Assembly (NCBI GenBank): GCA_017403065.1
Contig: JAFQOT010000002.1
Location: 62,001 to 126,000 of the forward strand
Origin: Clostridia bacterium
GTDB lineage: Bacteria; Bacillota; Clostridia; Oscillospirales; Acutalibacteraceae
Direction of reading: 5' to 3'
Length of the DNA: 64,000 nt
The translations under genes were made by a program, and so were the position numbers. This document shows positions 1-64,000 of the stretch, one piece after another; position 1 is the stretch's first letter; the number at the start of each line of letters is the position of its first letter. Under the pieces are notes generated by a model. It did no database searches, was not told where the DNA came from, and worked only from the letters and a program-made list of their open reading frames with translations.

Positions 1-1
1 T

Positions 2-544
2 AACGCTGTATCAAAGCTTTGTCATATTGTACCTTTAATGTTAGGCCCCGGCGTTAAAACAGGTCTTAATATTAAAATCGATAATCCCGCCCAGTTGGGA
101 GCCGACCTTGTAGCAGGCGCTGTAGGCGCTCTTGAAAGCTACACAATGCCCTGCGTTATAATTGATATGGGTACCGCTTCAACCATAAGCGTGCTTGATA
201 AAAACGGCGCATTTTTAGGCGGTATTATTGCGGCTGGAGTAAGGCTTACTTTAAAAGCTCTGGCTGAAAATACAGCCCAACTCACCTCAATCCCTATCGA
301 AGCCCCAAAAAGTGTTATAGGCGCAAACACTGTAGAATGTATGCAGTCAGGCTTAGTTTACGGCGCTGCCTCAATGCTTGACGGACTTTTATGTAAAATA
401 GAAAAAGAATTGGGCGAAACCCCTACCGTTGTAGCTACAGGAGGACTTTCAAAAGAAATAATTACCCACTGCAGTAAAAATATCATATACAACGAAAATC
501 TGTTGCTTGACGGATTACACGCTATATACGAAAAAAATAATTAA
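2..544 (+). CDS. coaX: Type III pantothenate kinase, 5'-truncated
   Basis: This enzyme phosphorylates pantothenate, the first step of coenzyme A synthesis, in the cytosol. The frame is open from base 2, so the true start lies left of the window; the Met at base 38 is internal. About 181 of the usual ~255 residues are present. Visible motifs are the GADLVAGAVG segment, which matches the type III substrate site, and the DMGTAST nucleotide/phosphate motif of the ASKHA fold, followed by the GGIIAAG and ATGGLS glycine turns. The vitamin-type ECF S component that follows fits a pantothenate locus. Identification is firm; only the N-terminus is missing. Confidence 0.92.
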   Translation, partial: NAVSKLCHIVPLMLGPGVKTGLNIKIDNPAQLGADLVAGAVGALESYTMPCVIIDMGTASTISVLDKNGAFLGGIIAAGVRLTLKALAENTAQLTSIPIEAPKSVIGANTVECMQSGLVYGAASMLDGLLCKIEKELGETPTVVATGGLSKEIITHCSKNIIYNENLLLDGLHAIYEKNN

Positions 545-592
545 AGGCAACTCCTACTTCTATATTTTGAGGTAGATTGTATATTATTATGA

Positions 593-613
593 GCTGTACC
601 CTTAGAGGACAGC
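593..613 (+). promoter_or_regulatory. Small leader hairpin before the S-component gene
   Basis: GCTGT (593-597) and ACAGC (609-613) can pair around an 11-base loop. They end three bases before the GGAGG ribosome binding site at 617-621. The hairpin could influence translation of the next gene, but the stem is only 5 bp and no known riboswitch class was recognised. Confidence 0.2.
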
Positions 614-628
614 ATCGGAGGTAATTTT

Positions 629-1210
629 ATGTCAAACTCAAAAACAAAAAAACAAACCCAAAACCTTGTATTAGGCGCAATATTTACAGCCCTTATACTT
701 GTATTGCAGCTTATGGGCTCTTTTATAAGATTTGGAGCTTTTTCTGTAAACATAGTTCTTGTGCCTATTGTTATAGGCGCCGCTATGTGCGGTGTAAAGA
801 TAGGTGCTTGGTTGGGACTGGTTTCAGGCATAGCCGTACTTATAAGCGGAGATGCCGCATTATTTCTCGGTTTCAGCGTAGCAGGAACAATCGTTACCGT
901 TTTGCTTAAGGGTATTGCTTGCGGATTAGCGGCTGGGCTTATTTACAAGCTTTTAAATAAATATAACCGTTATATTGCCGTTTTTGCGGCGGCAGCCATT
1001 TGCCCTATAGTTAATACAGGTGTTTTTGCCTTGGGCTGCTTTGTATTTTTCTTTAAGGATATAGCAAATCTTGCGGCTGATATGGGCTTTAACAATGCGG
1101 TATCCTGCATTTTTATAGGCTTTATCGGGGTGAATTTCCTTTTAGAGCTTGCGGCAAATATTATTTTAAGTCCTGTTATTTTAAGGGTTCTTAATTTCAA
1201 TAAAAAGTAA
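629..1210 (+). CDS. ECF transporter S component, probably pantothenate-specific
   Basis: A 193-residue membrane protein with about six hydrophobic segments and a short lysine-rich N-terminus, typical of the substrate-binding S subunit of energy-coupling factor vitamin importers. S components dock on a shared EcfA-EcfA'-EcfT module encoded elsewhere. The sequence resembles the riboflavin/pantothenate S-component group. Its position 84 bases after coaX suggests pantothenate (PanT-like), but this is inferred from context; riboflavin or another vitamin is possible. The start has a GGAGG site 8 bases upstream, and the gene is followed by a clear terminator. Confidence 0.75.
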   Translation: MSNSKTKKQTQNLVLGAIFTALILVLQLMGSFIRFGAFSVNIVLVPIVIGAAMCGVKIGAWLGLVSGIAVLISGDAALFLGFSVAGTIVTVLLKGIACGLAAGLIYKLLNKYNRYIAVFAAAAICPIVNTGVFALGCFVFFFKDIANLAADMGFNNAVSCIFIGFIGVNFLLELAANIILSPVILRVLNFNKK

Positions 1211-1216
1211 TAAATC

Positions 1217-1254
1217 GGAGGGGTACGGTTTTCACCGTAATACTCCTCCTTTTT
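1217..1254 (+). terminator. Rho-independent terminator after the S component
   Basis: The arms 1217-1228 and 1235-1249 pair as a G/C-rich stem with a small bulge and a TTTT-containing loop, followed by five T residues. It separates the coaX/S-component unit from mtaB. Confidence 0.85.
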
Positions 1255-1281
1255 AGTGTAGTATTATTTAAGGAGTCAGAA

Positions 1282-2568
1282 ATGAAAATCGCATTTTATA
1301 CGTTAGGCTGTAAAGTAAATCAATACGAAACACAGGTTATGCGTGAGGAATTTGCAAAAAGAGGTCACACCCCGTGTGAAAACAGCGATTTTTTTGATGC
1401 TGCTGTTATAAATTCTTGTACGGTTACTGCCGAAAGCGACCGCAAAACCCGTCAGCTTTTGCGCCGTATAAGAAGAAAAAATCCTAACGCCGCGATTGTT
1501 CTCACCGGTTGTATGGCTCAATCCTTCCCAAAAGAAAGCGCCGACTTAGAGGATGCAGATGTTTTAGTAGGTAATACCGATGTTTTAAAGGTTGTAGACC
1601 TTACCGAGCAATTTTTAAAAAACGGGGAAAGAATAATTCACATAGAGCCACACAAGAAAAAAGAGAATTTCAACACTCCCTCAGTTTCCACCTTTGCTGA
1701 AAGAACTCGGGCATATATGAAAATTCAAGACGGATGCGACAGATATTGCAGCTACTGTATTATTCCTACCGCAAGAGGACCGATTCGTTCAAAATCTATT
1801 GAGGAAATAGAAAATCAAGCAAAAGCTTTAGGTGAAAACGGCTTTTGCGAGGTTGTTCTTGTGGGAATAAACCTCACCTCTTTCGGACGGGATACAGGTC
1901 ATAATTTATGTGATGCAGTCGAAGCGATTGCAAAAGCGCAAGGCATAAAGCGTATACGCTTAGGTTCCTTAGAGCCTGACCATATAAGCGACGCTATGTT
2001 AGACCGCTTAGCTTGTGAAGAAAAATTCTGTCCCCAGTTTCATTTGTCGCTGCAATCAGGCTGTGACCGTACATTAAAACGGATGAACCGTCATTACGAT
2101 ACCGCCTTTTACACCGATTTGGTTCAAAGAATACGGCAAAAATTCACAGATGCCTCAATAACCACCGATGTTATGGTAGGCTTTGCAGGAGAAAGTGAAG
2201 AAGAATTTGCAAAAAGTGTAGAATATGTTAAAGCTACAGGCTTTGCTAAAGCTCACGTTTTCGCATATTCAAGACGTAAAGGCACCGTAGCCTACGGTCT
2301 TCCCGACCAGATTTCAAATTCTGTTAAAGCTTTAAGAAGTAAAATTATGATTACGGCTGCCTTAGAGGCTGAAGCCGAATTTTTAAACTCACAAATAGGT
2401 AAGGTCTTTCCTGTTTTGTTTGAAACCTCAGCAGATGGTATTAACAAAGGCTACACACCTAACTATACCTTAGTTGAGGTTGCAGCCTGTGAAGATTTAT
2501 CAGGTAAAATATTAAAGGTTAAAATTATTAAGGCGCAAAAAGATTATTGCATAGGCGAAATAATATAG
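1282..2568 (+). CDS. mtaB: tRNA t6A37 methylthiotransferase MtaB
   Basis: A radical SAM enzyme that converts t6A at position 37 of ANN-decoding tRNAs to ms2t6A. Its 428 residues are the normal length. The N-terminal UPF0004 domain binds the auxiliary Fe-S cluster through C10, C46 and C77. The radical SAM core carries the CDRYCSYC motif (C152, C156, C159). The C-terminal part is TRAM-like. The opening TLGCKVNQYET is characteristic of MtaB and distinguishes it from MiaB and RimO. It starts 20 bases after an upstream T-tract, with an AAGGAG site 8 bases before the ATG, so it is probably transcribed on its own. Confidence 0.93.
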   Translation: MKIAFYTLGCKVNQYETQVMREEFAKRGHTPCENSDFFDAAVINSCTVTAESDRKTRQLLRRIRRKNPNAAIVLTGCMAQSFPKESADLEDADVLVGNTDVLKVVDLTEQFLKNGERIIHIEPHKKKENFNTPSVSTFAERTRAYMKIQDGCDRYCSYCIIPTARGPIRSKSIEEIENQAKALGENGFCEVVLVGINLTSFGRDTGHNLCDAVEAIAKAQGIKRIRLGSLEPDHISDAMLDRLACEEKFCPQFHLSLQSGCDRTLKRMNRHYDTAFYTDLVQRIRQKFTDASITTDVMVGFAGESEEEFAKSVEYVKATGFAKAHVFAYSRRKGTVAYGLPDQISNSVKALRSKIMITAALEAEAEFLNSQIGKVFPVLFETSADGINKGYTPNYTLVEVAACEDLSGKILKVKIIKAQKDYCIGEII

Positions 2569-2612
2569 TTTTTATTTGATTTTAATGTATATTAAGTCTA
2601 AGGAGATGCCAA

Positions 2613-3506
2613 ATGAAATCACAGAGAAATATTTTTATTGCTTTTATTTTAAATCTTATTTTTTCCGTTTTCGAGCTTATAGGCGGTGCATTAACAAACA
2701 GCGTTGCTATAATATCCGATTCTATACACGATTTAGGTGATGCGGCAAGCATAGGCTTATCCTTTATTTTAGAAAAGAAAAGCCAAAAGCAGCCCGACGA
2801 AAATTACACCTATGGATATATGCGGTATTCTGTTATAGGCAGTGTAATTACCACATCTATTTTACTTTTCGGTTCGGTTTTTGTAATTTTTAACGGAATA
2901 AAACGTATTATAAACCCTGTAGAAATAAATTATAACGGTATGATTATTTTCGCAATTATAGGCGCTGTTGTAAATTTGATTGCCGCCCATTTCACTAAAG
3001 AGGGTGACTCACTTAACCAAAAGGCAGTTAACCTTCATATGCTTGAGGATGTTTTAGGATGGTTGGTAGTTCTTGTGGGCGCAGTTGTAATGCGATTTAC
3101 CGATATTTCAATTATCGACCCTGTGTTATCTATTTTAGTAGCAGTTTTTGTTTTCAAAAACGCATTAAAAACACTAAAAGATGCTTTGGATTTGTTTTTA
3201 GAAAAAACACCTGAGGGAATTTCTATTTCTGAAATAAATCACCATATTTCCGAAATAGAGGGAGTACTTAATGTCCACCATATCCATATTTGGAGTATAG
3301 ACGGTATAAACAACTACGCTACTATGCATATAGTAACCGACTGTGACCCAAAAGAAATAAAGCAAAAAGTGCGGGAAGAGTTAAAGGAGCACGGTATTTC
3401 CCACGTAACCTTAGAGCTTGAATCAAACCAAGAGGAATGTGACAGTTTTGACTGCCACATAGAGCATAATCACAACGCGGGGCATCATCACCATCATCAC
3501 CATTAA
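2613..3506 (+). CDS. Cation diffusion facilitator (zinc-type) exporter
   Basis: A CDF-family proton/metal antiporter of 297 residues with six predicted membrane segments. The two transport-site motifs are visible: D36-x2-H39-x3-D43 in helix 2 and H142-x3-D146 in helix 5. The H/D pattern is the Zn/Cd type (ZitB/CzcD-like) rather than the manganese type. The cytoplasmic C-terminal domain ends in a Cys/His tail (ECDSFDCHIEHNHN) closing with seven consecutive histidines, a likely metal buffer or sensor. It is a single gene ended by a bidirectional terminator. The substrate is inferred from the motifs, not shown. Confidence 0.88.
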   Translation: MKSQRNIFIAFILNLIFSVFELIGGALTNSVAIISDSIHDLGDAASIGLSFILEKKSQKQPDENYTYGYMRYSVIGSVITTSILLFGSVFVIFNGIKRIINPVEINYNGMIIFAIIGAVVNLIAAHFTKEGDSLNQKAVNLHMLEDVLGWLVVLVGAVVMRFTDISIIDPVLSILVAVFVFKNALKTLKDALDLFLEKTPEGISISEINHHISEIEGVLNVHHIHIWSIDGINNYATMHIVTDCDPKEIKQKVREELKEHGISHVTLELESNQEECDSFDCHIEHNHNAGHHHHHHH

Positions 3507-3511
3507 AAATT

Positions 3512-3547
3512 AAAACCGCCATAGATTTATAAATCTATGGCGGTTTT
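3512..3547. terminator. Bidirectional terminator between convergent genes
   Basis: A near-perfect palindrome with AAAACCGCCATAGATTT on the left and its complement on the right, ending in TTTTTT on the plus strand and an A/T tract on the other. It serves the CDF gene and the convergent acidic membrane protein gene. Confidence 0.9.
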
Positions 3548-3554
3548 TTCATCA

Positions 3555-4670
3555 TCAGTTTCCTAAAAGAATATCAAAGGTTTCCTTAATAAATGCGGCA
3601 GCAGTTACCCCATCACGCGCAGGAATATAAAATATATGATAGCAAAGAATAGCAAGTACTATTAAAAGAATAGTTGCAAGAACCAAAATCGGTATACCAA
3701 AGGTGCTTATCGGACGGCGTATTTTATCCTCATCCTCATCTTCCTCACCTGACACCAAGCCATTTAAGGTGTCGCCACCGTTATAATACTCTCGGTTGCG
3801 GCGATAAAATTCTGCAAGACGCATATCATCAGGCTCGAAAAACAGTTCAAAATCCTCTCCGTCGTTTTCGAAAATATCCTCTTTAGAGTTTTCCATCTCT
3901 ATTTCTTGGTCCATAATAATAGGAATATCGTCCTGTATAGGCTTTATATCCTCTTGCGTATGAGAATCATCCTCGGTTATAAGCCCCAAATCATCTTTCT
4001 CATATTCATAATCCTCATCAGCTTGCTCTTGTGTAAGGAAATTGGAATTTTCATCATCAGCAGTCTCGGTATCTGCTTCTGCCTCCGCTTCCCCAATTTC
4101 TTCCTCGGTTTCTGCCTCAATATCCTCAGCCACCAAAGGCATTTCCTCTAAAGGCTCAACATTCTCTTCCTCGTTTTCTTCATTAACGTCGGATACTTTT
4201 TCCTTTATATCTGTGGCACAAAGCTCTTCTATATAAGGATGAATTAAATTATTCATTAAATTTTTTCTGACTGTTTTACCGTCTGAAAGCAATATCATTG
4301 TCTGAGGACCGCTTTCAATAATACAGCCGCCAAAATATCCGTCAGGTGTAACCAATGGTGTAGAACCGCTTATTATTTCGATTTCACTCTCACCCGAAAT
4401 GCCAAACATTTTATTATCAGCCGTAGTTATTCCCTTTCCTGTTGCGGCGGCAACCAGACTGATTGTTCCCTCCTGTCCGAAAAGGTTTCCTACAACTATT
4501 ATAACTCTGCTTCGTGAAACAGCCCTTGCCAAAGAATGTACAAAGGTTTTTTTGTCAGGCGATTTATCGGTTAAAAGCCTCATACGGCAACAACCGCATA
4601 AATTAAATTCCATTTCAAAATCGGTATTTGTTTTATAATATATTATATCGACCTTAAGATTTTGAAACAT
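3555..4670 (-). CDS. Acidic single-span membrane protein with a MoCF/CinA-like N-terminal domain
   Basis: I do not recognise a characterised family. Residues 1-160 form a compact domain. Its pieces SRSRVIIVVGNL and the later GGCIIESGPQTMILLSDG segment loosely resemble the molybdopterin-binding (MoCF/CinA) fold, but the usual GGTG motif is absent. Residues 165-320 are a strongly acidic, low-complexity linker rich in Glu and Asp. Residues 335-358 form one hydrophobic membrane helix with a short tail. There is no signal peptide or sortase motif. The start is supported by AGGAGG nine bases upstream. It lies 40 bases downstream of the sortase gene on the same strand, so the two are probably co-transcribed. 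Confidence 0.6.
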   Translation of the reverse strand: MFQNLKVDIIYYKTNTDFEMEFNLCGCCRMRLLTDKSPDKKTFVHSLARAVSRSRVIIVVGNLFGQEGTISLVAAATGKGITTADNKMFGISGESEIEIISGSTPLVTPDGYFGGCIIESGPQTMILLSDGKTVRKNLMNNLIHPYIEELCATDIKEKVSDVNEENEEENVEPLEEMPLVAEDIEAETEEEIGEAEAEADTETADDENSNFLTQEQADEDYEYEKDDLGLITEDDSHTQEDIKPIQDDIPIIMDQEIEMENSKEDIFENDGEDFELFFEPDDMRLAEFYRRNREYYNGGDTLNGLVSGEEDEDEDKIRRPISTFGIPILVLATILLIVLAILCYHIFYIPARDGVTAAAFIKETFDILLGN

Positions 4671-4710
4671 TTTAAATTTCCTCCTAAATCAATTTGTTTA
4701 TGTAATAAAT

Positions 4711-5637
4711 TTAAGATTTTTTATTTCTTTCCTCATACCATTTGGCTGGATATTTAGGGTTTGGGTTAGCGTATGCCTTACTGTTCTTAGGAGAAGTATC
4801 CTCATCCGAAGTAAGCTTTTTAGCCATAACGACAAGGCGGGCGTCTTCAAAATCTCTCGAACAGGTAACCAGGGTTAAAATATCATCCCCATACTCAACC
4901 TCTACCTTGGTTTCTATAATGCTTCTTTCCTTTGCCTGTGAAACCCACTCATTAAAGTCCTGCGAATCATTAAAGCTTTGACGGTAAATGTTGTAAATAT
5001 TGCCGTTGTCATCAGCTTTTTTGGCATTTAAAATGTATACTGCATATATTCTGTATACACTCTGTTGACCTAAAACATTTAATCCAATGGTAGAATGTTC
5101 CTTGTAAAAGCTTAAATTTTTCAGCTTTTTAAGCTGCCCGAACATAGAGCCGTTTTTCATTTCGTGACCGAAAACCACAAGGTTTTTATCTATCTTTTTT
5201 TCTGTTATTACGTTTTCACAATCGAAAAACAAGGCTCCGTACGAGCTTTTTTCTTTATTTTGATTATGATTGATGTAATAGTTGTTATTGTCAGTCTGAT
5301 AAATAGGATTGTCGATTTTTGTTCCGTCTATTGTTATCCAACCCTTAAAATCACTGTTTTGCTTAAGAAGTATTTTAGTAGGACTTGATGCCTTATCCTT
5401 ATCTTCTGTTTTTCCACTTTCATTCTGGTGCCACAAGCTTCGGCTTTCCTTAATTATACTATCCTCTTTATCGTTGGTCAGAAAATAATCTGCAATAAAA
5501 ACAGAAGAAACAATAAACACCGCTAAAGATAATAAAAACAGTACCTTTATAATAATCTGCTTTAAATTATCCTTGCTATTAGGAATATAATGCTTTATAA
5601 ATTTATTTTGTTTTTCATTTTTGAAATGTTTACTCAT
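4711..5637 (-). CDS. Class B sortase
   Basis: A membrane-anchored cysteine transpeptidase that attaches surface proteins to peptidoglycan or polymerises pilins. It has 308 residues. Residues 28-51 form an N-terminal membrane anchor (type II), followed by a linker and then the sortase barrel from about residue 88. The FKGWITIDGTKIDNPIYQ start of the barrel is typical of class B. Catalytic residues are H158 (VVFGHEM), C259 (TLVTCS) and R267. No gene with a clear LPxTG or NPQTN-type sorting signal occurs in the window, so its substrates lie elsewhere. It starts 10 bases after the thiI stop. Confidence 0.9.
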   Translation of the reverse strand: MSKHFKNEKQNKFIKHYIPNSKDNLKQIIIKVLFLLSLAVFIVSSVFIADYFLTNDKEDSIIKESRSLWHQNESGKTEDKDKASSPTKILLKQNSDFKGWITIDGTKIDNPIYQTDNNNYYINHNQNKEKSSYGALFFDCENVITEKKIDKNLVVFGHEMKNGSMFGQLKKLKNLSFYKEHSTIGLNVLGQQSVYRIYAVYILNAKKADDNGNIYNIYRQSFNDSQDFNEWVSQAKERSIIETKVEVEYGDDILTLVTCSRDFEDARLVVMAKKLTSDEDTSPKNSKAYANPNPKYPAKWYEERNKKS

Positions 5638-5647
5638 TTTTAATTAC

Positions 5648-6817
5648 CTAATCTATATAAGTATATATGGTTTCAGCTATAGCTTTTTCAATTAAAGCCT
5701 CAATTTCAAGATTTTTCTCAGCTTCCTCGCAAAGCTCAAGAGTAGGTCTTGTTTTTGGGTGCTTTGGTGTAAATACAGTACAACAATCCTCATAAGGTAA
5801 AATCGAGGTCTCAAAGGTATCAATGTTGCGCGCAATTTTAATTATCTCCTCTTTATCCATACCAATAAGCGGACGAAGCACAGGCATATTAACAACACTG
5901 TCAGTTGTAACTAATGCGGGTAAGGTCTGACTTGCAACCTGACCTAAGCTTTCCCCTGTAATAAGAGCAAGACTGCCCTTACTTTTAGCAATTTTTTCAG
6001 AAATTCGCATCATCATTCTGCGCATAATAAGGGTAAAATAATCCTCGGGGCAATTTTCTGCAATTTTATCCTGAATTTCAGTAAAGGGAACAATAGCTAA
6101 ATTTATGCTTGAGCTGTAGCGCGCCACCCTTGATAAAAGAGTTTTTACCTTCATTTCAGCGCGGGCGCTTGTATACGGCGGGCTTGCAAAATGAATTGCG
6201 TTAAGTCTTAGTCCCCTTTTTGCCATTGTATATGCGGCAACAGGGCTGTCAATTCCGCCTGAAATTAAAATTGAGGCAGTACCTGCTGTCCCTACGGGAA
6301 GACCGCCTGCTCCTGCTATTTGCTCTCCCCTTACATAAGCGGCAAAATCCCTGATTTCTACATTTACCGTTAAATCAGGATTATGAACATCCACCTTAAG
6401 ATGCGGAAAACAGGATAAAAGCTTTCCTCCAAGCTCGCGACAAATTTCAGGAGAAGTAAGAGGAAACGTTTTATCCGCGCGTTTAGCCTCTACCTTGAAT
6501 GTTCTTATATTTTCCATATTTTGCTTTAAATATTCGGGAGATTTTTCCAAAATATCCTCTATATTCTTATCACATACACAGGCTCGGCTGAATCCGGCTA
6601 TTCCAAAAACCAATTTTACTCGGTTTAAAGCCTCCTCAAAATCGAATTCATCGTCTTTTGGCTCAATGTAAATAGTAGATTGCGCCTTTTTAACCGTAAA
6701 TTCACCAAGACCCTGTAATCTGCGCCTTATATTTTTTATTAGTATATCTTCAAAATTACTACGGTTAAGACCCTTTAATGCCAATTCTCCGTTTTTTATA
6801 AGTATTATTTCTTTCAT
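5648..6817 (-). CDS. thiI: tRNA 4-thiouridine synthase ThiI
   Basis: This enzyme adenylates U8 of tRNA and inserts sulfur to make 4-thiouridine; some homologues also supply sulfur for thiamin. Translation from 6817 gives 389 residues: an N-terminal ferredoxin-like/THUMP region, then the PP-loop SGGIDS at about 186-191. It is the short form with no rhodanese domain, as in Bacillus. The start was chosen at 6817 because its ATG overlaps the TGA of the upstream cysteine desulfurase gene as ATGA, implying translational coupling. The longer open frame upstream lies inside that gene. Confidence 0.93.
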   Translation of the reverse strand: MKEIILIKNGELALKGLNRSNFEDILIKNIRRRLQGLGEFTVKKAQSTIYIEPKDDEFDFEEALNRVKLVFGIAGFSRACVCDKNIEDILEKSPEYLKQNMENIRTFKVEAKRADKTFPLTSPEICRELGGKLLSCFPHLKVDVHNPDLTVNVEIRDFAAYVRGEQIAGAGGLPVGTAGTASILISGGIDSPVAAYTMAKRGLRLNAIHFASPPYTSARAEMKVKTLLSRVARYSSSINLAIVPFTEIQDKIAENCPEDYFTLIMRRMMMRISEKIAKSKGSLALITGESLGQVASQTLPALVTTDSVVNMPVLRPLIGMDKEEIIKIARNIDTFETSILPYEDCCTVFTPKHPKTRPTLELCEEAEKNLEIEALIEKAIAETIYTYID

Positions 6818-7944
6818 ATATTTGAAGGTCTGAGCCTTTTTACAGCTTCCACTAAAGCTGAAAGGCACAAATCTATTTCCTCCTTTTCGGTATATCTTGA
6901 AAAACTGAGCCTAAGAGCGCTGTCAGTACGTTTTTTATCAAAGCCTAAGGCAGATAAAACATAGCTTTGCTCACCCTTAGCGCAGGCGCTTCCGCTGGAA
7001 ACATAAATCTGTTTAGACTCTAAAAAATGCAACAAGGTTTCAGAACGGTAGCCCATTACCGAAATATTAAGTATAAAAGGCACCGACCGGCAGGGAGAAT
7101 TTATTATAATTTTCTCACACTCTTTAAATTTTGATATAGCGTACTCCTTAATTTCTCTTAACTGTGCCTGTTGCTTTTTTAAATCAGGCAAAGACTCAAC
7201 TGCTCCTAAAAAACCTGCTATTAAAGGAACGCTTTCTGTACCCGAGCGAAGTCCCTTTTCCTGACCGCCGCCTGTAATAAAAGGCTTTATAGCCACACCC
7301 TTTTTACAGTATAAAAAGCCCACGCCCTTAGGTCCGTGAATTTTATGGGCGCTTGCGGTGAGCATATCCACATCTAAATCCTTAACATTGATAGACACTT
7401 TACCAAAGGCCTGAACAGCGTCACAATGAAAATATGCTCTGGGGCTTAGTTTTCTTATAAGCTTAGCTGCCTCTTTTATAGGCTGAATGGTACCAATCTC
7501 GTTATTAACCATCATAATGCTTACCAAAACAGTTTTACTGTCAAGACAGCTTTCGAGCTGGGATAAAGAAACAGTTCCGTCACTTTGGGCTTTAAGTCTT
7601 ATAACCTCAAAGCCCTCATCCTCAAGCCTTTTTACAGTTTCTAAAACCGACGGATGCTCTATCTCAGTGGTAATAATCCTTTTTCCTATACCCTTTCGAT
7701 ATAAAGCTGCCATAACAGCCGTATTATTAGCCTCTGTACCTGAGGAGGTGAAAATTATTTCATCCTCTCTGGCTGAAATCACTTTTGCTATTGCCTGACG
7801 GGCTTTTGATACTAATATTTCTGCATTCATCCCTAAGTCATACAAAGACGAGGGATTAGCCCAATTATTTGTTAAAGCCTCATTTATATACTCTATAGCC
7901 TTACTACAAGGCTTGGTAGTAGCGCTATTATCAAAATAAACCAT
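6814..7944 (-). CDS. Cysteine desulfurase (NifS/IscS-like), sulfur donor to ThiI
   Basis: A PLP-dependent enzyme that removes sulfur from cysteine as a persulfide. With the start at 7944 it has 376 residues beginning MVYFDNSATT, the usual N-terminus of the family. The PLP lysine is K201 (SAHKIHGPKG) and the persulfide cysteine is C321 (SSGSACAKG), in the short loop of the NifZ/NifS-type group. The ATGA overlap with thiI matches the nifZ-thiI pairing known in Firmicutes, so the role in s4U formation is well supported. A start at 7974 is possible but lacks a ribosome binding site. Confidence 0.9.
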   Translation of the reverse strand: MVYFDNSATTKPCSKAIEYINEALTNNWANPSSLYDLGMNAEILVSKARQAIAKVISAREDEIIFTSSGTEANNTAVMAALYRKGIGKRIITTEIEHPSVLETVKRLEDEGFEVIRLKAQSDGTVSLSQLESCLDSKTVLVSIMMVNNEIGTIQPIKEAAKLIRKLSPRAYFHCDAVQAFGKVSINVKDLDVDMLTASAHKIHGPKGVGFLYCKKGVAIKPFITGGGQEKGLRSGTESVPLIAGFLGAVESLPDLKKQQAQLREIKEYAISKFKECEKIIINSPCRSVPFILNISVMGYRSETLLHFLESKQIYVSSGSACAKGEQSYVLSALGFDKKRTDSALRLSFSRYTEKEEIDLCLSALVEAVKRLRPSNI

Positions 7945-7989
7945 TTTATAATTTGCCCATCCTAATTTTAACACATTTATACATATATC

Positions 7990-8018
7990 ATTCTACCATA
8001 TCTTTTTAAATTTAACAA
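7990..8018 (-). promoter_or_regulatory. Putative sigma-A promoter for the desulfurase-thiI unit
   Basis: On the minus strand, TTGTTA (8013-8018) and TAGAAT (7990-7995) are 17 bases apart, with a TG just before the -10 box. The predicted transcript would begin about 40 bases before the ATG at 7944. Confidence 0.5.
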
Positions 8019-8070
8019 CATTAAATCTGATTTAAAATAATAAAATATTATATAATTATTTTAAAAAGGT

Positions 8071-9396
8071 GTGGTTACAATTAAAGACCTTTTGACTTAT
8101 TTAACAAATCTGATTTCCGGCACCTTTCCCTTTGCGCTTTTAATGCTCTGCGGCATATATTTAACGCTGAAATCAGGCTTTTTTCAAATAAGAGCTTTTA
8201 ATAAATCAGTAACCCTTGTGAAAAAAGCATTTTCCTCCCCAAAAAGCCAGGAGGGTATAAATTCCTACCAAGCCGCCTGTACCGCCCTTTCTTCTACAGT
8301 AGGAACGGGCAATATTGCGGGAGTAGCCTCCGCCATTTCAATAGGTGGCGCCGGCGCTGTTTTTTGGATGCTTATCAGCGCTCTTTTCGGTATGTGTATC
8401 AAAGGAATAGAAATAATTTTAGCCATAAAATACCGTGAATGTGAAAAAACAGGATATATAGGCGGGCCTATGTATTATATTAAAAACGGACTACCTAAGC
8501 TTTTCAAGCCCTTAAGCTATATTTTTTCTCTGGCAGCTTTACCCGCTGTGCTATGCTCAGGAAATATCACCCAAACCAATGCGGCGGTAAGCTCTCTTAA
8601 TTTGAATTTTACAGGAAAGCTTATTTTTGGTATAATATTCACAGCGCTAACCTTTTGTGTGCTAATAGGAGGAATAAAACGAATAGGGCTTATTACCGAA
8701 AAAATCATACCCATAATGTCGGTTTTATATGTTATATTAAGTCTTAGTATTATTATTTTAAATATTGACTTTCTGCCTCAAGCCTTTAAAATGATAATAG
8801 TAGGGGCATTTAAGCCTGAGGCTGTTACAGGCGGAGCAGTAGGCTCGGCTATGACTGTAATGATGACAGGGGCTTCGCGGGGTATTTTTTCCAACGAAGC
8901 AGGGCTTGGTACCTCGGCTATGGCTCATTCGGTAGCGGTAGATGCCGACCCTAAAACACAGGGTCTATACGGTTTATTCGAGGTTTTTATTGATACAATA
9001 CTTTTATGCACCCTCACTGCCCTTACAATTCTTTGCAGCAGGGTGAACATTAACTATGGGTTTAATGCTTCCTCAGAATTAGTGGTAGATTCCCTGTCTG
9101 CGATTTATGGCAATTTGTCAACTCCTATAATTGCCGCCATGCTATGCCTGTTCTCTTTTTCAAGCATAGTCGGTTGGGCTGTTTACGGTAAAATATCAAC
9201 CCGTTTTTTATTTGGTGCAAAGGGCGAAGGAATATTCACCATTATTTACCCCTTTGCCTGTATTTTCGGCGCGGTTACAAGCAGCAGCTTTGCTTGGGAT
9301 CTATCTGCATTTTTTAATGGTATAATGCTGATAATAAATCTGCCTGTGCTTATTTTGTTAAGCAAGGTGGCAATCAAATATATGAAAGGTAATTAA
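8071..9396 (+). CDS. Alanine/glycine:cation symporter (AGCS family)
   Basis: A sodium-coupled amino acid importer of 441 residues with about ten to eleven hydrophobic segments. The family signature TGASRGIFSNEAGLGTSAMA is intact around residue 270, and the early segment TALSSTVGTGNIAGVA also matches AGCS carriers. The start is GTG at 8071 with a weak AAAAAGGT just upstream; no in-frame ATG fits better. It is followed after one base by the Xaa-Pro peptidase gene, suggesting joint peptide and amino acid use. Whether alanine or glycine is preferred cannot be read from the sequence. Confidence 0.9.
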   Translation: MVTIKDLLTYLTNLISGTFPFALLMLCGIYLTLKSGFFQIRAFNKSVTLVKKAFSSPKSQEGINSYQAACTALSSTVGTGNIAGVASAISIGGAGAVFWMLISALFGMCIKGIEIILAIKYRECEKTGYIGGPMYYIKNGLPKLFKPLSYIFSLAALPAVLCSGNITQTNAAVSSLNLNFTGKLIFGIIFTALTFCVLIGGIKRIGLITEKIIPIMSVLYVILSLSIIILNIDFLPQAFKMIIVGAFKPEAVTGGAVGSAMTVMMTGASRGIFSNEAGLGTSAMAHSVAVDADPKTQGLYGLFEVFIDTILLCTLTALTILCSRVNINYGFNASSELVVDSLSAIYGNLSTPIIAAMLCLFSFSSIVGWAVYGKISTRFLFGAKGEGIFTIIYPFACIFGAVTSSSFAWDLSAFFNGIMLIINLPVLILLSKVAIKYMKGN

Positions 9397-9397
9397 A

Positions 9398-10468
9398 ATG
9401 CTAAAAAAACGAATTGAAAAAATACGTCAGGAATTAAAAGAGGATGAGGCTCTGCTTATAACAGGAAAAAGCAACAGACTTTATTTTACAGGCTTTAATT
9501 CATCGGCAGGAAATATTTTAATAACAAAGAAAAAGGCTGTTTTTTTAATTGATTTCAGATATTTTGAAAAGGCTAAAGACAGCGTAAAGCATTTACAGGT
9601 AGAATTGTGCCAAAAGCTGTTTTCGCAGATATCAGAAATTTTAAAAGCAGAAAAAATTAAAACGGTTTTTCTTGACACCGCCTATGTCAATATGGAGCTT
9701 TTCGCCAGTATCAAAACGGCTTTAAACCAATTTAATATATCAGACGACAGTAGATTAAGCGAGGAAATAGTTAAACTTAGAAGTATTAAATCGAAAGCTG
9801 AGTTAGAGCTTATAAAATCGGCTCAGGCTCTGACCGATGAAACCTTTCAATACATTTTAACAAGGCTTGATTCCACCCGTACTGAAAAGGAAATTGCTCT
9901 TGATATGGAGTTTTTTATGCGAAAAAATGGCAGCGAGGGTATCTCTTTTGATTTTATAGTCGCGTCGGGTAAAAATTCTTCACTGCCACACGCCGTACCT
10001 ACCGATAAAAAAATTCAAAAAGGTGATTTTTTGACCCTTGATTTTGGGGCGGTTGTAGGTGGATACCGCTCCGATATGACAAGAACGGTCGCTATAGGCG
10101 AGGCTACAGATTTTCAAAAAGAAATTTATAATATAGTTTTAAAAGCCCAGAACCAAGCTCTTGATTCCTTGAAATCGGGAGTGGCGTGTTCACAAGTTGA
10201 TAAAGCGGCAAGAGATATAATAAATTCTTACGGCTACGGTCACTGCTTCGGTCACGGTTTAGGTCACAGCGTAGGCATAGAAATTCACGAAAATCCTGCC
10301 TGCAACACAAGGGATAACACCCTGTTGCAAGAGGGTATGATTATGACAGTAGAGCCTGGAATTTATTTAGAAAATCAGTTTGGGGTAAGAATTGAGGATA
10401 TGATTTATGTAAAAGAAAATTCAAGCATAAACCTTACTAAAAGCCCTAAAAATTTAATAATCATATAA
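9398..10468 (+). CDS. Xaa-Pro aminopeptidase (M24 family)
   Basis: A cytosolic metallopeptidase that removes N-terminal residues preceding proline. It has 356 residues: a creatinase-like N-terminal domain (1-125) and a pita-bread catalytic domain. The dinuclear metal site is recognisable as D215 and D226, a histidine in GHGLGH (286-290), E319 in TVEPGIY and E333 in RIEDM. The length fits short clostridial PepP/PepQ-type enzymes. It is translationally adjacent to the upstream symporter and ended by a strong terminator. Aminopeptidase versus dipeptidase specificity is not certain. Confidence 0.88.
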   Translation: MLKKRIEKIRQELKEDEALLITGKSNRLYFTGFNSSAGNILITKKKAVFLIDFRYFEKAKDSVKHLQVELCQKLFSQISEILKAEKIKTVFLDTAYVNMELFASIKTALNQFNISDDSRLSEEIVKLRSIKSKAELELIKSAQALTDETFQYILTRLDSTRTEKEIALDMEFFMRKNGSEGISFDFIVASGKNSSLPHAVPTDKKIQKGDFLTLDFGAVVGGYRSDMTRTVAIGEATDFQKEIYNIVLKAQNQALDSLKSGVACSQVDKAARDIINSYGYGHCFGHGLGHSVGIEIHENPACNTRDNTLLQEGMIMTVEPGIYLENQFGVRIEDMIYVKENSSINLTKSPKNLIII

Positions 10469-10491
10469 AAGCTTAATATACCCTTACAGAC

Positions 10492-10520
10492 AAAAAGAGA
10501 AGACAACGTCTTCTCTTTTT
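10492..10520. terminator. Bidirectional terminator between the peptidase gene and cysK
   Basis: AAAAAGAGAAGAC and its complement GTCTTCTCTTTTT flank a three-base loop. T tracts lie on both outgoing strands, as expected between convergent genes. Confidence 0.88.
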
Positions 10521-10542
10521 TATATTTTATGAAAGCCTAATT

Positions 10543-11478
10543 TTAATCTATATCATACAAATTTGTTGAAAGATAACGAGAGCCTGAATCGGCTAAAATA
10601 ACAACTATATTTTTACCCTCATTTTCCTCCATCTTTGCTAATTGAATAGCCGCCCATAATGCCGCGCCTGATGAAATTCCTATTAAAAAGCCCTCTACAC
10701 AGCCCATATTTCTTGCAATAGCTAAAGCGTCCTCATCGGTTACTGCAATTACCTTATCCAAAACCGAACGGTCAAGAACCTGTGGAACAAAGCCTGCTCC
10801 TATGCCCTGAATTGCGTGTTTTCCTGAAAAGCCCTCTGTCAAAACAGGTGAAGACGCAGGCTCTACACCTACTACCGACACATTTTTCACTTTACTTTTT
10901 AAATATTTGCCTACTCCTGTTACAGTACCCCCTGTGCCGATACCGGATACAAAAATATCTATATTGCCGTCTAAAGCATCGTAAATCTCAGGTCCTGTTG
11001 TGGTAAAATGCGCCTGCGCGTTGGCAGGGTTTACAAACTGCCCCGCTATGAAGCTATTAGGTATTTCTTTGGCTAATTCCTCTGCTTTTTTGATAGCCCC
11101 GTTCATACCCTCTGCTGACTTTGTAAGCACAAGCTCTGCTCCGTGGGCAACCATCAGTTTTCGGCGTTCTTCAGACATTGTCTCAGGCATAACTATTATA
11201 ACCCTGTATCCTCTTACTGCCGCAACCGCTGCAATACCTATACCGGTATTTCCGCTTGTAGGCTCAATTATAACCGTATCCTTATTGATAAGACCTCTTA
11301 GCTCAGCATCATCAAGCATAGCCTTGCCTACCCTATCTTTAACACTGCCTGCGGGATTAAAATATTCTAATTTTGCGAAAATATTTGCCTTAAGTGAGTA
11401 TGCTTTTTTAATATTGCATAATTCCAATAAGGGTGTATTACCAATTAACTGCTCAATAGAACTATAAACTTTTGACAT
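10543..11478 (-). CDS. cysK: Cysteine synthase (O-acetylserine sulfhydrylase)
   Basis: A PLP enzyme that makes cysteine from O-acetylserine and sulfide. It has 311 residues, standard length. The PLP lysine is K47 in NPAGSVKDR. The EPTSGNTGIG substrate loop and the GIGTGGTVTGVG phosphate-binding loop are both present. It is the last gene of the pduL-hemW-phosphatase-cysK run and starts 35 bases after the phosphatase stop with a GGAG site. CysK and the related CysM are hard to separate by motif, but the overall match is closer to CysK. Confidence 0.92.
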   Translation of the reverse strand: MSKVYSSIEQLIGNTPLLELCNIKKAYSLKANIFAKLEYFNPAGSVKDRVGKAMLDDAELRGLINKDTVIIEPTSGNTGIGIAAVAAVRGYRVIIVMPETMSEERRKLMVAHGAELVLTKSAEGMNGAIKKAEELAKEIPNSFIAGQFVNPANAQAHFTTTGPEIYDALDGNIDIFVSGIGTGGTVTGVGKYLKSKVKNVSVVGVEPASSPVLTEGFSGKHAIQGIGAGFVPQVLDRSVLDKVIAVTDEDALAIARNMGCVEGFLIGISSGAALWAAIQLAKMEENEGKNIVVILADSGSRYLSTNLYDID

Positions 11479-11513
11479 ACTGTATCTCCTGTAAATTTTA
11501 TAAAAATAGAGAA

Positions 11514-12119
11514 CTATATTATATCATAAACCTCTACTATTCCGCTTTTATGGTACAGCGAAGGGGTGATTAAAATAGAATATCCCCGTCCGTTATCGCA
11601 GGCCCACTCAACAGAGCGTCTGCGAGGAACCGCGCAAGCAGCAAGCAACATCATTATTGCCCCTCCGTGCATAATAACACCTGCAGAATCGGTTCCCTTT
11701 TCTATCATATCCAAAACAATTTGATTAAGTCCTAAACAAAGTCTTTTAATAAAATCAGAATTATCTTCTCCGTTTGGGGTATCAGTTCTTTTGCCTGACG
11801 CCCAGTCGATAAATGCCTTGTCGCCCTCTAATTCGGCAGCAGTTTTATCCTCAAAATCCCCAAAATCGTACTCGGTAAGATTATCCACCGTAATGATTTC
11901 CTTTTCGGGATACAAAAGTGCCCCTGTCTGTCTGCACCGAAGCATAGGGCTTGAATAAAGGGCGTCTATTTGAGGATATTCCATATCCTCTTTTAAAAGT
12001 CTTAATTCGTTAAATCCCTCAGGCGCTAATGGCAAATCGGTTTTACAGCCTATATATCTGCCCTGAAAATTAGCGTCAGTTGCGCCGTGTCTGATAAGAT
12101 GTATTTTAAGTGTTTTCAT
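11514..12119 (-). CDS. Histidine phosphatase family protein (CobC/phosphoglycerate mutase-like)
   Basis: A phosphohydrolase of the branch-1 histidine phosphatase family, 201 residues. The catalytic LIRHGATD motif near residue 7 and the second histidine in MHGGAIMMLL near residue 150 are present. The overall pattern resembles alpha-ribazole phosphatase, but no cobalamin genes are nearby and the substrate is unknown. The start at 12119 was chosen because its ATG overlaps the hemW TGA (ATGA), indicating coupled translation; the open frame upstream of it lies inside hemW. Confidence 0.82.
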   Translation of the reverse strand: MKTLKIHLIRHGATDANFQGRYIGCKTDLPLAPEGFNELRLLKEDMEYPQIDALYSSPMLRCRQTGALLYPEKEIITVDNLTEYDFGDFEDKTAAELEGDKAFIDWASGKRTDTPNGEDNSDFIKRLCLGLNQIVLDMIEKGTDSAGVIMHGGAIMMLLAACAVPRRRSVEWACDNGRGYSILITPSLYHKSGIVEVYDII

Positions 12120-13231
12120 ATTTCGCACTCCAAAAGCTCAGTAATAATACCGTTTGATATTAGCATTCCGCTATCGGTGAGACAATAGTTATTATTAACT
12201 ATCCTCATTAAACCGTTTCTTTGGAAATTTAAGCATTTTTCTATAAATTCAGGTGGCAAATTTTCACCAAAAAGATTTTTGTATTCAATAGAATTTATAC
12301 CCTCTTTAAGCCTTAGCCTTAGCATTATAAATTCTTCTTTACCGCCGCTTTCGCCATCTTCGCAAGGCTTGTTGCCACGTATAAAAGCCTTTAAATCCCT
12401 TGGATAATAAAAGCGTTTACCCCCGACTGCAGAATGAGCAGACGGACCTATTCCAAGATAATCTACACCTAACCAATATTTTATATTATGGCGGCTTATT
12501 TTATCCGCCTTTGCAAAATTAGAAATTTCATAATGATTATAGCCGTTTTGCTCTAAATATTCACACATAAACAAATATTGGTCAGCTACAGCGTCATCAT
12601 CAGGCAAATTAAGTGTATCAAAAATCTTATAAAAAGCGGTATTTTCCTCAATTTTAAGTATATAAGAGGATATATGCTCCGGCTTTAAATCAACAATTCT
12701 TTCAAGAGTTTTTCTTAAAGAATCAACGCTTGAATTAGGAAGCCCTATCATAACATCCAAAGAAATATTATCAAAGCCTAACTGTCTGGCAAAATTAAAG
12801 GTATCAACCGCCGCTTTAAAGGTATGCTGTCTTCCCAAAACCGAAAGTTCCTTATCGTCGGCAGATTGAACGCCTATTGAAAGTCGGTTTACCCCCGCTT
12901 TTTTAGCATTTTCCAAAAGCCTTTTCGGGTTACCCTTTGGATTGATTTCAAGGGTGATTTCGCAGTTTTCATCGACCTCAAAGCTATTCTTAACTGCATT
13001 TATAACCGAAGTTAGCCTATGATTTAAAAGAGAGGGTGTGCCGCCGCCTAAATATATAGTATCAATGGGGCAGCTGAAAGTGCCACCCCATTGGTTTATA
13101 GACTTGATTAAAGCTTCGGTATATTCATCAAGCAATTTTTCATCACAAAATGACGAATAAAAATCGCAATATTTGCACTTTTTTTCACAAAAAGGAATGT
13201 GCAAATAAAGACCGCTTTTTTGATTAGTCAA
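12116..13231 (-). CDS. hemW: HemW, radical SAM heme chaperone
   Basis: A HemN-like radical SAM protein that binds heme and delivers it to respiratory enzymes; it was formerly annotated as oxygen-independent coproporphyrinogen oxidase. It has 371 residues. The cluster motif C15-x3-C19-x2-C22 sits in YLHIPFCEKKCKYCDFY. The lack of the HemN-specific N-terminal region and the short length support HemW. It overlaps pduL upstream by eight bases and the phosphatase downstream by four, so the three are translated together. In many Firmicutes it neighbours lepA or hrcA; that is not the case here. Confidence 0.9.
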   Translation of the reverse strand: MTNQKSGLYLHIPFCEKKCKYCDFYSSFCDEKLLDEYTEALIKSINQWGGTFSCPIDTIYLGGGTPSLLNHRLTSVINAVKNSFEVDENCEITLEINPKGNPKRLLENAKKAGVNRLSIGVQSADDKELSVLGRQHTFKAAVDTFNFARQLGFDNISLDVMIGLPNSSVDSLRKTLERIVDLKPEHISSYILKIEENTAFYKIFDTLNLPDDDAVADQYLFMCEYLEQNGYNHYEISNFAKADKISRHNIKYWLGVDYLGIGPSAHSAVGGKRFYYPRDLKAFIRGNKPCEDGESGGKEEFIMLRLRLKEGINSIEYKNLFGENLPPEFIEKCLNFQRNGLMRIVNNNYCLTDSGMLISNGIITELLECEI

Positions 13232-13796
13232 TTATTTCACCGATACAGCTTCCAGGTACAGATGCAGCATTTGCCTCGTCGGTATCAATATGCATAGCAA
13301 GAGCATAGCTATCGCTTACGCGGGCTACTACATCACCAAAAACAAGGGCTCTGCCCTCAGTATTTAACTTAACATTTACAATCTGCTTGTCCTTAATACC
13401 GTACTTTTCAGCATCAGCAGTTGTCATATGAATATGGCGTTTAGCAGCGATTACACCCTCAGTAATTTCAATTTCACCTGCAGGACCCACTAATTTACAT
13501 CCGCCAGAGCCTTTAATATCGCCTGATTCTCTTATAGGAGCAGTTACACCGATAGAACGAGCATCGGTTAGTGAAAGCTCAACCTGTGTTTCAGGACGAA
13601 CAGGGCCTAAAATTGATGCTTTTAAAGAAGCTTTAGGTCCTACAATAGTAACCTTTTCTTCGCAAGCGAATTGACCTGGCTGAGAAAGGTCCTTTTTATT
13701 TGTCAATTCATGACCTTGACCGAACAAAATTTCAAGGTCTTTTTGTGATACGTGTACGTGACGGGCAGATATTTCTACCAATACTTCTTTTTTCAT
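13224..13796 (-). CDS. pduL: Phosphate propanoyltransferase (PduL-type phosphotransacylase)
   Basis: Transfers acyl groups between CoA and phosphate (acetyl- or propionyl-phosphate formation). It has 190 residues. The duplicated PduL barrel is seen, with zinc-binding histidines in ISARHVHVS (near 10), AKRHIHM (near 118) and AMHIDTDEANA near the C-terminus. There is no N-terminal encapsulation peptide and no microcompartment shell gene nearby, so it probably works free in the cytosol as an acetate-kinase partner. The start has an AAGGAG site nine bases upstream and a good promoter. Confidence 0.9.
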   Translation of the reverse strand: MKKEVLVEISARHVHVSQKDLEILFGQGHELTNKKDLSQPGQFACEEKVTIVGPKASLKASILGPVRPETQVELSLTDARSIGVTAPIRESGDIKGSGGCKLVGPAGEIEITEGVIAAKRHIHMTTADAEKYGIKDKQIVNVKLNTEGRALVFGDVVARVSDSYALAMHIDTDEANAASVPGSCIGEIID

Positions 13797-13835
13797 TTTG
13801 AATACTCCTTATGTAATGAAATTTTCTACACCTAT

Positions 13836-13863
13836 ATTTTACCACATTTTTTTATCTTTTCAA
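13836..13863 (-). promoter_or_regulatory. Putative sigma-A promoter for the pduL operon
   Basis: On the minus strand, TTGAAA (13858-13863) and TAAAAT (13836-13841) are separated by 16 bases, with a TG-type extension before the -10 box. It lies about 40 bases upstream of the pduL ATG and just downstream of the rpoC terminator. Confidence 0.55.
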
Positions 13864-13890
13864 GAGGTAAGATAAATTATTATGATAAAT

Positions 13891-13926
13891 TAAAAGCTAA
13901 CCCCGTCTTTTACAACAAGGTTAGCC
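13891..13926 (-). terminator. Terminator of the rpoB-rpoC operon
   Basis: On the minus strand GGCTAACC (13926-13919) pairs with GGTTAGC (13902-13896), followed by TTTTA. It lies 40 bases after the rpoC stop. Confidence 0.82.
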
Positions 13927-13965
13927 TTTATAATGACTGCAGTTAGTCGAAATTAAATATTATAA

Positions 13966-16900
13966 TTATTCTACTGTTTCAAAAGAATTTACCAATTCTT
14001 CCTGTATAGCTTCTACAGCTTCTTCGTCGTATGAGGAGGGATTTATTTCCTCGCACTTCATACCTGTACCTGCAGGTACGAGCTTACCGATAATAACATT
14101 TTCCTTTAGACCAAAGAGTGGGTCAACCTTGCCCTTGATAGCGGCTTCAGTTAATACTCTTGTAGTTTCTTGGAAGGATGCTGCAGAAAGGAAGGATTCG
14201 GTAGCCAAGGATGCTTTTGTAATACCAAGAAGTGTTGCCTGATATGTGGCCTTTGAAAGACCCTCTTCGCCAGCATCAATTCTTGCCTGAACAGCAGCAT
14301 TTGCATCGGCAATTTCCTTATATTCATAGCTTACATTCTGTAGCAACTCAGTAGAGCCTGCATCCACAATGCGAAGCTTTTTCATCATCTGACGTACAAT
14401 AACCTCGATGTGCTTATCATTGATATCAACACCTTGGGTACGGTATGCATTCTGAATTTCGGCAATAATATATTGCTGAACAGCTTCGGGTCCCTGCGCC
14501 TCTAAAATATCCTGAGGATATTTAGCGCCGCCGATAATCATATCGCCTGCGTGTACAAAGTCACCGTCAGCTACTAAAGGACGAACACCGTACGGAATCG
14601 CAATCTTTTCTTCGGTTTTAAGCTCATCGTTGGTAATAATTACAACATTACTCTTCTTTTCTTCAGTAATGCGAACTGTACCGTCAATTTTAGCAATAAG
14701 ACCGCAGCGCTTAGGTCTGCGCGCTTCAAATAGCTCTTCAACACGGGGAAGACCCTGTGTAATATCCTCTGTAGAAGCGATACCGCCCGTATGGAAGGTA
14801 CGCATTGTAAGCTGTGTACCAGGTTCACCGATAGACTGAGCCGCAACAATACCAACAGCCTCACCTGTAGTAACAGGCTTTGCAGTAGCAAGGTTGCATC
14901 CGTAACATTTTTTACATACGCCGTGGTGACTGTGACAGGTGAGAACTGAACGAATTTCTATTCTTTCAATACCTCTGTCAACCATCATTTGCGCTGCATC
15001 ACCGGTAATCATATCGTCCTTAGACCATATAACCTCACCTGTATTCTCATCAACAAGGTCGTTAAGCAAATAACGGCCCTCAAGACGTTCAACAAGAGGT
15101 TCAAGAACGTGATTTCCGTCCTTAATATCAAATACTGTAAGACCTTCCTCAGTACCGCAATCATCCTCGCGAACAATAACATCCTGAGCAACGTCAACAA
15201 GACGACGGGTAAGATAACCCGAGTCAGCAGTACGTAACGCTGTATCAGCAAGTCCCTTACGCGCACCACGTGATGAAATAAAGTATTCAAGCACGTTAAG
15301 ACCTTCACGGTAGTTAGCACGGATAGGAACCTCAATAACCTTACCTGCGGTATTGGCAATAAGGCCACGCATACCTGCAAGCTGACGAATCTGAGCCATA
15401 GAGCCACGGGCGCCTGAATCAGCCATCATAAAGATTGGGTTAAATTCATCAAGGTTGCCCTTAAGTGCATCGGCAACATCCTCGGTAGCCTTGTTCCAGA
15501 TTTCGATTACGTGACGGCTGCGCTCCTCATTGTTTATAAGGCCGCGGCGGTAATCACGTGTTACAAGGTCAATATCCTTTTCGGCTGTAGCCAAAATTTC
15601 CTTCTTTTCAGGTGGTATTACAGCGTCAATAACGGCAACTGTAACTGCGCCCTTTGTAGAATATTTGAAGCCTGTAGCCTTAACATTATCAAGAACAATA
15701 GCAGAATCGCTTGTTCCGTGTAAAACTATACATCTGTCAATAATTTTACCAAGCTGTTTCTTGCCAACCTTATTCTGAATAATATCGTCATTACTTTCAA
15801 TAGTGTTTGTAACATGGTCCTTAACCTTAAAGGTCCACTCAAGATCAAGTTTATGGTCAGGATCCTTTCTGTTAACAAAGCCCAAATCCTGAGGAATAGA
15901 CTCGTTAAAGATAATGAAACCAACTGTACACCAAACAAGCTTTGAATAGCCTTCATCATCGGTCATACGAACACGGATAGGAGCGTGTAAGCCTATAACT
16001 CCGTCATTATAAGCCATTATAGCTTCATTTTTATCGCGGAATACCTTATTTGTACCCTTTTCATCAGCCTTAACAAGTGTTAAATAGTAAGAGCCAAGTA
16101 CCATATCCTGTGTAGGAACAGCAACAGGCTTACCGTCAGAAGGCTTTAAGAGGTTATTTGCTGCAAGCATTAAGAAACGTGCTTCAGCCTGAGCCTCGGC
16201 AGAAAGAGGTACGTGAACAGCCATCTGGTCGCCGTCGAAGTCAGCGTTGTAGGCTGTACATACAAGCGGGTGAAGCTTAAGCGCCTTACCTTCAACTAAA
16301 ACAGGCTCAAATGCCTGAATACCTAAGCGGTGAAGTGTAGGTGCGCGGTTTAAAAGAACAGGATGCTCTTTAATAACCATTTCTAAAGCATCCCAGATTT
16401 CTGTAGATGCGCGCTCAACCATTTTGCGAGCAGATTTAATATTTACAACTGCCTTGGTTTCTACAAGACGCTTCATAACAAAAGGCTTAAATAATTCCAG
16501 CGCCATTTCTTTAGGAAGACCGCACTGATACATTTTAAGCTCAGGTCCAACAACGATAACAGAACGTCCCGAATAGTCAACACGTTTACCTAAAAGGTTT
16601 TGACGGAAACGTCCCTGCTTACCCTTAAGCATATCTGAAAGGGATTTAAGAGCGCGATTGTTAGGTCCTGTAACAGGCTTGCCTCGACGTCCGTTATCAA
16701 TAAGGGCGTCAACAGCCTCCTGAAGCATTCTCTTTTCATTACGTACAATAATGTCAGGAGCGTGCAATTCAAGAAGTCTTTTTAAACGGTTGTTACGGTT
16801 AATAACACGTCTGTAAAGGTCATTAAGGTCAGAGGTAGCAAATCTTCCGCCATCCAACTGTACCATAGGACGTAAATCAGGTGGAATCACAGGAATAACA

Positions 16901-17583
16901 TCAAGAATCATCCATTCAGGACGGTTGCCTGACTGACGGAATGCCTCTAAAACCTCAAGTCTTTTTAATACTCTGATTCTTCTTTGACCTGAAGCGTTTT
17001 CAAGCTCCTCGCGAAGCTCGTTGCAGGACTTTTCAAGGTCGATTTCGCAAAGAAGCTTTTTAATAGCCTCTGCGCCCATTCCCGCCTCGAAATCATCCTC
17101 GTACTTTTCACGCATATCGCGGTACTGCTTTTCATTAAGAAGCTGTTTCTTCTCAAGAGGTGTAGTACCCGGATCTGTTACGATATACTGTGAGAAATAA
17201 AGTACCTGTTCAAGCGCTTTAGGTGTAATATCAAGAACTAAGCCCATACGTGAAGGGATAGTCTTAAAATACCAAATATGAGAAACAGGTGCGGCAAGCT
17301 CAATAGAACCCATTCTTTCACGACGAACCTTTGCTCGTGTTACTTCTACTCCGCAGCGTTCACAAACCTTGCCCTTATAGCGAATTCTCTTATACTTTCC
17401 GCAGTGACATTCCCAGTCCTTCTGAGGTCCAAAAATTCTCTCGCAGAAAAGTCCGCCCTGTTCAGGCTTTAAGGTACGGTAGTTAATAGTTTCCGGCTTG
17501 GTAACCTCACCGTGTGACCAACTTCTAATTTGTTCAGGAGACGCAAGTCCTATTTTTATTGATTCAAATTCAATCTCAGCCAT
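13966..17583 (-). CDS. rpoC: RNA polymerase beta' subunit
   Basis: The 1205-residue catalytic subunit of RNA polymerase. Near the N-terminus the zinc site [16 protein letters not shown] is seen. The absolutely conserved metal-binding loop NADFDGDQM lies near residue 455. The second zinc site [14 protein letters not shown] and the trigger-loop region [20 protein letters not shown] lie near residue 900. The length is typical of Firmicutes without large lineage insertions. It begins 15 bases after the rpoB stop and is co-transcribed with it. The ATG has a GGAGG site, which rules out longer starts. Confidence 0.98.
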
Positions 17584-17598
17584 AATTGCCCTCCTATA

Positions 17599-20500
17599 TT
17601 ATATTTCTTCGTCAAATGAATCGTATCCTGAGGATTCATCATTTGTTTCTTCTGCTATAGCTTCGCCGTTTTCGTCCTCAAGACCAAAGCCCTCAAGATT
17701 ATCGGCTACAACATTTTCATTAAATTCGCTTTCTTCCGGAATAACAGGAGCGCCTAAGCCAATGTCATCATCATCGTCAAAGCTCTGCTTAAGGTCGATT
17801 TCCTCGCCTACTTTGTCAAGAACCTTAATATCAAGACCTAAAGACTGCAATTCCTTAATAAGAACCTTAAAGGATTCAGGAACACCCGGTTTTGGAATAT
17901 TCTGTCCCTTAACTATAGATTCATAGGTCTTAACACGTCCTACAACATCGTCTGACTTAACAGTAAGGATTTCCTGTAGTGTATATGCTGCACCGTAAGC
18001 CTCAAGAGCCCAAACTTCCATCTCACCGAAACGCTGACCGCCGAATTGAGCCTTACCGCCCAATGGTTGCTGAGTAACAAGTGAGTACGGACCTGTTGAA
18101 CGCGCGTGAATCTTATCGTCGACAAGATGGTGTAGCTTAAGATAATACATATATCCAACGGTTACAAGGTTGTCAAAAGGCTCACCTGTTCTACCGTCAA
18201 ATAACTGGGTTTTTGCATGCTGCTGTAACGGAATCTTAGAAAAGTCCAGATTAGCAGTATTTTTATTGGCGTAATCATCGCTCTTGGTATTAGCGTCTGC
18301 CATTTCAAAGCACTTGCGGATATCTTCCTCGTGAGCGCCGTCAAATACAGGAGTACAGATATTCCAGCCAAGCGCCTTTGCGGCATAACCTAAGTGAACC
18401 TCAAGCACCTGACCGATATTCATACGGGAAGGAACGCCCAATGGGTTAAGAACAATATCAAGAGGTGTACCGTCTGGCAAGAAAGGCATATCCTCGCTTG
18501 GAAGAATTCTCGAAACAACACCCTTGTTACCGTGACGTCCCGCCATTTTATCACCTACAGAAATCTTACGCTTCTGAGCAATATAGCAACGAACAACCAG
18601 ATTAACTCCTGGGCTTAATTCGGAAGAATTTTCACGGGTAAATACCTTAACGTCTACAATAGTACCGTATTCGCCGTGAGGAACACGTAAGGAAGTGTCT
18701 CTAACCTCGCGTGCTTTCTCACCGAATATAGCGCGTAAAAGACGTTCTTCAGCAGTAAGCTCGGTTTCACCCTTAGGTGTTACCTTACCAACAAGAATAT
18801 CGCCTGCAGTAACCTCAGCGCCTATACGGATAATTCCGCGCTCGTCAAGGTCTTTAAGAGCATCCTCGCCAACGTTTGGAATATCTCTTGTGATTTCTTC
18901 AGGTCCAAGCTTGGTATCTCTTGCTTCTATTTCATATTCTTCTATATGGATAGAGGTATAAACGTCATCGCGAACAAGACGCTCGTTAATAAGCACCGCG
19001 TCCTCGTAGTTATAGCCTTCCCAGGTCATAAAGCCAATAAGGGCATTACGTCCAAGAGAAATTTCACCGCCGCTTGTTGCAGGACCGTCAGCTATAACCT
19101 CACCCTCGGCTACCTTCTGACCTACAGAAACTATCGGCTTTTGGTTAATACATGTGCCGTGGTTGGAACGTAAGAACTTGATAAGGTTATACTCATCAAT
19201 TTCTCCGTTTTTAGCACGAACCTTAATTGTAGTAGCGCTTACGTAGGTAACTTCACCTGCGCGCTTAGCTAAAACAACAACGCCGGAGTCAACAGCTGCC
19301 TTGTATTCCATACCTGTAGCAACTATTGGGTTTTCAGGCTTTAATAGAGGTACTGCCTGCTTCTGCATGTTTGAGCCCATGAGTGCACGGTTTGTATCGT
19401 CATTTTCAAGGAACGGAATCATAGCAGTAGCAACAGAAACCACCATTTTTGGTGAAACATCCATATATTCAGCTTTTGAAGCCTCAATTTCCTGGAAGCC
19501 GTCGCGGTAACGGGCATTAACCTTTTTATTTAAGAAATGACCGTTTTCATCTAAAGGCTCGTTTGCCTGAGCTACGTAATAATCGTCCTCTTCATCAGCA
19601 GTCATATACTGAACCTCGTCAAGAACCTTACCTGTAGCAGAGTCAACCTTGCGGAAAGGTGTTTCAATAAAGCCGTATTTATTTATCTTAGCAAAGGTTG
19701 CTAAGTAGGAAATAAGACCAATGTTTGGTCCTTCTGGTGTCTCGATAGGACACATACGTCCATAGTGAGTATAGTGAACGTCACGTACCTCGAAGGATGC
19801 TCGGTCACGGGAAAGACCGCCTGGTCCTAATGCAGAAAGACGTCTCTTATGAGTAAGCTCTGAAAGTGGGTTTGTTTGGTCCATAAACTGAGACAAAGGA
19901 GAAGAACCAAAAAATTCCTTAATAGCAGCCACTACAGGACGTATATTTATCAAAGATTGCGGAGTAATGTTGTCAGGGTCTTGCGCCTGAAGGGTCATTT
20001 TTTCGCGTACAACACGTTCCATACGTGAAATACCAATGCGGAATTGGTTTTGTAAAAGCTCGCCTACAGAACGGATACGGCGGTTACCCAAGTGGTCGAT
20101 ATCATCAACACAGCCAACATTATGGGGAAGACCTAAGAAATAGCTTATGGAAGCGAAAATATCATCAATCACTATGCTTTTTGGAATTAGGTCATCTACG
20201 CGCTGAAGCAAAGCCTCGCGAATAGCCTCTTTAGAATCGTTGTTTTCAAGAATTTCTTTTAATACTTCAAAAGATACCTTTTCGTTGATGCCTAATTGGT
20301 CAAGCTCTTCAAGCTCTTCTTGGGTAAAATCAACGAAATCCTTAAGCTCAACCATACCGTTAGAGAGAACCTTAACCTCTGTAACGTTGCCCTCATAATC
20401 CATAACATTGATATAGGCAGCATTTACGCCCTTTTTCTCAATATCAGCTGCTAATTCCTTAGAAACTGTGGTATCAGCCTCGGCAAGAATTTCACCGGTC

Positions 20501-21408
20501 ATAGGGTCAATTACAGGGCGTGACAAAACTGCGCCTTTAATACGGGCGCCAATGCTTAGCTTCTTATTATATTTATATCTGCCAACACGGGAAATATCAT
20601 AACGGTGGCAGTCAAAGAACAACTGCTCTAAATAAGTTTTTGCGCCTTCGATAGTAACAGGCTCACTTGGACGAAGCTTTTTGTAAACCTCGATAAGCGC
20701 TTCTTCGGTTGATTTAGTATCGTCAATATCCAAAGTGGCAGCTAAACGCTCGTCCTCACCGAAAAGCTCTCTAATTTGTTCATTAGTAGCAACACCCAAA
20801 GCACGAATAAAGGTAGTGATAGGAAGCTTGCGGTTTTTATCAATACGAACATACAAAGCGTCTGAAACTGAGGTTTCGTATTCAAGCCAAGCGCCGCGGT
20901 TTGGTATAATGGTAGAAGAAAAGAGTCTTTTACCTGTCTTTTCATCCACTTTTTCGGCATAGTATGCTCCTGGAGAACGAACTAACTGAGAAACGATTGC
21001 ACGCTCAGCGCCATTGATTACGAAAGTTCCGGATTCGGTCATCAAAGGGAAATCGCCCATTGATACTTCGCTTTCCTTAATTTCACCGGTTTCGTTATTT
21101 ATAAGACGCGCTGTAACACGCAAAGGTGCAGCATAGGTCGTATCACGAGCCTTACACTCGGTAACATCATATTTAGGCTTGTCATCCATTCTGTAATCTA
21201 CAAAGCTTAACTGTAAATTACCGCTATAGTCTGTAATAGCAGACATATCCCTAAATACTTCCTTGAGACCTTCCTCAACGAACCATTTGTATGAGTCCTT
21301 CTGAATTTCGATAAGGTTCGGCATATCAATAACTTCGTTGATTTTAGAAAAAGTCATACGCTCATTGTTGCCGAGCTTTACGGGTTTTACCATTGAAGCT
21401 GACTCCAT
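17599..21408 (-). CDS. rpoB: RNA polymerase beta subunit
   Basis: The beta subunit that forms, with beta', the active-site cleft and the rifampicin pocket. From 21408 it has 1269 residues. The rifampicin region is recognisable around [20 protein letters not shown], with the wild-type-looking [10 protein letters not shown]. The Asp/Glu-rich C-terminal tail is longer than in many homologues. The start at 21408 (MESASMVKP) lies 12 bases after a GGAGGA site; a GTG at 21420 and an ATG at 21393 are alternatives. The upstream gene is not rplL, so rpoB-rpoC forms a unit with its own strong promoter. Confidence 0.97.
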
Positions 21409-21557
21409 AGGTTTAATCACTCCTCCGCTTATTTTAAAGCACATTTGGTGCTAAAAGAGTACTTTTAATGATATATATTGCAGTATTTTGCCTCGCTTAA
21501 AAATAACCAAAAAATTACATTAGTGGCATAATACCCCATCATCATTAGTAATTTACA
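21409..21557 (-). promoter_or_regulatory. Untranslated leader of rpoB
   Basis: About 140 bases lie between the predicted transcription start and the rpoB start. Near its 3' end AGCAC and GTGCT pair around CAAAT (about 21440-21455), a few bases before the ribosome binding site. No known ribosomal-protein (L10/L12) leader motif was recognised. The rest of the 370-base gap up to pckG holds the promoter and the pckG terminator, with nothing coding. Confidence 0.4.
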
Positions 21558-21586
21558 ATTATAAACTAAAAAAACGCGTTAGTCAA
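21558..21586 (-). promoter_or_regulatory. Strong sigma-A promoter for rpoB-rpoC
   Basis: On the minus strand the -35 box TTGACT (21581-21586) and a perfect -10 box TATAAT (21558-21563) are separated by exactly 17 bases. It is the closest match to consensus in the window and fits a highly expressed operon. Confidence 0.82.
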
Positions 21587-21667
21587 GCCCAAATTTTCAA
21601 TTTTTTTCAATTTTTTTAATTTCTAAAATTATTTAAGTAAAACTCCCCGAATAAATATCCCTATACC

Positions 21668-21715
21668 GAAAAAAGAAAGAGAAGACTCGCATAAAAAACG
21701 AATCTTCCCTTTTTG
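21668..21715 (-). terminator. Terminator of pckG
   Basis: On the minus strand GGGAAGATTCG pairs with CGAGTCTTCTCT around an A/T loop, then TTTCTTTTTT follows. It lies about 65 bases after the pckG stop and upstream of the rpoB promoter, insulating the two. Confidence 0.85.
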
Positions 21716-21778
21716 TATAATTAGTTAATTTGGGATTAAGCCAACCGCATCTGTAAATACGAATACGATAATACTTAA

Positions 21779-23563
21779 TTACATATCAGCAAGGTTTGCT
21801 TTAAGATTATTAAGCTGTTCACGAAGCTCAGCAGGTAATTTGTCACCAAATTTCTTGTAATGTTCTTCGATTTCTGCAGCTTCCTTGGTCCAAACATCCT
21901 TATCAACCTTTAAGATAGACTTTAAGGTATCAATATCCATATCTAAATCTGTAAGGTCGATATCCTCAGGCATTGGAACATAACCGATAGGAGTTTCAAC
22001 AGCGTCAGCCTTGCCTTCGCAACGGTCGATAATCCAGTTAAGAACTCTCATATTATCGCCAAAGCCTGGCCATAAGAAGTTACCGTCATCATCAGTACGG
22101 AACCAGTTAACATTGAAAATCTTAGGAGCTTTGTCGCCAAGCTTTTCGCCCATTTCAAGCCAATGCTTGAAGTAATCTCCCATATGGTAACCGCAGAATG
22201 GAAGCATAGCCATTGGGTCGCGACGAACAACACCTACTGCGCCTGCAGCTGCAGCTGTAGTTTCAGAAGCCATAGCAGAGCCTACGAATACGCCGTTAAC
22301 CCAATCCTTTGATTGATATACAAGTGGAGCGCACTTAGCGCGACGGCCACCGAATACAATAGCAGAAATCGGAACACCTGTACCCTTATTGAATTCATCA
22401 GAAATGCAAGGGCAGTTTTCAGCAGGAGCTGTAAATCTTGAGTTTGGATGAGCCGCATAGGTTGACTTGTCAGATTTAACAAACATTGATGGATTCCATG
22501 GATTACCCTTCCACTCAAGAGCATTCTCAGGCGGATTTTTGTCAAGACCCTCCCACCAAACAGTGTTATCGTCAAGATTTAAGCAAACGTTTGTAAAGAT
22601 TGTGTTTTTCTTGGTAGATTCAAGAGCATTAAAGTTAGAATGCTCGTTAGTACCGGGAGCAACACCAAAGAAACCGTTTTCAGGGTTAATAGCGTAAAGT
22701 CTGCCGTCAGGACCTATCTTCATCCAAGAAATATCGTCGCCAACTGTCCAGATTTTGTAACCCTTTTTACGTAAATACTCAGGTGGAATAAGCATTGCAA
22801 GGTTGGTCTTACCGCAAGCAGATGGGAAAGCAGCTGCGATATATTTAACCTCGCCCTTAGGATTCTGAAGACCTAAGATGAGCATATGCTCAGCCATCCA
22901 GCCTTCCTTCCAGCCCTGATAAGAAGCAATACGCAAAGCAAAGCACTTTTTACCTAAAAGTACGTTTCCGCCGTAGCCTGAGTTAACAGAAATAATAGTA
23001 TTATCCTGTGGGAAGTGGCAGATATATCTGTTTTCAGGGTCAATGTCACATCTTGAATGTAAACCGCGTACCCAGTCATTGCTGTCGCCTAAAACCTCAA
23101 GAACCTTGGGGCTAACACGGGTCATAATAACCATATTAAGAACAACATAGATAGAATCTGTAACCTCGATACCAATTTTAGCAATAGGTGAGCCGATAGG
23201 TCCCATTGAATAAGGGATAATATACATTGTCTTGCCCTTGTAGCTGCCGCGAGCTATTTTATAGAGCTTTTCATACATTTGTGCTGGGTCGCACCAGTTA
23301 TTAGTAGGGCCAGCCTCTTCCTTGGTTGTTGTACAAATAAATGTTCTGTCCTCTACACGAGCAACGTCGTTAGGATTTGTTCTGTGAAGATAGCAGCCTG
23401 GTAATTTTTCCTGATTTAATTTAATCATCTCACCTGTAGAACAAGCCTCTGCGCGTAAAGCCTCGATTTGTTCTTGGCTTCCGTCAATCCAAACAACTTG
23501 GTCTGGATTGAGGAGTTCTTTCATCTCTTCAAGCCATTTATTAACAGTCTTATTAGCGGTCAT
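21779..23563 (-). CDS. pckG: Phosphoenolpyruvate carboxykinase, GTP-dependent
   Basis: Interconverts oxaloacetate and PEP using GTP/GDP (or IDP). In fermentative anaerobes it often runs toward oxaloacetate. It has 594 residues, typical of the GTP class and longer than the ATP class. The P-loop with the hyper-reactive cysteine is FPSACGKTN (C250, K252). The PEP/oxaloacetate site region with NSRFTAPAENCPC near 380 and the GGRRAKCAPLV segment near 405 are also typical. It is a single gene with its own promoter, an AAAGGAG site and a terminator. Confidence 0.96.
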   Translation of the reverse strand: MTANKTVNKWLEEMKELLNPDQVVWIDGSQEQIEALRAEACSTGEMIKLNQEKLPGCYLHRTNPNDVARVEDRTFICTTTKEEAGPTNNWCDPAQMYEKLYKIARGSYKGKTMYIIPYSMGPIGSPIAKIGIEVTDSIYVVLNMVIMTRVSPKVLEVLGDSNDWVRGLHSRCDIDPENRYICHFPQDNTIISVNSGYGGNVLLGKKCFALRIASYQGWKEGWMAEHMLILGLQNPKGEVKYIAAAFPSACGKTNLAMLIPPEYLRKKGYKIWTVGDDISWMKIGPDGRLYAINPENGFFGVAPGTNEHSNFNALESTKKNTIFTNVCLNLDDNTVWWEGLDKNPPENALEWKGNPWNPSMFVKSDKSTYAAHPNSRFTAPAENCPCISDEFNKGTGVPISAIVFGGRRAKCAPLVYQSKDWVNGVFVGSAMASETTAAAAGAVGVVRRDPMAMLPFCGYHMGDYFKHWLEMGEKLGDKAPKIFNVNWFRTDDDGNFLWPGFGDNMRVLNWIIDRCEGKADAVETPIGYVPMPEDIDLTDLDMDIDTLKSILKVDKDVWTKEAAEIEEHYKKFGDKLPAELREQLNNLKANLADM

Positions 23564-23603
23564 TTTTTATTCTCCTTTATAAATTTCAAATTATGCCTTA
23601 TAC

Positions 23604-23632
23604 ATTATAAGATATTTTCCCCAAAAAATCAA
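23604..23632 (-). promoter_or_regulatory. Putative sigma-A promoter for pckG
   Basis: On the minus strand TTGATT (23627-23632) and TATAAT (23604-23609) are 17 bases apart, about 40 bases before the pckG ATG. Confidence 0.65.
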
Positions 23633-23712
23633 TATTATTGTGATAAAATTATCAATAAAAAATACATTTTTTTTAGATAAAAAAGTGTTGTAGTTTCACA
23701 AATTTATATTTT

Positions 23713-23751
23713 TAAAAAAATAAGACACCCTCATCCTATGATGAGAGTGTC
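23713..23751 (-). terminator. Terminator of clpX
   Basis: On the minus strand the arms GACAC-CTCATC and GATGAG-GTGTC (23724-23751) pair, followed by a run of seven T residues interrupted only by TTA. It lies 15 bases after the clpX stop. Confidence 0.9.
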
Positions 23752-23765
23752 CCTAAATTTTGTCT

Positions 23766-25001
23766 TTACTTTCTTTCAATAACCGCATCTTCGCCCATTA
23801 CGGTTTTATCGGTTATTGTGATTTTCTTTATTGTGCTGTCAGACGGAGCTTCGAACATAAATCTTTGCAAAACGCCCTCTATTATAGAACGAAGTCCCCT
23901 TGCGCCTGTCTTTCTTTCTACTGTTAAATCAGCAATTTTAGAAAGGGCTGATTTTTGGAAGACAAGCTCAATATCATCCATCTTGAACAATGCCTGATAC
24001 TGCTTTATAATAGAGTTTTTAGGCTCGGTCATAATGCGGATTAGGGTTTCTTTGTCAAGCCCCTCTAAAGCAGTTATTACAGGAAGCCGTCCCACAAGCT
24101 CAGGAATAAGACCAAACTTAACTAAATCCTGATGTGTAGCAGTTGCAGAAAGCGCCTGAGCCTCTATGCTTTTCGGTGATTTTACATCAGCCCCAAAGCC
24201 TAAGCTGCTTCCGCCCATTCGCTTTTCGATAACCTTTTCTATACCGTCAAAGGCACCTGCGCAGATAAACAAAATATTTGTGGTATCTATCTGTATAAAT
24301 TCAGCCTGCGGATGCTTTCTTCCGCCCTGAGGCGGTACATTAGAAACAGTACCCTCTAAAATTTTAAGTAAAGCCTGTTGAACACCCTCGCCGCTTACAT
24401 CACGGGTAATTGATGCATTTTCCGACTTTCGTGCGATTTTATCAATTTCGTCTACATAAATTATACCACGTTCTGCCTTTTCAATATCATAATCGGCTGC
24501 TTGTATAAGACGAAGTAAAATATTTTCAACATCCTCGCCCACATATCCCGCTTCGGTTAATGTGGTAGCGTCGGTAATAGCGATAGGCACATTAAGGCTT
24601 TTTGCCAATGTCTGAGCCAAAAGGGTTTTGCCTACACCTGTAGGTCCTAATAAAAGCACGTTGCTCTTATTAAGTTCTACATCGCAGTCGGTATTTTTAA
24701 ATATTCTTTTATAATGGTTATATACCGCAACCGAAAGAGTTTTCTTAGCCTCATCCTGACCTATAACATACTGGTCAAGCTTAGCCTTAATTTCTTCAGG
24801 CTTAGGAAGTATAAATTCTTCAGCCTTTTTCTTTTTGCCTCGGGATTTCGCTGCAGTTTCATCCTCAAAAAGCAAGGAATTGCAAAATTGGATACAATTA
24901 TCACAAATATATACCCCAGGCCCCTCTACAAGTCGGGTAACCTCATCCTGTGTTTTACCGCAAAAGGAACAGCAAATTTCCATTTCGTTATTCTTGGGCA
25001 T
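23766..25001 (-). CDS. clpX: ClpX, ATPase subunit of the ClpXP protease
   Basis: A AAA+ unfoldase that feeds proteins to ClpP. It has 411 residues. The N-terminal zinc-binding domain has C11-x2-C14 and C33-x2-C36. Walker A is GPTGVGKT (119-126) and Walker B is YVDEIDKI near 180. The region after VGRLPV matches the sensor 2 and C-terminal lid. It follows clpP after 10 bases on the same strand, so both subunits of the protease are made from one message. Confidence 0.97.
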
Positions 25002-25011
25002 AATTATCCCC

Positions 25012-25599
25012 TTATCTCTTAGTAATTACTTTATCTATAAGACCGTATTCTAACGCTTCTTTAGCAGACATAAAGTTATCTCTTTCGGTATCCCTTGCGA
25101 TAACGTCAAGCGGCTTGCCTGTATTTTCAGATAAAATTTTATTTAAATTAGCTCTTGTCTTTTCAATATGATTAGCGTGTATAAGTATATCGGTTGCCTG
25201 ACCCTGAGCCTGACCCAAAGGCTGATGAATCATAATCTCGCTGTTTGGCAAAGCTAAACGCTTACCCTTTGTACCTGCAGCAAGAAGAAAAGCTCCCATA
25301 GAAGCAGCCATACCCATACAAATTGTGCTTACATCACACTTGATGTACTGCATTGTATCATAAATTGCCATACCTGCCGATACAGAGCCGCCTGGGCTAT
25401 TGATGTAAAAGCTTATATCCTTGTCAGGATCCTGACCCTCAAGATATAAAAGCTGAGCTATAATAACGCTTGCAGAGGCATTATCAACCTGATCGTTAAG
25501 CATAATAATACGGTCGTTTAAAAGACGGGAGAATATATCATAGGAACGCTCTCCCCTACCTGTTTGTTCAATTACATAAGGTATCATTGTCATATCCAT
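25012..25599 (-). CDS. clpP: ClpP, proteolytic subunit of the Clp protease
   Basis: A serine protease that assembles as a tetradecamer. It has 195 residues. The catalytic triad is S100 (MGMAASMG), H125 (IMIHQPLG) and D174 (ERDNFMS). The N-terminus [16 protein letters not shown] is the usual mature region, so little or no propeptide is present. The ATG at 25597-25599 has a GGAG site nine bases upstream; the next ATG (six bases on) is possible. Confidence 0.97.
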
Positions 25600-25636
25600 A
25601 AAAATTACTCCTTATAAAACAAATTTATTTTAGTTT

Positions 25637-25684
25637 TAAAAAGGGGCTGCCTCTCTACTTTGCAGCTTTTTGAGACATCCCCTT
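25637..25684 (-). terminator. Hairpin terminator between tig and clpP
   Basis: On the minus strand GGGG (25682-25679) pairs with CCCC (25646-25643), with an inner GCTGC/GCAGC pairing, followed by TTTTT. It may terminate tig messages partially, since the tig-clpP-clpX order is commonly co-transcribed and no strong clpP promoter is obvious. Confidence 0.65.
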
Positions 25685-25721
25685 AAATTCATTATGAACT
25701 GTAAAGATTATTTCTAATCAA

Positions 25722-27101
25722 TTATTCAGCATCTTTTTCTTCTGCCTTTTTAGCAGGAGCTTTTTTCTTTGCAGGCGCCTTTTTAGCAGGAGCCTTCTTT
25801 TCGGTCTTAGTCTCAACTTCAGTAATTACCGCATTTTCTTTAATGAAGTCGATAGCCTTTCCAACAGCTAAATCCTTAGCAATAGCATCTGCAGGAACAG
25901 CAGCCTTAACCTGTTCGATTTCCATATTGTAATCCTTTGCCATCTTTTCAAACTGCTCTTCAATATCCTTTTCGTCAGCCTTGATATTTTCAAGCTCGAC
26001 AATTTTTTCAAGAGCTAATCTGAACTTAACCTGAGCTTCAGCTTGAGGACGGAAGGAAGCCTTGAAATCCTCAATACTTGAATTGGTATATTTTAAATAG
26101 GTTTGAAGGTCAAGTCCCTGTGACTGTAAACGGTATGCGAACTCTTCAACACTCTGGTTAAGCTGATTTTCATACATAGCCTCAGGAATTTCACCCTTAA
26201 TGCTGTCAACAATCTGCTGTACTAAATCGTTTTCAGTCTGTTCTTCGTTTGCCTTTGTTTTGCGGTCAAGAGCCTTTGCCTTTAAATCAGCCTTTAAATC
26301 AGCCAATGTATCAAATTCGCTTACGTCCTTTGCAAACTCATCATCAATTTCAGGAAGCTCGCGAACCTTGATTTCGTGAAGCTTAATTTTAAATACAACA
26401 GGCTTTCCTGCAAGCTCTTCTGCGCCGTATTCCTCAGGGAATGTAACGTTAATGTCAAATTCATCGCCAATGTTGTGATCAACAAGCTGCTCTTCAAAGC
26501 CGGGTATAAACTGACCTGAGCCTAATTCCAGGTTGTGACCCTCTGCCTTGCCGCCTTCAAAGGCTACGCCATCCTTAAGGCCCTCGAAATCAATAACAAC
26601 GGTATCACCCATTTTTGCTGCTCTGTCTTCAACAGAAATCATACGGGCATTTCTTTCTGCCATAGCGCTTATCTGAGCGTCAACCTCACTGTCTTCAACC
26701 TTAGCAATAACCTTTTCAGCCTTTAAGCCCTTGTATTTGCCAAGCTCAATTTCAGGATAGGTGGTAACGGTAACCTTAAAGTCTACACCATCCTCCTCAG
26801 AAATAGAAACCATATCAAAATCCATCTTATCGTTAATAACATTAAGACCGGATTCGCTGATAGCCTCCTCTACAGCGTCGCCGTAAAGAAGATTTAAAGC
26901 ATCCTCAAAGAAAACCTCTGAGCCGTAGTAGGTTTTAACAATATGGTAAGGGGCTTTACCCTTTCTAAAGCCCGGAACGTTAATTTTCTTTATATTTTTC
27001 TTGTAAGCTTCCTTTATAGCTTCACGAAACTTTTCACCTGAAATAACAATTTCAAGCTGATGTTTGTTAGTCTCAATTTTTTTAGCTTCTTTTAAACTCA
27101 T
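25722..27101 (-). CDS. tig: Trigger factor, ribosome-associated chaperone
   Basis: Binds the ribosomal exit tunnel and shields nascent chains; it also has FKBP-type prolyl isomerase activity. It has 459 residues: an N-terminal ribosome-binding domain with the signature GFRKGKAPYHIV (near 45), an FKBP domain about 150-245 (including ELGSGQFIPGFEEQL), and a helical chaperone domain to about 430. The extra C-terminal tail is a Lys/Ala/Pro repeat (variants of KKAPAKK), longer than in Bacillus and resembling histone-like tails. It starts after a GGAGG site and has its own promoter. Confidence 0.96.
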   Translation of the reverse strand: MSLKEAKKIETNKHQLEIVISGEKFREAIKEAYKKNIKKINVPGFRKGKAPYHIVKTYYGSEVFFEDALNLLYGDAVEEAISESGLNVINDKMDFDMVSISEEDGVDFKVTVTTYPEIELGKYKGLKAEKVIAKVEDSEVDAQISAMAERNARMISVEDRAAKMGDTVVIDFEGLKDGVAFEGGKAEGHNLELGSGQFIPGFEEQLVDHNIGDEFDINVTFPEEYGAEELAGKPVVFKIKLHEIKVRELPEIDDEFAKDVSEFDTLADLKADLKAKALDRKTKANEEQTENDLVQQIVDSIKGEIPEAMYENQLNQSVEEFAYRLQSQGLDLQTYLKYTNSSIEDFKASFRPQAEAQVKFRLALEKIVELENIKADEKDIEEQFEKMAKDYNMEIEQVKAAVPADAIAKDLAVGKAIDFIKENAVITEVETKTEKKAPAKKAPAKKKAPAKKAEEKDAE

Positions 27102-27158
27102 TTTATTTTTACCTCCGAATAAAGCGTGTTTTTCACACTAATTACAACATTTCAAGCT

Positions 27159-27187
27159 ATTATATCACAACATAATAAATTTTTCCA
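27159..27187 (-). promoter_or_regulatory. Putative sigma-A promoter for tig
   Basis: On the minus strand TGGAAA (27182-27187) and TATAAT (27159-27164) are 17 bases apart, with TG two bases before the -10 region. The predicted leader is about 50 bases. Confidence 0.6.
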
Positions 27188-27219
27188 GTATTTTTTTAAA
27201 TAAAATAAAATTTTTGCAA

Positions 27220-27897
27220 CTAAACTATAAAATACGGTGTAAAATCTATCTGATCACAGGAAATCAACTTAAGCTCTATGCCGTCGTATTCCTTGACAGC
27301 GTTATTAAAGCCCAAGCCGTGAATATGCCCGTAATAGACTTTTTTTACATTATGCTTTTTTAATACATCGAAAATCTCGTTGCAAACACTGCCGTTATAA
27401 ACAGGCGGATAATGCAGAAACACAAGAACAGGCAGTTGGGTTTTCTGAGCTTGGGTCAAAGAGCTGTCAAGCCTGCCCGCTTCTCTTAAAAGCACCTTTT
27501 TACTTGCGGTATCGTCAAAAAACCAACCCCGTGTTCCCGCAATGGCGTGATTTTCCGCTACTATACAATTATTAAAAACAATGTCAATAGTTTTAAAATT
27601 GTTTTTTTCAAAAAATTCTTTTATTTTTTTAGCTGTGTTCCACCACAGGTCGTGATTTCCCTTTAAAAGTATTTTTTTACCTGGAAGGCTTTCTAAAAAT
27701 TCAAAATCCTTAACCGTTTCCTCTATTTTCAGCCCCCACGAAAAATCTCCCGGAAGGACAACCGTATCCTCAGGCTTGACAATTCTTACCCAGTTGGCAC
27801 GTAAGCGTTCTATATAATTATTCCAGCCGTAAAACACATCCATAGGCTTATCTGTGCCTAAGGATAAATGCAAATCCGAAATTGCATAAATGCTCAA
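27220..27897 (-). CDS. Metallophosphoesterase, TTG start
   Basis: A calcineurin-like phosphoesterase of 225 residues. Metal-binding motifs are ISDLHL at the N-terminus, PGDFSWG near 50, KGNHD near 80, and FLHYPP and YGHIHG toward the C-terminus; these form the usual two-metal site. The substrate is unknown. The longer open frame begins at 28023 but has no ribosome binding site there. A strong AAGGAGG (27906-27912) lies eight bases before the TTG at 27895-27897, exactly where the conserved domain begins, so TTG is the likely start. It is divergent from the DUF1540 gene. Confidence 0.85.
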   Translation of the reverse strand: MSIYAISDLHLSLGTDKPMDVFYGWNNYIERLRANWVRIVKPEDTVVLPGDFSWGLKIEETVKDFEFLESLPGKKILLKGNHDLWWNTAKKIKEFFEKNNFKTIDIVFNNCIVAENHAIAGTRGWFFDDTASKKVLLREAGRLDSSLTQAQKTQLPVLVFLHYPPVYNGSVCNEIFDVLKKHNVKKVYYGHIHGLGFNNAVKEYDGIELKLISCDQIDFTPYFIV

Positions 27898-27985
27898 AAC
27901 CTTGTCCTCCTTAGAATAAAAATATTTTTTTGACACATAATATCTTTGACCGTTAAAAAAAGCCGGTCGGAAAGGTGATATAATT

Positions 27986-28144
27986 ATGTCAAGTTGTGAA
28001 ACAAAATCTTGTGTAGCCTGCAATGTTAAAAACTGCGTATACCACGAAGAAAACGACGTTTGCAGCGCAGGCAGAATTCAGGTAGGCAACGGTATGGCAT
28101 CCACTTCAAAGGATACCTGCTGCGACACCTTTAAAGCAAAGTAA
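27986..28144 (+). CDS. DUF1540 small cysteine-rich protein
   Basis: A 52-residue protein with seven cysteines (4, 9, 12, 17, 26, 45, 46). The pattern C-x2-C-x4-C-x8-C followed by a TCCDTF ending matches the DUF1540 family found in clostridia and bacilli, where a metal-binding role is suspected but not proven. An AAAGG site lies ten bases before the ATG, and the gene is closed by a strong terminator, so it is a real single-gene unit although very short. It is the only plus-strand gene among minus-strand neighbours and starts within about 90 bases of the divergent phosphoesterase gene. Confidence 0.85.
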   Translation: MSSCETKSCVACNVKNCVYHEENDVCSAGRIQVGNGMASTSKDTCCDTFKAK

Positions 28145-28179
28145 TATTACTTTGAAAAAGGCGACAACGCCACCCAAAG

Positions 28180-28218
28180 AAGAAAGCAGAGCGAATACCG
28201 TTCTGCTTTTCTTTTTTT
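28180..28218 (+). terminator. Terminator of the DUF1540 gene, also facing thrC
   Basis: GAAAGCAGAGCG pairs with CGTTCTGCTTTTC, followed by seven T residues that run into the thrC stop codon on the other strand. Because the minus side also has a T-rich exit it may serve thrC as well. Confidence 0.88.
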
Positions 28219-29707
28219 AATTTATTCCTAAAGCCTTATAAACTGCTTTTAGCATTTGGTCTTTTTCGCAAATTTCTTTAAATCGAACAGTTGCATTCTC
28301 CAGATCTTTTATAGGCTTAGGCACAGAAGTTTTAGTAAGCTGGGATAAAAGCTTTACATTGCCAAACTCACTGTCAGCCTTTTTGTCTGTAACGGCGGTA
28401 AGCACGCTGTCACAGAACTTGTAAGGCGATGCAGTAGAAGCAATAACAGCAGGTCTTGTATCCCCTGTTTCCTTTACATACTGGTCATAAACGTTAACTG
28501 CAACGGCAGTGTGGGTATCACAAAGGTATCCGTACAAATTAAAGTATTCGCCTATTGTTTTAATAGTAGCCTCATCATCACAGCAACCCGCCCAGAAAAG
28601 ACTGTTAAGCTTTTCTTTAATTTCACCGTCTACTGTATATTTACCCTTAGAGGATAAATCAGCCTGTAATGCTGCAACCTTTTTATCATCATTACCTGTA
28701 AGCTCGAACAACATTCTTTCAAGATTGCTTGAAATCAGAATGTCCATAGAGGGTGAAATTGTGGTATAAAAGCTACGGTTGCGGTCATATTCACCTGTTT
28801 TAATAAAATCGGTAAGCACGTTATTTGCATTAGATGCGCAAATAAGCTTGTTTATTGGAACGCCCATTTTTTTAGCATAGTAAGCCGCCAATATATTGCC
28901 GAAATTTCCTGTAGGAACAACCACATTGAAGCCTTTTTCCAAATCGGGCTTTTCGAGTAATAATTGGTCGCAATAGGCAGATACATAATAAACTATCTGT
29001 GGCGCCAGTCTTCCCCAGTTGATAGAGTTTGCAGACGAGAAAAGCATATTGTTTTCCAAAAGCTTTTCCTTTACCTCGTTATCGGTAAAAATATTCTTAA
29101 CTCCTGTCTGGGCATCGTCAAAATTACCCTTTATGGCGCAAACGTGAACATTTTCACCTAATTGAGAGTCCATCTGCAATTTTTGCATAGGACTTACACC
29201 GTCACTGGGATAAAATACAATAATTTCAGTATCAGGCACATCCTTAAAGCCCTCTAAAGCCGCCTTTCCTGTGTCACCGGAGGTAGCGACAAGAATAACG
29301 GTTTTCTTTCCGTCATTAACCTTTTTAGCAGAGGTTGAAAGTAAATAGGGAAGCAGCTGTAAGGCTAAATCCTTAAATGCGCAGGTGGGGCCGTGCCATA
29401 ATTCAAGAATACGCTTTTTATCCCCTATCAAAGCTAAGGGGGCCGGATTTTCATCATCAAAGCTGCCTGTATACGCGCCCTCTACACAGTAATTTATTTC
29501 TTCATCGGTAAAATCGTTTAAGAAATCCTTTAAAACAATTTTAGCCCTTTCCTTATAATCCATCTGAGATAGCTTTCTGAAATCCTCCTCACTAAAGGTA
29601 GGAAAAGTGTCAGGAACAAAAAGTCCTCCCTCATTGGAAATACCCTGAGCTATAGCTTTCGCTGCGGTAACCTTTACCGATTTATCTCTTGTACTTATGT
29701 AGTTCAT
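28217..29707 (-). CDS. thrC: Threonine synthase
   Basis: A PLP enzyme that converts phosphohomoserine to threonine. Its 496 residues place it in the longer fungal/E. coli-type class. The N-terminus NYISTRDKS is typical. The PLP lysine is K112 in TCAFKDLALQ, and the ATSGDTGKAA phosphate loop follows near 140. It is a single gene with an AAGGAG site. Homoserine kinase and dehydrogenase are not in the window. Confidence 0.95.
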   Translation of the reverse strand: MNYISTRDKSVKVTAAKAIAQGISNEGGLFVPDTFPTFSEEDFRKLSQMDYKERAKIVLKDFLNDFTDEEINYCVEGAYTGSFDDENPAPLALIGDKKRILELWHGPTCAFKDLALQLLPYLLSTSAKKVNDGKKTVILVATSGDTGKAALEGFKDVPDTEIIVFYPSDGVSPMQKLQMDSQLGENVHVCAIKGNFDDAQTGVKNIFTDNEVKEKLLENNMLFSSANSINWGRLAPQIVYYVSAYCDQLLLEKPDLEKGFNVVVPTGNFGNILAAYYAKKMGVPINKLICASNANNVLTDFIKTGEYDRNRSFYTTISPSMDILISSNLERMLFELTGNDDKKVAALQADLSSKGKYTVDGEIKEKLNSLFWAGCCDDEATIKTIGEYFNLYGYLCDTHTAVAVNVYDQYVKETGDTRPAVIASTASPYKFCDSVLTAVTDKKADSEFGNVKLLSQLTKTSVPKPIKDLENATVRFKEICEKDQMLKAVYKALGIN

Positions 29708-29750
29708 TTTAAACTCCTTAATTTTCGTTTATTCCATAATAAACCTTTTT

Positions 29751-30602
29751 TCAAAGCTTTGCAATAAAATTATTAGCATTTTCAAAAAATATTTTATCAA
29801 GTAGACCGTCGCCCATACCCTTATCCCTCAAATATTCACACAAGCGGGGAATAGCTTTAATATTCCTAAGCTCTTTCTCCATATCGGCACCATCAAAATC
29901 AGAGCCTATAGCTATATGATTTTCAAGCCCCATATCGCAAATATGATAAATATGCTTATAAACCTGTTCGTATACATCACCCTCGCCTAAAAACAGGGGA
30001 TAAAAACATATCCCTATTATACCGCCTTTTTCTGCAATAAGCTTTATTTGCTCGTTTGTAAGATTTCTTTTATCAGGGCATATACTTTTGCAGTTAGAAT
30101 GGGATGCAATTATATAGTCCGCATACTCTGCGGCGGCAAAAAAGCTTTTTTCATTAAGATGGGAAACATCGCACCCGATTTTAAGGCGGTTCATTTCCTT
30201 TAAAACAAGCTTTCCCAAATGGGTTAAGCCCTTTTGGGTATTTACTCCCCCAGCCAAAAGATTTTCTCCGTTCCAGGTAAGATTGATAAGCTTTATACCG
30301 TCATCTTTAAGCTCGTAAAGACGGTAAGGTTTATCCTCTATTGCGCTGCCGCCCTCTAAAGAAAAATACGGAGTCAGATTTGATGGCTTATCTTTAATTT
30401 TAAGCTTGAAGCTATCTATAATTTTTCTGTAATTTTCGTACGGGTTTTCTAAATCGTCCTTTATCCAGACGGCAAAAAAATGACTCCATTTTTCAAACAC
30501 CCTGCCCTTTTGGGCTGATACAGACAAAACATTCTCGAAAAAATTCAGATTTTCTTTGTAACACTTATAGGGTGTATCCGAATGGAGATCAAAGTATTTC
30601 AT
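29751..30602 (-). CDS. Membrane dipeptidase (renal dipeptidase family, M19)
   Basis: A zinc dipeptidase related to renal dipeptidase. It has 283 residues. The HxD metal motif in YFDLHSDTP at the N-terminus, an EGG segment near 103, the CDVSHLN and ASHSNC histidines, and the GSDFDGA aspartate near the end are all present. Despite the family name there is no signal peptide or anchor, so it is likely cytosolic. It starts three bases after the TrhA gene stop and is probably co-transcribed with it. Substrates may include D-amino-acid-containing dipeptides. Confidence 0.9.
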   Translation of the reverse strand: MKYFDLHSDTPYKCYKENLNFFENVLSVSAQKGRVFEKWSHFFAVWIKDDLENPYENYRKIIDSFKLKIKDKPSNLTPYFSLEGGSAIEDKPYRLYELKDDGIKLINLTWNGENLLAGGVNTQKGLTHLGKLVLKEMNRLKIGCDVSHLNEKSFFAAAEYADYIIASHSNCKSICPDKRNLTNEQIKLIAEKGGIIGICFYPLFLGEGDVYEQVYKHIYHICDMGLENHIAIGSDFDGADMEKELRNIKAIPRLCEYLRDKGMGDGLLDKIFFENANNFIAKL

Positions 30603-30605
30603 ATT

Positions 30606-31286
30606 TTATACCACCACATAAAATAAAATAGCTATAAACTGCAAAAACGAGCCTATTACTACAAATATATGAAATACTGAATGCATATATCTTACTGTTT
30701 TTCTGCCCGCTATTCCATAAAGCACCGCGCCTATTGTATATGCAATTCCTCCTGCCAAAAGCCACATAAAGCCCTTAAAGCCGATAGCCTCTATAGCGGT
30801 TTTTCCGGTAAGTATTATACACCAGCCCTGAGCTAAATAACAAATTATTGAAAATACATTGTACTTCTTTAAATCTATTGCATTAAGCGTAATGCCTAAG
30901 GCAGATATGCCCCAGACCACTCCGAAAACTGTCCAGCCTAAAGCGGTATTATACTCCCTTAAAGATGTAAGGGCTATGGGTGTATATGTGCCTGAAATAA
31001 GGATAAAAACGCTGCAATGGTCAATAACCTGCATTACCTTTTTTCCCATTGTAGATTTTAGCCCGTGGTATACGCTTGATACGGTGTATAGTATTATCAT
31101 AGAAAATCCGTAGATAAATGAGCCTACAATCTGATATGCATCCCAATTTATAAAGGATTTTATAACACATAAGGCGCAAATTATTACTCCTAATCCACCC
31201 CCTACAATATGAGTGACCATATTAAAAATTTCCTCTCCCCTTGTGTAATCGGGGAGCTTTCTGTCTATTAGCTTGGTTCTTCTCAT
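30606..31286 (-). CDS. TrhA/hemolysin III family membrane protein (PAQR-like)
   Basis: A seven-helix membrane protein of 226 residues. The start at 31286 (MRRTKLID) has GGAGG four bases upstream; the longer open frame lacks one. The family motifs EEIFNMVTHIVGGG in helix 1, SSVYH in helix 3, and the paired histidines near the C-terminus (MHSVFHIF) form the metal-site pattern of PAQR-type proteins. Homologues are linked to membrane lipid homeostasis in bacteria; the old hemolysin label is not well supported. Confidence 0.88.
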   Translation of the reverse strand: MRRTKLIDRKLPDYTRGEEIFNMVTHIVGGGLGVIICALCVIKSFINWDAYQIVGSFIYGFSMIILYTVSSVYHGLKSTMGKKVMQVIDHCSVFILISGTYTPIALTSLREYNTALGWTVFGVVWGISALGITLNAIDLKKYNVFSIICYLAQGWCIILTGKTAIEAIGFKGFMWLLAGGIAYTIGAVLYGIAGRKTVRYMHSVFHIFVVIGSFLQFIAILFYVVV

Positions 31287-31557
31287 CTTGCCTCCGGATA
31301 AAATAAAACAAATGTCGAAAATTGTCAAAACAATTTACATAATTTCTTGTTTGTGATTATTATGTAACTCGAATTTTTCCACTTATTAACGGACTTATCC
31401 ACCGAAAATTGCCTGAAAAACACCATTTTTCAAGGGGACAAACTCCAAAACGGTGGATAACTTAGTGGAAAATGTGAAAAATTTTTTTAGGTTTACTTAG
31501 TTTACATAACCACGATTTTGTAAAAATTCAGGTAATTTTAACCAATTAGTAAAAACC
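31287..31557. other. Non-coding AT-rich stretch with DnaA-box-like inverted cluster
   Basis: No gene fits here. On the plus strand TTTTCCACT (31375-31383) and TTATCCACC (31395-31403) are mirrored by GGTGGATAA (31452-31460) and AGTGGAAAA (31464-31472), forming two facing pairs of DnaA-box-like 9-mers. TTATCCACC differs from the classical TTATCCACA only in the last base. TTACATAA occurs at 31335-31342 and 31502-31509, and inverted at 31360-31367. The region sits just left of the point where gene direction flips. DnaA binding is inferred from sequence only. Confidence 0.5.
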
Positions 31558-32772
31558 CTAATGTTTAAGCAGTTTTTCCATAATTTCGGGTCCGTGGGAT
31601 ATAAAAATTCCTGTACTCTGAGCGTTTTCCTCGGTGAAACAATCTACACCCTTTTCTTCCCTCGAACTATCATATATCATAAAAGGAACAGGATATGACG
31701 AATGGGTCTTTGTTTCTAACGGTGTAGGATGGTCGGGCATAATTAAAACACGGTAATCATCTGCAGAAGAATCCAGATATTCAAGAATAGGCTTTAAGGA
31801 ACGGCTGTCAATAAGCTCAATAGCCTTAACCTTATTTTCAGCTTCTCCTCTGTGACCGCATTCGTCGGGAGCTTCAAAATGAAGATATACTAAATCCGCT
31901 CCGTCCTTAAAGCTTTGTATAGCAACATTAGTTTTTGCTTCAAAATCAGTATCAATATAGCCTGTAGCCCCTGAAACCTCAGGAGTCTGCATATTAGCGC
32001 AAATGCCAATTCCTTTAAGTAGGTCAACCGCGCTTACTACCGCTCCCTTTACACCGTTTTTAGCAAAGAAATCCTCAAGCTGCGGCTTTCTTCCCTCGCC
32101 CCATAGCCAGATTGAGTTAGCCTCGTTAAGTCCCTTTGCTCTGCGGGCAATATTTACGGGATGGTCCTTTAAAATATTATAGCTCTTTTTCATTAAATCA
32201 ATCAAAGGCTTTGCATTTTCGCTTTTACTAAGATACGGTCCCACAACCTTTCCGCTTATATCGTGGGGTGGGGTCATTTCACCTAAATCGGTTGTTCCCC
32301 CGTCTACAACAAGACAATGACGGTAGCTTACACCTGAGTAAAACTTATATATATCATTGCCTAATTCCTTTTCTATAGTTTTAATAATCTCGTTAGCTTC
32401 CTTTGTAGATATATCCCCCGCGCAATAGTCGACCATTTTTTTATCCTCATATTTTTCCTCTTGCGACAGGGTAACTATATTACAGCGCAAGGCTACGTCG
32501 GTATCCTTTAAATCAACGCCGATAGATGCCGCCTCTAAAGGTGAACGGCCGGTATAGCATACCATAGGGTCATATCCCATAACCGAAAGATTAGCCACAT
32601 CGCTTCCGGGCTTTAAGCCCTCAGCCACCGTTTTACACATACCCACCCAAGCTTTTTTTGCCAATTTATCCATATAAGGCTTGTTAGCACATTCCATCGG
32701 TGTTTTGCCGCCTAAAAATTTTTCATTATGTGTATCTGCCATACCGTCACAAAGTAAAACCAAATATTTCAT
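31558..32772 (-). CDS. apgM: Cofactor-independent phosphoglycerate mutase (ApgM type)
   Basis: Interconverts 3- and 2-phosphoglycerate without 2,3-bisphosphoglycerate. It has 404 residues, the length of the archaeal-type (ApgM) branch, with an alkaline-phosphatase-like fold. The N-terminal LLCDGMAD aspartate, SDVANLSVMGY nucleophile region with the serine near 60, and the C-terminal IMPDHPTP metal motif are visible. Some clostridial homologues are annotated as homoserine kinase-like because the two families are close. It is a single gene with a near-consensus promoter. Confidence 0.9.
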   Translation of the reverse strand: MKYLVLLCDGMADTHNEKFLGGKTPMECANKPYMDKLAKKAWVGMCKTVAEGLKPGSDVANLSVMGYDPMVCYTGRSPLEAASIGVDLKDTDVALRCNIVTLSQEEKYEDKKMVDYCAGDISTKEANEIIKTIEKELGNDIYKFYSGVSYRHCLVVDGGTTDLGEMTPPHDISGKVVGPYLSKSENAKPLIDLMKKSYNILKDHPVNIARRAKGLNEANSIWLWGEGRKPQLEDFFAKNGVKGAVVSAVDLLKGIGICANMQTPEVSGATGYIDTDFEAKTNVAIQSFKDGADLVYLHFEAPDECGHRGEAENKVKAIELIDSRSLKPILEYLDSSADDYRVLIMPDHPTPLETKTHSSYPVPFMIYDSSREEKGVDCFTEENAQSTGIFISHGPEIMEKLLKH

Positions 32773-32804
32773 ACTTTTGCCCTCTTTACAATCAAATTAT
32801 TATA

Positions 32805-32833
32805 ATTATACCAATTTTATTTTGTATTGTAAA
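32805..32833 (-). promoter_or_regulatory. Sigma-A promoter for apgM
   Basis: On the minus strand TTTACA (32828-32833) and a perfect TATAAT (32805-32810) are 17 bases apart with a TG before the -10. Its -35 box overlaps that of the divergent U32 gene promoter. Confidence 0.72.
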
Positions 32834-32855
32834 GTGTTTAAAAATGAGTTATTAT
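32827..32855 (+). promoter_or_regulatory. Sigma-A promoter for the U32 peptidase-like gene
   Basis: TTGTAA (32827-32832) and TATTAT (32850-32855) are 17 bases apart. It is back to back with the apgM promoter, sharing the -35 bases. Confidence 0.6.
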
Positions 32856-32886
32856 ATATTTATAACGGTTTAAAGGAAGCTTATTT

Positions 32887-34944
32887 ATGAAGAATTTTAA
32901 AGACGCAGAAATTTTATCCCCCGCCGGCAACTGGGAAATGCTTCAGGCCTCAGTAAGAAGCGGTGCCGATGCGGTATACTTAGGGGCAAAAGACTTTTCT
33001 GCCAGACGTAATGCTGAAAATTTTGATACAACAGAGCTTTTAGAAGTAGTAAAATACTGTCACATAAGAGGTGTTCGGGTATATTTGACCCTTAATATTC
33101 TTATTAAAGATGAGGAAATGGCTGATGCCTTTAATTTAGCTAAAACCGCCTACAATTCAGGCATAGACGGTATTATTATTGCAGATTTAGGTCTTGCCCG
33201 TATTCTTCACGAAAAAATTCCTCAGCTTCCGTTACATGCCTCTACACAAATGACGGTGCATTCCCCCTCTGCCCTTAACCTTCTTAAAGAGTTGGGCTTT
33301 TGTCAGGTGGTGGCAGCCCGTGAAATGAGTAAAGCCGAGCTTGCTTTGCTCTGCGAAAAAGCCCGTCAGCTTGATATGACGGTAGAGGTCTTTGTTCACG
33401 GCGCCTTGTGTATGTGTATGTCGGGTCAGTGCCTGTTATCAGCATTTTTAGGTTCAAGAAGCGGTAACAGAGGCCTTTGCGCAGGACCCTGCAGACTTCC
33501 CTTTAAAGTTAAAAACGGTACAGGCTACGACCTTAGCCTTAAGGATTTATCCCTTTTGAAATATCTGGGCGAGCTTTATGAAATAGGGGTGCGTTCCTTT
33601 AAAATCGAGGGCAGAATGAAACGTCCTGAATATGCTGCGGCTGCAACAGCGGCCTGCCGTCAGGTAATAACAAAGGGATTTGCCGACGATAGTCTAACCC
33701 AAACGCTTAAAGACGTTTTTTCCCGTTCGGGCTTTACAGACGGATACTACACCCAAAGCTTAGGCAAAAATATGTTTGGTATCCGCACTAAAGAGGATGT
33801 TATTTCGGCAGAAAAAGCCTTCCCTCGCTTGCACGAAATATACAGAGCTGAACGAAAAAGCGTACCTTTAAAGGTGGATGTTACAATTTTAAAAAACTCC
33901 CCTGTTTGCATTACGCTTTATGACGGAAAAAATCAAGTAACAATAAAAACCGACCCTCCTAAGCAGGCAAAAACACGGGCATTAACCAAAGAAGATGTGA
34001 TTAAAAATATCGATAAATTCGGCGCAACGCCTTATTATACGGAAAATATAAGCATAGATTTAGACGAGGGGCTTTTTGTAGCTGCGGGAGAATTAAATGC
34101 TTTAAGGCGCCAGGCTTGCGAAGAATTAGACCAAAAACGAAGCGAAATAATTTATGATAAAAGCCAAGCTGTATATTCCCCCAAAATTATCACTGCCCGT
34201 GTAAGAAAAAAAGTAAAATTATACGCCAGATTTTCCTTTATAAATCAGATCCCTGATGATATATCTGCCCTTGACGGCATAATTATACCTTTAGAGGAAA
34301 ATCCCCCTGTTATCGAGGAGAATATTTTAAAAATAGTTGATATTCCAAGAGGTATTCATAGCGAAAAGCTTATAGCAGACCGACTTGAGCTTTTTAAAAA
34401 TTTTGGTTTTACAACCGCCCTTTGCGGCAATTTAGCAGCAGTTATAATAGCAAAAGAAAAGGGCTTTAAAATTATGGCAGACGCTTTTCTTAACATTTCT
34501 AATACAGAATGTCTTGAAACCTTAAAATTAAAAGGTGTCCAAAGCGCCCTTGTTTCTAATGAATTGACCTATGACCAGATTAAAAATATGGGAAAAAGTA
34601 TTCCTTTGGGCCTTGTAAGCTATGGAAATATCCCTCTGATGCTCTTTAGAAACTGCCCTATTAAAAACGGAATTGACTGCGCAGAATGTGATAAAAAAGG
34701 TGTTATTGTAGACCGAAAGGGTGTTGAATTTCCCGTAAGCTGCCGAATGGGCTACAGCGAGCTCTTTAACAGTGTACCCCTGTGGCTTGGGGACAAAATA
34801 AAGGAGCTTGATATAGATTTTTCTCTGCTTTATTTTACAAGAGAGGATAAATCAAGAGCCGAGACCGTCATAAATGCCTTTAAAAATTTTAAAGAGCCTG
34901 ACACAAAATATACAAGAGGACTTTTTTTCAGAGGCACTATATAA
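32887..34944 (+). CDS. U32 family peptidase-like protein (RNA hydroxylation type)
   Basis: A 685-residue protein. Residues 1-290 form the U32 domain, beginning LSPAGNWEMLQASVRSGADA, with the Cys cluster MCMSGQCLLS...GLCAGPCR near 180-205. The C-terminal half is the DUF3656-type extension. The PROSITE-type motif EVFVHGALCMC and the KIEGRMKR segment are intact. U32 proteins were named as collagenases, but relatives TrhP and RlhA act in prephenate-dependent hydroxylation of tRNA or 23S rRNA, which is the more likely role. Which RNA is modified cannot be told from sequence. Confidence 0.88.
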   Translation: MKNFKDAEILSPAGNWEMLQASVRSGADAVYLGAKDFSARRNAENFDTTELLEVVKYCHIRGVRVYLTLNILIKDEEMADAFNLAKTAYNSGIDGIIIADLGLARILHEKIPQLPLHASTQMTVHSPSALNLLKELGFCQVVAAREMSKAELALLCEKARQLDMTVEVFVHGALCMCMSGQCLLSAFLGSRSGNRGLCAGPCRLPFKVKNGTGYDLSLKDLSLLKYLGELYEIGVRSFKIEGRMKRPEYAAAATAACRQVITKGFADDSLTQTLKDVFSRSGFTDGYYTQSLGKNMFGIRTKEDVISAEKAFPRLHEIYRAERKSVPLKVDVTILKNSPVCITLYDGKNQVTIKTDPPKQAKTRALTKEDVIKNIDKFGATPYYTENISIDLDEGLFVAAGELNALRRQACEELDQKRSEIIYDKSQAVYSPKIITARVRKKVKLYARFSFINQIPDDISALDGIIIPLEENPPVIEENILKIVDIPRGIHSEKLIADRLELFKNFGFTTALCGNLAAVIIAKEKGFKIMADAFLNISNTECLETLKLKGVQSALVSNELTYDQIKNMGKSIPLGLVSYGNIPLMLFRNCPIKNGIDCAECDKKGVIVDRKGVEFPVSCRMGYSELFNSVPLWLGDKIKELDIDFSLLYFTREDKSRAETVINAFKNFKEPDTKYTRGLFFRGTI

Positions 34945-34974
34945 AATATTTATGTCTTATAAGGTAATAATTAG

Positions 34975-35003
34975 TTGATATTTGGTAAATTTTTCAGTAT
35001 ACT
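34975..35003 (+). promoter_or_regulatory. Sigma-A promoter for the murD operon
   Basis: TTGATA (34975-34980) and TATACT (34998-35003) are 17 bases apart, about 35 bases before the murD start. Confidence 0.7.
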
Positions 35004-35043
35004 ATAGAATAGTATTTTGTTTGTATTATGGGAGGCAAAGATT

Positions 35044-36423
35044 ATGGATTGCAAGCAATTTTTTGAAACTATAAAGGGTAAAAAAATTGCAATGTGCGGT
35101 ATCGGTATCAGTAATACCCCATTGATTTTAGATTTTTTAAGCAAAGGCGCCAAGGTTTATGCCTGCGACAGAAGAAGCCGTCAGATGATAGGCAGTCTTG
35201 CAGACGAATTAGAAAGCAAGGGCGCTGAGCTTCGTTTGGGCGAGGGATATTTAAATAATTTAGAGGTTGATATTATTTTCAGAACTCCGGGTATGAACTG
35301 GAATTTGCCTGAGCTTGACGAAGCCCGTAAAAAAGGCATTGCCGTTACAAGCGAAATGGAGGTTTTCTTTGATTTGTGCCCTGCTACCATTTTTGCAGTT
35401 ACAGGCTCAGACGGTAAAACCACCACAACAACCCTTATTTCTAAAATGCTTGAAGCCGAGGGCAAAAAAGTATTTGTAGGCGGCAATATTGGTAAACCCT
35501 TGCTTCCTGAAATTGAAAATATAAAAAGCGATGACTTTGTAGTTGTAGAGCTTTCCTCTTTTCAGTTGATTTCTATGAGAAAAAGCCCTGATATAGCGGT
35601 AGTAACAAACGTTGCGCCAAATCATCTGGACGTTCATAAGGATATGGATGAATATGTGCAGTCAAAGAAAAACATTATCCTACACCAAAATGCATTTTCA
35701 CGCACCGTTTTAAATAGGGATAACGAAATTACCGAATCCTTCCGCAAGGATGTAAGAGGTCAGTCCTTAGGCTTTAGTATGGAGCGTCAGCTACACAACG
35801 GCGCTTGGCTTTCACAGGACGGATTTTTGCATATGGCTTACCGTAATATTGACGTTCCCATTATGCACCGAAGCGAAATCGCAATTATAGGCGACCACAA
35901 CGTTGCAAATTACCTTACCGCTATTGCAGCCGTTTGGGGTTATGTAGGGGTAGACAATATTAAAAAGGTTGCAAGAGGGTTTGGCGGTGTTGAACACAGA
36001 ATAGAATTTGTAAGAGAGCTTGACGGTGTTAAATACTATAACGATTCTATCGCATCAAGCCCTACAAGAACCATCGCGGGACTTAAAGCCTTTGAGCAAA
36101 AGGTCCACCTCATTGCAGGAGGATACGATAAACAAATCCCCTTTGAGCCTATGGTCCCATATATTTTAGAAAAGGTTGAAAAACTTTACCTTTGCGGAGA
36201 TACTGCAGAAAAAATCGAAGCCGCAGTAAAGAACGACAAAAATTACAAGGGTGTTCCTCAGATTGTAAAGGTAAAAAACATAAAAGAGGCGGTAGAAGCT
36301 GCCAGAAAGGATACTAAGAAGGGGGATATTGTAGCCCTTTCTCCCGCCTGCGCTTCATTCGATGCCTTTGATAACTTTGCCCAAAGAGGAAACTACTTTA
36401 AGGAATTGGTAAATAAACTGTAA
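35044..36423 (+). CDS. murD: UDP-N-acetylmuramoyl-L-alanine:D-glutamate ligase
   Basis: A cytosolic Mur ligase adding D-glutamate to the peptidoglycan precursor. The start at 35044 (MDCKQFFE) follows a GGGAGG site and gives 459 residues; the open frame starting at 35017 is not supported. The N-terminal Rossmann region, the ATP-binding GSDGKTTTT motif near 120, and the central NHLDVHKDMDEY segment match MurD. It stands outside a dcw cluster, leading instead a run of peptidase genes. The stop codon overlaps the next ATG by one base (TAATG). Confidence 0.95.
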   Translation: MDCKQFFETIKGKKIAMCGIGISNTPLILDFLSKGAKVYACDRRSRQMIGSLADELESKGAELRLGEGYLNNLEVDIIFRTPGMNWNLPELDEARKKGIAVTSEMEVFFDLCPATIFAVTGSDGKTTTTTLISKMLEAEGKKVFVGGNIGKPLLPEIENIKSDDFVVVELSSFQLISMRKSPDIAVVTNVAPNHLDVHKDMDEYVQSKKNIILHQNAFSRTVLNRDNEITESFRKDVRGQSLGFSMERQLHNGAWLSQDGFLHMAYRNIDVPIMHRSEIAIIGDHNVANYLTAIAAVWGYVGVDNIKKVARGFGGVEHRIEFVRELDGVKYYNDSIASSPTRTIAGLKAFEQKVHLIAGGYDKQIPFEPMVPYILEKVEKLYLCGDTAEKIEAAVKNDKNYKGVPQIVKVKNIKEAVEAARKDTKKGDIVALSPACASFDAFDNFAQRGNYFKELVNKL

Positions 36424-37436
36424 TGGATATTAAGGAAAGACTTTTTTTACTTTCAAATGCTGACGGGGTAGGCAATATAACCTGTGCATCTGATTTGGCT
36501 TATAATATGCTAAAGGAAATTTGCACCGCCAAGCGACAGAATAATTTAACCGTAATGGGTTTTTTAAAGGGCAAAAAGGATTATACCCTTATGCTTGACG
36601 CTCACATTGACCAAATTGCTATGGTGGTAACAAATGTTGACGATAACGGATTTCTGACTGTAGAAAATGCAGGTGGAATAGATATTCGCGCTTTGCCTTC
36701 ACGTAGGGTAACAGTTTACGGAAAAGAAAAAATTTCGGCTGTTTTTTGCGCTACTCCTCCCCATTTATCAAAGGGCGCTGAGGAATTTGACAGCATATCC
36801 AAAATTAAGCTTGATACCGCTTTAGGAAAAAAGGCAAACAAGCTTATTTCGGTGGGCGACTATGTAACCTTTGATACCTCTGCTTCGGATTTGCTTGAAA
36901 ACAGGGTGTGCGGAAAGTCCTTTGACGATAGGGCGGCTGTCGCCTGTTTAATAGAGGTGGCATCTCGCCTTAAGGGTGAAAAGCTACCCTTTAACGTGGC
37001 CTTTCTTTTAAGCGACAGCGAAGAATTAGGTATGCGTGGTGTGCGTACTGCCACCTTTGAAATAAACCCACAGGAAGCTATCGCCGTCGACGTAGGCTTT
37101 GGTGACGGTATAGGCATTTCACCAGAGGAATGCGGTAAGCTTCAAGGGGGAGGAATGATAGGTATTTCCCCCACCTTAGACAGTAGAATTTCTAACAAAC
37201 TAATAAAACTGGCTAAAAAAGCCGAAATTCCCTATCAGACAGAAGTTATGTCATCAACCACAGGCACAAACGCCGATATGATTTCACTCACACGGCAGGG
37301 TGTTCCCACAGGCACCTTGTCCATACCTATTCGCAATATGCATACCGACTGTGAAATTTTAGACCTTTGCGACCTTGACGCTGTTTGTGACCTTTTATGC
37401 GAATATATCCTTTCGGGAGGTGTTATGAATGACTGA
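36423..37436 (+). CDS. M42 family metallo-aminopeptidase, first copy
   Basis: A 337-residue dinuclear metal aminopeptidase of the glutamyl aminopeptidase/deblocking type. Metal and catalytic motifs are AHIDQIA near 60, DDRAAVACL near 168, the SEELGMRG glutamates near 205, an Asp in VDVGFGDG near 226 and a C-terminal histidine in NMHTDCE. The first motif reads AHIDQ instead of the usual AHMDE. It overlaps both neighbours (murD by one base, the second copy by eight), so translation is coupled. Substrate preference is unknown. Confidence 0.88.
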   Translation: MDIKERLFLLSNADGVGNITCASDLAYNMLKEICTAKRQNNLTVMGFLKGKKDYTLMLDAHIDQIAMVVTNVDDNGFLTVENAGGIDIRALPSRRVTVYGKEKISAVFCATPPHLSKGAEEFDSISKIKLDTALGKKANKLISVGDYVTFDTSASDLLENRVCGKSFDDRAAVACLIEVASRLKGEKLPFNVAFLLSDSEELGMRGVRTATFEINPQEAIAVDVGFGDGIGISPEECGKLQGGGMIGISPTLDSRISNKLIKLAKKAEIPYQTEVMSSTTGTNADMISLTRQGVPTGTLSIPIRNMHTDCEILDLCDLDAVCDLLCEYILSGGVMND

Positions 37437-38439
37437 GCTTATTCAAAAGCTTTGTAATTTAGACGCCACCTCAGGAAACGAGGAAAGTGTAAGAAATTTT
37501 ATAATATCTGAAATAAAGGATTTCTGCGATTACAAAATAGATAATTTAGGAAACATACTCGCCTTTAAAGAGGGTAAAAAACGGCCCTTAAAAAAGGTTA
37601 TGATAGACGCCCATATGGACGAGGTAGGTTTAATTATCACCAATATAACCTTTGACGGATTTTTAAAATTTAAGACTGTAGGCGGTATAGAAACCTCTGC
37701 TTTAATGTTCAGAAAGGTTTTAATAGGGGGTAAAATCTTAGGCGTAATAAGCGGTAAGCCTATACATTTAGTAGGAAACGGCGACCGTAAAAAGCTGCCC
37801 GACAGCGACAGTCTTTATATCGATATAGGGGCAATCTCCCGTGACGAGGCTTCCAAAATAATAAATATCGGTGACAGAGGAGTTATTTGCGGTGAATATA
37901 AAGAGCAGGGCGACTGCATAATTTCAAAGGCGTTAGACGATAGAATAGGCTGCGCTTTGTTAATAGCTCTTATAAAATCCCCTTGTGAATACGATTTTTA
38001 CGCCTCCTTTTCTGTACAGGAGGAGGTAGGTCTCAGAGGCGCAAGGGTTGCCGCATTCAGCATAAACCCACAAAGTGCAATAGTTCTTGAGGGTACTACC
38101 GCCGCTGATATTTCAGGTGTTTCAGAAGAAAATACCGTTTGCAAATTAGGTTTTGGTCCTGCCGTTTCATTTATGGATAAATCCACAGTTTATGACCCTG
38201 CCTATTTTAAGGCGGCTTTAAATAGCGGTATATTATGTCAACCAAAATCCCTTGTGTCAGGGGGCAACAATTCGGGCGCCATTCACTTAAGCCGCGAGGG
38301 TATTAGAACTATCGCCCTCTCGCTCCCTTGCAGATATATTCATACCGCATCCTCGGTTGCCCACAAGACCGATATACAAAATATGTATAAATTAGCCCAA
38401 TATATGCTAAAGGGCATTGCATCGGGTGAGATTCAATGA
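37429..38439 (+). CDS. M42 family metallo-aminopeptidase, second copy
   Basis: A 336-residue paralogue of the gene before it, with canonical motifs AHMDEVG near 60, LDDRIGCALL near 167, QEEVGLRGA near 200, and a histidine in RYIHTASS near the end. The region after the EE pair has LEGTTAAD where the first copy has VDVGFGDG. The tandem arrangement suggests a hetero-oligomer or two specificities, which is inference. It overlaps the next gene as ATGA. Confidence 0.9.
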   Translation: MTELIQKLCNLDATSGNEESVRNFIISEIKDFCDYKIDNLGNILAFKEGKKRPLKKVMIDAHMDEVGLIITNITFDGFLKFKTVGGIETSALMFRKVLIGGKILGVISGKPIHLVGNGDRKKLPDSDSLYIDIGAISRDEASKIINIGDRGVICGEYKEQGDCIISKALDDRIGCALLIALIKSPCEYDFYASFSVQEEVGLRGARVAAFSINPQSAIVLEGTTAADISGVSEENTVCKLGFGPAVSFMDKSTVYDPAYFKAALNSGILCQPKSLVSGGNNSGAIHLSREGIRTIALSLPCRYIHTASSVAHKTDIQNMYKLAQYMLKGIASGEIQ

Positions 38440-39128
38440 TTTCTCTTTGCGAAAGCCTACCTGAAATTTCTCCTGAATCTGCCGAATGGGTAAAAATCAG
38501 TTGCCTTTATAAAGCTTATAAAAACGACCCCAAGGTTTTATTCTGGAGACAGGACAGGGACAAGGCTTTTATTTCAATGACCGACGGGAATATGATAATA
38601 TATAACAATAATGCCGATTTTAAAGAGCTTAAGGAATTTGTAAGGCTTCTTTCTCCTGTCTGTATTTACAGCGACTATGATACCCTTTGCAAAATAGGCA
38701 AAAAGCCTGAGGAGAGAATAAATATTCTATACCGAAAGGCTGATATTAAGGGTACTACGCCTTGCCACACCCTTTCAAGTAAGGAAATTTATCAGCTTTT
38801 AGATGTGGACGGGCTTTCTTTACCTGAGTATCCTTATTTTGCTGTGGATTACTGCCACAGACTTAATATGGGTCTTGCCGATTATTTCGCTATATCCGAA
38901 AAATGCGCCGCTGTTTCCTTTAACTGTGAAGACAAGGCAATAATGAACGGTATTGCAAGCCACGAAAAAGGCTATGGCACTATAGCTCTTTTGGGCATTT
39001 TAGAAAAAAATTACGGCAGAGATTTTTTTGTTTGCTGTCGCGATAAAGTAAAAGAATTTTATAAAAAGAACGGATTTAAACCGCTTTATTTTGGCGGTTA
39101 TTGGGTGAAAAACAATGAGTATAACTAA
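38436..39128 (+). CDS. Acetyltransferase-like protein (GNAT C-terminal half), function unknown
   Basis: A 230-residue protein. Residues 1-125 show no recognised domain. Residues 130-225 look like the second half of a GNAT fold, ending with KEFYKKNGFKPLYFGGYW, the usual last strand-helix-strand of the family, and a middle strand ISEKCAAVSFNCEDKA. The acetyl-CoA P-loop (Q/RxxGxG/A) is replaced by HEKGYGTIAL, which may be a version of it. It is coupled to the M42 gene upstream by ATGA and overlaps the next gene by 14 bases. Substrate is not known. Confidence 0.6.
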   Translation: MISLCESLPEISPESAEWVKISCLYKAYKNDPKVLFWRQDRDKAFISMTDGNMIIYNNNADFKELKEFVRLLSPVCIYSDYDTLCKIGKKPEERINILYRKADIKGTTPCHTLSSKEIYQLLDVDGLSLPEYPYFAVDYCHRLNMGLADYFAISEKCAAVSFNCEDKAIMNGIASHEKGYGTIALLGILEKNYGRDFFVCCRDKVKEFYKKNGFKPLYFGGYWVKNNEYN

Positions 39129-40392
39129 TTTTTTTAATGTTAATGAAAAATTATTGGAATTTGATAAGCTTGCTTTAGAAAAAACCAAGGAAAAATTTGC
39201 TGAAATTGATGATATTACCGAATATAATCAGCTAAAGGTTTTATCTGCATTTATTAAAAACGGTGTGAGCGAGGCTTCTTTTGCAGGCTCTACCGGATAT
39301 GGCTATGACGATAAGGGCAGGGAAATTTTAGAAAAGGTTATGGCAGACTGTATGGGCGCGCAGGACGCTTTGATGCGTCATACTTTTGCGTCAGGTACCC
39401 ACACCCTTTCTGTCGCGCTTTTTGGTGTTTTAAGACCGGGTGATAAGGTTATCTGCCTTACAGGAAGACCCTACGATACCATTACAGGCGTTTTTGGTAT
39501 CGATGAGGTTACCGACGGCTCATTAGCAGATTTTAACGTAAAATACGGTCAAGTGGATTTAGATAAGCACGGCCGACCCGATATTGAAGAAATAAAAAGG
39601 GTTTTAGCTAAAGAACAGCCAAAAATGGCATATATTCAGCGCTCACGCGGTTACAGTACACGTCCCAGCCTTACTATTAAAGATATTGAAGTTATTATCA
39701 AGGCGGTACGCGAGGTTAGCAGTGAAAGCATTATTATGGTAGATAACTGCTACGGTGAATTTGTAGAAAAGTTAGAGCCTTGTGATATAGGCGCCGATTT
39801 GTGCGCAGGCTCTCTTATAAAAAATGCAGGAGGCGGAATTGCCTCTACAGGCGGTTATATTGCGGGTCGACGTGATTTAATAGAAAAATGCTCTTACCGT
39901 ATGACCTGCGCAGGCGTAGGCAAAGAGGTTGGCGCAACCTTAGGTCACAGTCGCGAGCTGTATATGGGACTGTTTTCTGCACCACACGTTGTAGGTGAGG
40001 CTGTCAAAACCGCAATTTACACCTCGGCTTTATTCGAGCTTTTAGGCTTTGAGGTTTCCCCCACAAGCAACGAAAAACGGGGAGATATTGTTCAATGCAT
40101 AACCCTTAATTCCGCTGAGGGACTTGTAGCCTTTTGTCAGGGTATGCAGTCAGGCGCGCCTGTAGATTCCTTTGTTGTGCCTGAGCCTTGGGAAATGCCG
40201 GGATATACAGACCCTGTAATTATGGCTGCAGGCGCCTTTACCCTTGGCGCTTCTATCGAGCTTTCGGCAGACGGACCTTTAAGAGAACCATACGCTGCCT
40301 GGATGCAAGGGGGACTGAATTTCCACAGTGCAAAGGCAGGAGTTTTGTTAGCGGCTCAAAAAATGCTTGAAAAAGGAGCTATAAATATATGA
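39115..40392 (+). CDS. Methionine gamma-lyase family PLP protein (YnbB/aluminium-resistance type)
   Basis: A 425-residue PLP-dependent, Cys/Met-metabolism-like enzyme. The PLP lysine is probably K236 in GSLIKNAGGG, with D210 (IMVDNCYGEF) contacting the ring nitrogen. The RHTFASGTHTL segment near 90 and the QRSRGYSTRP segment near 178 are characteristic of this subgroup, which Bacillus names YnbB and older databases call aluminium resistance protein. Actual methionine gamma-lyase activity has not been established for it. It overlaps both neighbours, so it belongs to the murD-led operon. Confidence 0.85.
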   Translation: MSITNFFNVNEKLLEFDKLALEKTKEKFAEIDDITEYNQLKVLSAFIKNGVSEASFAGSTGYGYDDKGREILEKVMADCMGAQDALMRHTFASGTHTLSVALFGVLRPGDKVICLTGRPYDTITGVFGIDEVTDGSLADFNVKYGQVDLDKHGRPDIEEIKRVLAKEQPKMAYIQRSRGYSTRPSLTIKDIEVIIKAVREVSSESIIMVDNCYGEFVEKLEPCDIGADLCAGSLIKNAGGGIASTGGYIAGRRDLIEKCSYRMTCAGVGKEVGATLGHSRELYMGLFSAPHVVGEAVKTAIYTSALFELLGFEVSPTSNEKRGDIVQCITLNSAEGLVAFCQGMQSGAPVDSFVVPEPWEMPGYTDPVIMAAGAFTLGASIELSADGPLREPYAAWMQGGLNFHSAKAGVLLAAQKMLEKGAINI

Positions 40393-41057
40393 CACAGCTT
40401 TTCGAAGGGGAAGTTTATGACATTTTACCTCTTTCAAACGGAATAATTTTCTCCTACTGTAAAGAAACAAACGACACCAGCGTTCTTGTTTCCTACCGTA
40501 TGCTTTCCTTTGATAACGGTAATTTTTCAAATGTAGAAAACGATGTTTATCTCATTACAAAATTCGGCAACAACTACCGAGCCGTAGCCGAGCTTTGCGA
40601 AAATTATATTAAGGTAAAATCTATTGTTATGCCAAGCGGAAAGGTGTTTTTGCTACAGCCTGACGGTACTGCCCAGCTTTTAGATAATGACGCTACACCC
40701 GTATGGACAGGAAGCCTAATCTATAAAAACGCCATACCCTCAGATATTGCTCTTAACGGTGATTGCCTTTGGGTTGCTTATCCTGATTTAAATATAATCT
40801 TGAGCTACAATCTTTCTACTATGAAAGCTGAAATCAGAATCGGGGGTAAAAACTCTCCCTTTGCAAGACCACGCAACATTTCGATTAAGGACGATGTTTT
40901 AACCGTTTGCAGTCTTGACTCTAAAAGCCTTTTAGAAATAAACCTCAAAACCTATAAAATTTTAAAAAGTGAAGAATTTGACGAGCCTATTTATCAATAT
41001 TTAAAGGTAGATAACAACCGTTTTGCACTTCTACATTCAGGCTTGTATCTGCTTTAA
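40389..41057 (+). CDS. Hypothetical protein with propeller-like repeats
   Basis: A 222-residue protein with no signal peptide and no recognised catalytic motif. Its sequence has a rhythm of short beta strands ending in D/N-G or N-x-D turns, such as MPSGKVFLLQPDG, LNGDCLWVAYPDL and IKDDVLTVCSLDS. This is typical of YVTN/NHL-type beta-propeller blades, and about five could fit. It is coupled by ATGA to the methionine gamma-lyase family gene, so a partnership is likely. Its function cannot be stated. Confidence 0.6.
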   Translation: MTQLFEGEVYDILPLSNGIIFSYCKETNDTSVLVSYRMLSFDNGNFSNVENDVYLITKFGNNYRAVAELCENYIKVKSIVMPSGKVFLLQPDGTAQLLDNDATPVWTGSLIYKNAIPSDIALNGDCLWVAYPDLNIILSYNLSTMKAEIRIGGKNSPFARPRNISIKDDVLTVCSLDSKSLLEINLKTYKILKSEEFDEPIYQYLKVDNNRFALLHSGLYLL

Positions 41058-41088
41058 TTTATATTACTTAGATTGGAGATTTTAAAAA

Positions 41089-41928
41089 ATGACAGAAGAA
41101 AAAAAGCAAGGCTGCTCAGGTAACTGCGCGAGCTGTTCTGAAAATTGCTCAAGCCGTGACCCAAAAAGTCTTATTGAGCCTACAGGTGAATATAATAATA
41201 TAAAACACGTTATCGGTGTTGTAAGCGGCAAGGGCGGAGTAGGTAAATCAATGGTTACCTCTATGCTTGCAGTTGCTATGCAGAGAAAGGGCTATAAGGT
41301 AGGTATTTTAGATGCCGATATTACAGGCCCTTCAATACCAAAAACCTTTGGGATAAACTCTCGCGCTATGCAAAATGAAATAGGTATTTTACCCGCAGTT
41401 ACCAAAACAGGTATTAAGCTAATGTCGGTAAACCTTTTACTTCCTGATAAGGAATCCCCTGTTTTATGGCGCGGTCCTGTTATTGCAGGGGCTGTTAAAC
41501 AGTTCTGGCACGATGTTGTGTGGGGCGATTTAGATTATCTGTTTATCGATTGTCCTCCAGGAACGGGTGACGTTCCCCTAACAGTTTTCCAAAGCATTCC
41601 CCTTGATTGTGCAGTAATTGTCACATCTCCTCAGGACCTTGTTTCTATGATAGTTAAAAAAGCTTACAATATGGCAAATATGATGGACATTAAGGTTTTA
41701 GGTATTGTAGAAAATATGAGCTATGTAGTATGTCCCGACTGCAAAAAGCAATTCAATATTTTCGGCTCAGGCAGTGAAACCATCGCCCAAGAGCTTAATC
41801 TCGATTTGCTTGGAAAGGTACCTATTGACGTTTCATTGGCTCAAATGGTAGATAACGGTGAGTTTGAGCGCTTTGAGGGTGATTACCTTGAGAAAGCTGC
41901 TGAAAAAATCGCCGAATTAAGTAAATAA
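41089..41928 (+). CDS. Mrp/ApbC-type Fe-S carrier ATPase
   Basis: A P-loop NTPase of the Mrp/NBP35 family that carries Fe-S clusters to target proteins. It has 279 residues. A cysteine-rich N-terminus (C9, C13, C16, C20) recalls NBP35. The deviant Walker A is SGKGGVGKS (46-54). A CPDC motif near 222 forms the bridging cluster site. It starts 31 bases after the propeller-like gene with a GGAG site, probably in the same transcript, and ends in a strong terminator. Confidence 0.92.
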   Translation: MTEEKKQGCSGNCASCSENCSSRDPKSLIEPTGEYNNIKHVIGVVSGKGGVGKSMVTSMLAVAMQRKGYKVGILDADITGPSIPKTFGINSRAMQNEIGILPAVTKTGIKLMSVNLLLPDKESPVLWRGPVIAGAVKQFWHDVVWGDLDYLFIDCPPGTGDVPLTVFQSIPLDCAVIVTSPQDLVSMIVKKAYNMANMMDIKVLGIVENMSYVVCPDCKKQFNIFGSGSETIAQELNLDLLGKVPIDVSLAQMVDNGEFERFEGDYLEKAAEKIAELSK

Positions 41929-41950
41929 GCTAAAAATTATTTTTAAAATA

Positions 41951-41984
41951 GCGAGGCTTCTCTAAGGGAAGCCTCGCCGTTTTA
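41951..41984 (+). terminator. Terminator of the murD-mrp operon
   Basis: GCGAGGCTTC and GAAGCCTCGC pair perfectly around TCTAAGG, followed by CGTTTTATT. The hairpin closely resembles the one after dpaB (45851-45885, minus strand). Confidence 0.88.
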
Positions 41985-42074
41985 TTCATTTTTTGTCAAA
42001 TTTTAAATAATAGATAGCTTTTTAGGAGATAATATGTTATTATAAAAGAAAGTTTTTTGAAAGGATATATACTT

Positions 42075-42644
42075 ATGAGTAAGAAAACTATTAAAATTTT
42101 CGCAATAATCGCTGTTATCGGCATTATTCTTGGCATTTTAGTTGGCTCTTATAACGGACTTGTAGAAACACGGGAAAGTGTTGAATCTGCAAATGCAAAC
42201 ATTTCAACCCAGCTTCAAAGAAGAGCAGACCTTATACCCAACTTTGTAAACACCGTAAAGGGATATTCTGATTACGAACAGGAAACATTTACCGCTGTTA
42301 CCAATGCGCGCGCCGCCGTTCAGGGTGCAGACAATGCCACCCAACAGGCTGCTGCATCTGCTCAGCTTGACAGCGCCATTGATATTTGGGTTAACGCTGT
42401 TACAGAAGCATATCCCGAGCTTAAAGCCAACGAACAGTATATTGCTTTACAGGATGAGCTTGCAGGAACAGAAAACCGTTTGGCAGTTGCCAGAAAGGAT
42501 TATAATGACGCCGCAAAGAATTATAATGTTAAAATAAAGAAATTCCCCCGCAGCATCATAGCATCTTTATTCGGCTTTGAACCCTTTGACTATTTTGAAA
42601 ATGCAGCCGGAACAGAAAACGTACCACAGGTAAGCTTTGATTAA
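42075..42644 (+). CDS. LemA family protein
   Basis: A 189-residue membrane-anchored protein with one N-terminal helix (about residues 5-25) followed by a four-helix-bundle region. The family signatures NANISTQLQRRADLIPN near 40 and the ARKDYNDAAKNYN segment near 145 are clear. The ATG at 42075 has an AAAGGA site nine bases upstream. LemA proteins are widespread but of unclear role, possibly in envelope stress. It is followed at once by a TPM-domain lipoprotein gene, an arrangement seen in many Firmicutes. Confidence 0.9.
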   Translation: MSKKTIKIFAIIAVIGIILGILVGSYNGLVETRESVESANANISTQLQRRADLIPNFVNTVKGYSDYEQETFTAVTNARAAVQGADNATQQAAASAQLDSAIDIWVNAVTEAYPELKANEQYIALQDELAGTENRLAVARKDYNDAAKNYNVKIKKFPRSIIASLFGFEPFDYFENAAGTENVPQVSFD

Positions 42645-42645
42645 A

Positions 42646-43419
42646 ATGAAAAGGCTTTTAAGTTTTTTAACGGTTATTGCTCTTTGTCTTTTGGTTTGCG
42701 GCTGTGAAGACAAAAGCAGTTTTCCAACAGCTAATCAGGAATTTTACGTAAATGACTTTGCAAATGTTTTATCTGCAGAGGATGAAAATGAAATTCTTTC
42801 AAAGGCTGTAACCCTTAACAATAAAACTACCGCTCAGGTAGTTGTTGTTACGGTAGATAATTTAGGCGGATACGAAATCGCAGACTACGCCCTTAAAATA
42901 GGCAGAGATTGGGGAGTAGGCAGTAAAGAAAGCAATAACGGAGTTGTTATACTGCTTTCCTTAGACGAGAGAGAAATTTATATTTCGGTAGGCTACGGGC
43001 TTGAGGGAGCTTTGCCTGACAGTAAAACAGGCAGAATTATTGACAGATACGGTCTTTCCTACTTGAAACAAGATGATTTTTCAAAAGGAATTACTGCTAT
43101 TACCACTGCCGTAATAAACGAAATATATATTGAATACGGAATGGAGCCTGACGGTGAATATACGTCTATTGACTCCTTAACCGATACAAAAGCTTCAAGC
43201 CAATTTGGTAAAGTAATTATTTCTTGGATTATTTTAGTTGTAATTATTATATTATTCTCAAAATTCTTCGGAGGACGAGGCGGTCCTTTCATTTGGTTGG
43301 GCGGTCCTGGTTTCAGAGGCGGTTTTGGTGGCGGCTTCAGAGGTGGCTCAGGTGGCTTCAGAGGCGGCTTCGGTGGCGGTGGCTCCTTTGGCGGAGGCGG
43401 CGCAGGCAGAGGATTTTAA
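42646..43419 (+). CDS. TPM-domain (YgcG-like) lipoprotein with Gly-rich tail
   Basis: A 257-residue protein beginning with a lipoprotein signal (ALCLLVCGC, cleavage before Cys near 20). The TPM phosphatase-like domain spans about 28-150 and includes VNDFANVLSAEDENEI and SVGYGLEGALPD. A transmembrane helix lies near 188-207. The C-terminus is about 45 residues of Gly/Phe/Arg-rich repeats of the GGFRGG type. It starts one base after the lemA stop, with no good ribosome binding site, so translation is probably coupled; a TTG at 42637 is an alternative. Confidence 0.88.
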   Translation: MKRLLSFLTVIALCLLVCGCEDKSSFPTANQEFYVNDFANVLSAEDENEILSKAVTLNNKTTAQVVVVTVDNLGGYEIADYALKIGRDWGVGSKESNNGVVILLSLDEREIYISVGYGLEGALPDSKTGRIIDRYGLSYLKQDDFSKGITAITTAVINEIYIEYGMEPDGEYTSIDSLTDTKASSQFGKVIISWIILVVIIILFSKFFGGRGGPFIWLGGPGFRGGFGGGFRGGSGGFRGGFGGGGSFGGGGAGRGF

Positions 43420-43441
43420 TTATATTTCACGGAGATTATAA

Positions 43442-44536
43442 ATGTCACAAAATTTCAACGATAAAGACTATGATGCGTATTTTAAGGCTTTAGAGGAACG
43501 TCTTAACTCACAGCCGCGAAAGGATACTGCGGACAGTGGGATATCCTCTAAAATTCCTAAAAAATCAAAAAGACGTCTTAGAAAAACTCCTTTCGTAGTT
43601 TTAGCGGTTATAATAGGAATAATTTTAACCAGTATTTTTATCGGTTTCAAAAACGAAAAACCCGAAACACAGAAAAATACCAAGGGTGAAACTGCTCCCG
43701 TTTCGGATGAGAGTAAAGAAATACCCAAAATATCTTATACCTTTAATAACAGCACTACGGATATACCCGCAACAAATGATGCACTTGCGGCAATAATTGT
43801 TGATAAAGACTCTAATACTGTTATAGCTTCAAGAAATGCCGACCAAAAGGTATACCCTGCTTCCACCACAAAGGTGATGACTCTGCTGACTGCGGCAGAG
43901 CTTATAGACGATTTTGACGAAACCTTTACAATGACCTATAAAATCACCGATCCCCTGTTTAAAGCAGGCGCGTCTGTAGCAGGTTTTTTAAGCAATGAAG
44001 AAATTTGTATGACCGACCTTTTGTATGGCATAATATTGCCCTCAGGTGCAGATGCGGCGGTGGGAATTGCCACAAAGCTTGCAGGAAGTGAAGAAGAATT
44101 TGTAAAGCTTATGAACAAAAAGGCTGTTGAATTAGGGCTCAAAAACACCCATTTTGATAATGTTACAGGCCTACACAGCGAAAACAATTATACAACCGCT
44201 TACGATATGGCAGTCATACTTGATAACGCTTTACGGGACGAGCTTTGCAAAAGAATACTTTCTACTCCGCGTTACACAACGGCGGTTACACCTCAGCATC
44301 CTGAGGGTATTAACCTTGAAAGTACACTTTTTTCACATATGACAGGGACAGAGCCTGAAATTGCCACGATTTTAGGCGGCAAAACAGGTTATGTTTACGA
44401 GGCGGGCTACTGTCTTGCCTCTTACGGTAAAAACAATTCCACAGGCAAAGAATATATTGTAGTTACTATGAAAAACTCTGCAAGAATCCCCGCCTTTAAG
44501 GGTCAAATAGAATTGTATAAAGAATTTGCAAAATAA
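43442..44536 (+). CDS. D-alanyl-D-alanine carboxypeptidase (S11 family)
   Basis: A penicillin-binding protein that trims the terminal D-Ala of peptidoglycan stems. It has 364 residues. A basic cytosolic tail and one membrane helix (about 50-69) anchor it, instead of the usual cleaved signal. The catalytic S141-x2-K144 motif is in YPASTTKVM and KTG is at 314-316. The middle motif reads S201-G-A203 instead of the common SGN. No C-terminal PBP5-type domain or amphipathic anchor is present, consistent with the N-terminal anchor. It is likely a single gene or the last in the lemA unit. Confidence 0.92.
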   Translation: MSQNFNDKDYDAYFKALEERLNSQPRKDTADSGISSKIPKKSKRRLRKTPFVVLAVIIGIILTSIFIGFKNEKPETQKNTKGETAPVSDESKEIPKISYTFNNSTTDIPATNDALAAIIVDKDSNTVIASRNADQKVYPASTTKVMTLLTAAELIDDFDETFTMTYKITDPLFKAGASVAGFLSNEEICMTDLLYGIILPSGADAAVGIATKLAGSEEEFVKLMNKKAVELGLKNTHFDNVTGLHSENNYTTAYDMAVILDNALRDELCKRILSTPRYTTAVTPQHPEGINLESTLFSHMTGTEPEIATILGGKTGYVYEAGYCLASYGKNNSTGKEYIVVTMKNSARIPAFKGQIELYKEFAK

Positions 44537-44575
44537 AAAATCGAAGATAAAGGCTACTTCTCATAAGGATGTTTA

Positions 44576-44612
44576 AAAGCCGACAAATTCAGTTGAATCT
44601 GTCGGCTTTTTT
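44576..44612. terminator. Bidirectional terminator between the carboxypeptidase and methyltransferase genes
   Basis: GCCGACA and TGTCGGC pair, with inner ATTCA/TGAAT pairing. Six T residues follow on the plus strand and AAAA lies on the other side. Confidence 0.88.
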
Positions 44613-45206
44613 CTATGCTTTTAAACTCACAAAAATGTATGCAAATTCTGTTTCTATACAATCTAATAATGTTAGACCGGATTTCGTCAAATATTTCTTT
44701 GTATTATTAGGGTTGTCGGGGTATATCTTGATTTTTCTGTCCCTGTAGTCTATATATTTGTTTTGATTTTTATCAATGGATAAAACAAAATACCCCTTTG
44801 TGTTTAACAAAGAATATATTTTATGGATACATTCTTGCTTCTTCTGTATGTGCATAAAAGTTAATGAGGAATATATAACATCAAAAGTGGTATTAAAATC
44901 ACAAGTTATAAAATCAGCGCATATTAACTTAACATTTTGATATTGCGATAAGTTGTGCGCAGCTCTTTCTATTGTTTTTGGAGATATATCAATACCAAAA
45001 AATTTCTTACATAACGGCACAGTTTTTAATGCAAGTCTACCTGTACCAATACCGATTTCCAAGACCGTTTTATATTTATCAAGTTTCATTGCATCAATAA
45101 ACACCTGACCGTCCCACTTGTTCATATATTCTTTCAAGGGTTCAGCGTCATATACAGGGTCATTATTTTCATCAATCAGTTTATCATAATGCTCAATTAC
45201 GTTCAT
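44613..45206 (-). CDS. Class I SAM-dependent methyltransferase, substrate unknown
   Basis: A 197-residue Rossmann methyltransferase. Motif I is LEIGIGTGRLALK near 48, followed by FGIDISPKTIERA (motif II acidic residue) and DVIYSSLTFMHI (motif IV). The start at 45206 (MNVIEHYDKL) has AAAGGAG ten bases upstream. It is noticeably AT-rich compared with neighbours and sits beside a possible mobile element, so it may be an acquired gene. The substrate could be a small molecule. It lies downstream of the four-helix-bundle gene with a 77-base gap. Confidence 0.8.
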   Translation of the reverse strand: MNVIEHYDKLIDENNDPVYDAEPLKEYMNKWDGQVFIDAMKLDKYKTVLEIGIGTGRLALKTVPLCKKFFGIDISPKTIERAAHNLSQYQNVKLICADFITCDFNTTFDVIYSSLTFMHIQKKQECIHKIYSLLNTKGYFVLSIDKNQNKYIDYRDRKIKIYPDNPNNTKKYLTKSGLTLLDCIETEFAYIFVSLKA

Positions 45207-45283
45207 AAAAATTTCTCTCCTTTCGGATAGAACCAGCATCGCATTTGTATGTAAAAATGCTACCAAGGGCTAAGCCCAAACCC
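45207..45283 (-). repeat. Short palindromes after the four-helix-bundle gene
   Basis: On the minus strand, immediately after the stop codon, GGGCTTAGCCC and the wider AAGGG/CCCTT pair can fold. They are followed by GCATTTTTACATACAAATGC, another imperfect palindrome. They may mark the downstream end of the palindrome-bearing element. Confidence 0.4.
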
Positions 45284-45634
45284 TTATTTTGATTTAATCG
45301 TTTTAAGGGATGAAATTAACATTCTGCGGATTGCACCACAATCGTTTTGTAATGTTTTATAATCTTCCTCGTTCATACAAGTTGTTTCAAATAAAAGTTC
45401 GAGCCAATATTCAGTCTCATAACACTCTTTTTGAGCAATCTCGAGTTTAGAAATAAAATCCTTTGTTCCTTGTGCGTATTGTGCTTCGTGTAAATTAGCA
45501 CCTATTGAAGTGGCAGAACGAAGTAATTGATTTACCAAAACTGATTCTTTATGATTTGATTTCATATCACGACAGAGAAAAACAACAGTTTTTGCAAATT
45601 CTTTTGCTTTATCTCTTAAAACGCTGTCAGCCAA
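45284..45634 (-). CDS. Four-helix-bundle protein (S23/IVS-encoded family), TTG start
   Basis: A 116-residue all-helical protein of the family first seen in intervening sequences of 23S rRNA genes. Typical segments are LVNQLLRSATSIGANLHEAQ near 30-50 and FISKLEIAQKECYETEYWL near 58-78. Its function is unknown. The longest frame begins at an ATG (45682) that lies inside the promoter -35 box, so it cannot be the start. The TTG at 45632-45634 has AGAGGTGAT just upstream and is chosen. The gene abuts an unusual palindrome array on its promoter side. Confidence 0.85.
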   Translation of the reverse strand: MADSVLRDKAKEFAKTVVFLCRDMKSNHKESVLVNQLLRSATSIGANLHEAQYAQGTKDFISKLEIAQKECYETEYWLELLFETTCMNEEDYKTLQNDCGAIRRMLISSLKTIKSK

Positions 45635-45653
45635 TGTTATCACCTCTAAAACT

Positions 45654-45682
45654 ATTATACATAAGAAATGACAGTCTTTCAA
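45654..45682 (-). promoter_or_regulatory. Near-consensus promoter of the four-helix-bundle gene
   Basis: On the minus strand TTGAAA (45677-45682) and a perfect TATAAT (45654-45659) are separated by 17 bases. The transcript would start about 14-16 bases before the TTG codon, leaving just room for the ribosome binding site. Confidence 0.8.
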
Positions 45683-45853
45683 GTGATATTCCTCCTAAAG
45701 TCGGAGTGATATTATTGCCATAAGGCAATAGTGATATTGAAACCTTGCGGTTTCAGTGTTATTTTATTCGCCACCAAAACTCGCGAAGCGAATACCACTC
45801 GGCGCAAGCCCGAATATCACTGCGAAGCAATAGAACTCGCCGCAAGGCGAATA
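45683..45853. repeat. Array of small palindromes separated by GTGATATT-type units
   Basis: On the plus strand GTGATATT occurs at 45683-45690, 45706-45713 and 45731-45738, with a variant GTGTTATT at 45756-45763. The right half carries the complement AATATCAC (45813-45820) and degenerate forms. Between units are small hairpins: 45713-45730 (TATTGCC/GGCAATA), 45738-45755 (TGAAACC/GGTTTCA with TTGC loop), 45801-45810 (GGC/GCC, GCAA loop), 45821-45829 and 45837-45850 (TCGCC/GGCGA, GCAA loop). TATTCGC (45765-45771) and GCGAATA (45788-45794) form the centre. The array therefore folds as one long branched stem. Confidence 0.75.
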
Positions 45854-45885
45854 AAACTGCGAGACTTCCTTTAGAGAAGTCTCGC
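45851..45885 (-). terminator. Terminator after dpaB
   Basis: On the minus strand GCGAGACTTC and GAAGTCTCGC (45885-45859) pair around TCTAAAG, followed by AGTTTTAT. The T tract runs directly into the first unit of the palindrome array. Confidence 0.75.
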
Positions 45886-45899
45886 AACCCTTCGATTTT

Positions 45900-46475
45900 T
45901 TATTTTATTATAACCGGTTGGATTTGCTTTCCTGATAAAGCGGCTTCCACCGTTTTCGGAACAAGGCTGAAATCACATACCAAGGAATTTGTTTTCGAAA
46001 AGGGGTCATCTTGGGCATAAGGGGCGAAAAAAATATTTTTTGTGTTGTGCAAAAGACCGATATTTTTCGCCGTAGCGCCTAAAGCGTCATTAGTAGCAAT
46101 AGCTAAAACCACAGGCTTTTGGTTACGTAAATGCGCCTTTACAGCTAAGGTTACGGGGGTATCTGTTATGCCTAAGGCAATTTTCGAAATAGTATTGCCT
46201 GTACAAGGACAAACAACTATCAGGTCAAGAAGATTTTTCGGTCCAATAGGCTCGGCTGACGGTATATCGTGAATAACCCTTGCGCCGCAAACTGATTCCA
46301 CCTCTTGCACCAATTCCTTTGCTTTTGTAAATCGGGTATCTGTATTATAAACAATATTTGACATTATTGGTATTATATCAAAATCCTTGCTTTTAAGCTC
46401 ACGCAAAACCTCCAACGACTGCTTTATAGTGCAGAACGAACCGCACAAAGCATACCCCAAAGTTATTTTTTTCAT
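45900..46475 (-). CDS. dpaB: Dipicolinate synthase subunit B
   Basis: The flavoprotein-like subunit of dipicolinate synthase (SpoVFB), which with DpaA makes the spore-core chelator dipicolinic acid in the mother cell. From 46475 it has 191 residues. The N-terminal KKITLGYALCGSFCT and the central VVCPCTGNTISKIALGITD are typical of the family. The ATG at 46475 is preceded by AAAGGTGA; a GTG at 46484 overlapping the dpaA stop is the alternative. Presence of dpaAB indicates endospore formation, probably under sigma-K control. Confidence 0.93.
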   Translation of the reverse strand: MKKITLGYALCGSFCTIKQSLEVLRELKSKDFDIIPIMSNIVYNTDTRFTKAKELVQEVESVCGARVIHDIPSAEPIGPKNLLDLIVVCPCTGNTISKIALGITDTPVTLAVKAHLRNQKPVVLAIATNDALGATAKNIGLLHNTKNIFFAPYAQDDPFSKTNSLVCDFSLVPKTVEAALSGKQIQPVIIK

Positions 46476-46480
46476 ATAGG

Positions 46481-47275
46481 TCACCTTTTATCTAATATTT
46501 CAGTTATTGTTTTAAAAAGTATATCTGCGGCTGTTTTAGGGGCTGTTTTCCCGGGAAGTCCGGGCGCATTCAGCGCAATAATTCCGTTTTTTCTTGCCGC
46601 CTCAATATTAAATCCACCCTTAGACGATAAATCTATAATTAACGAGCATTGGGAATTTTTAAACAGGCTATCAGGCAAAACATTAAAATCTACTGTATTA
46701 AAAACTATATCGTAATCAAGCGGGCTGTCTTTTAAGCTTTGGGTATTTATGTAATCAAAACCCAAAGAATCAATTAAAGCAAAATCTGAGGATTTTCTGG
46801 CGCTTACCGTTACAAAGGCACCTAAAGATTTTAATCTGTGGGCTAACACCTTTCCAACCCTGCCATAGCCTATAACCAATATTTTGCTTTTAAAAAGTGT
46901 AAAGTCGGTGTTTTCTATTGCAATTTTTATTGCCCCCTCTGCTGTGGGCACAGCATTTAAAAGGGCATAGCTGTCTAATGCGCCGTAATCAATACATTCT
47001 TTTCCCTTTAAGGTGTAGTTACAGGAAAGAATAAGCTGATTTTCATTAACGGCATCTTCTATATCAGACAAATATATTTTTTCATTTGTAATAGGCGCAA
47101 AAACCGTTTTCCCGTCTTTAGTTGTTGGCACAGGCAATATTATGGCATCAGATGTTTTAATATCCCCTTTTTCACCCTCAAAAAGACCTATAGTATCTAC
47201 GCTGTAGCCATTGCTTTCCAAGCTTGTTTTCAGTATTTTAAGACGAACATCTCCACCGATAATTGTAATTTTCAT
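46481..47275 (-). CDS. dpaA: Dipicolinate synthase subunit A
   Basis: SpoVFA, the dehydrogenase-like subunit of dipicolinate synthase, 264 residues. The N-terminal IIGGDVRLKIL segment and the second Rossmann motif VIGYGRVGKVLAHRL near 152 bind a nicotinamide nucleotide. It precedes dpaB with six bases between them and the pair forms a two-gene unit isolated by terminators. No dapA/dapG or asd genes are adjacent, unlike the Bacillus spoVF operon. The ATG has a G-rich stretch just upstream as ribosome binding site. Confidence 0.93.
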   Translation of the reverse strand: MKITIIGGDVRLKILKTSLESNGYSVDTIGLFEGEKGDIKTSDAIILPVPTTKDGKTVFAPITNEKIYLSDIEDAVNENQLILSCNYTLKGKECIDYGALDSYALLNAVPTAEGAIKIAIENTDFTLFKSKILVIGYGRVGKVLAHRLKSLGAFVTVSARKSSDFALIDSLGFDYINTQSLKDSPLDYDIVFNTVDFNVLPDSLFKNSQCSLIIDLSSKGGFNIEAARKNGIIALNAPGLPGKTAPKTAADILFKTITEILDKR

Positions 47276-47293
47276 AAATGCCCCCGAATATAT

Positions 47294-47338
47294 AAAAAAT
47301 CAACGCCACGCTGTACATTACAGTTTATGGCGTTGATA
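47294..47338 (-). terminator. Terminator of the CCA-adding enzyme gene
   Basis: On the minus strand ATCAACGCCA and TGGCGTTGAT pair with an inner CTGT/ACAG stem, followed by TTTTTTA. It separates cca from dpaA. Confidence 0.88.
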
Positions 47339-47340
47339 TT

Positions 47341-48495
47341 TTATTGGTTACTTAAAAATTGTATCAAGCTTTCATATTCGTTATTTTTTGGGTCTTTGCA
47401 GATAAACAATCTTAAATTTTCTAAATGTTTTTTTATTTCTTCACCCTTGTAGCCCATACTCTTAAGATGGTTTCCGTTAATTTTTAAATGCCTTACTGAA
47501 TACGGCTCCCCGTTATTTATTATTTCTTTGCACATTTCTTTAATTTGTTCCCCGTTTTTTCCTGAGGCTGTTAAATAATCGGCAAGGTCGTTTACCCTTT
47601 CCAAAGACCCACGGTTTAATAAATTCTTTACATCATATTTTGTGTAATACGGCATATTTAAAAGCTCTTTTAAAGTACTGAAATAGTCCTTTAACGCGTT
47701 AGATGCCTTTAGGCTCTGTAAAACCTCTAAGGGCGAATCACTTGCGGTATTTATAAAGGCAAAAAAACAAAGCTTTTCATTTTTTTTGCAAGCGTCAATT
47801 AAACTGTAATCAGGCCTTTTAGTCATTTTTAAAAATTCAAGTCCGCCGCTTTGAAATAATTTTTCTGCATTTTCTATTTTTCCAAGACTTAGCTTATAAA
47901 GCTCGGTGAAAATCCGCTCCCTGCTGATTTTTTCAATGCTTTTTATCATCTCAAGGGCAGATTTTAAGGTTTTTTCCTCTATATTAAAGTCTAACTGACA
48001 GGCGAAGCGAAAAAGCCTTAAAATGCGTAACGCATCCTCTTTAAATCTCTTTTCAGGATTGCCCACAGCCCGTAAAATTTTACTTTCTAAATCCTTTATT
48101 CCCCCCACACAATCGATAATTCCCGTGTTTTTACTGTATGCCAAAGCGTTAACTGTGAAATCTCTGCGGAATAAATCCTCTTTTATATTCGCCACAAACT
48201 CTACCTGGTTAGGCCGTCTTGAATCGGTATACTCCCCCTCTATTCTGAAGGTGGTAACCTCAACAGGCTCTTTTCCTACCAAAACCGTAACTGTGCCGTG
48301 CTTTATTCCTGTAGGTACGGTTTTTTCAAAAATCGATTCAACCTGTGTAGGAAGAGCATTTGTAGCAACATCAAAATCATTGGGTGTTTTACCTAAAAGC
48401 ATATCCCTGACACAGCCCCCTACAATAAAAGCATCAAAGCCTTTTTTATTAAGGGTGTCTATAACATATTCTATTTTTGAGGGGATTTTAAACAT
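47341..48495 (-). CDS. cca: CCA tRNA nucleotidyltransferase
   Basis: A class II nucleotidyltransferase that adds or repairs the 3' CCA end of tRNAs. It has 384 residues. The N-terminal head has GGCVRDMLLG near 27 and the catalytic DFDVATNALP carboxylates near 41. The basic RRDFTVNALAY motif is near 110, and the nucleotide-templating EDALRILRLFRFACQL segment is near 155. It is divergent from murC across an 86-base AT-rich gap that must hold both promoters, neither close to consensus. Single-enzyme (not split A/CC) activity is likely but not certain. Confidence 0.92.
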   Translation of the reverse strand: MFKIPSKIEYVIDTLNKKGFDAFIVGGCVRDMLLGKTPNDFDVATNALPTQVESIFEKTVPTGIKHGTVTVLVGKEPVEVTTFRIEGEYTDSRRPNQVEFVANIKEDLFRRDFTVNALAYSKNTGIIDCVGGIKDLESKILRAVGNPEKRFKEDALRILRLFRFACQLDFNIEEKTLKSALEMIKSIEKISRERIFTELYKLSLGKIENAEKLFQSGGLEFLKMTKRPDYSLIDACKKNEKLCFFAFINTASDSPLEVLQSLKASNALKDYFSTLKELLNMPYYTKYDVKNLLNRGSLERVNDLADYLTASGKNGEQIKEMCKEIINNGEPYSVRHLKINGNHLKSMGYKGEEIKKHLENLRLFICKDPKNNEYESLIQFLSNQ

Positions 48496-48581
48496 ATTTT
48501 TTCATTCCTTCAAAAAAGTGTTTATTTTTTGCTTAAGAAGTAATATAATAAATATATTAGTATACTGTAAGGAGCAGTCTT

Positions 48582-49955
48582 ATGAAAGAGCTACGGATTG
48601 AAGATAAAATTATTGATCAGGTGAAGCATATACATATGATCGGTATCGGTGGAAGCGGTATGTGCCCTTTAGCCGAAATACTTCACAGCAAGGGATATAT
48701 TTTAACAGGCTCTGACAATAACGAAAGTGACCCTTTAAAGCGTATTAAAGCTTTGGGTATAAAGGTGTTTATGGGCCATTCACCCGAAAATATTAAGTCA
48801 GCTGAGTTAATAGTATATTCCGCCGCTATTTCAAAGGACAATCCCGAGCTTAAGGCAGCTAAGGAAAATAATATTCCTACTATGGAGCGTTCCCATTTGT
48901 TAGGAGCTCTTACCCGCCGTTACGATAATGTTATCGGTGTTTGCGGTACCCACGGCAAAACCACCGTTTCCTCTATGATAACACATATTTTAATTTTAAA
49001 CAAGCAGGAACCTACCGCAGTTATAGGCGGCAAGCTGCCCCTTATAAATTCTAACGGTATAGCAGGAAAGAGTGAAACAATGGTTTGCGAGTCCTGTGAA
49101 TTTGTAGATACATTTTTACAGCTTTCTCCCGATGTTTCGGTACTGCTTAATATTGATAACGACCATCTTGATTATTTTAAAACTATGGATAATCTTGTTT
49201 CCTCCTTTCGCAAATTTATATCTATGTCTAAAAAAGCATTTATAAACGGTGACGATAGCTTGTGTCTTAAAGCCGCAGAGGATATAGATACAGATATTAT
49301 AACCTTTGGTATGGACAAATCCAACGACTATTACGCCGAGAATATAGAAAAAGGAAAATACGGCTTCAGCTTTAATGTAATGAACAACAACCAGTGCCTC
49401 GCAAGAGTTGATATGCACGTTCCGGGCAAGCACAATATTTTAAACGGTCTTGCGGGCTTTGCGGTAGCCTATGAAGAGGGAATAGATCCCCAAGGCATTG
49501 CCAAAGCTTTAGAAAGCTTTACAGGCGCAGGCAGACGTTTCGAATTTTTAGGTCAATACAACGGCTTTACACTGGCTGACGATTATGCCCATCATCCCAC
49601 AGAGATTATGGCTACCCTTAAAGCTGCAAAGGAGCTTGACTATAAAAAAGTTATTGCTGTATTCCAGCCCTTTACCTTTTCCCGTACCGCGCTTTTAAAG
49701 GATGATTTTATAAACGCCCTTTCGGTAGCAGACAAGGTTATTTTAACCTCGATTATGGGTTCAAGGGAGAAAAACACCTATGGTATCAGCTCTCACGATT
49801 TAGCTTCTAAGCTGCCTGATGCAGTTGTAGTAGACGGCTTTGAAAACATTGCTCAAAAAATAATAGAAACCGCGAAAGAAGGCGACATTGTCATCACAAT
49901 GGGCGGCGGAGATATTTATAAAGCGGCTCATATCGTACAGGAGAAATTAAGTTGA
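48582..49955 (+). CDS. murC: UDP-N-acetylmuramate:L-alanine ligase
   Basis: The first Mur ligase of peptidoglycan precursor synthesis. It has 457 residues. The N-terminal HMIGIGGSGMCPLAEIL nucleotide fold, the P-loop GTHGKTT near 125, and the conserved DDYAHHPTEI near 335 that distinguishes MurC are all present. An AAGGAG site precedes the ATG. It is followed by an AlaX-like gene whose TTG start overlaps its TGA stop as TTGA. Confidence 0.96.
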   Translation: MKELRIEDKIIDQVKHIHMIGIGGSGMCPLAEILHSKGYILTGSDNNESDPLKRIKALGIKVFMGHSPENIKSAELIVYSAAISKDNPELKAAKENNIPTMERSHLLGALTRRYDNVIGVCGTHGKTTVSSMITHILILNKQEPTAVIGGKLPLINSNGIAGKSETMVCESCEFVDTFLQLSPDVSVLLNIDNDHLDYFKTMDNLVSSFRKFISMSKKAFINGDDSLCLKAAEDIDTDIITFGMDKSNDYYAENIEKGKYGFSFNVMNNNQCLARVDMHVPGKHNILNGLAGFAVAYEEGIDPQGIAKALESFTGAGRRFEFLGQYNGFTLADDYAHHPTEIMATLKAAKELDYKKVIAVFQPFTFSRTALLKDDFINALSVADKVILTSIMGSREKNTYGISSHDLASKLPDAVVVDGFENIAQKIIETAKEGDIVITMGGGDIYKAAHIVQEKLS

Positions 49956-51109
49956 TAACAGAAAAATTATATGATAAAGACTCTTTTATAAAAGACTTTG
50001 AGGCTACAGTTCTTGAATGCTACAGGTATTTTGAAAATTATTGCGTAATTCTTGATAAAACCGCCTTTTTCCCCGAAAGTGCTGGACAGGGCTGTGACAA
50101 AGGCGTATTAGGTAACGCAAAGGTTTTAGATGTTCAGATTAAAGACGGTAAAATACTTCATATAACCGATAAACCGTTACAAGTGTGGAACAATGTTAAA
50201 GGCTCTATTGATTTTGACAGGCGCTTTGATTTTATGCAGCAACATTCAGGCGAGCATATTATTTCAGGCGTAGCTCACAGTCTTTACGGTTGCGAAAATG
50301 TAGGGTTTCATTTAAGCGAGGATATTGTAACACTTGATTTTGATAAAATTTTAGATTCTTCTCAGCTTGAAAAAATTGAAAAGCTATCTAACTCTAAGAT
50401 ATGGGATAATGTAAGATTTTTTACATATTATCCTGACAGTGAAAGCCTAAAAAACCTGAATTACCGTAGCAAAAAAGAGCTTGACGGGGATATTCGTATT
50501 GTAGAAATTGAAAATACGGATATCTGCGCTTGCTGTGCACCGCATGTAAAAACGGCGGGACAGATAGGCTTAATAAAGCTTTTAAACACCGAAAAAATCA
50601 GAGGCGGCACCAGAATAGAAATTAAATGCGGTGGCCGAGCCTTAGATGATTATAACCAAAAATATAAAAACACCTTGGAAATCTCAGCTATGCTTTGTGT
50701 TAAGCAAAACGAGGTTTCCAAGGGCGTAAAGAATATGTTAGAGCATACTAAGACTATTAAATCTCAGCTTTCTGATTACAAGACAGCCCTTATAACACAC
50801 CGCATAGAAAAGCTTGACTTAAAAAACTCTGTTACCTGTGTTTTTGAGGAGGATTTATCCCCAAGGGATTTGCAGCATTTTGCAGACAGCTTATTTAAAA
50901 AAGCTGGTGGATTGCGGGCAGTTTTCAGCCCAGCAGCCGATGGCTTTTCTTTTGCTATTTGCGGTGAAATCGATAAGCTTGACCGCTTTTTCGCAGATTT
51001 TAAGAACAGATTTGCAGTAAAGGGCGGCGGCAGAAACGGTATGGTACAGGGTACTGCCCAGGCGGAAAAATCCCATTTGATTGATTTTTTTGAAAAATCC
51101 GCCTATTAA
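49952..51109 (+). CDS. Alanyl-tRNA editing protein (AlaX-L type), TTG start
   Basis: A stand-alone homologue of the AlaRS editing and C-Ala regions, expected to hydrolyse Ser- or Gly-charged tRNA-Ala. It has 385 residues. Its zinc site is formed by QQHSGEHI (H-x3-H, near 97) and CCAPH (C-x3-H, near 195), with a DHHA1-type C-terminal domain carrying GGGRNGMVQG. The TTG at 49952 has a GGAG site eight bases upstream and overlaps the murC stop. Its place between murC and prmA suggests a link between alanine quality control and wall synthesis, which is inference. Confidence 0.87.
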   Translation: MITEKLYDKDSFIKDFEATVLECYRYFENYCVILDKTAFFPESAGQGCDKGVLGNAKVLDVQIKDGKILHITDKPLQVWNNVKGSIDFDRRFDFMQQHSGEHIISGVAHSLYGCENVGFHLSEDIVTLDFDKILDSSQLEKIEKLSNSKIWDNVRFFTYYPDSESLKNLNYRSKKELDGDIRIVEIENTDICACCAPHVKTAGQIGLIKLLNTEKIRGGTRIEIKCGGRALDDYNQKYKNTLEISAMLCVKQNEVSKGVKNMLEHTKTIKSQLSDYKTALITHRIEKLDLKNSVTCVFEEDLSPRDLQHFADSLFKKAGGLRAVFSPAADGFSFAICGEIDKLDRFFADFKNRFAVKGGGRNGMVQGTAQAEKSHLIDFFEKSAY

Positions 51110-51142
51110 ACCTATATTTTATAAATCGAAAAGGAAGTTATT

Positions 51143-52066
51143 ATGAACTGGACTGAAATCACAATAAGCATACCGCAAAAATATACCGACGCGGCGGCGG
51201 CTATCGCTAATATGACTGTACCCTACGGAATTTATATTGAGGATTATTCTGATTTAGAGCAGGGCGCTTGGGATATTGCTCACATTGATTTAATCGACCA
51301 AGAGCTTATAAATAAGGATAGAGAAAATTCTCTTATTCATATCTATATTTCAGAATGTGACAACGCCGCTGAGGCTTTAGAATTTTTAAAGGAACGCTTT
51401 AATGCAGAAAAAATTCCCTTTACCATAGGGTCTGTAGGTGTAGACGATACCGACTGGAACGAAAACTGGAAAAAATATTTTCACACTATAGAAATCGGCA
51501 AAAAATTAGCCGTTGTTCCAAGCTGGGAAAATTATGAAAACAAGGACAGACGCACTGTTTTAAACATTGACCCAGGCGCCGCTTTTGGAACAGGCACCCA
51601 CGCCACCACAAGCCTTTGCCTTGAAATGCTTCAGGATTATATAAACCCTGATACCGAAATGCTGGACATAGGAACAGGCAGCGGAATTTTAGCTTTGGCA
51701 TCGGTACTTTTAGGCGGTAAAAGTGCCTTTGGTGTTGATATTGACGCCCAATCTGTAAAAACCGCAACCGAAAATGCCCAAATAAATAACATTTCACATA
51801 AAACCGAATTTGCCGTAGGTGACCTTGCCGAAAAAGTAACAGGCAAGTATCAGGTTGTTTGCGCTAATATTGTGGCAGATGTTATTATCCGCCTTTTGCC
51901 CGATGCGAAAAGCTTTTTGAAAGACGATGGCGTTTTGATTATATCAGGCATTATTGATATACGAAAAGATGATGTAATAAATGCGGTGAAACAAAACGGT
52001 TTTGTTGTTATTAAAGAAGCATACAGGGATAATTGGTGTGCTTTCGCTTTGAAAATGAAAGGATAA
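51143..52066 (+). CDS. prmA: Ribosomal protein L11 methyltransferase
   Basis: Trimethylates ribosomal protein L11. It has 307 residues: an N-terminal substrate-recognition domain (1-120, including DDTDWNENWKKYF), then the SAM-binding fold with NIDPGAAFGTGTH, LDIGTGSGILAL near 175 and VVCANIVADVI near 240. Start and length are typical. It begins 33 bases after the AlaX gene with an AAGGAAG site, and prfB follows four bases after its stop. Confidence 0.95.
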   Translation: MNWTEITISIPQKYTDAAAAIANMTVPYGIYIEDYSDLEQGAWDIAHIDLIDQELINKDRENSLIHIYISECDNAAEALEFLKERFNAEKIPFTIGSVGVDDTDWNENWKKYFHTIEIGKKLAVVPSWENYENKDRRTVLNIDPGAAFGTGTHATTSLCLEMLQDYINPDTEMLDIGTGSGILALASVLLGGKSAFGVDIDAQSVKTATENAQINNISHKTEFAVGDLAEKVTGKYQVVCANIVADVIIRLLPDAKSFLKDDGVLIISGIIDIRKDDVINAVKQNGFVVIKEAYRDNWCAFALKMKG

Positions 52067-52070
52067 TTTT

Positions 52071-53186
52071 ATGCTTGAATTTGAACAGTTACGTCTGCGG
52101 CTTACAGCAAACCAAGACGAAATTCGCAGCCTAAAAGATGCTATCGCATACGATAGACTGAAACGTGAGATAGATGAGCTTGAAACAAAAGCCTCTATGC
52201 CTGGATTTTGGGACGACCTTGAAAGCTCCCAAAAAACAGTACAAAAAACAGGCAAGCTAAAAAATATTGTAGAAAGCTATGATAATCTTTGCAGCAACTA
52301 TGAAGACCTGTTAGTCCTTATTGAAATGGGTGACGAAGAGGAGGATTTATCCTTAGTAGAGGAAATTGAAGGCTCTATTGAGGAGCTTGAAAAAAATCTT
52401 GCCGCCCAGAAGCTTGAAACCCTGCTTACAGGAGAATACGATAAAAACAACGCTATTTTAACCTTTCACGCAGGCGCAGGCGGAACCGAAGCGATGGACT
52501 GGGTTTCAATGCTTGTACGTATGTACACCCGTTGGGCCGAATCCCACGGATTTAAGCTGCAAATGTTAGATTTTCTTGACGGCGACGAGGCTGGTTTGAA
52601 AAGCGCAACCCTTTCTGTCGAGGGTGAAAACGCTTACGGATACCTGAAAAGCGAGTCGGGTGTTCACAGACTTGTACGTGTTTCCCCTTTTGACGCTTCG
52701 GGAAGACGCCATACCTCCTTTGCCTCATTAGAGGTTATGCCCGAAATAAGTGACGATAATGATATTGAAATCCGCGAGGATGAAATTAAAATGGATGTTT
52801 TCCGTTCTTCAGGAGCAGGCGGTCAGCATATTAACAAAACCTCCTCTGCCGTAAGATTAACCCATATTCCTACAGGCATTGTTGTTGCCTGTCAGAACGA
52901 GCGAAGTCAATTCCAGAACAGAGAAAAGGCTATGAAAATGCTGAAATCAAAGCTTTTGGAAATCAAAGAGCGTGAGCACTTAGAAAAAATAGATGATATT
53001 AAGGGCATACAAAAGGAAATAGCCTGGGGCTCGCAAATACGCTCCTATGTATTTATGCCCTACACTCTGGCAAAAGACCACCGAACAGGCTTTGAATCGG
53101 GAAATATCAATGCCGTAATGGATGGTGACTTAGACGGATTTATAAACGCCTACCTGAACGCCAGTACAAACGGCGAATTAAAATAA
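52071..53186 (+). CDS. prfB: Peptide chain release factor 2
   Basis: Recognises UGA and UAA stop codons. It has 371 residues. The stop-codon recognition tripeptide SPF is in VSPFDASGRRH near 205, and the catalytic GGQ is in SGAGGQHINKTSSAVR near 250. In most bacteria the gene needs a +1 frameshift at an internal UGA near codon 25; here the frame is continuous from the first ATG through the corresponding region, so no frameshift is needed. It sits between prmA and a lipoprotein gene. Confidence 0.96.
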   Translation: MLEFEQLRLRLTANQDEIRSLKDAIAYDRLKREIDELETKASMPGFWDDLESSQKTVQKTGKLKNIVESYDNLCSNYEDLLVLIEMGDEEEDLSLVEEIEGSIEELEKNLAAQKLETLLTGEYDKNNAILTFHAGAGGTEAMDWVSMLVRMYTRWAESHGFKLQMLDFLDGDEAGLKSATLSVEGENAYGYLKSESGVHRLVRVSPFDASGRRHTSFASLEVMPEISDDNDIEIREDEIKMDVFRSSGAGGQHINKTSSAVRLTHIPTGIVVACQNERSQFQNREKAMKMLKSKLLEIKEREHLEKIDDIKGIQKEIAWGSQIRSYVFMPYTLAKDHRTGFESGNINAVMDGDLDGFINAYLNASTNGELK

Positions 53187-53196
53187 GGAGAAAAAA

Positions 53197-54213
53197 ATGA
53201 AAAGAATACTAAGCTTAATTTTAACAGTTTTATTATTGATTACCCTTGTTACAGGCTGTAACGCCCCAAAGCGTGAGCTTTACAGTGTAAAGCTTTCAAA
53301 ATATATCACTATCGGCGATTATAAAGGCATTGAAGTTGACACCTCATCAAATGAATATAAAAATTCCTACGAAGATATTCTTTATGCCGACGTGCAGGCA
53401 GGTAATTATTTTAAAACTCTTACAGAGGGAACTGTTTCAGAGGGTGATACCGTCAATATTGATTATGTGGGTAAAAAGGACGGAGTAGCCTTTAATGGCG
53501 GTACCGCTAAAGGCTATGACCTTAAAATAGGCTCAGGCACTTTTATTGATGGCTTTGAGGAAGGTATTATCGGCGAGGCTATTGGCTCTACCTTTGATTT
53601 AAACCTTACCTTCCCTAAAAATTACGGCAACGAAGAGCTTAACGGCGCAAAGGTTGTTTTTACCGTGACTGTCAACTATGTCACTACTGATGACCCGTTA
53701 AGTCCATCAGAATACTACAAAGACTTAAATTTCAAATCCTTAAAGGAATATGAAGCAGATGCCAGAGAAAGAGCTATTAAAAATCTTCTTGTTCAAAAAT
53801 TCACCGAAAGCTGTGAAATAAAGAAATACCCACAGGATACATCTAATTTTCTATGCGACAAATATATAGAGGCTTTCGAAAAGGAATACCTTGCCTCTGC
53901 CGGCTACACCATAGATGCTTATATTGAATACCTTGATAAAACAGAGGACGAATTCAGAGAAGAAATAATAAATAATAATATCAAACCCCAAATGGATACT
54001 CAAATGCCTTTGTACGCCCTTTTAGATGACGCTGATATGGAGGTAACATCAGACGACATAAACGCTAAGGCAGAAGAAATGGCCAAAGCCGTAAACAATT
54101 CCTCGGTTACAACCCAAAAGATTAAGGAATATTACGGAAATTATTATATTGAATATCTTGTTGTAAACAAAAAAGCAGTAGATTATATGTATAAATACGC
54201 TAAAATTAAGTAA
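53197..54213 (+). CDS. FKBP-type prolyl isomerase lipoprotein, trigger-factor-like
   Basis: A 338-residue surface lipoprotein. The signal ends in LVTGCNAP, with lipid attachment at the Cys near 21. An FKBP domain spans about 85-165 (VNIDYVGKKDGVAFNGG, GSGTFIDGFEEGI), strikingly like the FKBP domain of the tig gene at 25.7-27.1 kb. A helical segment follows (170-330), resembling the trigger factor chaperone arms, while the ribosome-binding domain is replaced by the lipoprotein signal. It is likely an extracytoplasmic folding factor. It starts ten bases after prfB with an AAGGAG site. Confidence 0.87.
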   Translation: MKRILSLILTVLLLITLVTGCNAPKRELYSVKLSKYITIGDYKGIEVDTSSNEYKNSYEDILYADVQAGNYFKTLTEGTVSEGDTVNIDYVGKKDGVAFNGGTAKGYDLKIGSGTFIDGFEEGIIGEAIGSTFDLNLTFPKNYGNEELNGAKVVFTVTVNYVTTDDPLSPSEYYKDLNFKSLKEYEADARERAIKNLLVQKFTESCEIKKYPQDTSNFLCDKYIEAFEKEYLASAGYTIDAYIEYLDKTEDEFREEIINNNIKPQMDTQMPLYALLDDADMEVTSDDINAKAEEMAKAVNNSSVTTQKIKEYYGNYYIEYLVVNKKAVDYMYKYAKIK

Positions 54214-54220
54214 AATACAA

Positions 54221-54269
54221 AATTACTACCCGAAAAAGAGTTTTGCTTTCTCTTTTTCGGGTAGTTTTG
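54221..54269. terminator. Bidirectional terminator between the lipoprotein gene and hpt
   Basis: A 16-bp perfect stem (54225-54240 with 54250-54265) beginning ACTACCCG, with T/A tracts on both sides. Confidence 0.9.
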
Positions 54270-54315
54270 TCTTATACCGTTGCAAGCAGGAAATTTGTAT
54301 GCCAAATTTCCTTTT

Positions 54316-54867
54316 TTATCCGTTATACTCGGCTATATAAGGTAGATTGCGGTAATATTCTCCGCAGTCAAGACCGTAGCCTATTACAAAATAATCGGGA
54401 ATTGTAAATAAAGTAATATCTGCTTTAAATTCTACCATTCTTCTTGATGGCTTATCTAACAGGGTGACAACCTTTAAGGAAAGAGGATTTCGACCCTTAA
54501 GAAGAGCTACTATCTCATTCAGTGTTCTTCCTGTGTCTATAATGTCTTCTACAATTATTACGTGGTATTTGCTTATATCCTGCTTTAAATCCATTGTAAT
54601 TTTTACATTGCCTGAAGAAACAGTACCCTCATAGTAGCTTTCAGCGCACATAAATCCAATTTCACAAGGCACAGTAATCTCGCGGCATAAATCGGCCATA
54701 AATACAAAAGAGCCCTTTAAAACGCTTACAAGCAAAATAGGTTTTCCGTCATAAGAATCACTTATCTGCTTGCCCGCCTTTTTTATTGCCGCATCAATCT
54801 CTTCCTTAGAAATTACAACACGCTTGATTTTGCTCTTAAAATCATCAATATTCTTAACATCCTTCAT
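54316..54867 (-). CDS. hpt: Hypoxanthine phosphoribosyltransferase
   Basis: A purine salvage enzyme making IMP/GMP from hypoxanthine or guanine and PRPP. The start at 54867 (MKDVKNID) has GGTGA five bases upstream and gives 183 residues. The PRPP-binding motif VIIVEDIIDTGRTL near 100 and the base-binding VIGYGLDCGEYYRNLP near the C-terminus are intact. In many Firmicutes hpt lies beside tilS and ftsH; here it stands alone after the tRNA gene. Confidence 0.94.
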   Translation of the reverse strand: MKDVKNIDDFKSKIKRVVISKEEIDAAIKKAGKQISDSYDGKPILLVSVLKGSFVFMADLCREITVPCEIGFMCAESYYEGTVSSGNVKITMDLKQDISKYHVIIVEDIIDTGRTLNEIVALLKGRNPLSLKVVTLLDKPSRRMVEFKADITLFTIPDYFVIGYGLDCGEYYRNLPYIAEYNG

Positions 54868-54938
54868 AAAATCACCATATCCTTTTCGGGACACAAAATA
54901 CGATAAATAACCACAGATATGTGATCATTATAACGTAT

Positions 54939-54972
54939 GTGCCACGATTGCTGCATTATTGGCAAGTGGCAC
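54939..54972. repeat. Inverted repeat overlapping the tRNA-Arg 3' end
   Basis: GTGCCAC (54939-54945) and GTGGCAC (54966-54972) are perfect complements, with further inner pairing of TTGC and GCAA. The right arm includes the CCA end of the tRNA gene on the minus strand. There is no strong T tract after it, so it may be a weak terminator or a remnant integration site. Confidence 0.45.
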
Positions 54973-55041
54973 CCGTAGCGCGAATCGAACGCACATCTAA
55001 GTCTTAGGAGGACCTTATTCTATCCGTTGAACTATACGGGC
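54967..55041 (-). tRNA. tRNA-Arg (anticodon CCU)
   Basis: The minus strand folds as a cloverleaf: acceptor arm GCCCGTA/TACGGGT, D loop with AGTTCAACGGAT, anticodon arm AGGTC-CTCCTAA-GACTT giving anticodon CCU (reads AGG), and T arm with GTTCGATTC. The discriminator G and CCA are encoded. It is 75 bases long and lies between the ComEC-like gene and hpt. Confidence 0.93.
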
Positions 55042-55068
55042 ATATTTAATTTATATATTAAACAGTCT

Positions 55069-55104
55069 AACAGAAATCAGCCGAAATATCAACTGATTTC
55101 TGTT
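55069..55104 (-). terminator. Hairpin after the ComEC-like gene
   Basis: AACAGAAATCAG (55069-55080) and CTGATTTCTGTT (55093-55104) form a 12-bp stem directly after the stop. The T tract on the minus side is weak, so it may act as a processing site before the tRNA instead of a full terminator. Confidence 0.5.
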
Positions 55105-55105
55105 A

Positions 55106-56005
55106 TTATTTTTCAGTCTTTGCAGAGATTTCACCGTTATTCACCACAAAGGTTATATCGCCCTTTATATCTGTTCGGTAAATTTTGGCATCTAAGTCTT
55201 GTATACGAGTGATAATTTCGTCGTGAGGATGACCGTACATATTATCCTGACCTACGGATATTGCAACATGATCAGGACTTAAAGCCCTTAAAAATTCCTC
55301 ATCATTAGAGGTATTGCTTCCGTGATGGCCTGACTTGTAAACATCACAGTCAAGGTTTAAATTTTCCTCTAAAAGCTTTCTTTCTGCCTTCTTTTCAGCG
55401 TCGCCTGTAAAAAGAAATTTCTTGCCTTGAATTTCAGCCATAAGCATAAGCGAACGGTTATTTTCGTTTTCGTCCTCAAAAGCGGCTAAAACCGTAATCT
55501 CAAATTCCCCTACATTAAAATTCATTCCCTGTACAGCAGTATATACGCCGCCACCGGATTTTGTCAGGGCGTTAATTGCATACAAGGCGGAATTAAGTCC
55601 TTCACTTTGGGTGGAAAGGGTAGGTAATAAAAGATTTTTAACCTTAAAATTATCTACAACTCTTTCAAGTCCGCCTGTATGGTCAGAATGTAGATGAGAA
55701 ATTGCTATAATATCTATCTGTTTAATACCTAAACGGTTAAGCTTGATACATGTGTTGTTTCCTGAACTGTAGGTACCTGTATCAATAAGCGCCGTTCTAC
55801 CGTTACTGCTGATTAAAACGCAATCACCCTGACCCACATCTATAAATTGCACAAAATGAGCCTCTGTTTTCTCTTTAGCAGCAGGCATAAAGCAGGAAAT
55901 GAGATTTTCCTTGCCCACAACTAAGCTTAAAAGAGCCAACAGACAGGCAAAGGCGGTAATTATAGAAATAAGCTTTCGCCTGATGTTTCTAACCTTTGTT
56001 TTCAT
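55106..56005 (-). CDS. ComEC-like metallo-beta-lactamase-fold hydrolase, membrane-anchored
   Basis: A 299-residue protein matching the C-terminal domain of ComEC/Rec2. An N-terminal membrane helix (about 12-31) is followed by FIDVGQGDCVLI, the metal motif H104-x-H106-x-D108-H109 (SHLHSDHTGG) and a later SGHHGSNTS motif. The competence channel domain is absent, so it is probably an extracellular nuclease or phosphodiesterase and not a DNA channel. Its ATG overlaps the ftsK/spoIIIE stop as ATGA. Confidence 0.87.
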   Translation of the reverse strand: MKTKVRNIRRKLISIITAFACLLALLSLVVGKENLISCFMPAAKEKTEAHFVQFIDVGQGDCVLISSNGRTALIDTGTYSSGNNTCIKLNRLGIKQIDIIAISHLHSDHTGGLERVVDNFKVKNLLLPTLSTQSEGLNSALYAINALTKSGGGVYTAVQGMNFNVGEFEITVLAAFEDENENNRSLMLMAEIQGKKFLFTGDAEKKAERKLLEENLNLDCDVYKSGHHGSNTSNDEEFLRALSPDHVAISVGQDNMYGHPHDEIITRIQDLDAKIYRTDIKGDITFVVNNGEISAKTEK

Positions 56006-58392
56006 TCGTCTGTTGTTGCCTCGCGTTCCATAAGCTGCTCCTTAGTGATAAGAACCTTTCGGGGCTTAGAGCCTTCGTATGGGCCTACTACTCCCCTTTG
56101 CTCCATCTGGTCAACAATACGCGCCGCTCTGGCATAACCTAACTTAAGCTTGCGCTGTAAAAGAGATGTAGATGCCATACCCGCCTCAACAACTACCGCA
56201 ATAGCCTCTTTAAGCATAACATCCTCATCAGGACCGTCCTCTGCCAAGCCTGTTTTTTGCTTTTTCTCTATAGCAGCCTGACGCTCAATTTCCACCATAA
56301 CATTATCATCATACTCGGCGGTCTTGCCGTTTTTAATAAACTCTACTACTGCCTCAACCTCTTGGTCGCTTACAAAACAGCCTTGGATACGGCTGGGCTT
56401 ATTAGAGCCAACAGGACTAAAGAGCATATCTCCCCTACCTAAAAGCTTTTCAGCTCCTGCAGAGTCCAATATAGTACGGCTGTCTACCTGAGAAGATACT
56501 GCAAAAGCAATTCTTGTAGGTATATTAGCCTTGATTACACCTGTTACAACGTCAACTGAGGGACGTTGGGTCGCAATAATCAAATGCATTCCCGCAGCGC
56601 GCGCCTTTGCGGCAATACGGTTAATAGAATCCTCAACCTCGTTAGGAGCTGTCATCATAAGGTCGGCAAGCTCATCGATAATAATTACAATATGAGGCAT
56701 TTTTTCCAGCTCATCATCGTTTGAGGTTTCGACAAATCTGTTATATCCAGCAATATCGCGTACGCCCCTGTCGGCAAACATTCTGTAGCGTTTTTCCATT
56801 TCGCTTACTGCCCATCCAAGAGCGCCCGAAGCCTTACGTGGATCGGTTACAACGGGAACTAACAAATGGGGTATTCCGTTATAAATACCAAGCTCTACAA
56901 CCTTAGGGTCTATCATTAAAAGCTTAACCTCTTCAGGTGTGGCTTTGTATAAAAGACTTATAATTATAGAGTTAATACAAACCGATTTACCTGAGCCTGT
57001 AGCGCCCGCAATGAGTCCGTGAGGCATTTTGCCAATATCTGCAACAACTGCGTTACCGCCTATATCACGACCTAAAGCAAATGTAAGCTTGCTTTTAGCA
57101 GATGTAAATGCGGGCGATTCTAAAATTCCTCTTACACCTACAACATCGCTGGATTTGTTTGGCACTTCAATACCTACTGCCGCCTTATTTGGAATAGGCG
57201 CCTCTATTCTTACACCTGCGGTAGCGAGATTTAATGCAATATCATCAGCAAGATTAGTGATTTTGCTGATTTTAACCCCTGCGCAAGGCTGAAGCTCGTA
57301 TCTTGTTACGGTAGGACCTCTGCTAATGTCTACAATTCTGGTTTCAACACCAAAGCTTCTTAAGGTTTCGACCAAATGCTCTGCTGTCAACTCGGCGCCT
57401 GCCGCAGCCGCAGTATTTGAAGCGCTTTGCTTTAAAAGACTTAATGGAGGGAAATTATACCCCTCATCCGTACTTTCATCAATACCCTGAGTTAAATCCT
57501 CGGCAAATTTTTCAGTTTCTTTCTTAAAATCAATATTTTCCGTCTTTTCGTCGGTTGCAGTTTTAAGGGCTGTATCTAAAACACCCTTGTCCTCCGCGCC
57601 TTCAATTTTTGTATCCTTTTCATCTAAAGGCTCGTCATAATAGGTGCTTACCACCTTTTTCTGCTTTTCGGTAAATTCAGGCTTTACCTTTTTCTGTTTT
57701 ACAGGTATATCGTCAACAGGAATATCCACATCAAAGCCCTTTATAACCTTAAGCTGTTTTCCGCCTTTGGTATCCTCATCCTCACGGTCAAGGCGTGCCT
57801 GATATGCGCTTTCTGCCTGCTCGGAAATAGTTTTTACAGGACGGTATATAGTCTTAAAAAAGGTAATTAAGGTTGTACCTGTAATTATCATAAAAAATAC
57901 AAATATTAAAAGAATAATTGTAATAGCCGCCCCTGTTTTTCCGAATGCCAAATAAACAGGCTGACCGATTAAAGCTCCTAAAAAGCCACCGCTTTTCAGC
58001 CCGATACCCTGTGTGTAAGCGTGAACTAAATGCTCCCAGAAATTAAGAGAGGGGTCGTGCTTTGAAAAAATATCTACAGCCGCGCCTATAAGTATTACAA
58101 ATATTCCCGATTCAATGCTTTTTGCGGTTATAGAGCCTGTCATTTTATCCAAAGCAAACATAACTGCAATAAAGCCCAGTAAAAATGGGAAAAAATATGC
58201 CGTTATACCAAAAACGCCGAATATAAGATTATGTATAAAGGTCCATACATTCTGTCCCTCAATAAATACAACGCAAAGGAAAAAAATTGCTATTGCAAAC
58301 CAAATAACCGACATCAGCTGACGCCTGGCCGCTACTGATTTTGCGCTTTGACTTCTTGAATTTTGGTTGGTTTTTCTTCTTTTAGTCGCCAT
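56002..58392 (-). CDS. DNA translocase FtsK/SpoIIIE
   Basis: A membrane-anchored hexameric DNA pump that moves chromosomes through the closing septum. It has 796 residues: about four to five N-terminal membrane segments (to ~180), an acidic linker (190-310), the alpha/beta motor with Walker A AGATGSGKSVCIN near 465 and Walker B IVIIIDELADLM near 580, and a C-terminal winged-helix gamma domain (STSLLQRKLKLGYARAARI). Its size fits SpoIIIE, consistent with sporulation genes in the window; whether a second FtsK exists elsewhere cannot be told. Confidence 0.95.
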   Translation of the reverse strand: MATKRRKTNQNSRSQSAKSVAARRQLMSVIWFAIAIFFLCVVFIEGQNVWTFIHNLIFGVFGITAYFFPFLLGFIAVMFALDKMTGSITAKSIESGIFVILIGAAVDIFSKHDPSLNFWEHLVHAYTQGIGLKSGGFLGALIGQPVYLAFGKTGAAITIILLIFVFFMIITGTTLITFFKTIYRPVKTISEQAESAYQARLDREDEDTKGGKQLKVIKGFDVDIPVDDIPVKQKKVKPEFTEKQKKVVSTYYDEPLDEKDTKIEGAEDKGVLDTALKTATDEKTENIDFKKETEKFAEDLTQGIDESTDEGYNFPPLSLLKQSASNTAAAAGAELTAEHLVETLRSFGVETRIVDISRGPTVTRYELQPCAGVKISKITNLADDIALNLATAGVRIEAPIPNKAAVGIEVPNKSSDVVGVRGILESPAFTSAKSKLTFALGRDIGGNAVVADIGKMPHGLIAGATGSGKSVCINSIIISLLYKATPEEVKLLMIDPKVVELGIYNGIPHLLVPVVTDPRKASGALGWAVSEMEKRYRMFADRGVRDIAGYNRFVETSNDDELEKMPHIVIIIDELADLMMTAPNEVEDSINRIAAKARAAGMHLIIATQRPSVDVVTGVIKANIPTRIAFAVSSQVDSRTILDSAGAEKLLGRGDMLFSPVGSNKPSRIQGCFVSDQEVEAVVEFIKNGKTAEYDDNVMVEIERQAAIEKKQKTGLAEDGPDEDVMLKEAIAVVVEAGMASTSLLQRKLKLGYARAARIVDQMEQRGVVGPYEGSKPRKVLITKEQLMEREATTDE

Positions 58393-58406
58393 TTGCTTTC
58401 CTTCCT

Positions 58407-59240
58407 TTATTTTAATATATCTTTTTGAATTTGATTCTTTAAATCCTCTAAAGAATCAAACTTTCTTTCTTCTCTTAAAAATTTCAAAAATGTAATTTTA
58501 ACATTTTTTCCGTATATATCCCCTGAAAAATCTTTTATAAACGTTTCGCTTATAATAAAATCTATGGGATAGGTAGGCCTTTGCCCTATATTTGTTATGC
58601 CTGAATACTCTTTTGAATCTATCGAAACAACCGTTTTATAGACACCGAACTTAAGCCTTGCAAGCTCTTTTGGGTATTCTTGATTAGCGGTAGGAAAGCC
58701 CATTGTTCTTCCCCGTTTATCCCCCGAGGTCACCTTTGCTGTAAAGGAAAAGGGGGTAAACAAAAATAAATTTGCCTTTTCTACCTCGCCTTTTTTTAAA
58801 AGCTCTCTTATATAAGTAGAGGATATAATTTCGCCACCAAAGGCTACAGGCTCTACACACCTTAGCTTAATATCCTTATTCATACAGAATTTTTTAAGCA
58901 AAGTAATATCGCCCTTTTTATCCTTGCCAAAGCTATAATTAAACCCACAGGAAATCAAGGCGGGGTTAAATTTATTATACAAATCCTCTAAAAAATCCTC
59001 TGGAGAAATTTCCTTAACCTGATTAAAATCGAGAGGATAAACTTCGCAAAAGCCTAATTTTTCAAAAGCTTGGCACTTTTCCTCAAAGGTCATCAAGGCT
59101 TCGTCATAGCCGGTAATCACTCCGCGGGGAGATTTAATAAAGGTTACTGCTATTTTTCTGTAATGCTGAGGCAAGGAAAGCACCTCTCTGTGACCTGTAT
59201 GCACACCGTCAAAGGTGCCCAAGCACAAAGCGTTCCTCAT
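58407..59240 (-). CDS. ribF: Bifunctional riboflavin kinase/FAD synthetase
   Basis: Makes FMN and then FAD. It has 277 residues, somewhat short of the usual ~310 because the leading strand before LGTFDGVH is trimmed. The adenylyltransferase domain has GTFDGVHTGH near 8, GFNYSFGKDKKGD near 118 and ISSTYIREL near 162. The TF-x-PHP motif usual in the first domain reads TFIKSP here, losing the histidine. The kinase domain has GDKRGRTMGFPTAN near 195. It is the last gene of the infB-rbfA-nrnA-truB-ribF run. Confidence 0.92.
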   Translation of the reverse strand: MRNALCLGTFDGVHTGHREVLSLPQHYRKIAVTFIKSPRGVITGYDEALMTFEEKCQAFEKLGFCEVYPLDFNQVKEISPEDFLEDLYNKFNPALISCGFNYSFGKDKKGDITLLKKFCMNKDIKLRCVEPVAFGGEIISSTYIRELLKKGEVEKANLFLFTPFSFTAKVTSGDKRGRTMGFPTANQEYPKELARLKFGVYKTVVSIDSKEYSGITNIGQRPTYPIDFIISETFIKDFSGDIYGKNVKITFLKFLREERKFDSLEDLKNQIQKDILK

Positions 59241-59259
59241 TCCCTACCACTCCTTTATA

Positions 59260-60147
59260 TTACAAATAATTTAAAATACATTTAATAGCGACCTGTTGAT
59301 TTTGACAGTCGGCATAACCTATACCCAACAACAAATCGTTATGCTTAACCCTTAAAAGCTGACCTTGAGAAAAATCAGCATTCTTCAGTCTGTCAAAGCC
59401 TAACTGACCCCCGTTGCAAAATCTTACAGCCTGCTTTTCGGTTACGTTTATATTGTCAAGCCCGACAACTGCGTTTTCCTCAGAAATAATATATTCAGAT
59501 ATATTATCCTCGTTTAAATCCTCTAATTTTACACAATTTTCAATATCAAAGCCTGCGGCATAGCTTCGTTCCAAGCCTTTAAGCGTTGCGCCGCAACCTA
59601 AGTATTCGCCTATATCTCTGGCTAAAGAGCGAATGTATGTACCCTTGGAAACCGAAACCTCAATTTTAAAGCTATAATTCTCATCAAGACCTGACAAAAG
59701 CCTTATTTCGTAAATTTCAACCTCACGGGGTGTGATTTCAACACTTTTGCCCTTGCGCGCCAATTCGTAAAGACGCACGCCGTCCTTTTTAATTGCGCTG
59801 TACATAGGCGGTATTTGGGATATTTTTCCCGTAAAATATTTTAAAGCCGACTCTAATTGAGTATTTGTAATATTTACGGCTTTCTCTGTTAAAATCTTGC
59901 CTGTTATATCATCAGTATCGGTAGTCAACCCCAACTTTATTTGGGCTACATACCTTTTATCCTGATCTAACAAAAGACCTGAAAGGGCGGTTGCCCGTCC
60001 GAAAAAAACAGGCAAAACACCCGTAGCCATAGGGTCTAAGGTTCCTGTATGACCAACCCTTTTTTCCTTAGCTAAATAACGAAGACGCGCCACCGCCGAA
60101 AAAGAGGTTAAACCCTGTGGTTTATTAAGCAAAAGTAACCCTTGCAT
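59260..60147 (-). CDS. truB: tRNA pseudouridine-55 synthase
   Basis: Forms pseudouridine 55 in the T loop of tRNAs. It has 295 residues. The catalytic aspartate is in GHTGTLDPMATGVLPV near 37; the PPMYSAIKKDG and SKGTYIRSLARDIG motifs follow. The C-terminus is PUA-like. It begins six bases after the nrnA stop and 19 bases separate it from ribF, matching the conserved order in Firmicutes. Confidence 0.95.
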   Translation of the reverse strand: MQGLLLLNKPQGLTSFSAVARLRYLAKEKRVGHTGTLDPMATGVLPVFFGRATALSGLLLDQDKRYVAQIKLGLTTDTDDITGKILTEKAVNITNTQLESALKYFTGKISQIPPMYSAIKKDGVRLYELARKGKSVEITPREVEIYEIRLLSGLDENYSFKIEVSVSKGTYIRSLARDIGEYLGCGATLKGLERSYAAGFDIENCVKLEDLNEDNISEYIISEENAVVGLDNINVTEKQAVRFCNGGQLGFDRLKNADFSQGQLLRVKHNDLLLGIGYADCQNQQVAIKCILNYL

Positions 60148-60152
60148 TATAG

Positions 60153-61130
60153 TTATACCTCTAACTCCTCTTTTACTGCCGCTAAAACCTTAGCTTTAAC
60201 CTGTTCCAAAGTGCCTACAACCTTAGCTCCTGCCGCCGACTTATGACCGCCGCCGCCTAACTTCTTGCAGATAGCGCTGGCATTAACAGGCTCAAAGGTC
60301 CTTAAAGACACCTTAAATTCACTGTCTCCCGACTGCTTGATGGTTATACCCGCTTTTACGCCCTCTACGCTACGGGAAATCAGGGCAATACCCTCTAAAT
60401 CGGTACCGCTCAGTCCCGTTTTTTCCTGCATTTCGGCAGTGACTGTCAAAAGTATGCATTTATCGTCAAAATGGAACTCTGCGTTTTCCAAAACCATTTG
60501 TTCCATTTCCAAAAGCTTTTTTGACTTAGTGTCAAACATAAGACGGTTTATTTTGTCAGCCTCTAAATTAAATTCATAAAGAGAAGCCGCCATCATATGA
60601 GTTTTGGCAGTTACATTTGAATATTTAAAACAGCCTGTATCTGTGGCAATTCCCGTGTAAATAGCCTTTGCGGTTATATCGTTAATGTTTACCTTCATAA
60701 TGGATATAAGCTCGCAAATACATTCTGCTGTAGCTGCTGCTTGTGCATCTAAATATAAATTTTTAGCAAACTGGGTGTTTGAAATATGATGGTCAATAGC
60801 CAAATCTATGCTGTCGCCAAACTCATCCTTTAAAGCACCTAACAGCTTAACATCTGCCACATCTACAGAAACCACAGTGGCATTTTCCCTCTTTACGTGG
60901 TCAGTAGGCCGCGCAAAATAATCATACTTGCTTGGAATTACATCAGGGCAAAGCACACAGGCAGCCTTGCCGATTTCATTTAAAGCGTAATAAAGAGCAT
61001 AGGCAGAGCCCAACGTGTCACCGTCAGGTGAGGCGTGGGTTAATATGATAAAATTATCGTGCTTTTTAAGAAATCTGGCAGTCTGTCTTAAATTAAGTTT
61101 TTTGCATCCGCTGTTATCTTTTTTCTTCAT
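60153..61130 (-). CDS. nrnA: DHH-family oligoribonuclease/pAp phosphatase
   Basis: Degrades short RNA oligonucleotides and dephosphorylates pAp. From 61130 it has 325 residues. The DHH motifs are ASPDGDTLG near 35, SVDVAD near 87, IDHHISN near 110 and the DTGC segment near 160. The DHHA1 domain ends with LGGGGHKSAAGA. The start at 61130 has AAGGTGG nine bases upstream within the end of rbfA, giving a 17-base overlap; the longer frame is not supported. Confidence 0.93.
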   Translation of the reverse strand: MKKKDNSGCKKLNLRQTARFLKKHDNFIILTHASPDGDTLGSAYALYYALNEIGKAACVLCPDVIPSKYDYFARPTDHVKRENATVVSVDVADVKLLGALKDEFGDSIDLAIDHHISNTQFAKNLYLDAQAAATAECICELISIMKVNINDITAKAIYTGIATDTGCFKYSNVTAKTHMMAASLYEFNLEADKINRLMFDTKSKKLLEMEQMVLENAEFHFDDKCILLTVTAEMQEKTGLSGTDLEGIALISRSVEGVKAGITIKQSGDSEFKVSLRTFEPVNASAICKKLGGGGHKSAAGAKVVGTLEQVKAKVLAAVKEELEV

Positions 61131-61479
61131 CTGAATTGTCCACCTTAAAGGTATCAATTATTTTAGAAATGTTAGAGCTTTGTTCTATTGAATCATCCGC
61201 AATAAATCTTAGCTCAGGCACCTTGCGAAGCTTCATTCTTGCTCCCAATTCGCGACGCAAAAAGCCCGCCGCACCTTTAAGAGCCTTTACAGACGAAACT
61301 GTTGTTTCATACCCTTCAATAGCACTAACATATACCGTAGCGTAGGAAAGGTCACCCGAAACGTCAACCTTTACAATGCTTAAAAGCTTGCTGACTCTCG
61401 GGTCCTTTACCTCGCGTAATAATTCGGAAAGTGTAATCTTAATATCAGAAGTAATACGGTTTATTTTAAATCCCGCCAT
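61114..61479 (-). CDS. rbfA: Ribosome-binding factor A
   Basis: A 121-residue KH-fold protein that helps mature the 30S subunit by binding the 5' region of 16S rRNA. The sequence LSELLREVKDPRVSKLLSIV near 20 and the FLRRELGARMKLRKVPEL segment near 75 are diagnostic. Its ATG overlaps the infB stop by one base (TAATG) and it overlaps nrnA downstream, so the operon is tightly coupled. Confidence 0.95.
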   Translation of the reverse strand: MAGFKINRITSDIKITLSELLREVKDPRVSKLLSIVKVDVSGDLSYATVYVSAIEGYETTVSSVKALKGAAGFLRRELGARMKLRKVPELRFIADDSIEQSSNISKIIDTFKVDNSDEEKR

Positions 61480-64000
61480 TAGTCTCTGTACTCCTCCATA
61501 ACAAAGGCTTCGAAAATGTCGCCCTCTTTAATATCGGCAAATTTTTCAAGGCTGATACCGCATTCGTAGCCCTGAGCCACTTCCTTAACATCATCCTTGA
61601 ATCGACGCAATGAATCGATTTTATCCTCGCAAATAACAATGCCGTCACGTACAACACGAATTTGACAAGCGCGTGTCACCTTGCCGTTTGTTACATACGA
61701 GCCTGCTACTGTACCTACGTTTGAAATCTTATAAACGTTGCGCACCTCAATAGTACCCATCTGATTTTCACGGTATTTAGGAGCAAGCATACCCTTCATA
61801 GCGGCTTCAATCTCTTCAATACAGTCATAAATCACGCGGTACATACGCATATCAACGCCATCACGCTCTGCGGCAGCCTTTGCCACAGCATCTGGACGTA
61901 CATTAAAGCCTACGATAATAGCTCCTGATGTTTGAGCAAGCATAACGTCAGATTCGTTAACAGCGCCTACGCCGCCGTGAATTACGCTGACCTTAACCTC
62001 ATCGTTAGAAAGCTTAATAAGGTTTTCACGTACTGCTTCAACCGAGCCCTGAACGTCTGCTTTAACAATAATATTAAGCTCTTTAAGCTCGCCCTCGCTA
62101 AGATTTTCGAAAAGATTATCAAGGGTAACCTTTTGTTTGGCATTGAATATTTCTTCCTTTGCCTTTTGCTTTCTCTGCTCTACAAGCTGACGGGCAAGTC
62201 TTTCGTCAGAAACAGCATCGAAAACATCACCCGCATTTGGTGTTTCGGCAAGACCGGTAATCTCAACAGGAACAGACGGACCTGCAGTCTTTACCTGAAT
62301 ACCGTTTTCGTTAGACATTACACGTACGCGGCCAACCGATGTGCCCGCAACAATAATATCGCCTGAATTAAGGGTGCCGTTTTGAACAAGCAGAGAAGCC
62401 ACTGGACCTCTACCCTTATCAAGACGCGCCTCGATAACAATACCCTTTGCGCGTCGGTCAGGATTTGCTTTAAGCTCCATCATTTCAGCAACAAGAAGTA
62501 TATTTTCAAGCAGCTTGTCAATTCCATCGTGAGTTTTGGCAGATACAGGAACACAAATAATATCTCCGCCCCATTCCTCTGGAACAAGACCGTGCTCGGT
62601 TAACTGCTGTAAAATACGGTCAGGATTTGCCTCTGGCTTATCCATCTTGTTTATGGCTACAATAATCTGTACATCAGCGGCTTTAGCGTGGTTTATAGCT
62701 TCTATAGTCTGCGGCATAATACCGTCATCAGCGGCAACAACCAAAACAGCAATATCAGTAGCCATTGCGCCGCGCTGACGCATTGAGGTAAAGGCAGCGT
62801 GACCGGGTGTGTCAAGGAATGTAATATCGTTTCCGTTGCAATTTACCCTGTAAGCGCCTATGTGCTGAGTAATTCCGCCCGCCTCTGTATCTGTAACTGC
62901 AGTATTGCGTATAGCATCAAGAAGTGATGTTTTACCGTGGTCAACGTGACCCATTACAACTACAACAGGGCTTCTTGGCTTAAGGTTTTCCTCATTGTCC
63001 TCGGTATCATCCATAATCTGTTCTTCAATGGTAACAACAACCGCTCTCTCAATCTTTGCGCCCATTTCGGTTACAACGATTTCAGCAGTATCATAATCTA
63101 TTACCTGATTAACATTAGCAAGCATACCAAGCTTCATAAGCTCCTTAATAACCTCGGCGGCTGTTTTCTTCATGGCAGCAGCCAATTCGCCTACGGTGAT
63201 TTCGTCGCCAACGGTAACTGTAATAGGAGTTTTCTTAATGCGTTCAAGCTGCATTCTGCGCATCTTGTCAGCCTCGGTTTCCCTCTTTGCTCCTTGAGGA
63301 CGGCGATAATCCTGAGATTTTTGCTTAATCTTCTGCTTTCTTGAATAATTATCCTTAATAGTATTAGCAGGCGCAATGCTCTCATACTTTTCGTTGTATT
63401 TATCTATATTTACGTTGGAAGTTCTTGTATCAACATGACGTATTTCAGCAGGACCGCGGTTTGGGGTAGCTCCGGGCTTTTTATCCTTTTTCTTTGAGAC
63501 AAAAGGATTAGGATCAGAGGGCTTATGCTCTTTAACTGCGGGCTTTTCCTCTTCTTTTTTAGTAGCCTTAACGTCTTGAGCCTTGGCAGCCTCCTTTTTA
63601 GGCTCTGCCTTTTTCTCGGTTTTCTTTTCCTCAGCCTTTTTAGGCTCAGCTTTCTTTTCAGCTTTTTTAGGCTCGGGTTTCTTTTCCTCTGCCTTTTCAC
63701 CGTTTTGGGCTGCTGCGGCAGCCTTTAACTGTTCTAAAATAGCCATCTGCTCTGCTAACTTTTTATTTTTTTCTTCCTCGCGGGCTTTCTTTTCTTTTTC
63801 CCGTTGAGCAGCGCCTGTGGCAAAATATTCGTCAAAGCTTTTTACCGAATTATCCTTTGTCAGCTTAGCGAATAAAAGCGCCATTTCCTCTTCAGTTACA
63901 GTGGCGCCGGATTTCTTTTCTGCGCCTGTTATTTCGGTAATAATAGCAATAAGCTCTTTAGATGATTTTTTAAAATCTTTGGCAAGGTCGCTGATTTTAT
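61479..64000 (-). CDS. infB: Translation initiation factor IF-2, 5'-truncated at window edge
   Basis: The GTPase that brings initiator tRNA to the ribosome. The frame stays open from 63884 to the window end, and the extra residues ([19 protein letters not shown]) match the IF-2 N-terminal domain, so the start lies beyond base 64000 and the Met at 63884 is internal. After a Lys/Glu/Ala-rich linker (about 63350-63820) come a second IF2_N domain, the G domain with [14 protein letters not shown] and NKMD, and the C-terminal domains II-IV. More than 838 residues are present. Confidence 0.96.

What the first reader, a model, noticed from the sequence alone, without database searches (positions are those of the whole stretch)
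31334..31509. Inverted DnaA-box-like cluster at a gene-direction switch
Seen: two facing pairs of 9-mers (TTTTCCACT plus TTATCCACC, then their mirror) within 98 bases, flanked by TTACATAA copies, in a 271-base AT-rich gap with no gene. Genes from 10.5 to 32.8 kb run left (one small exception) and those from 32.9 to 44.5 kb run right, which is the pattern around a replication origin or a replication-linked site. Known: DnaA boxes are TTATCCACA-like. Inference: an origin, an auxiliary DnaA-binding (titration) site, or a DnaA-controlled promoter region for the TrhA gene.
Basis: partly seen in the sequence, partly recalled or inferred. Interest (0 to 1): 0.62.

Follow-up and report, generated by a model that had tools for sequence, protein, structure and literature searches.

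The report
Conserved off-origin DnaA-binding array
The spot is a real, evolutionarily conserved cluster of likely binding sites for the replication-starter protein DnaA that lies away from the chromosome's origin, probably a control site for the timing of DNA replication in a group of uncultured gut Clostridia, and it is paired with a second motif whose protein is unknown.

Summary
It is not the chromosomal origin: GC skew switches at dnaA on another contig and the window's contig is net negative throughout.

The site is one copy of a conserved intergenic element; 64 of 70 genomes of the genus carry one strong copy. Two inward-facing three-box DnaA arrays (offsets about 9 and 12 bp), about 50 bp apart, lie between two direct TTATGTAAA repeats 164-167 bp apart. 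Flanking genes differ between species, so it is not just a trhA promoter. A second, syntenic element lies beside a DUF6062 gene. The bare three-box array occurs in 58 of 295 genomes of the order (reversed-pattern control: 0), beside dnaA in six and off-origin in most. Arrays are enriched 35-fold for nearby TTATGTNAA, which resembles the XerD arm of dif; viral arrays are not.

Best reading: an off-origin DnaA-binding regulatory site that works like B. subtilis DnaA-box clusters or E. coli datA/DARS, with an unidentified partner factor. DnaA binding is inferred, not measured.

The parts
31302..31510 (-). whole conserved element I (read in the trhA direction)
   Evidence: R1 model match, 130 bits, E 1.9e-38 (the window is one of the 13 training copies); 64/70 genus genomes with a strong copy
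31500..31509 (-). TTATGTAAAC, trhA-distal partner repeat
   Evidence: nearly invariant in 55 copies
31334..31342 (-). TTATGTAAA, trhA-proximal partner repeat, 167 bp from the first, same direction
   Evidence: spacing 164-167 bp in 55 copies
31453..31481 (-). array 1: TTTTTCAC (31474-31481), TTTTCCAC (31465-31472), TTATCCAC (31453-31460); start offsets 9 and 12 bp
   Evidence: alignment A1
31375..31402 (+). array 2, facing array 1: TTTTCCAC (31375-31382), TTATTAAC (31383-31390), TTATCCAC (31395-31402); start offsets 8 and 12 bp in the window
   Evidence: alignment A1
31403..31452 (.). spacer between the arrays: length kept, sequence not conserved
31313..31329 (+). tandem Spo0A-box-like TGTCGAA (31313-31319) and TGTCAAA (31323-31329)
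   Evidence: consensus TGTCGAA from PMC5295017
31300..31328 (-). sigma-A-like promoter for trhA, TTGACA-17-TATTTT, overlapping the Spo0A-like boxes
   Evidence: consensus match only
30606..31286 (-). trhA (HlyIII family) gene downstream in this genome
   Evidence: PF03006; start from homologues
31558..32772 (-). apgM-type phosphoglycerate mutase gene upstream in this genome
   Evidence: PF10143 and PF01676

Best explanation
The site is an off-origin DnaA-binding regulatory element. Shown from sequence: two facing three-box arrays of DnaA-box-like sites with fixed spacing, between two direct TTATGTAAA repeats about 166 bp apart, kept as one copy per genome across the genus while the neighbouring genes change; the same three-box array is used beside dnaA in other families of the order. 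Inferred: DnaA loads cooperatively on each array, the facing arrays form one nucleoprotein complex, and this complex holds DnaA away from oriC or changes its state, which tunes when replication starts. A second, unidentified protein binds the TTATGTNAA sites and modulates the complex. Simple titration with a timing effect is the default; datA-like inactivation or DARS-like reactivation cannot be told apart from sequence.
For: Clustering beyond chance. One strong copy in 64 of 70 genus genomes, repeat spacing 164-167 bp in 55 copies and 165-167 bp in the 13 copies not selected on spacing. Neighbour genes change while the element stays. The 3-box pattern has 73 exact matches in 58 of 295 genomes of the order and 0 for the reversed pattern; it lies beside dnaA in G044, G334, G269, G190, G118 and G150. 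The box variants equal those in the genus's own dnaA-dnaN gap. A second syntenic element of like design in 18 relatives. TTATGTNAA enriched 35-fold beside arrays chosen by boxes alone, controls 0-0.7-fold. No skew switch at the element.
Against: No DnaA binding data. Outer boxes are weak matches. In the genus the element is not demonstrably close to dnaA: same-contig pairs equal chance, so an oriC-proximal role is not shown there. More than half of the off-origin arrays in the order lack an exact TTATGTNAA.
Confidence: 0.68

Rival explanations
1. A promoter/operator region: DnaA (and perhaps Spo0A) controls transcription of trhA, and the conservation reflects gene regulation.
For: Element ends just before trhA in the window; a promoter-like TTGACA-17-TATTTT overlaps Spo0A-box-like sites at its edge. 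DnaA is a known transcription factor (PMC4447404).
Against: Relatives carry the element beside other genes, often with a convergent gene downstream; trhA homologues of many relatives lack it upstream.
Confidence: 0.08
2. A replication origin: the true oriC or a backup origin.
For: Inverted DnaA arrays in A+T-rich DNA; the dnaA-dnaN gap of the genus has only two or three boxes.
Against: Sustained skew switch is at dnaA; none at the element in own genome or in G083 and G065.
Confidence: 0.05
3. Primarily an Xer/segregation site: TTATGTNAA is bound by XerD or another tyrosine-recombinase-type protein (as XerD unloads SMC at the terminus in B. subtilis), and the DnaA arrays are secondary.
For: TTATGTAAACT equals the XerD arm of Firmicutes dif (from memory), F. 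alni dif ends TTATGTCAAGT (PMC3025954); 35-fold enrichment beside arrays. XerD as SMC unloader is cited in PMC12322038.
Against: No XerC arm or 6-bp centre; no canonical dif in 60 relatives, none in a looser scan or in the G044 terminus region; elements are not at the terminus where position is known (14-63 kb from dnaA in three genomes).
Confidence: 0.1
4. The box-like sites are bound by another protein, not DnaA.
For: Outer boxes depart from the DnaA consensus.
Against: The same array lies directly beside dnaA in six genomes, and the dnaA-dnaN gap of the genus uses the same box variants.
Confidence: 0.05

Closest known systems
B. subtilis oriC-proximal DnaA-box clusters (DBCs; Okumura et al. 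2012, as described in PMC5295017 and PMC13220808)
   Same: DnaA-box clusters outside oriC in a Firmicute, thought to bind DnaA and restrain initiation
   Different: The clostridial element has a fixed architecture (facing 3-box arrays, 9/12-bp offsets, paired TTATGTAAA repeats) and is single-copy with changing neighbours; effect on initiation not tested
E. coli datA
   Same: Intergenic off-origin DnaA-box locus with spacing under selection and an auxiliary protein site (IHF) (PMC4585315)
   Different: No IHF site recognised; box number and layout differ; DnaA-ATP hydrolysis not tested
E. coli DARS1/DARS2
   Different: Here the three boxes point the same way with abutting 9-bp and 12-bp offsets and the array is doubled in mirror image; nucleotide exchange not tested
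XerD arm of dif
   Same: TTATGTNAA matches XerD arms (F. alni TTATGTCAAGT, PMC3025954; Firmicutes TTATGTAAACT from memory)
   Different: No XerC arm or 6-bp centre; copies about 166 bp apart; no canonical dif found in the order
Spo0A boxes at B. subtilis oriC (PMC5295017)
   Same: TGTCGAA beside DnaA boxes
   Different: Only 4-fold enriched beside arrays in the order; position differs between subgroups

Membership tests
Off-origin DnaA-box cluster (DBC-like) | Several DnaA boxes clustered outside oriC | tested here: met
   Four strong and two weak boxes in 107 bp, away from the skew switch at dnaA
Off-origin DnaA-box cluster (DBC-like) | Conserved beyond chance in relatives | tested here: met
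   64/70 genus genomes with a strong copy
Off-origin DnaA-box cluster (DBC-like) | Close to oriC | tested here: inconclusive
   14, 41 and 63 kb in G069, G028, G089, but on different contigs in the rest; same-contig number equals chance; 7-63 kb for arrays of nine genomes in other families
Off-origin DnaA-box cluster (DBC-like) | Bound by DnaA; removal advances initiation | not testable with these tools
   needs binding and deletion experiments
Chromosomal oriC | GC-skew switch at the site | tested here: not met
Chromosomal oriC | Adjacent to dnaA/dnaN | tested here: not met
   dnaA is at G000:C14:13224-14579
E. coli datA / DARS | IHF or Fis sites and known DnaA-ATP hydrolysis or ADP release | not testable with these tools
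   no assay; no such sites were sought
dif site | XerC arm, 6-bp centre and XerD arm in 28 bp | tested here: not met
   no XerC arm beside the repeats
Spo0A-controlled origin-type site | TGTCGAA boxes, and Spo0A present in the genome | tested here: inconclusive
   Boxes at 31313-31329; a Spo0A query had no significant hit in the 0.54 Mb of own sequence held, less than half of the genome

The most novel reading that the evidence does not exclude
A two-part chromosomal control site of an order of gut Clostridia: rigid DnaA arrays physically coupled to binding sites of an Xer-type protein or another unknown segregation factor, so that the initiator and the segregation machinery meet at one off-origin locus; a Gram-positive functional counterpart of datA/DARS.
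Probability: 0.13. Interest if true: 0.78.

Novelty: new variant of a known kind. Interest (0 to 1): 0.55.

Why it matters
In Firmicutes the control of DnaA by sites outside oriC is poorly understood; a 2026 review states that B. subtilis lacks datA and DARS and that regulators of the DnaA nucleotide state there are unknown (PMC13220808). A single-copy element with fixed geometry, kept while its neighbours change and built from a module shared by many families of gut Clostridia, gives a defined sequence to footprint, delete and move. The strong association with TTATGTNAA points to a second protein that could be found by pull-down; if it is an Xer protein it would link initiation control to chromosome segregation.

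Tried and rejected
(1) Chromosomal origin: rejected by skew in own genome and two relatives. (2) trhA promoter as the main role: rejected by changing neighbours. (3) dif: a Firmicutes-like dif with 3 mismatches gave nothing in the own genome and two unconvincing 3-mismatch hits in 60 relatives; a looser pattern in 41 genus genomes gave control-level counts; the G044 terminus region gave nothing better than 8 mismatches. The XerD link stays a resemblance. (4) TTATGTAAAC as a genome-wide regulator motif: 20 sites against 5 for the reversed pattern, but most others lie in unrelated contexts. (5) Fixed short distance to dnaA in the genus: not supported. (6) Conserved orientation relative to the leading strand: not conserved. 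(7) Spo0A gene: no hit in the part of the own genome held. (8) Rfam families around relatives' elements: nothing at the element.

Full report
OBSERVATION. Window 31287-31557 is a 271-bp, 70% A+T gap between trhA (PF03006) and an apgM-type mutase gene (PF10143), both running left. Four TTWTCCAC sites lie in 98 bp as two facing pairs, flanked by two direct TTTACATAA copies. In 300 first-order Markov simulations of the window no 100-bp stretch held more than two such sites.

NOT THE ORIGIN. dnaA lies on another contig, G000:C14:13224-14579; the reading frames after it look by eye like dnaN, recF and gyrB. Skew switches from negative to sustained positive there for over 120 kb. The contig holding the window is net negative from end to end, and its positive patches follow gene direction. 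Contig C13, which holds a related element, is also net negative. In two relatives the skew does not change sign across the element.

CONSERVED ELEMENT. trhA homologues of 60 relatives gave upstream sequences; those of twelve relatives align to the window site with conserved boxes, and the two TTATGTAA copies are 165-167 bp apart in all. A sequence-only model (R1) finds one strong copy (E below 1e-10) in 64 of 70 genus genomes, only weak matches in 4 and none in 2. The 13 training copies match by construction; the rest are independent. A scan of 84,980 species genomes for TTATGTAAAC-N6-AAC-N143-152-TTATGTAAA gave 56 hits. Fifty-two are gut Clostridia MAGs (titles Clostridia, Oscillospiraceae or Ruminococcaceae; one 'uncultured bacterium'), and R1 matches them; the other four (two Levybacteria, Methanosarcina, Nostoc) have no R1 match and are taken as chance. 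In 55 copies the repeat spacing is 164-167 bp.

ANATOMY, read in the trhA direction: TTATGTAAAC, about 20 bp with a conserved AACC, array 1 (three boxes, start offsets 9 and 12 bp), about 50 bp of unconserved spacer, array 2 in mirror orientation, about 30 bp, TTATGTAAA, then in the trhA group TTTCGACA (a Spo0A-box-like TGTCGAA on the other strand). In another subgroup TTTTTCGAC sits in the spacer instead.

NEIGHBOURS CHANGE. The element lies between apgM and trhA in some species. In others it follows a phosphodiesterase-like gene with three small ORFs, or precedes murD or unrelated and often convergent genes. It is therefore a site in its own right, although a promoter-like sequence for trhA overlaps its edge in the window.

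A SECOND ELEMENT. Own C13:70222-70377 holds a related arrangement (TTTACATAA copies, GTGGATAA boxes and GTGGAAAA, a short spacer, GTTATCAAC, TTGTCGAAAA, TTATGTAAAT) beside a DUF6062 gene (PF19538). The same arrangement lies in the same gene context in 18 relatives. L179, from another family, is also near the DUF6062 gene, as are five array loci (L288, L297, L301, L302, L303).

THE ARRAY MODULE IS ORDER-WIDE. The pattern TTNTCNACNTTNTCNACNNNGTTNTCNAC has 73 exact matches in 58 of 295 genomes of the order, in many families, and none for the reversed pattern. In six genomes it is beside dnaA: upstream in G044, G334 and G269, just 3' of dnaA in G190, G118 and G150. Most other copies are off-origin. 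Where dnaA is on the same contig the distance is 7-63 kb in nine genomes and 180 kb in the closed genome G044; several of these genomes belong to one genus and are not independent.

PARTNER MOTIF. In 43 arrays chosen by the boxes alone, TTATGTNAA is 35-fold denser within 200 bp than beyond 400 bp, while four altered-letter controls show 0-0.7-fold. It is beside 18 of 40 off-origin arrays, 0 of 3 arrays at dnaA and 1 of 22 viral arrays. Typical order: TTNACATAA, array, TTATGTNAA. In two loci of another genus of the same family (L290, L291) the copies are direct and 171-173 bp apart, as in the window's element. TTCGACA is only 4-fold enriched. TTATGTNAA resembles the XerD arm of dif (F. alni TTATGTCAAGT, PMC3025954; Firmicutes TTATGTAAACT, from memory), but no canonical dif was found in these genomes. 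The partner protein is unknown.

MECHANISM. Presence of one and the same array both at dnaA and off-origin, the rigid spacing and the single-copy conservation make a DnaA-binding regulatory site the best explanation. Facing arrays suggest one cooperative complex. Titration of DnaA is the simplest effect; datA- or DARS-like action is possible. None of this has been measured.

LIMITS. Nearly all relatives are metagenome assemblies, so contig breaks limit statements on position. In the genus the number of genomes with dnaA and the element on one contig equals chance (2 seen, 1.67 expected in 41 genomes; a third, G069, lies outside that list). No DnaA, XerD or Spo0A binding data for these species were found.

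Noticed in passing
Own genome G000:C13:70222-70377 (L034, L275): A second conserved DnaA-array element with TTTACATAA/TTATGTAAAT flanks and a Spo0A-like box beside a DUF6062 gene, syntenic in 18 relatives.
   Followed up: partly
IMG/VR contigs L380-L401: 22 viral contigs carry the same rigid three-box DnaA array but almost never the TTATGTNAA partner (1 of 22); some have 10-12 boxes in 400 bp and may be phage origins.
   Followed up: partly
dnaA-dnaN gap, L032 7580-7769 and relatives L130-L151: The gap holds only two or three boxes, two of them commonly about 138 bp apart; a sparse oriC.
   Followed up: partly
60 relatives, G044:C1:1300001-1700000: No canonical Firmicutes dif was found in this order; the dimer-resolution site may be diverged.
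   Followed up: partly
Own genome G000:C1:129708-129756 (L033 1208-1256): Two TTATCCAC sites 41 bp apart in A+T-rich DNA near a contig end; not the same architecture.
   Followed up: no
L112-L123, upstream of the element: A recurrent operon of three small unannotated proteins (about 80, 115 and 115-130 aa; no Pfam family for the last two) next to a phosphodiesterase-like gene.
   Followed up: no
G004:C45:2626 and G004:C36:89384: This genome shows two dnaA genes; assembly mixture or a true second copy.
   Followed up: no
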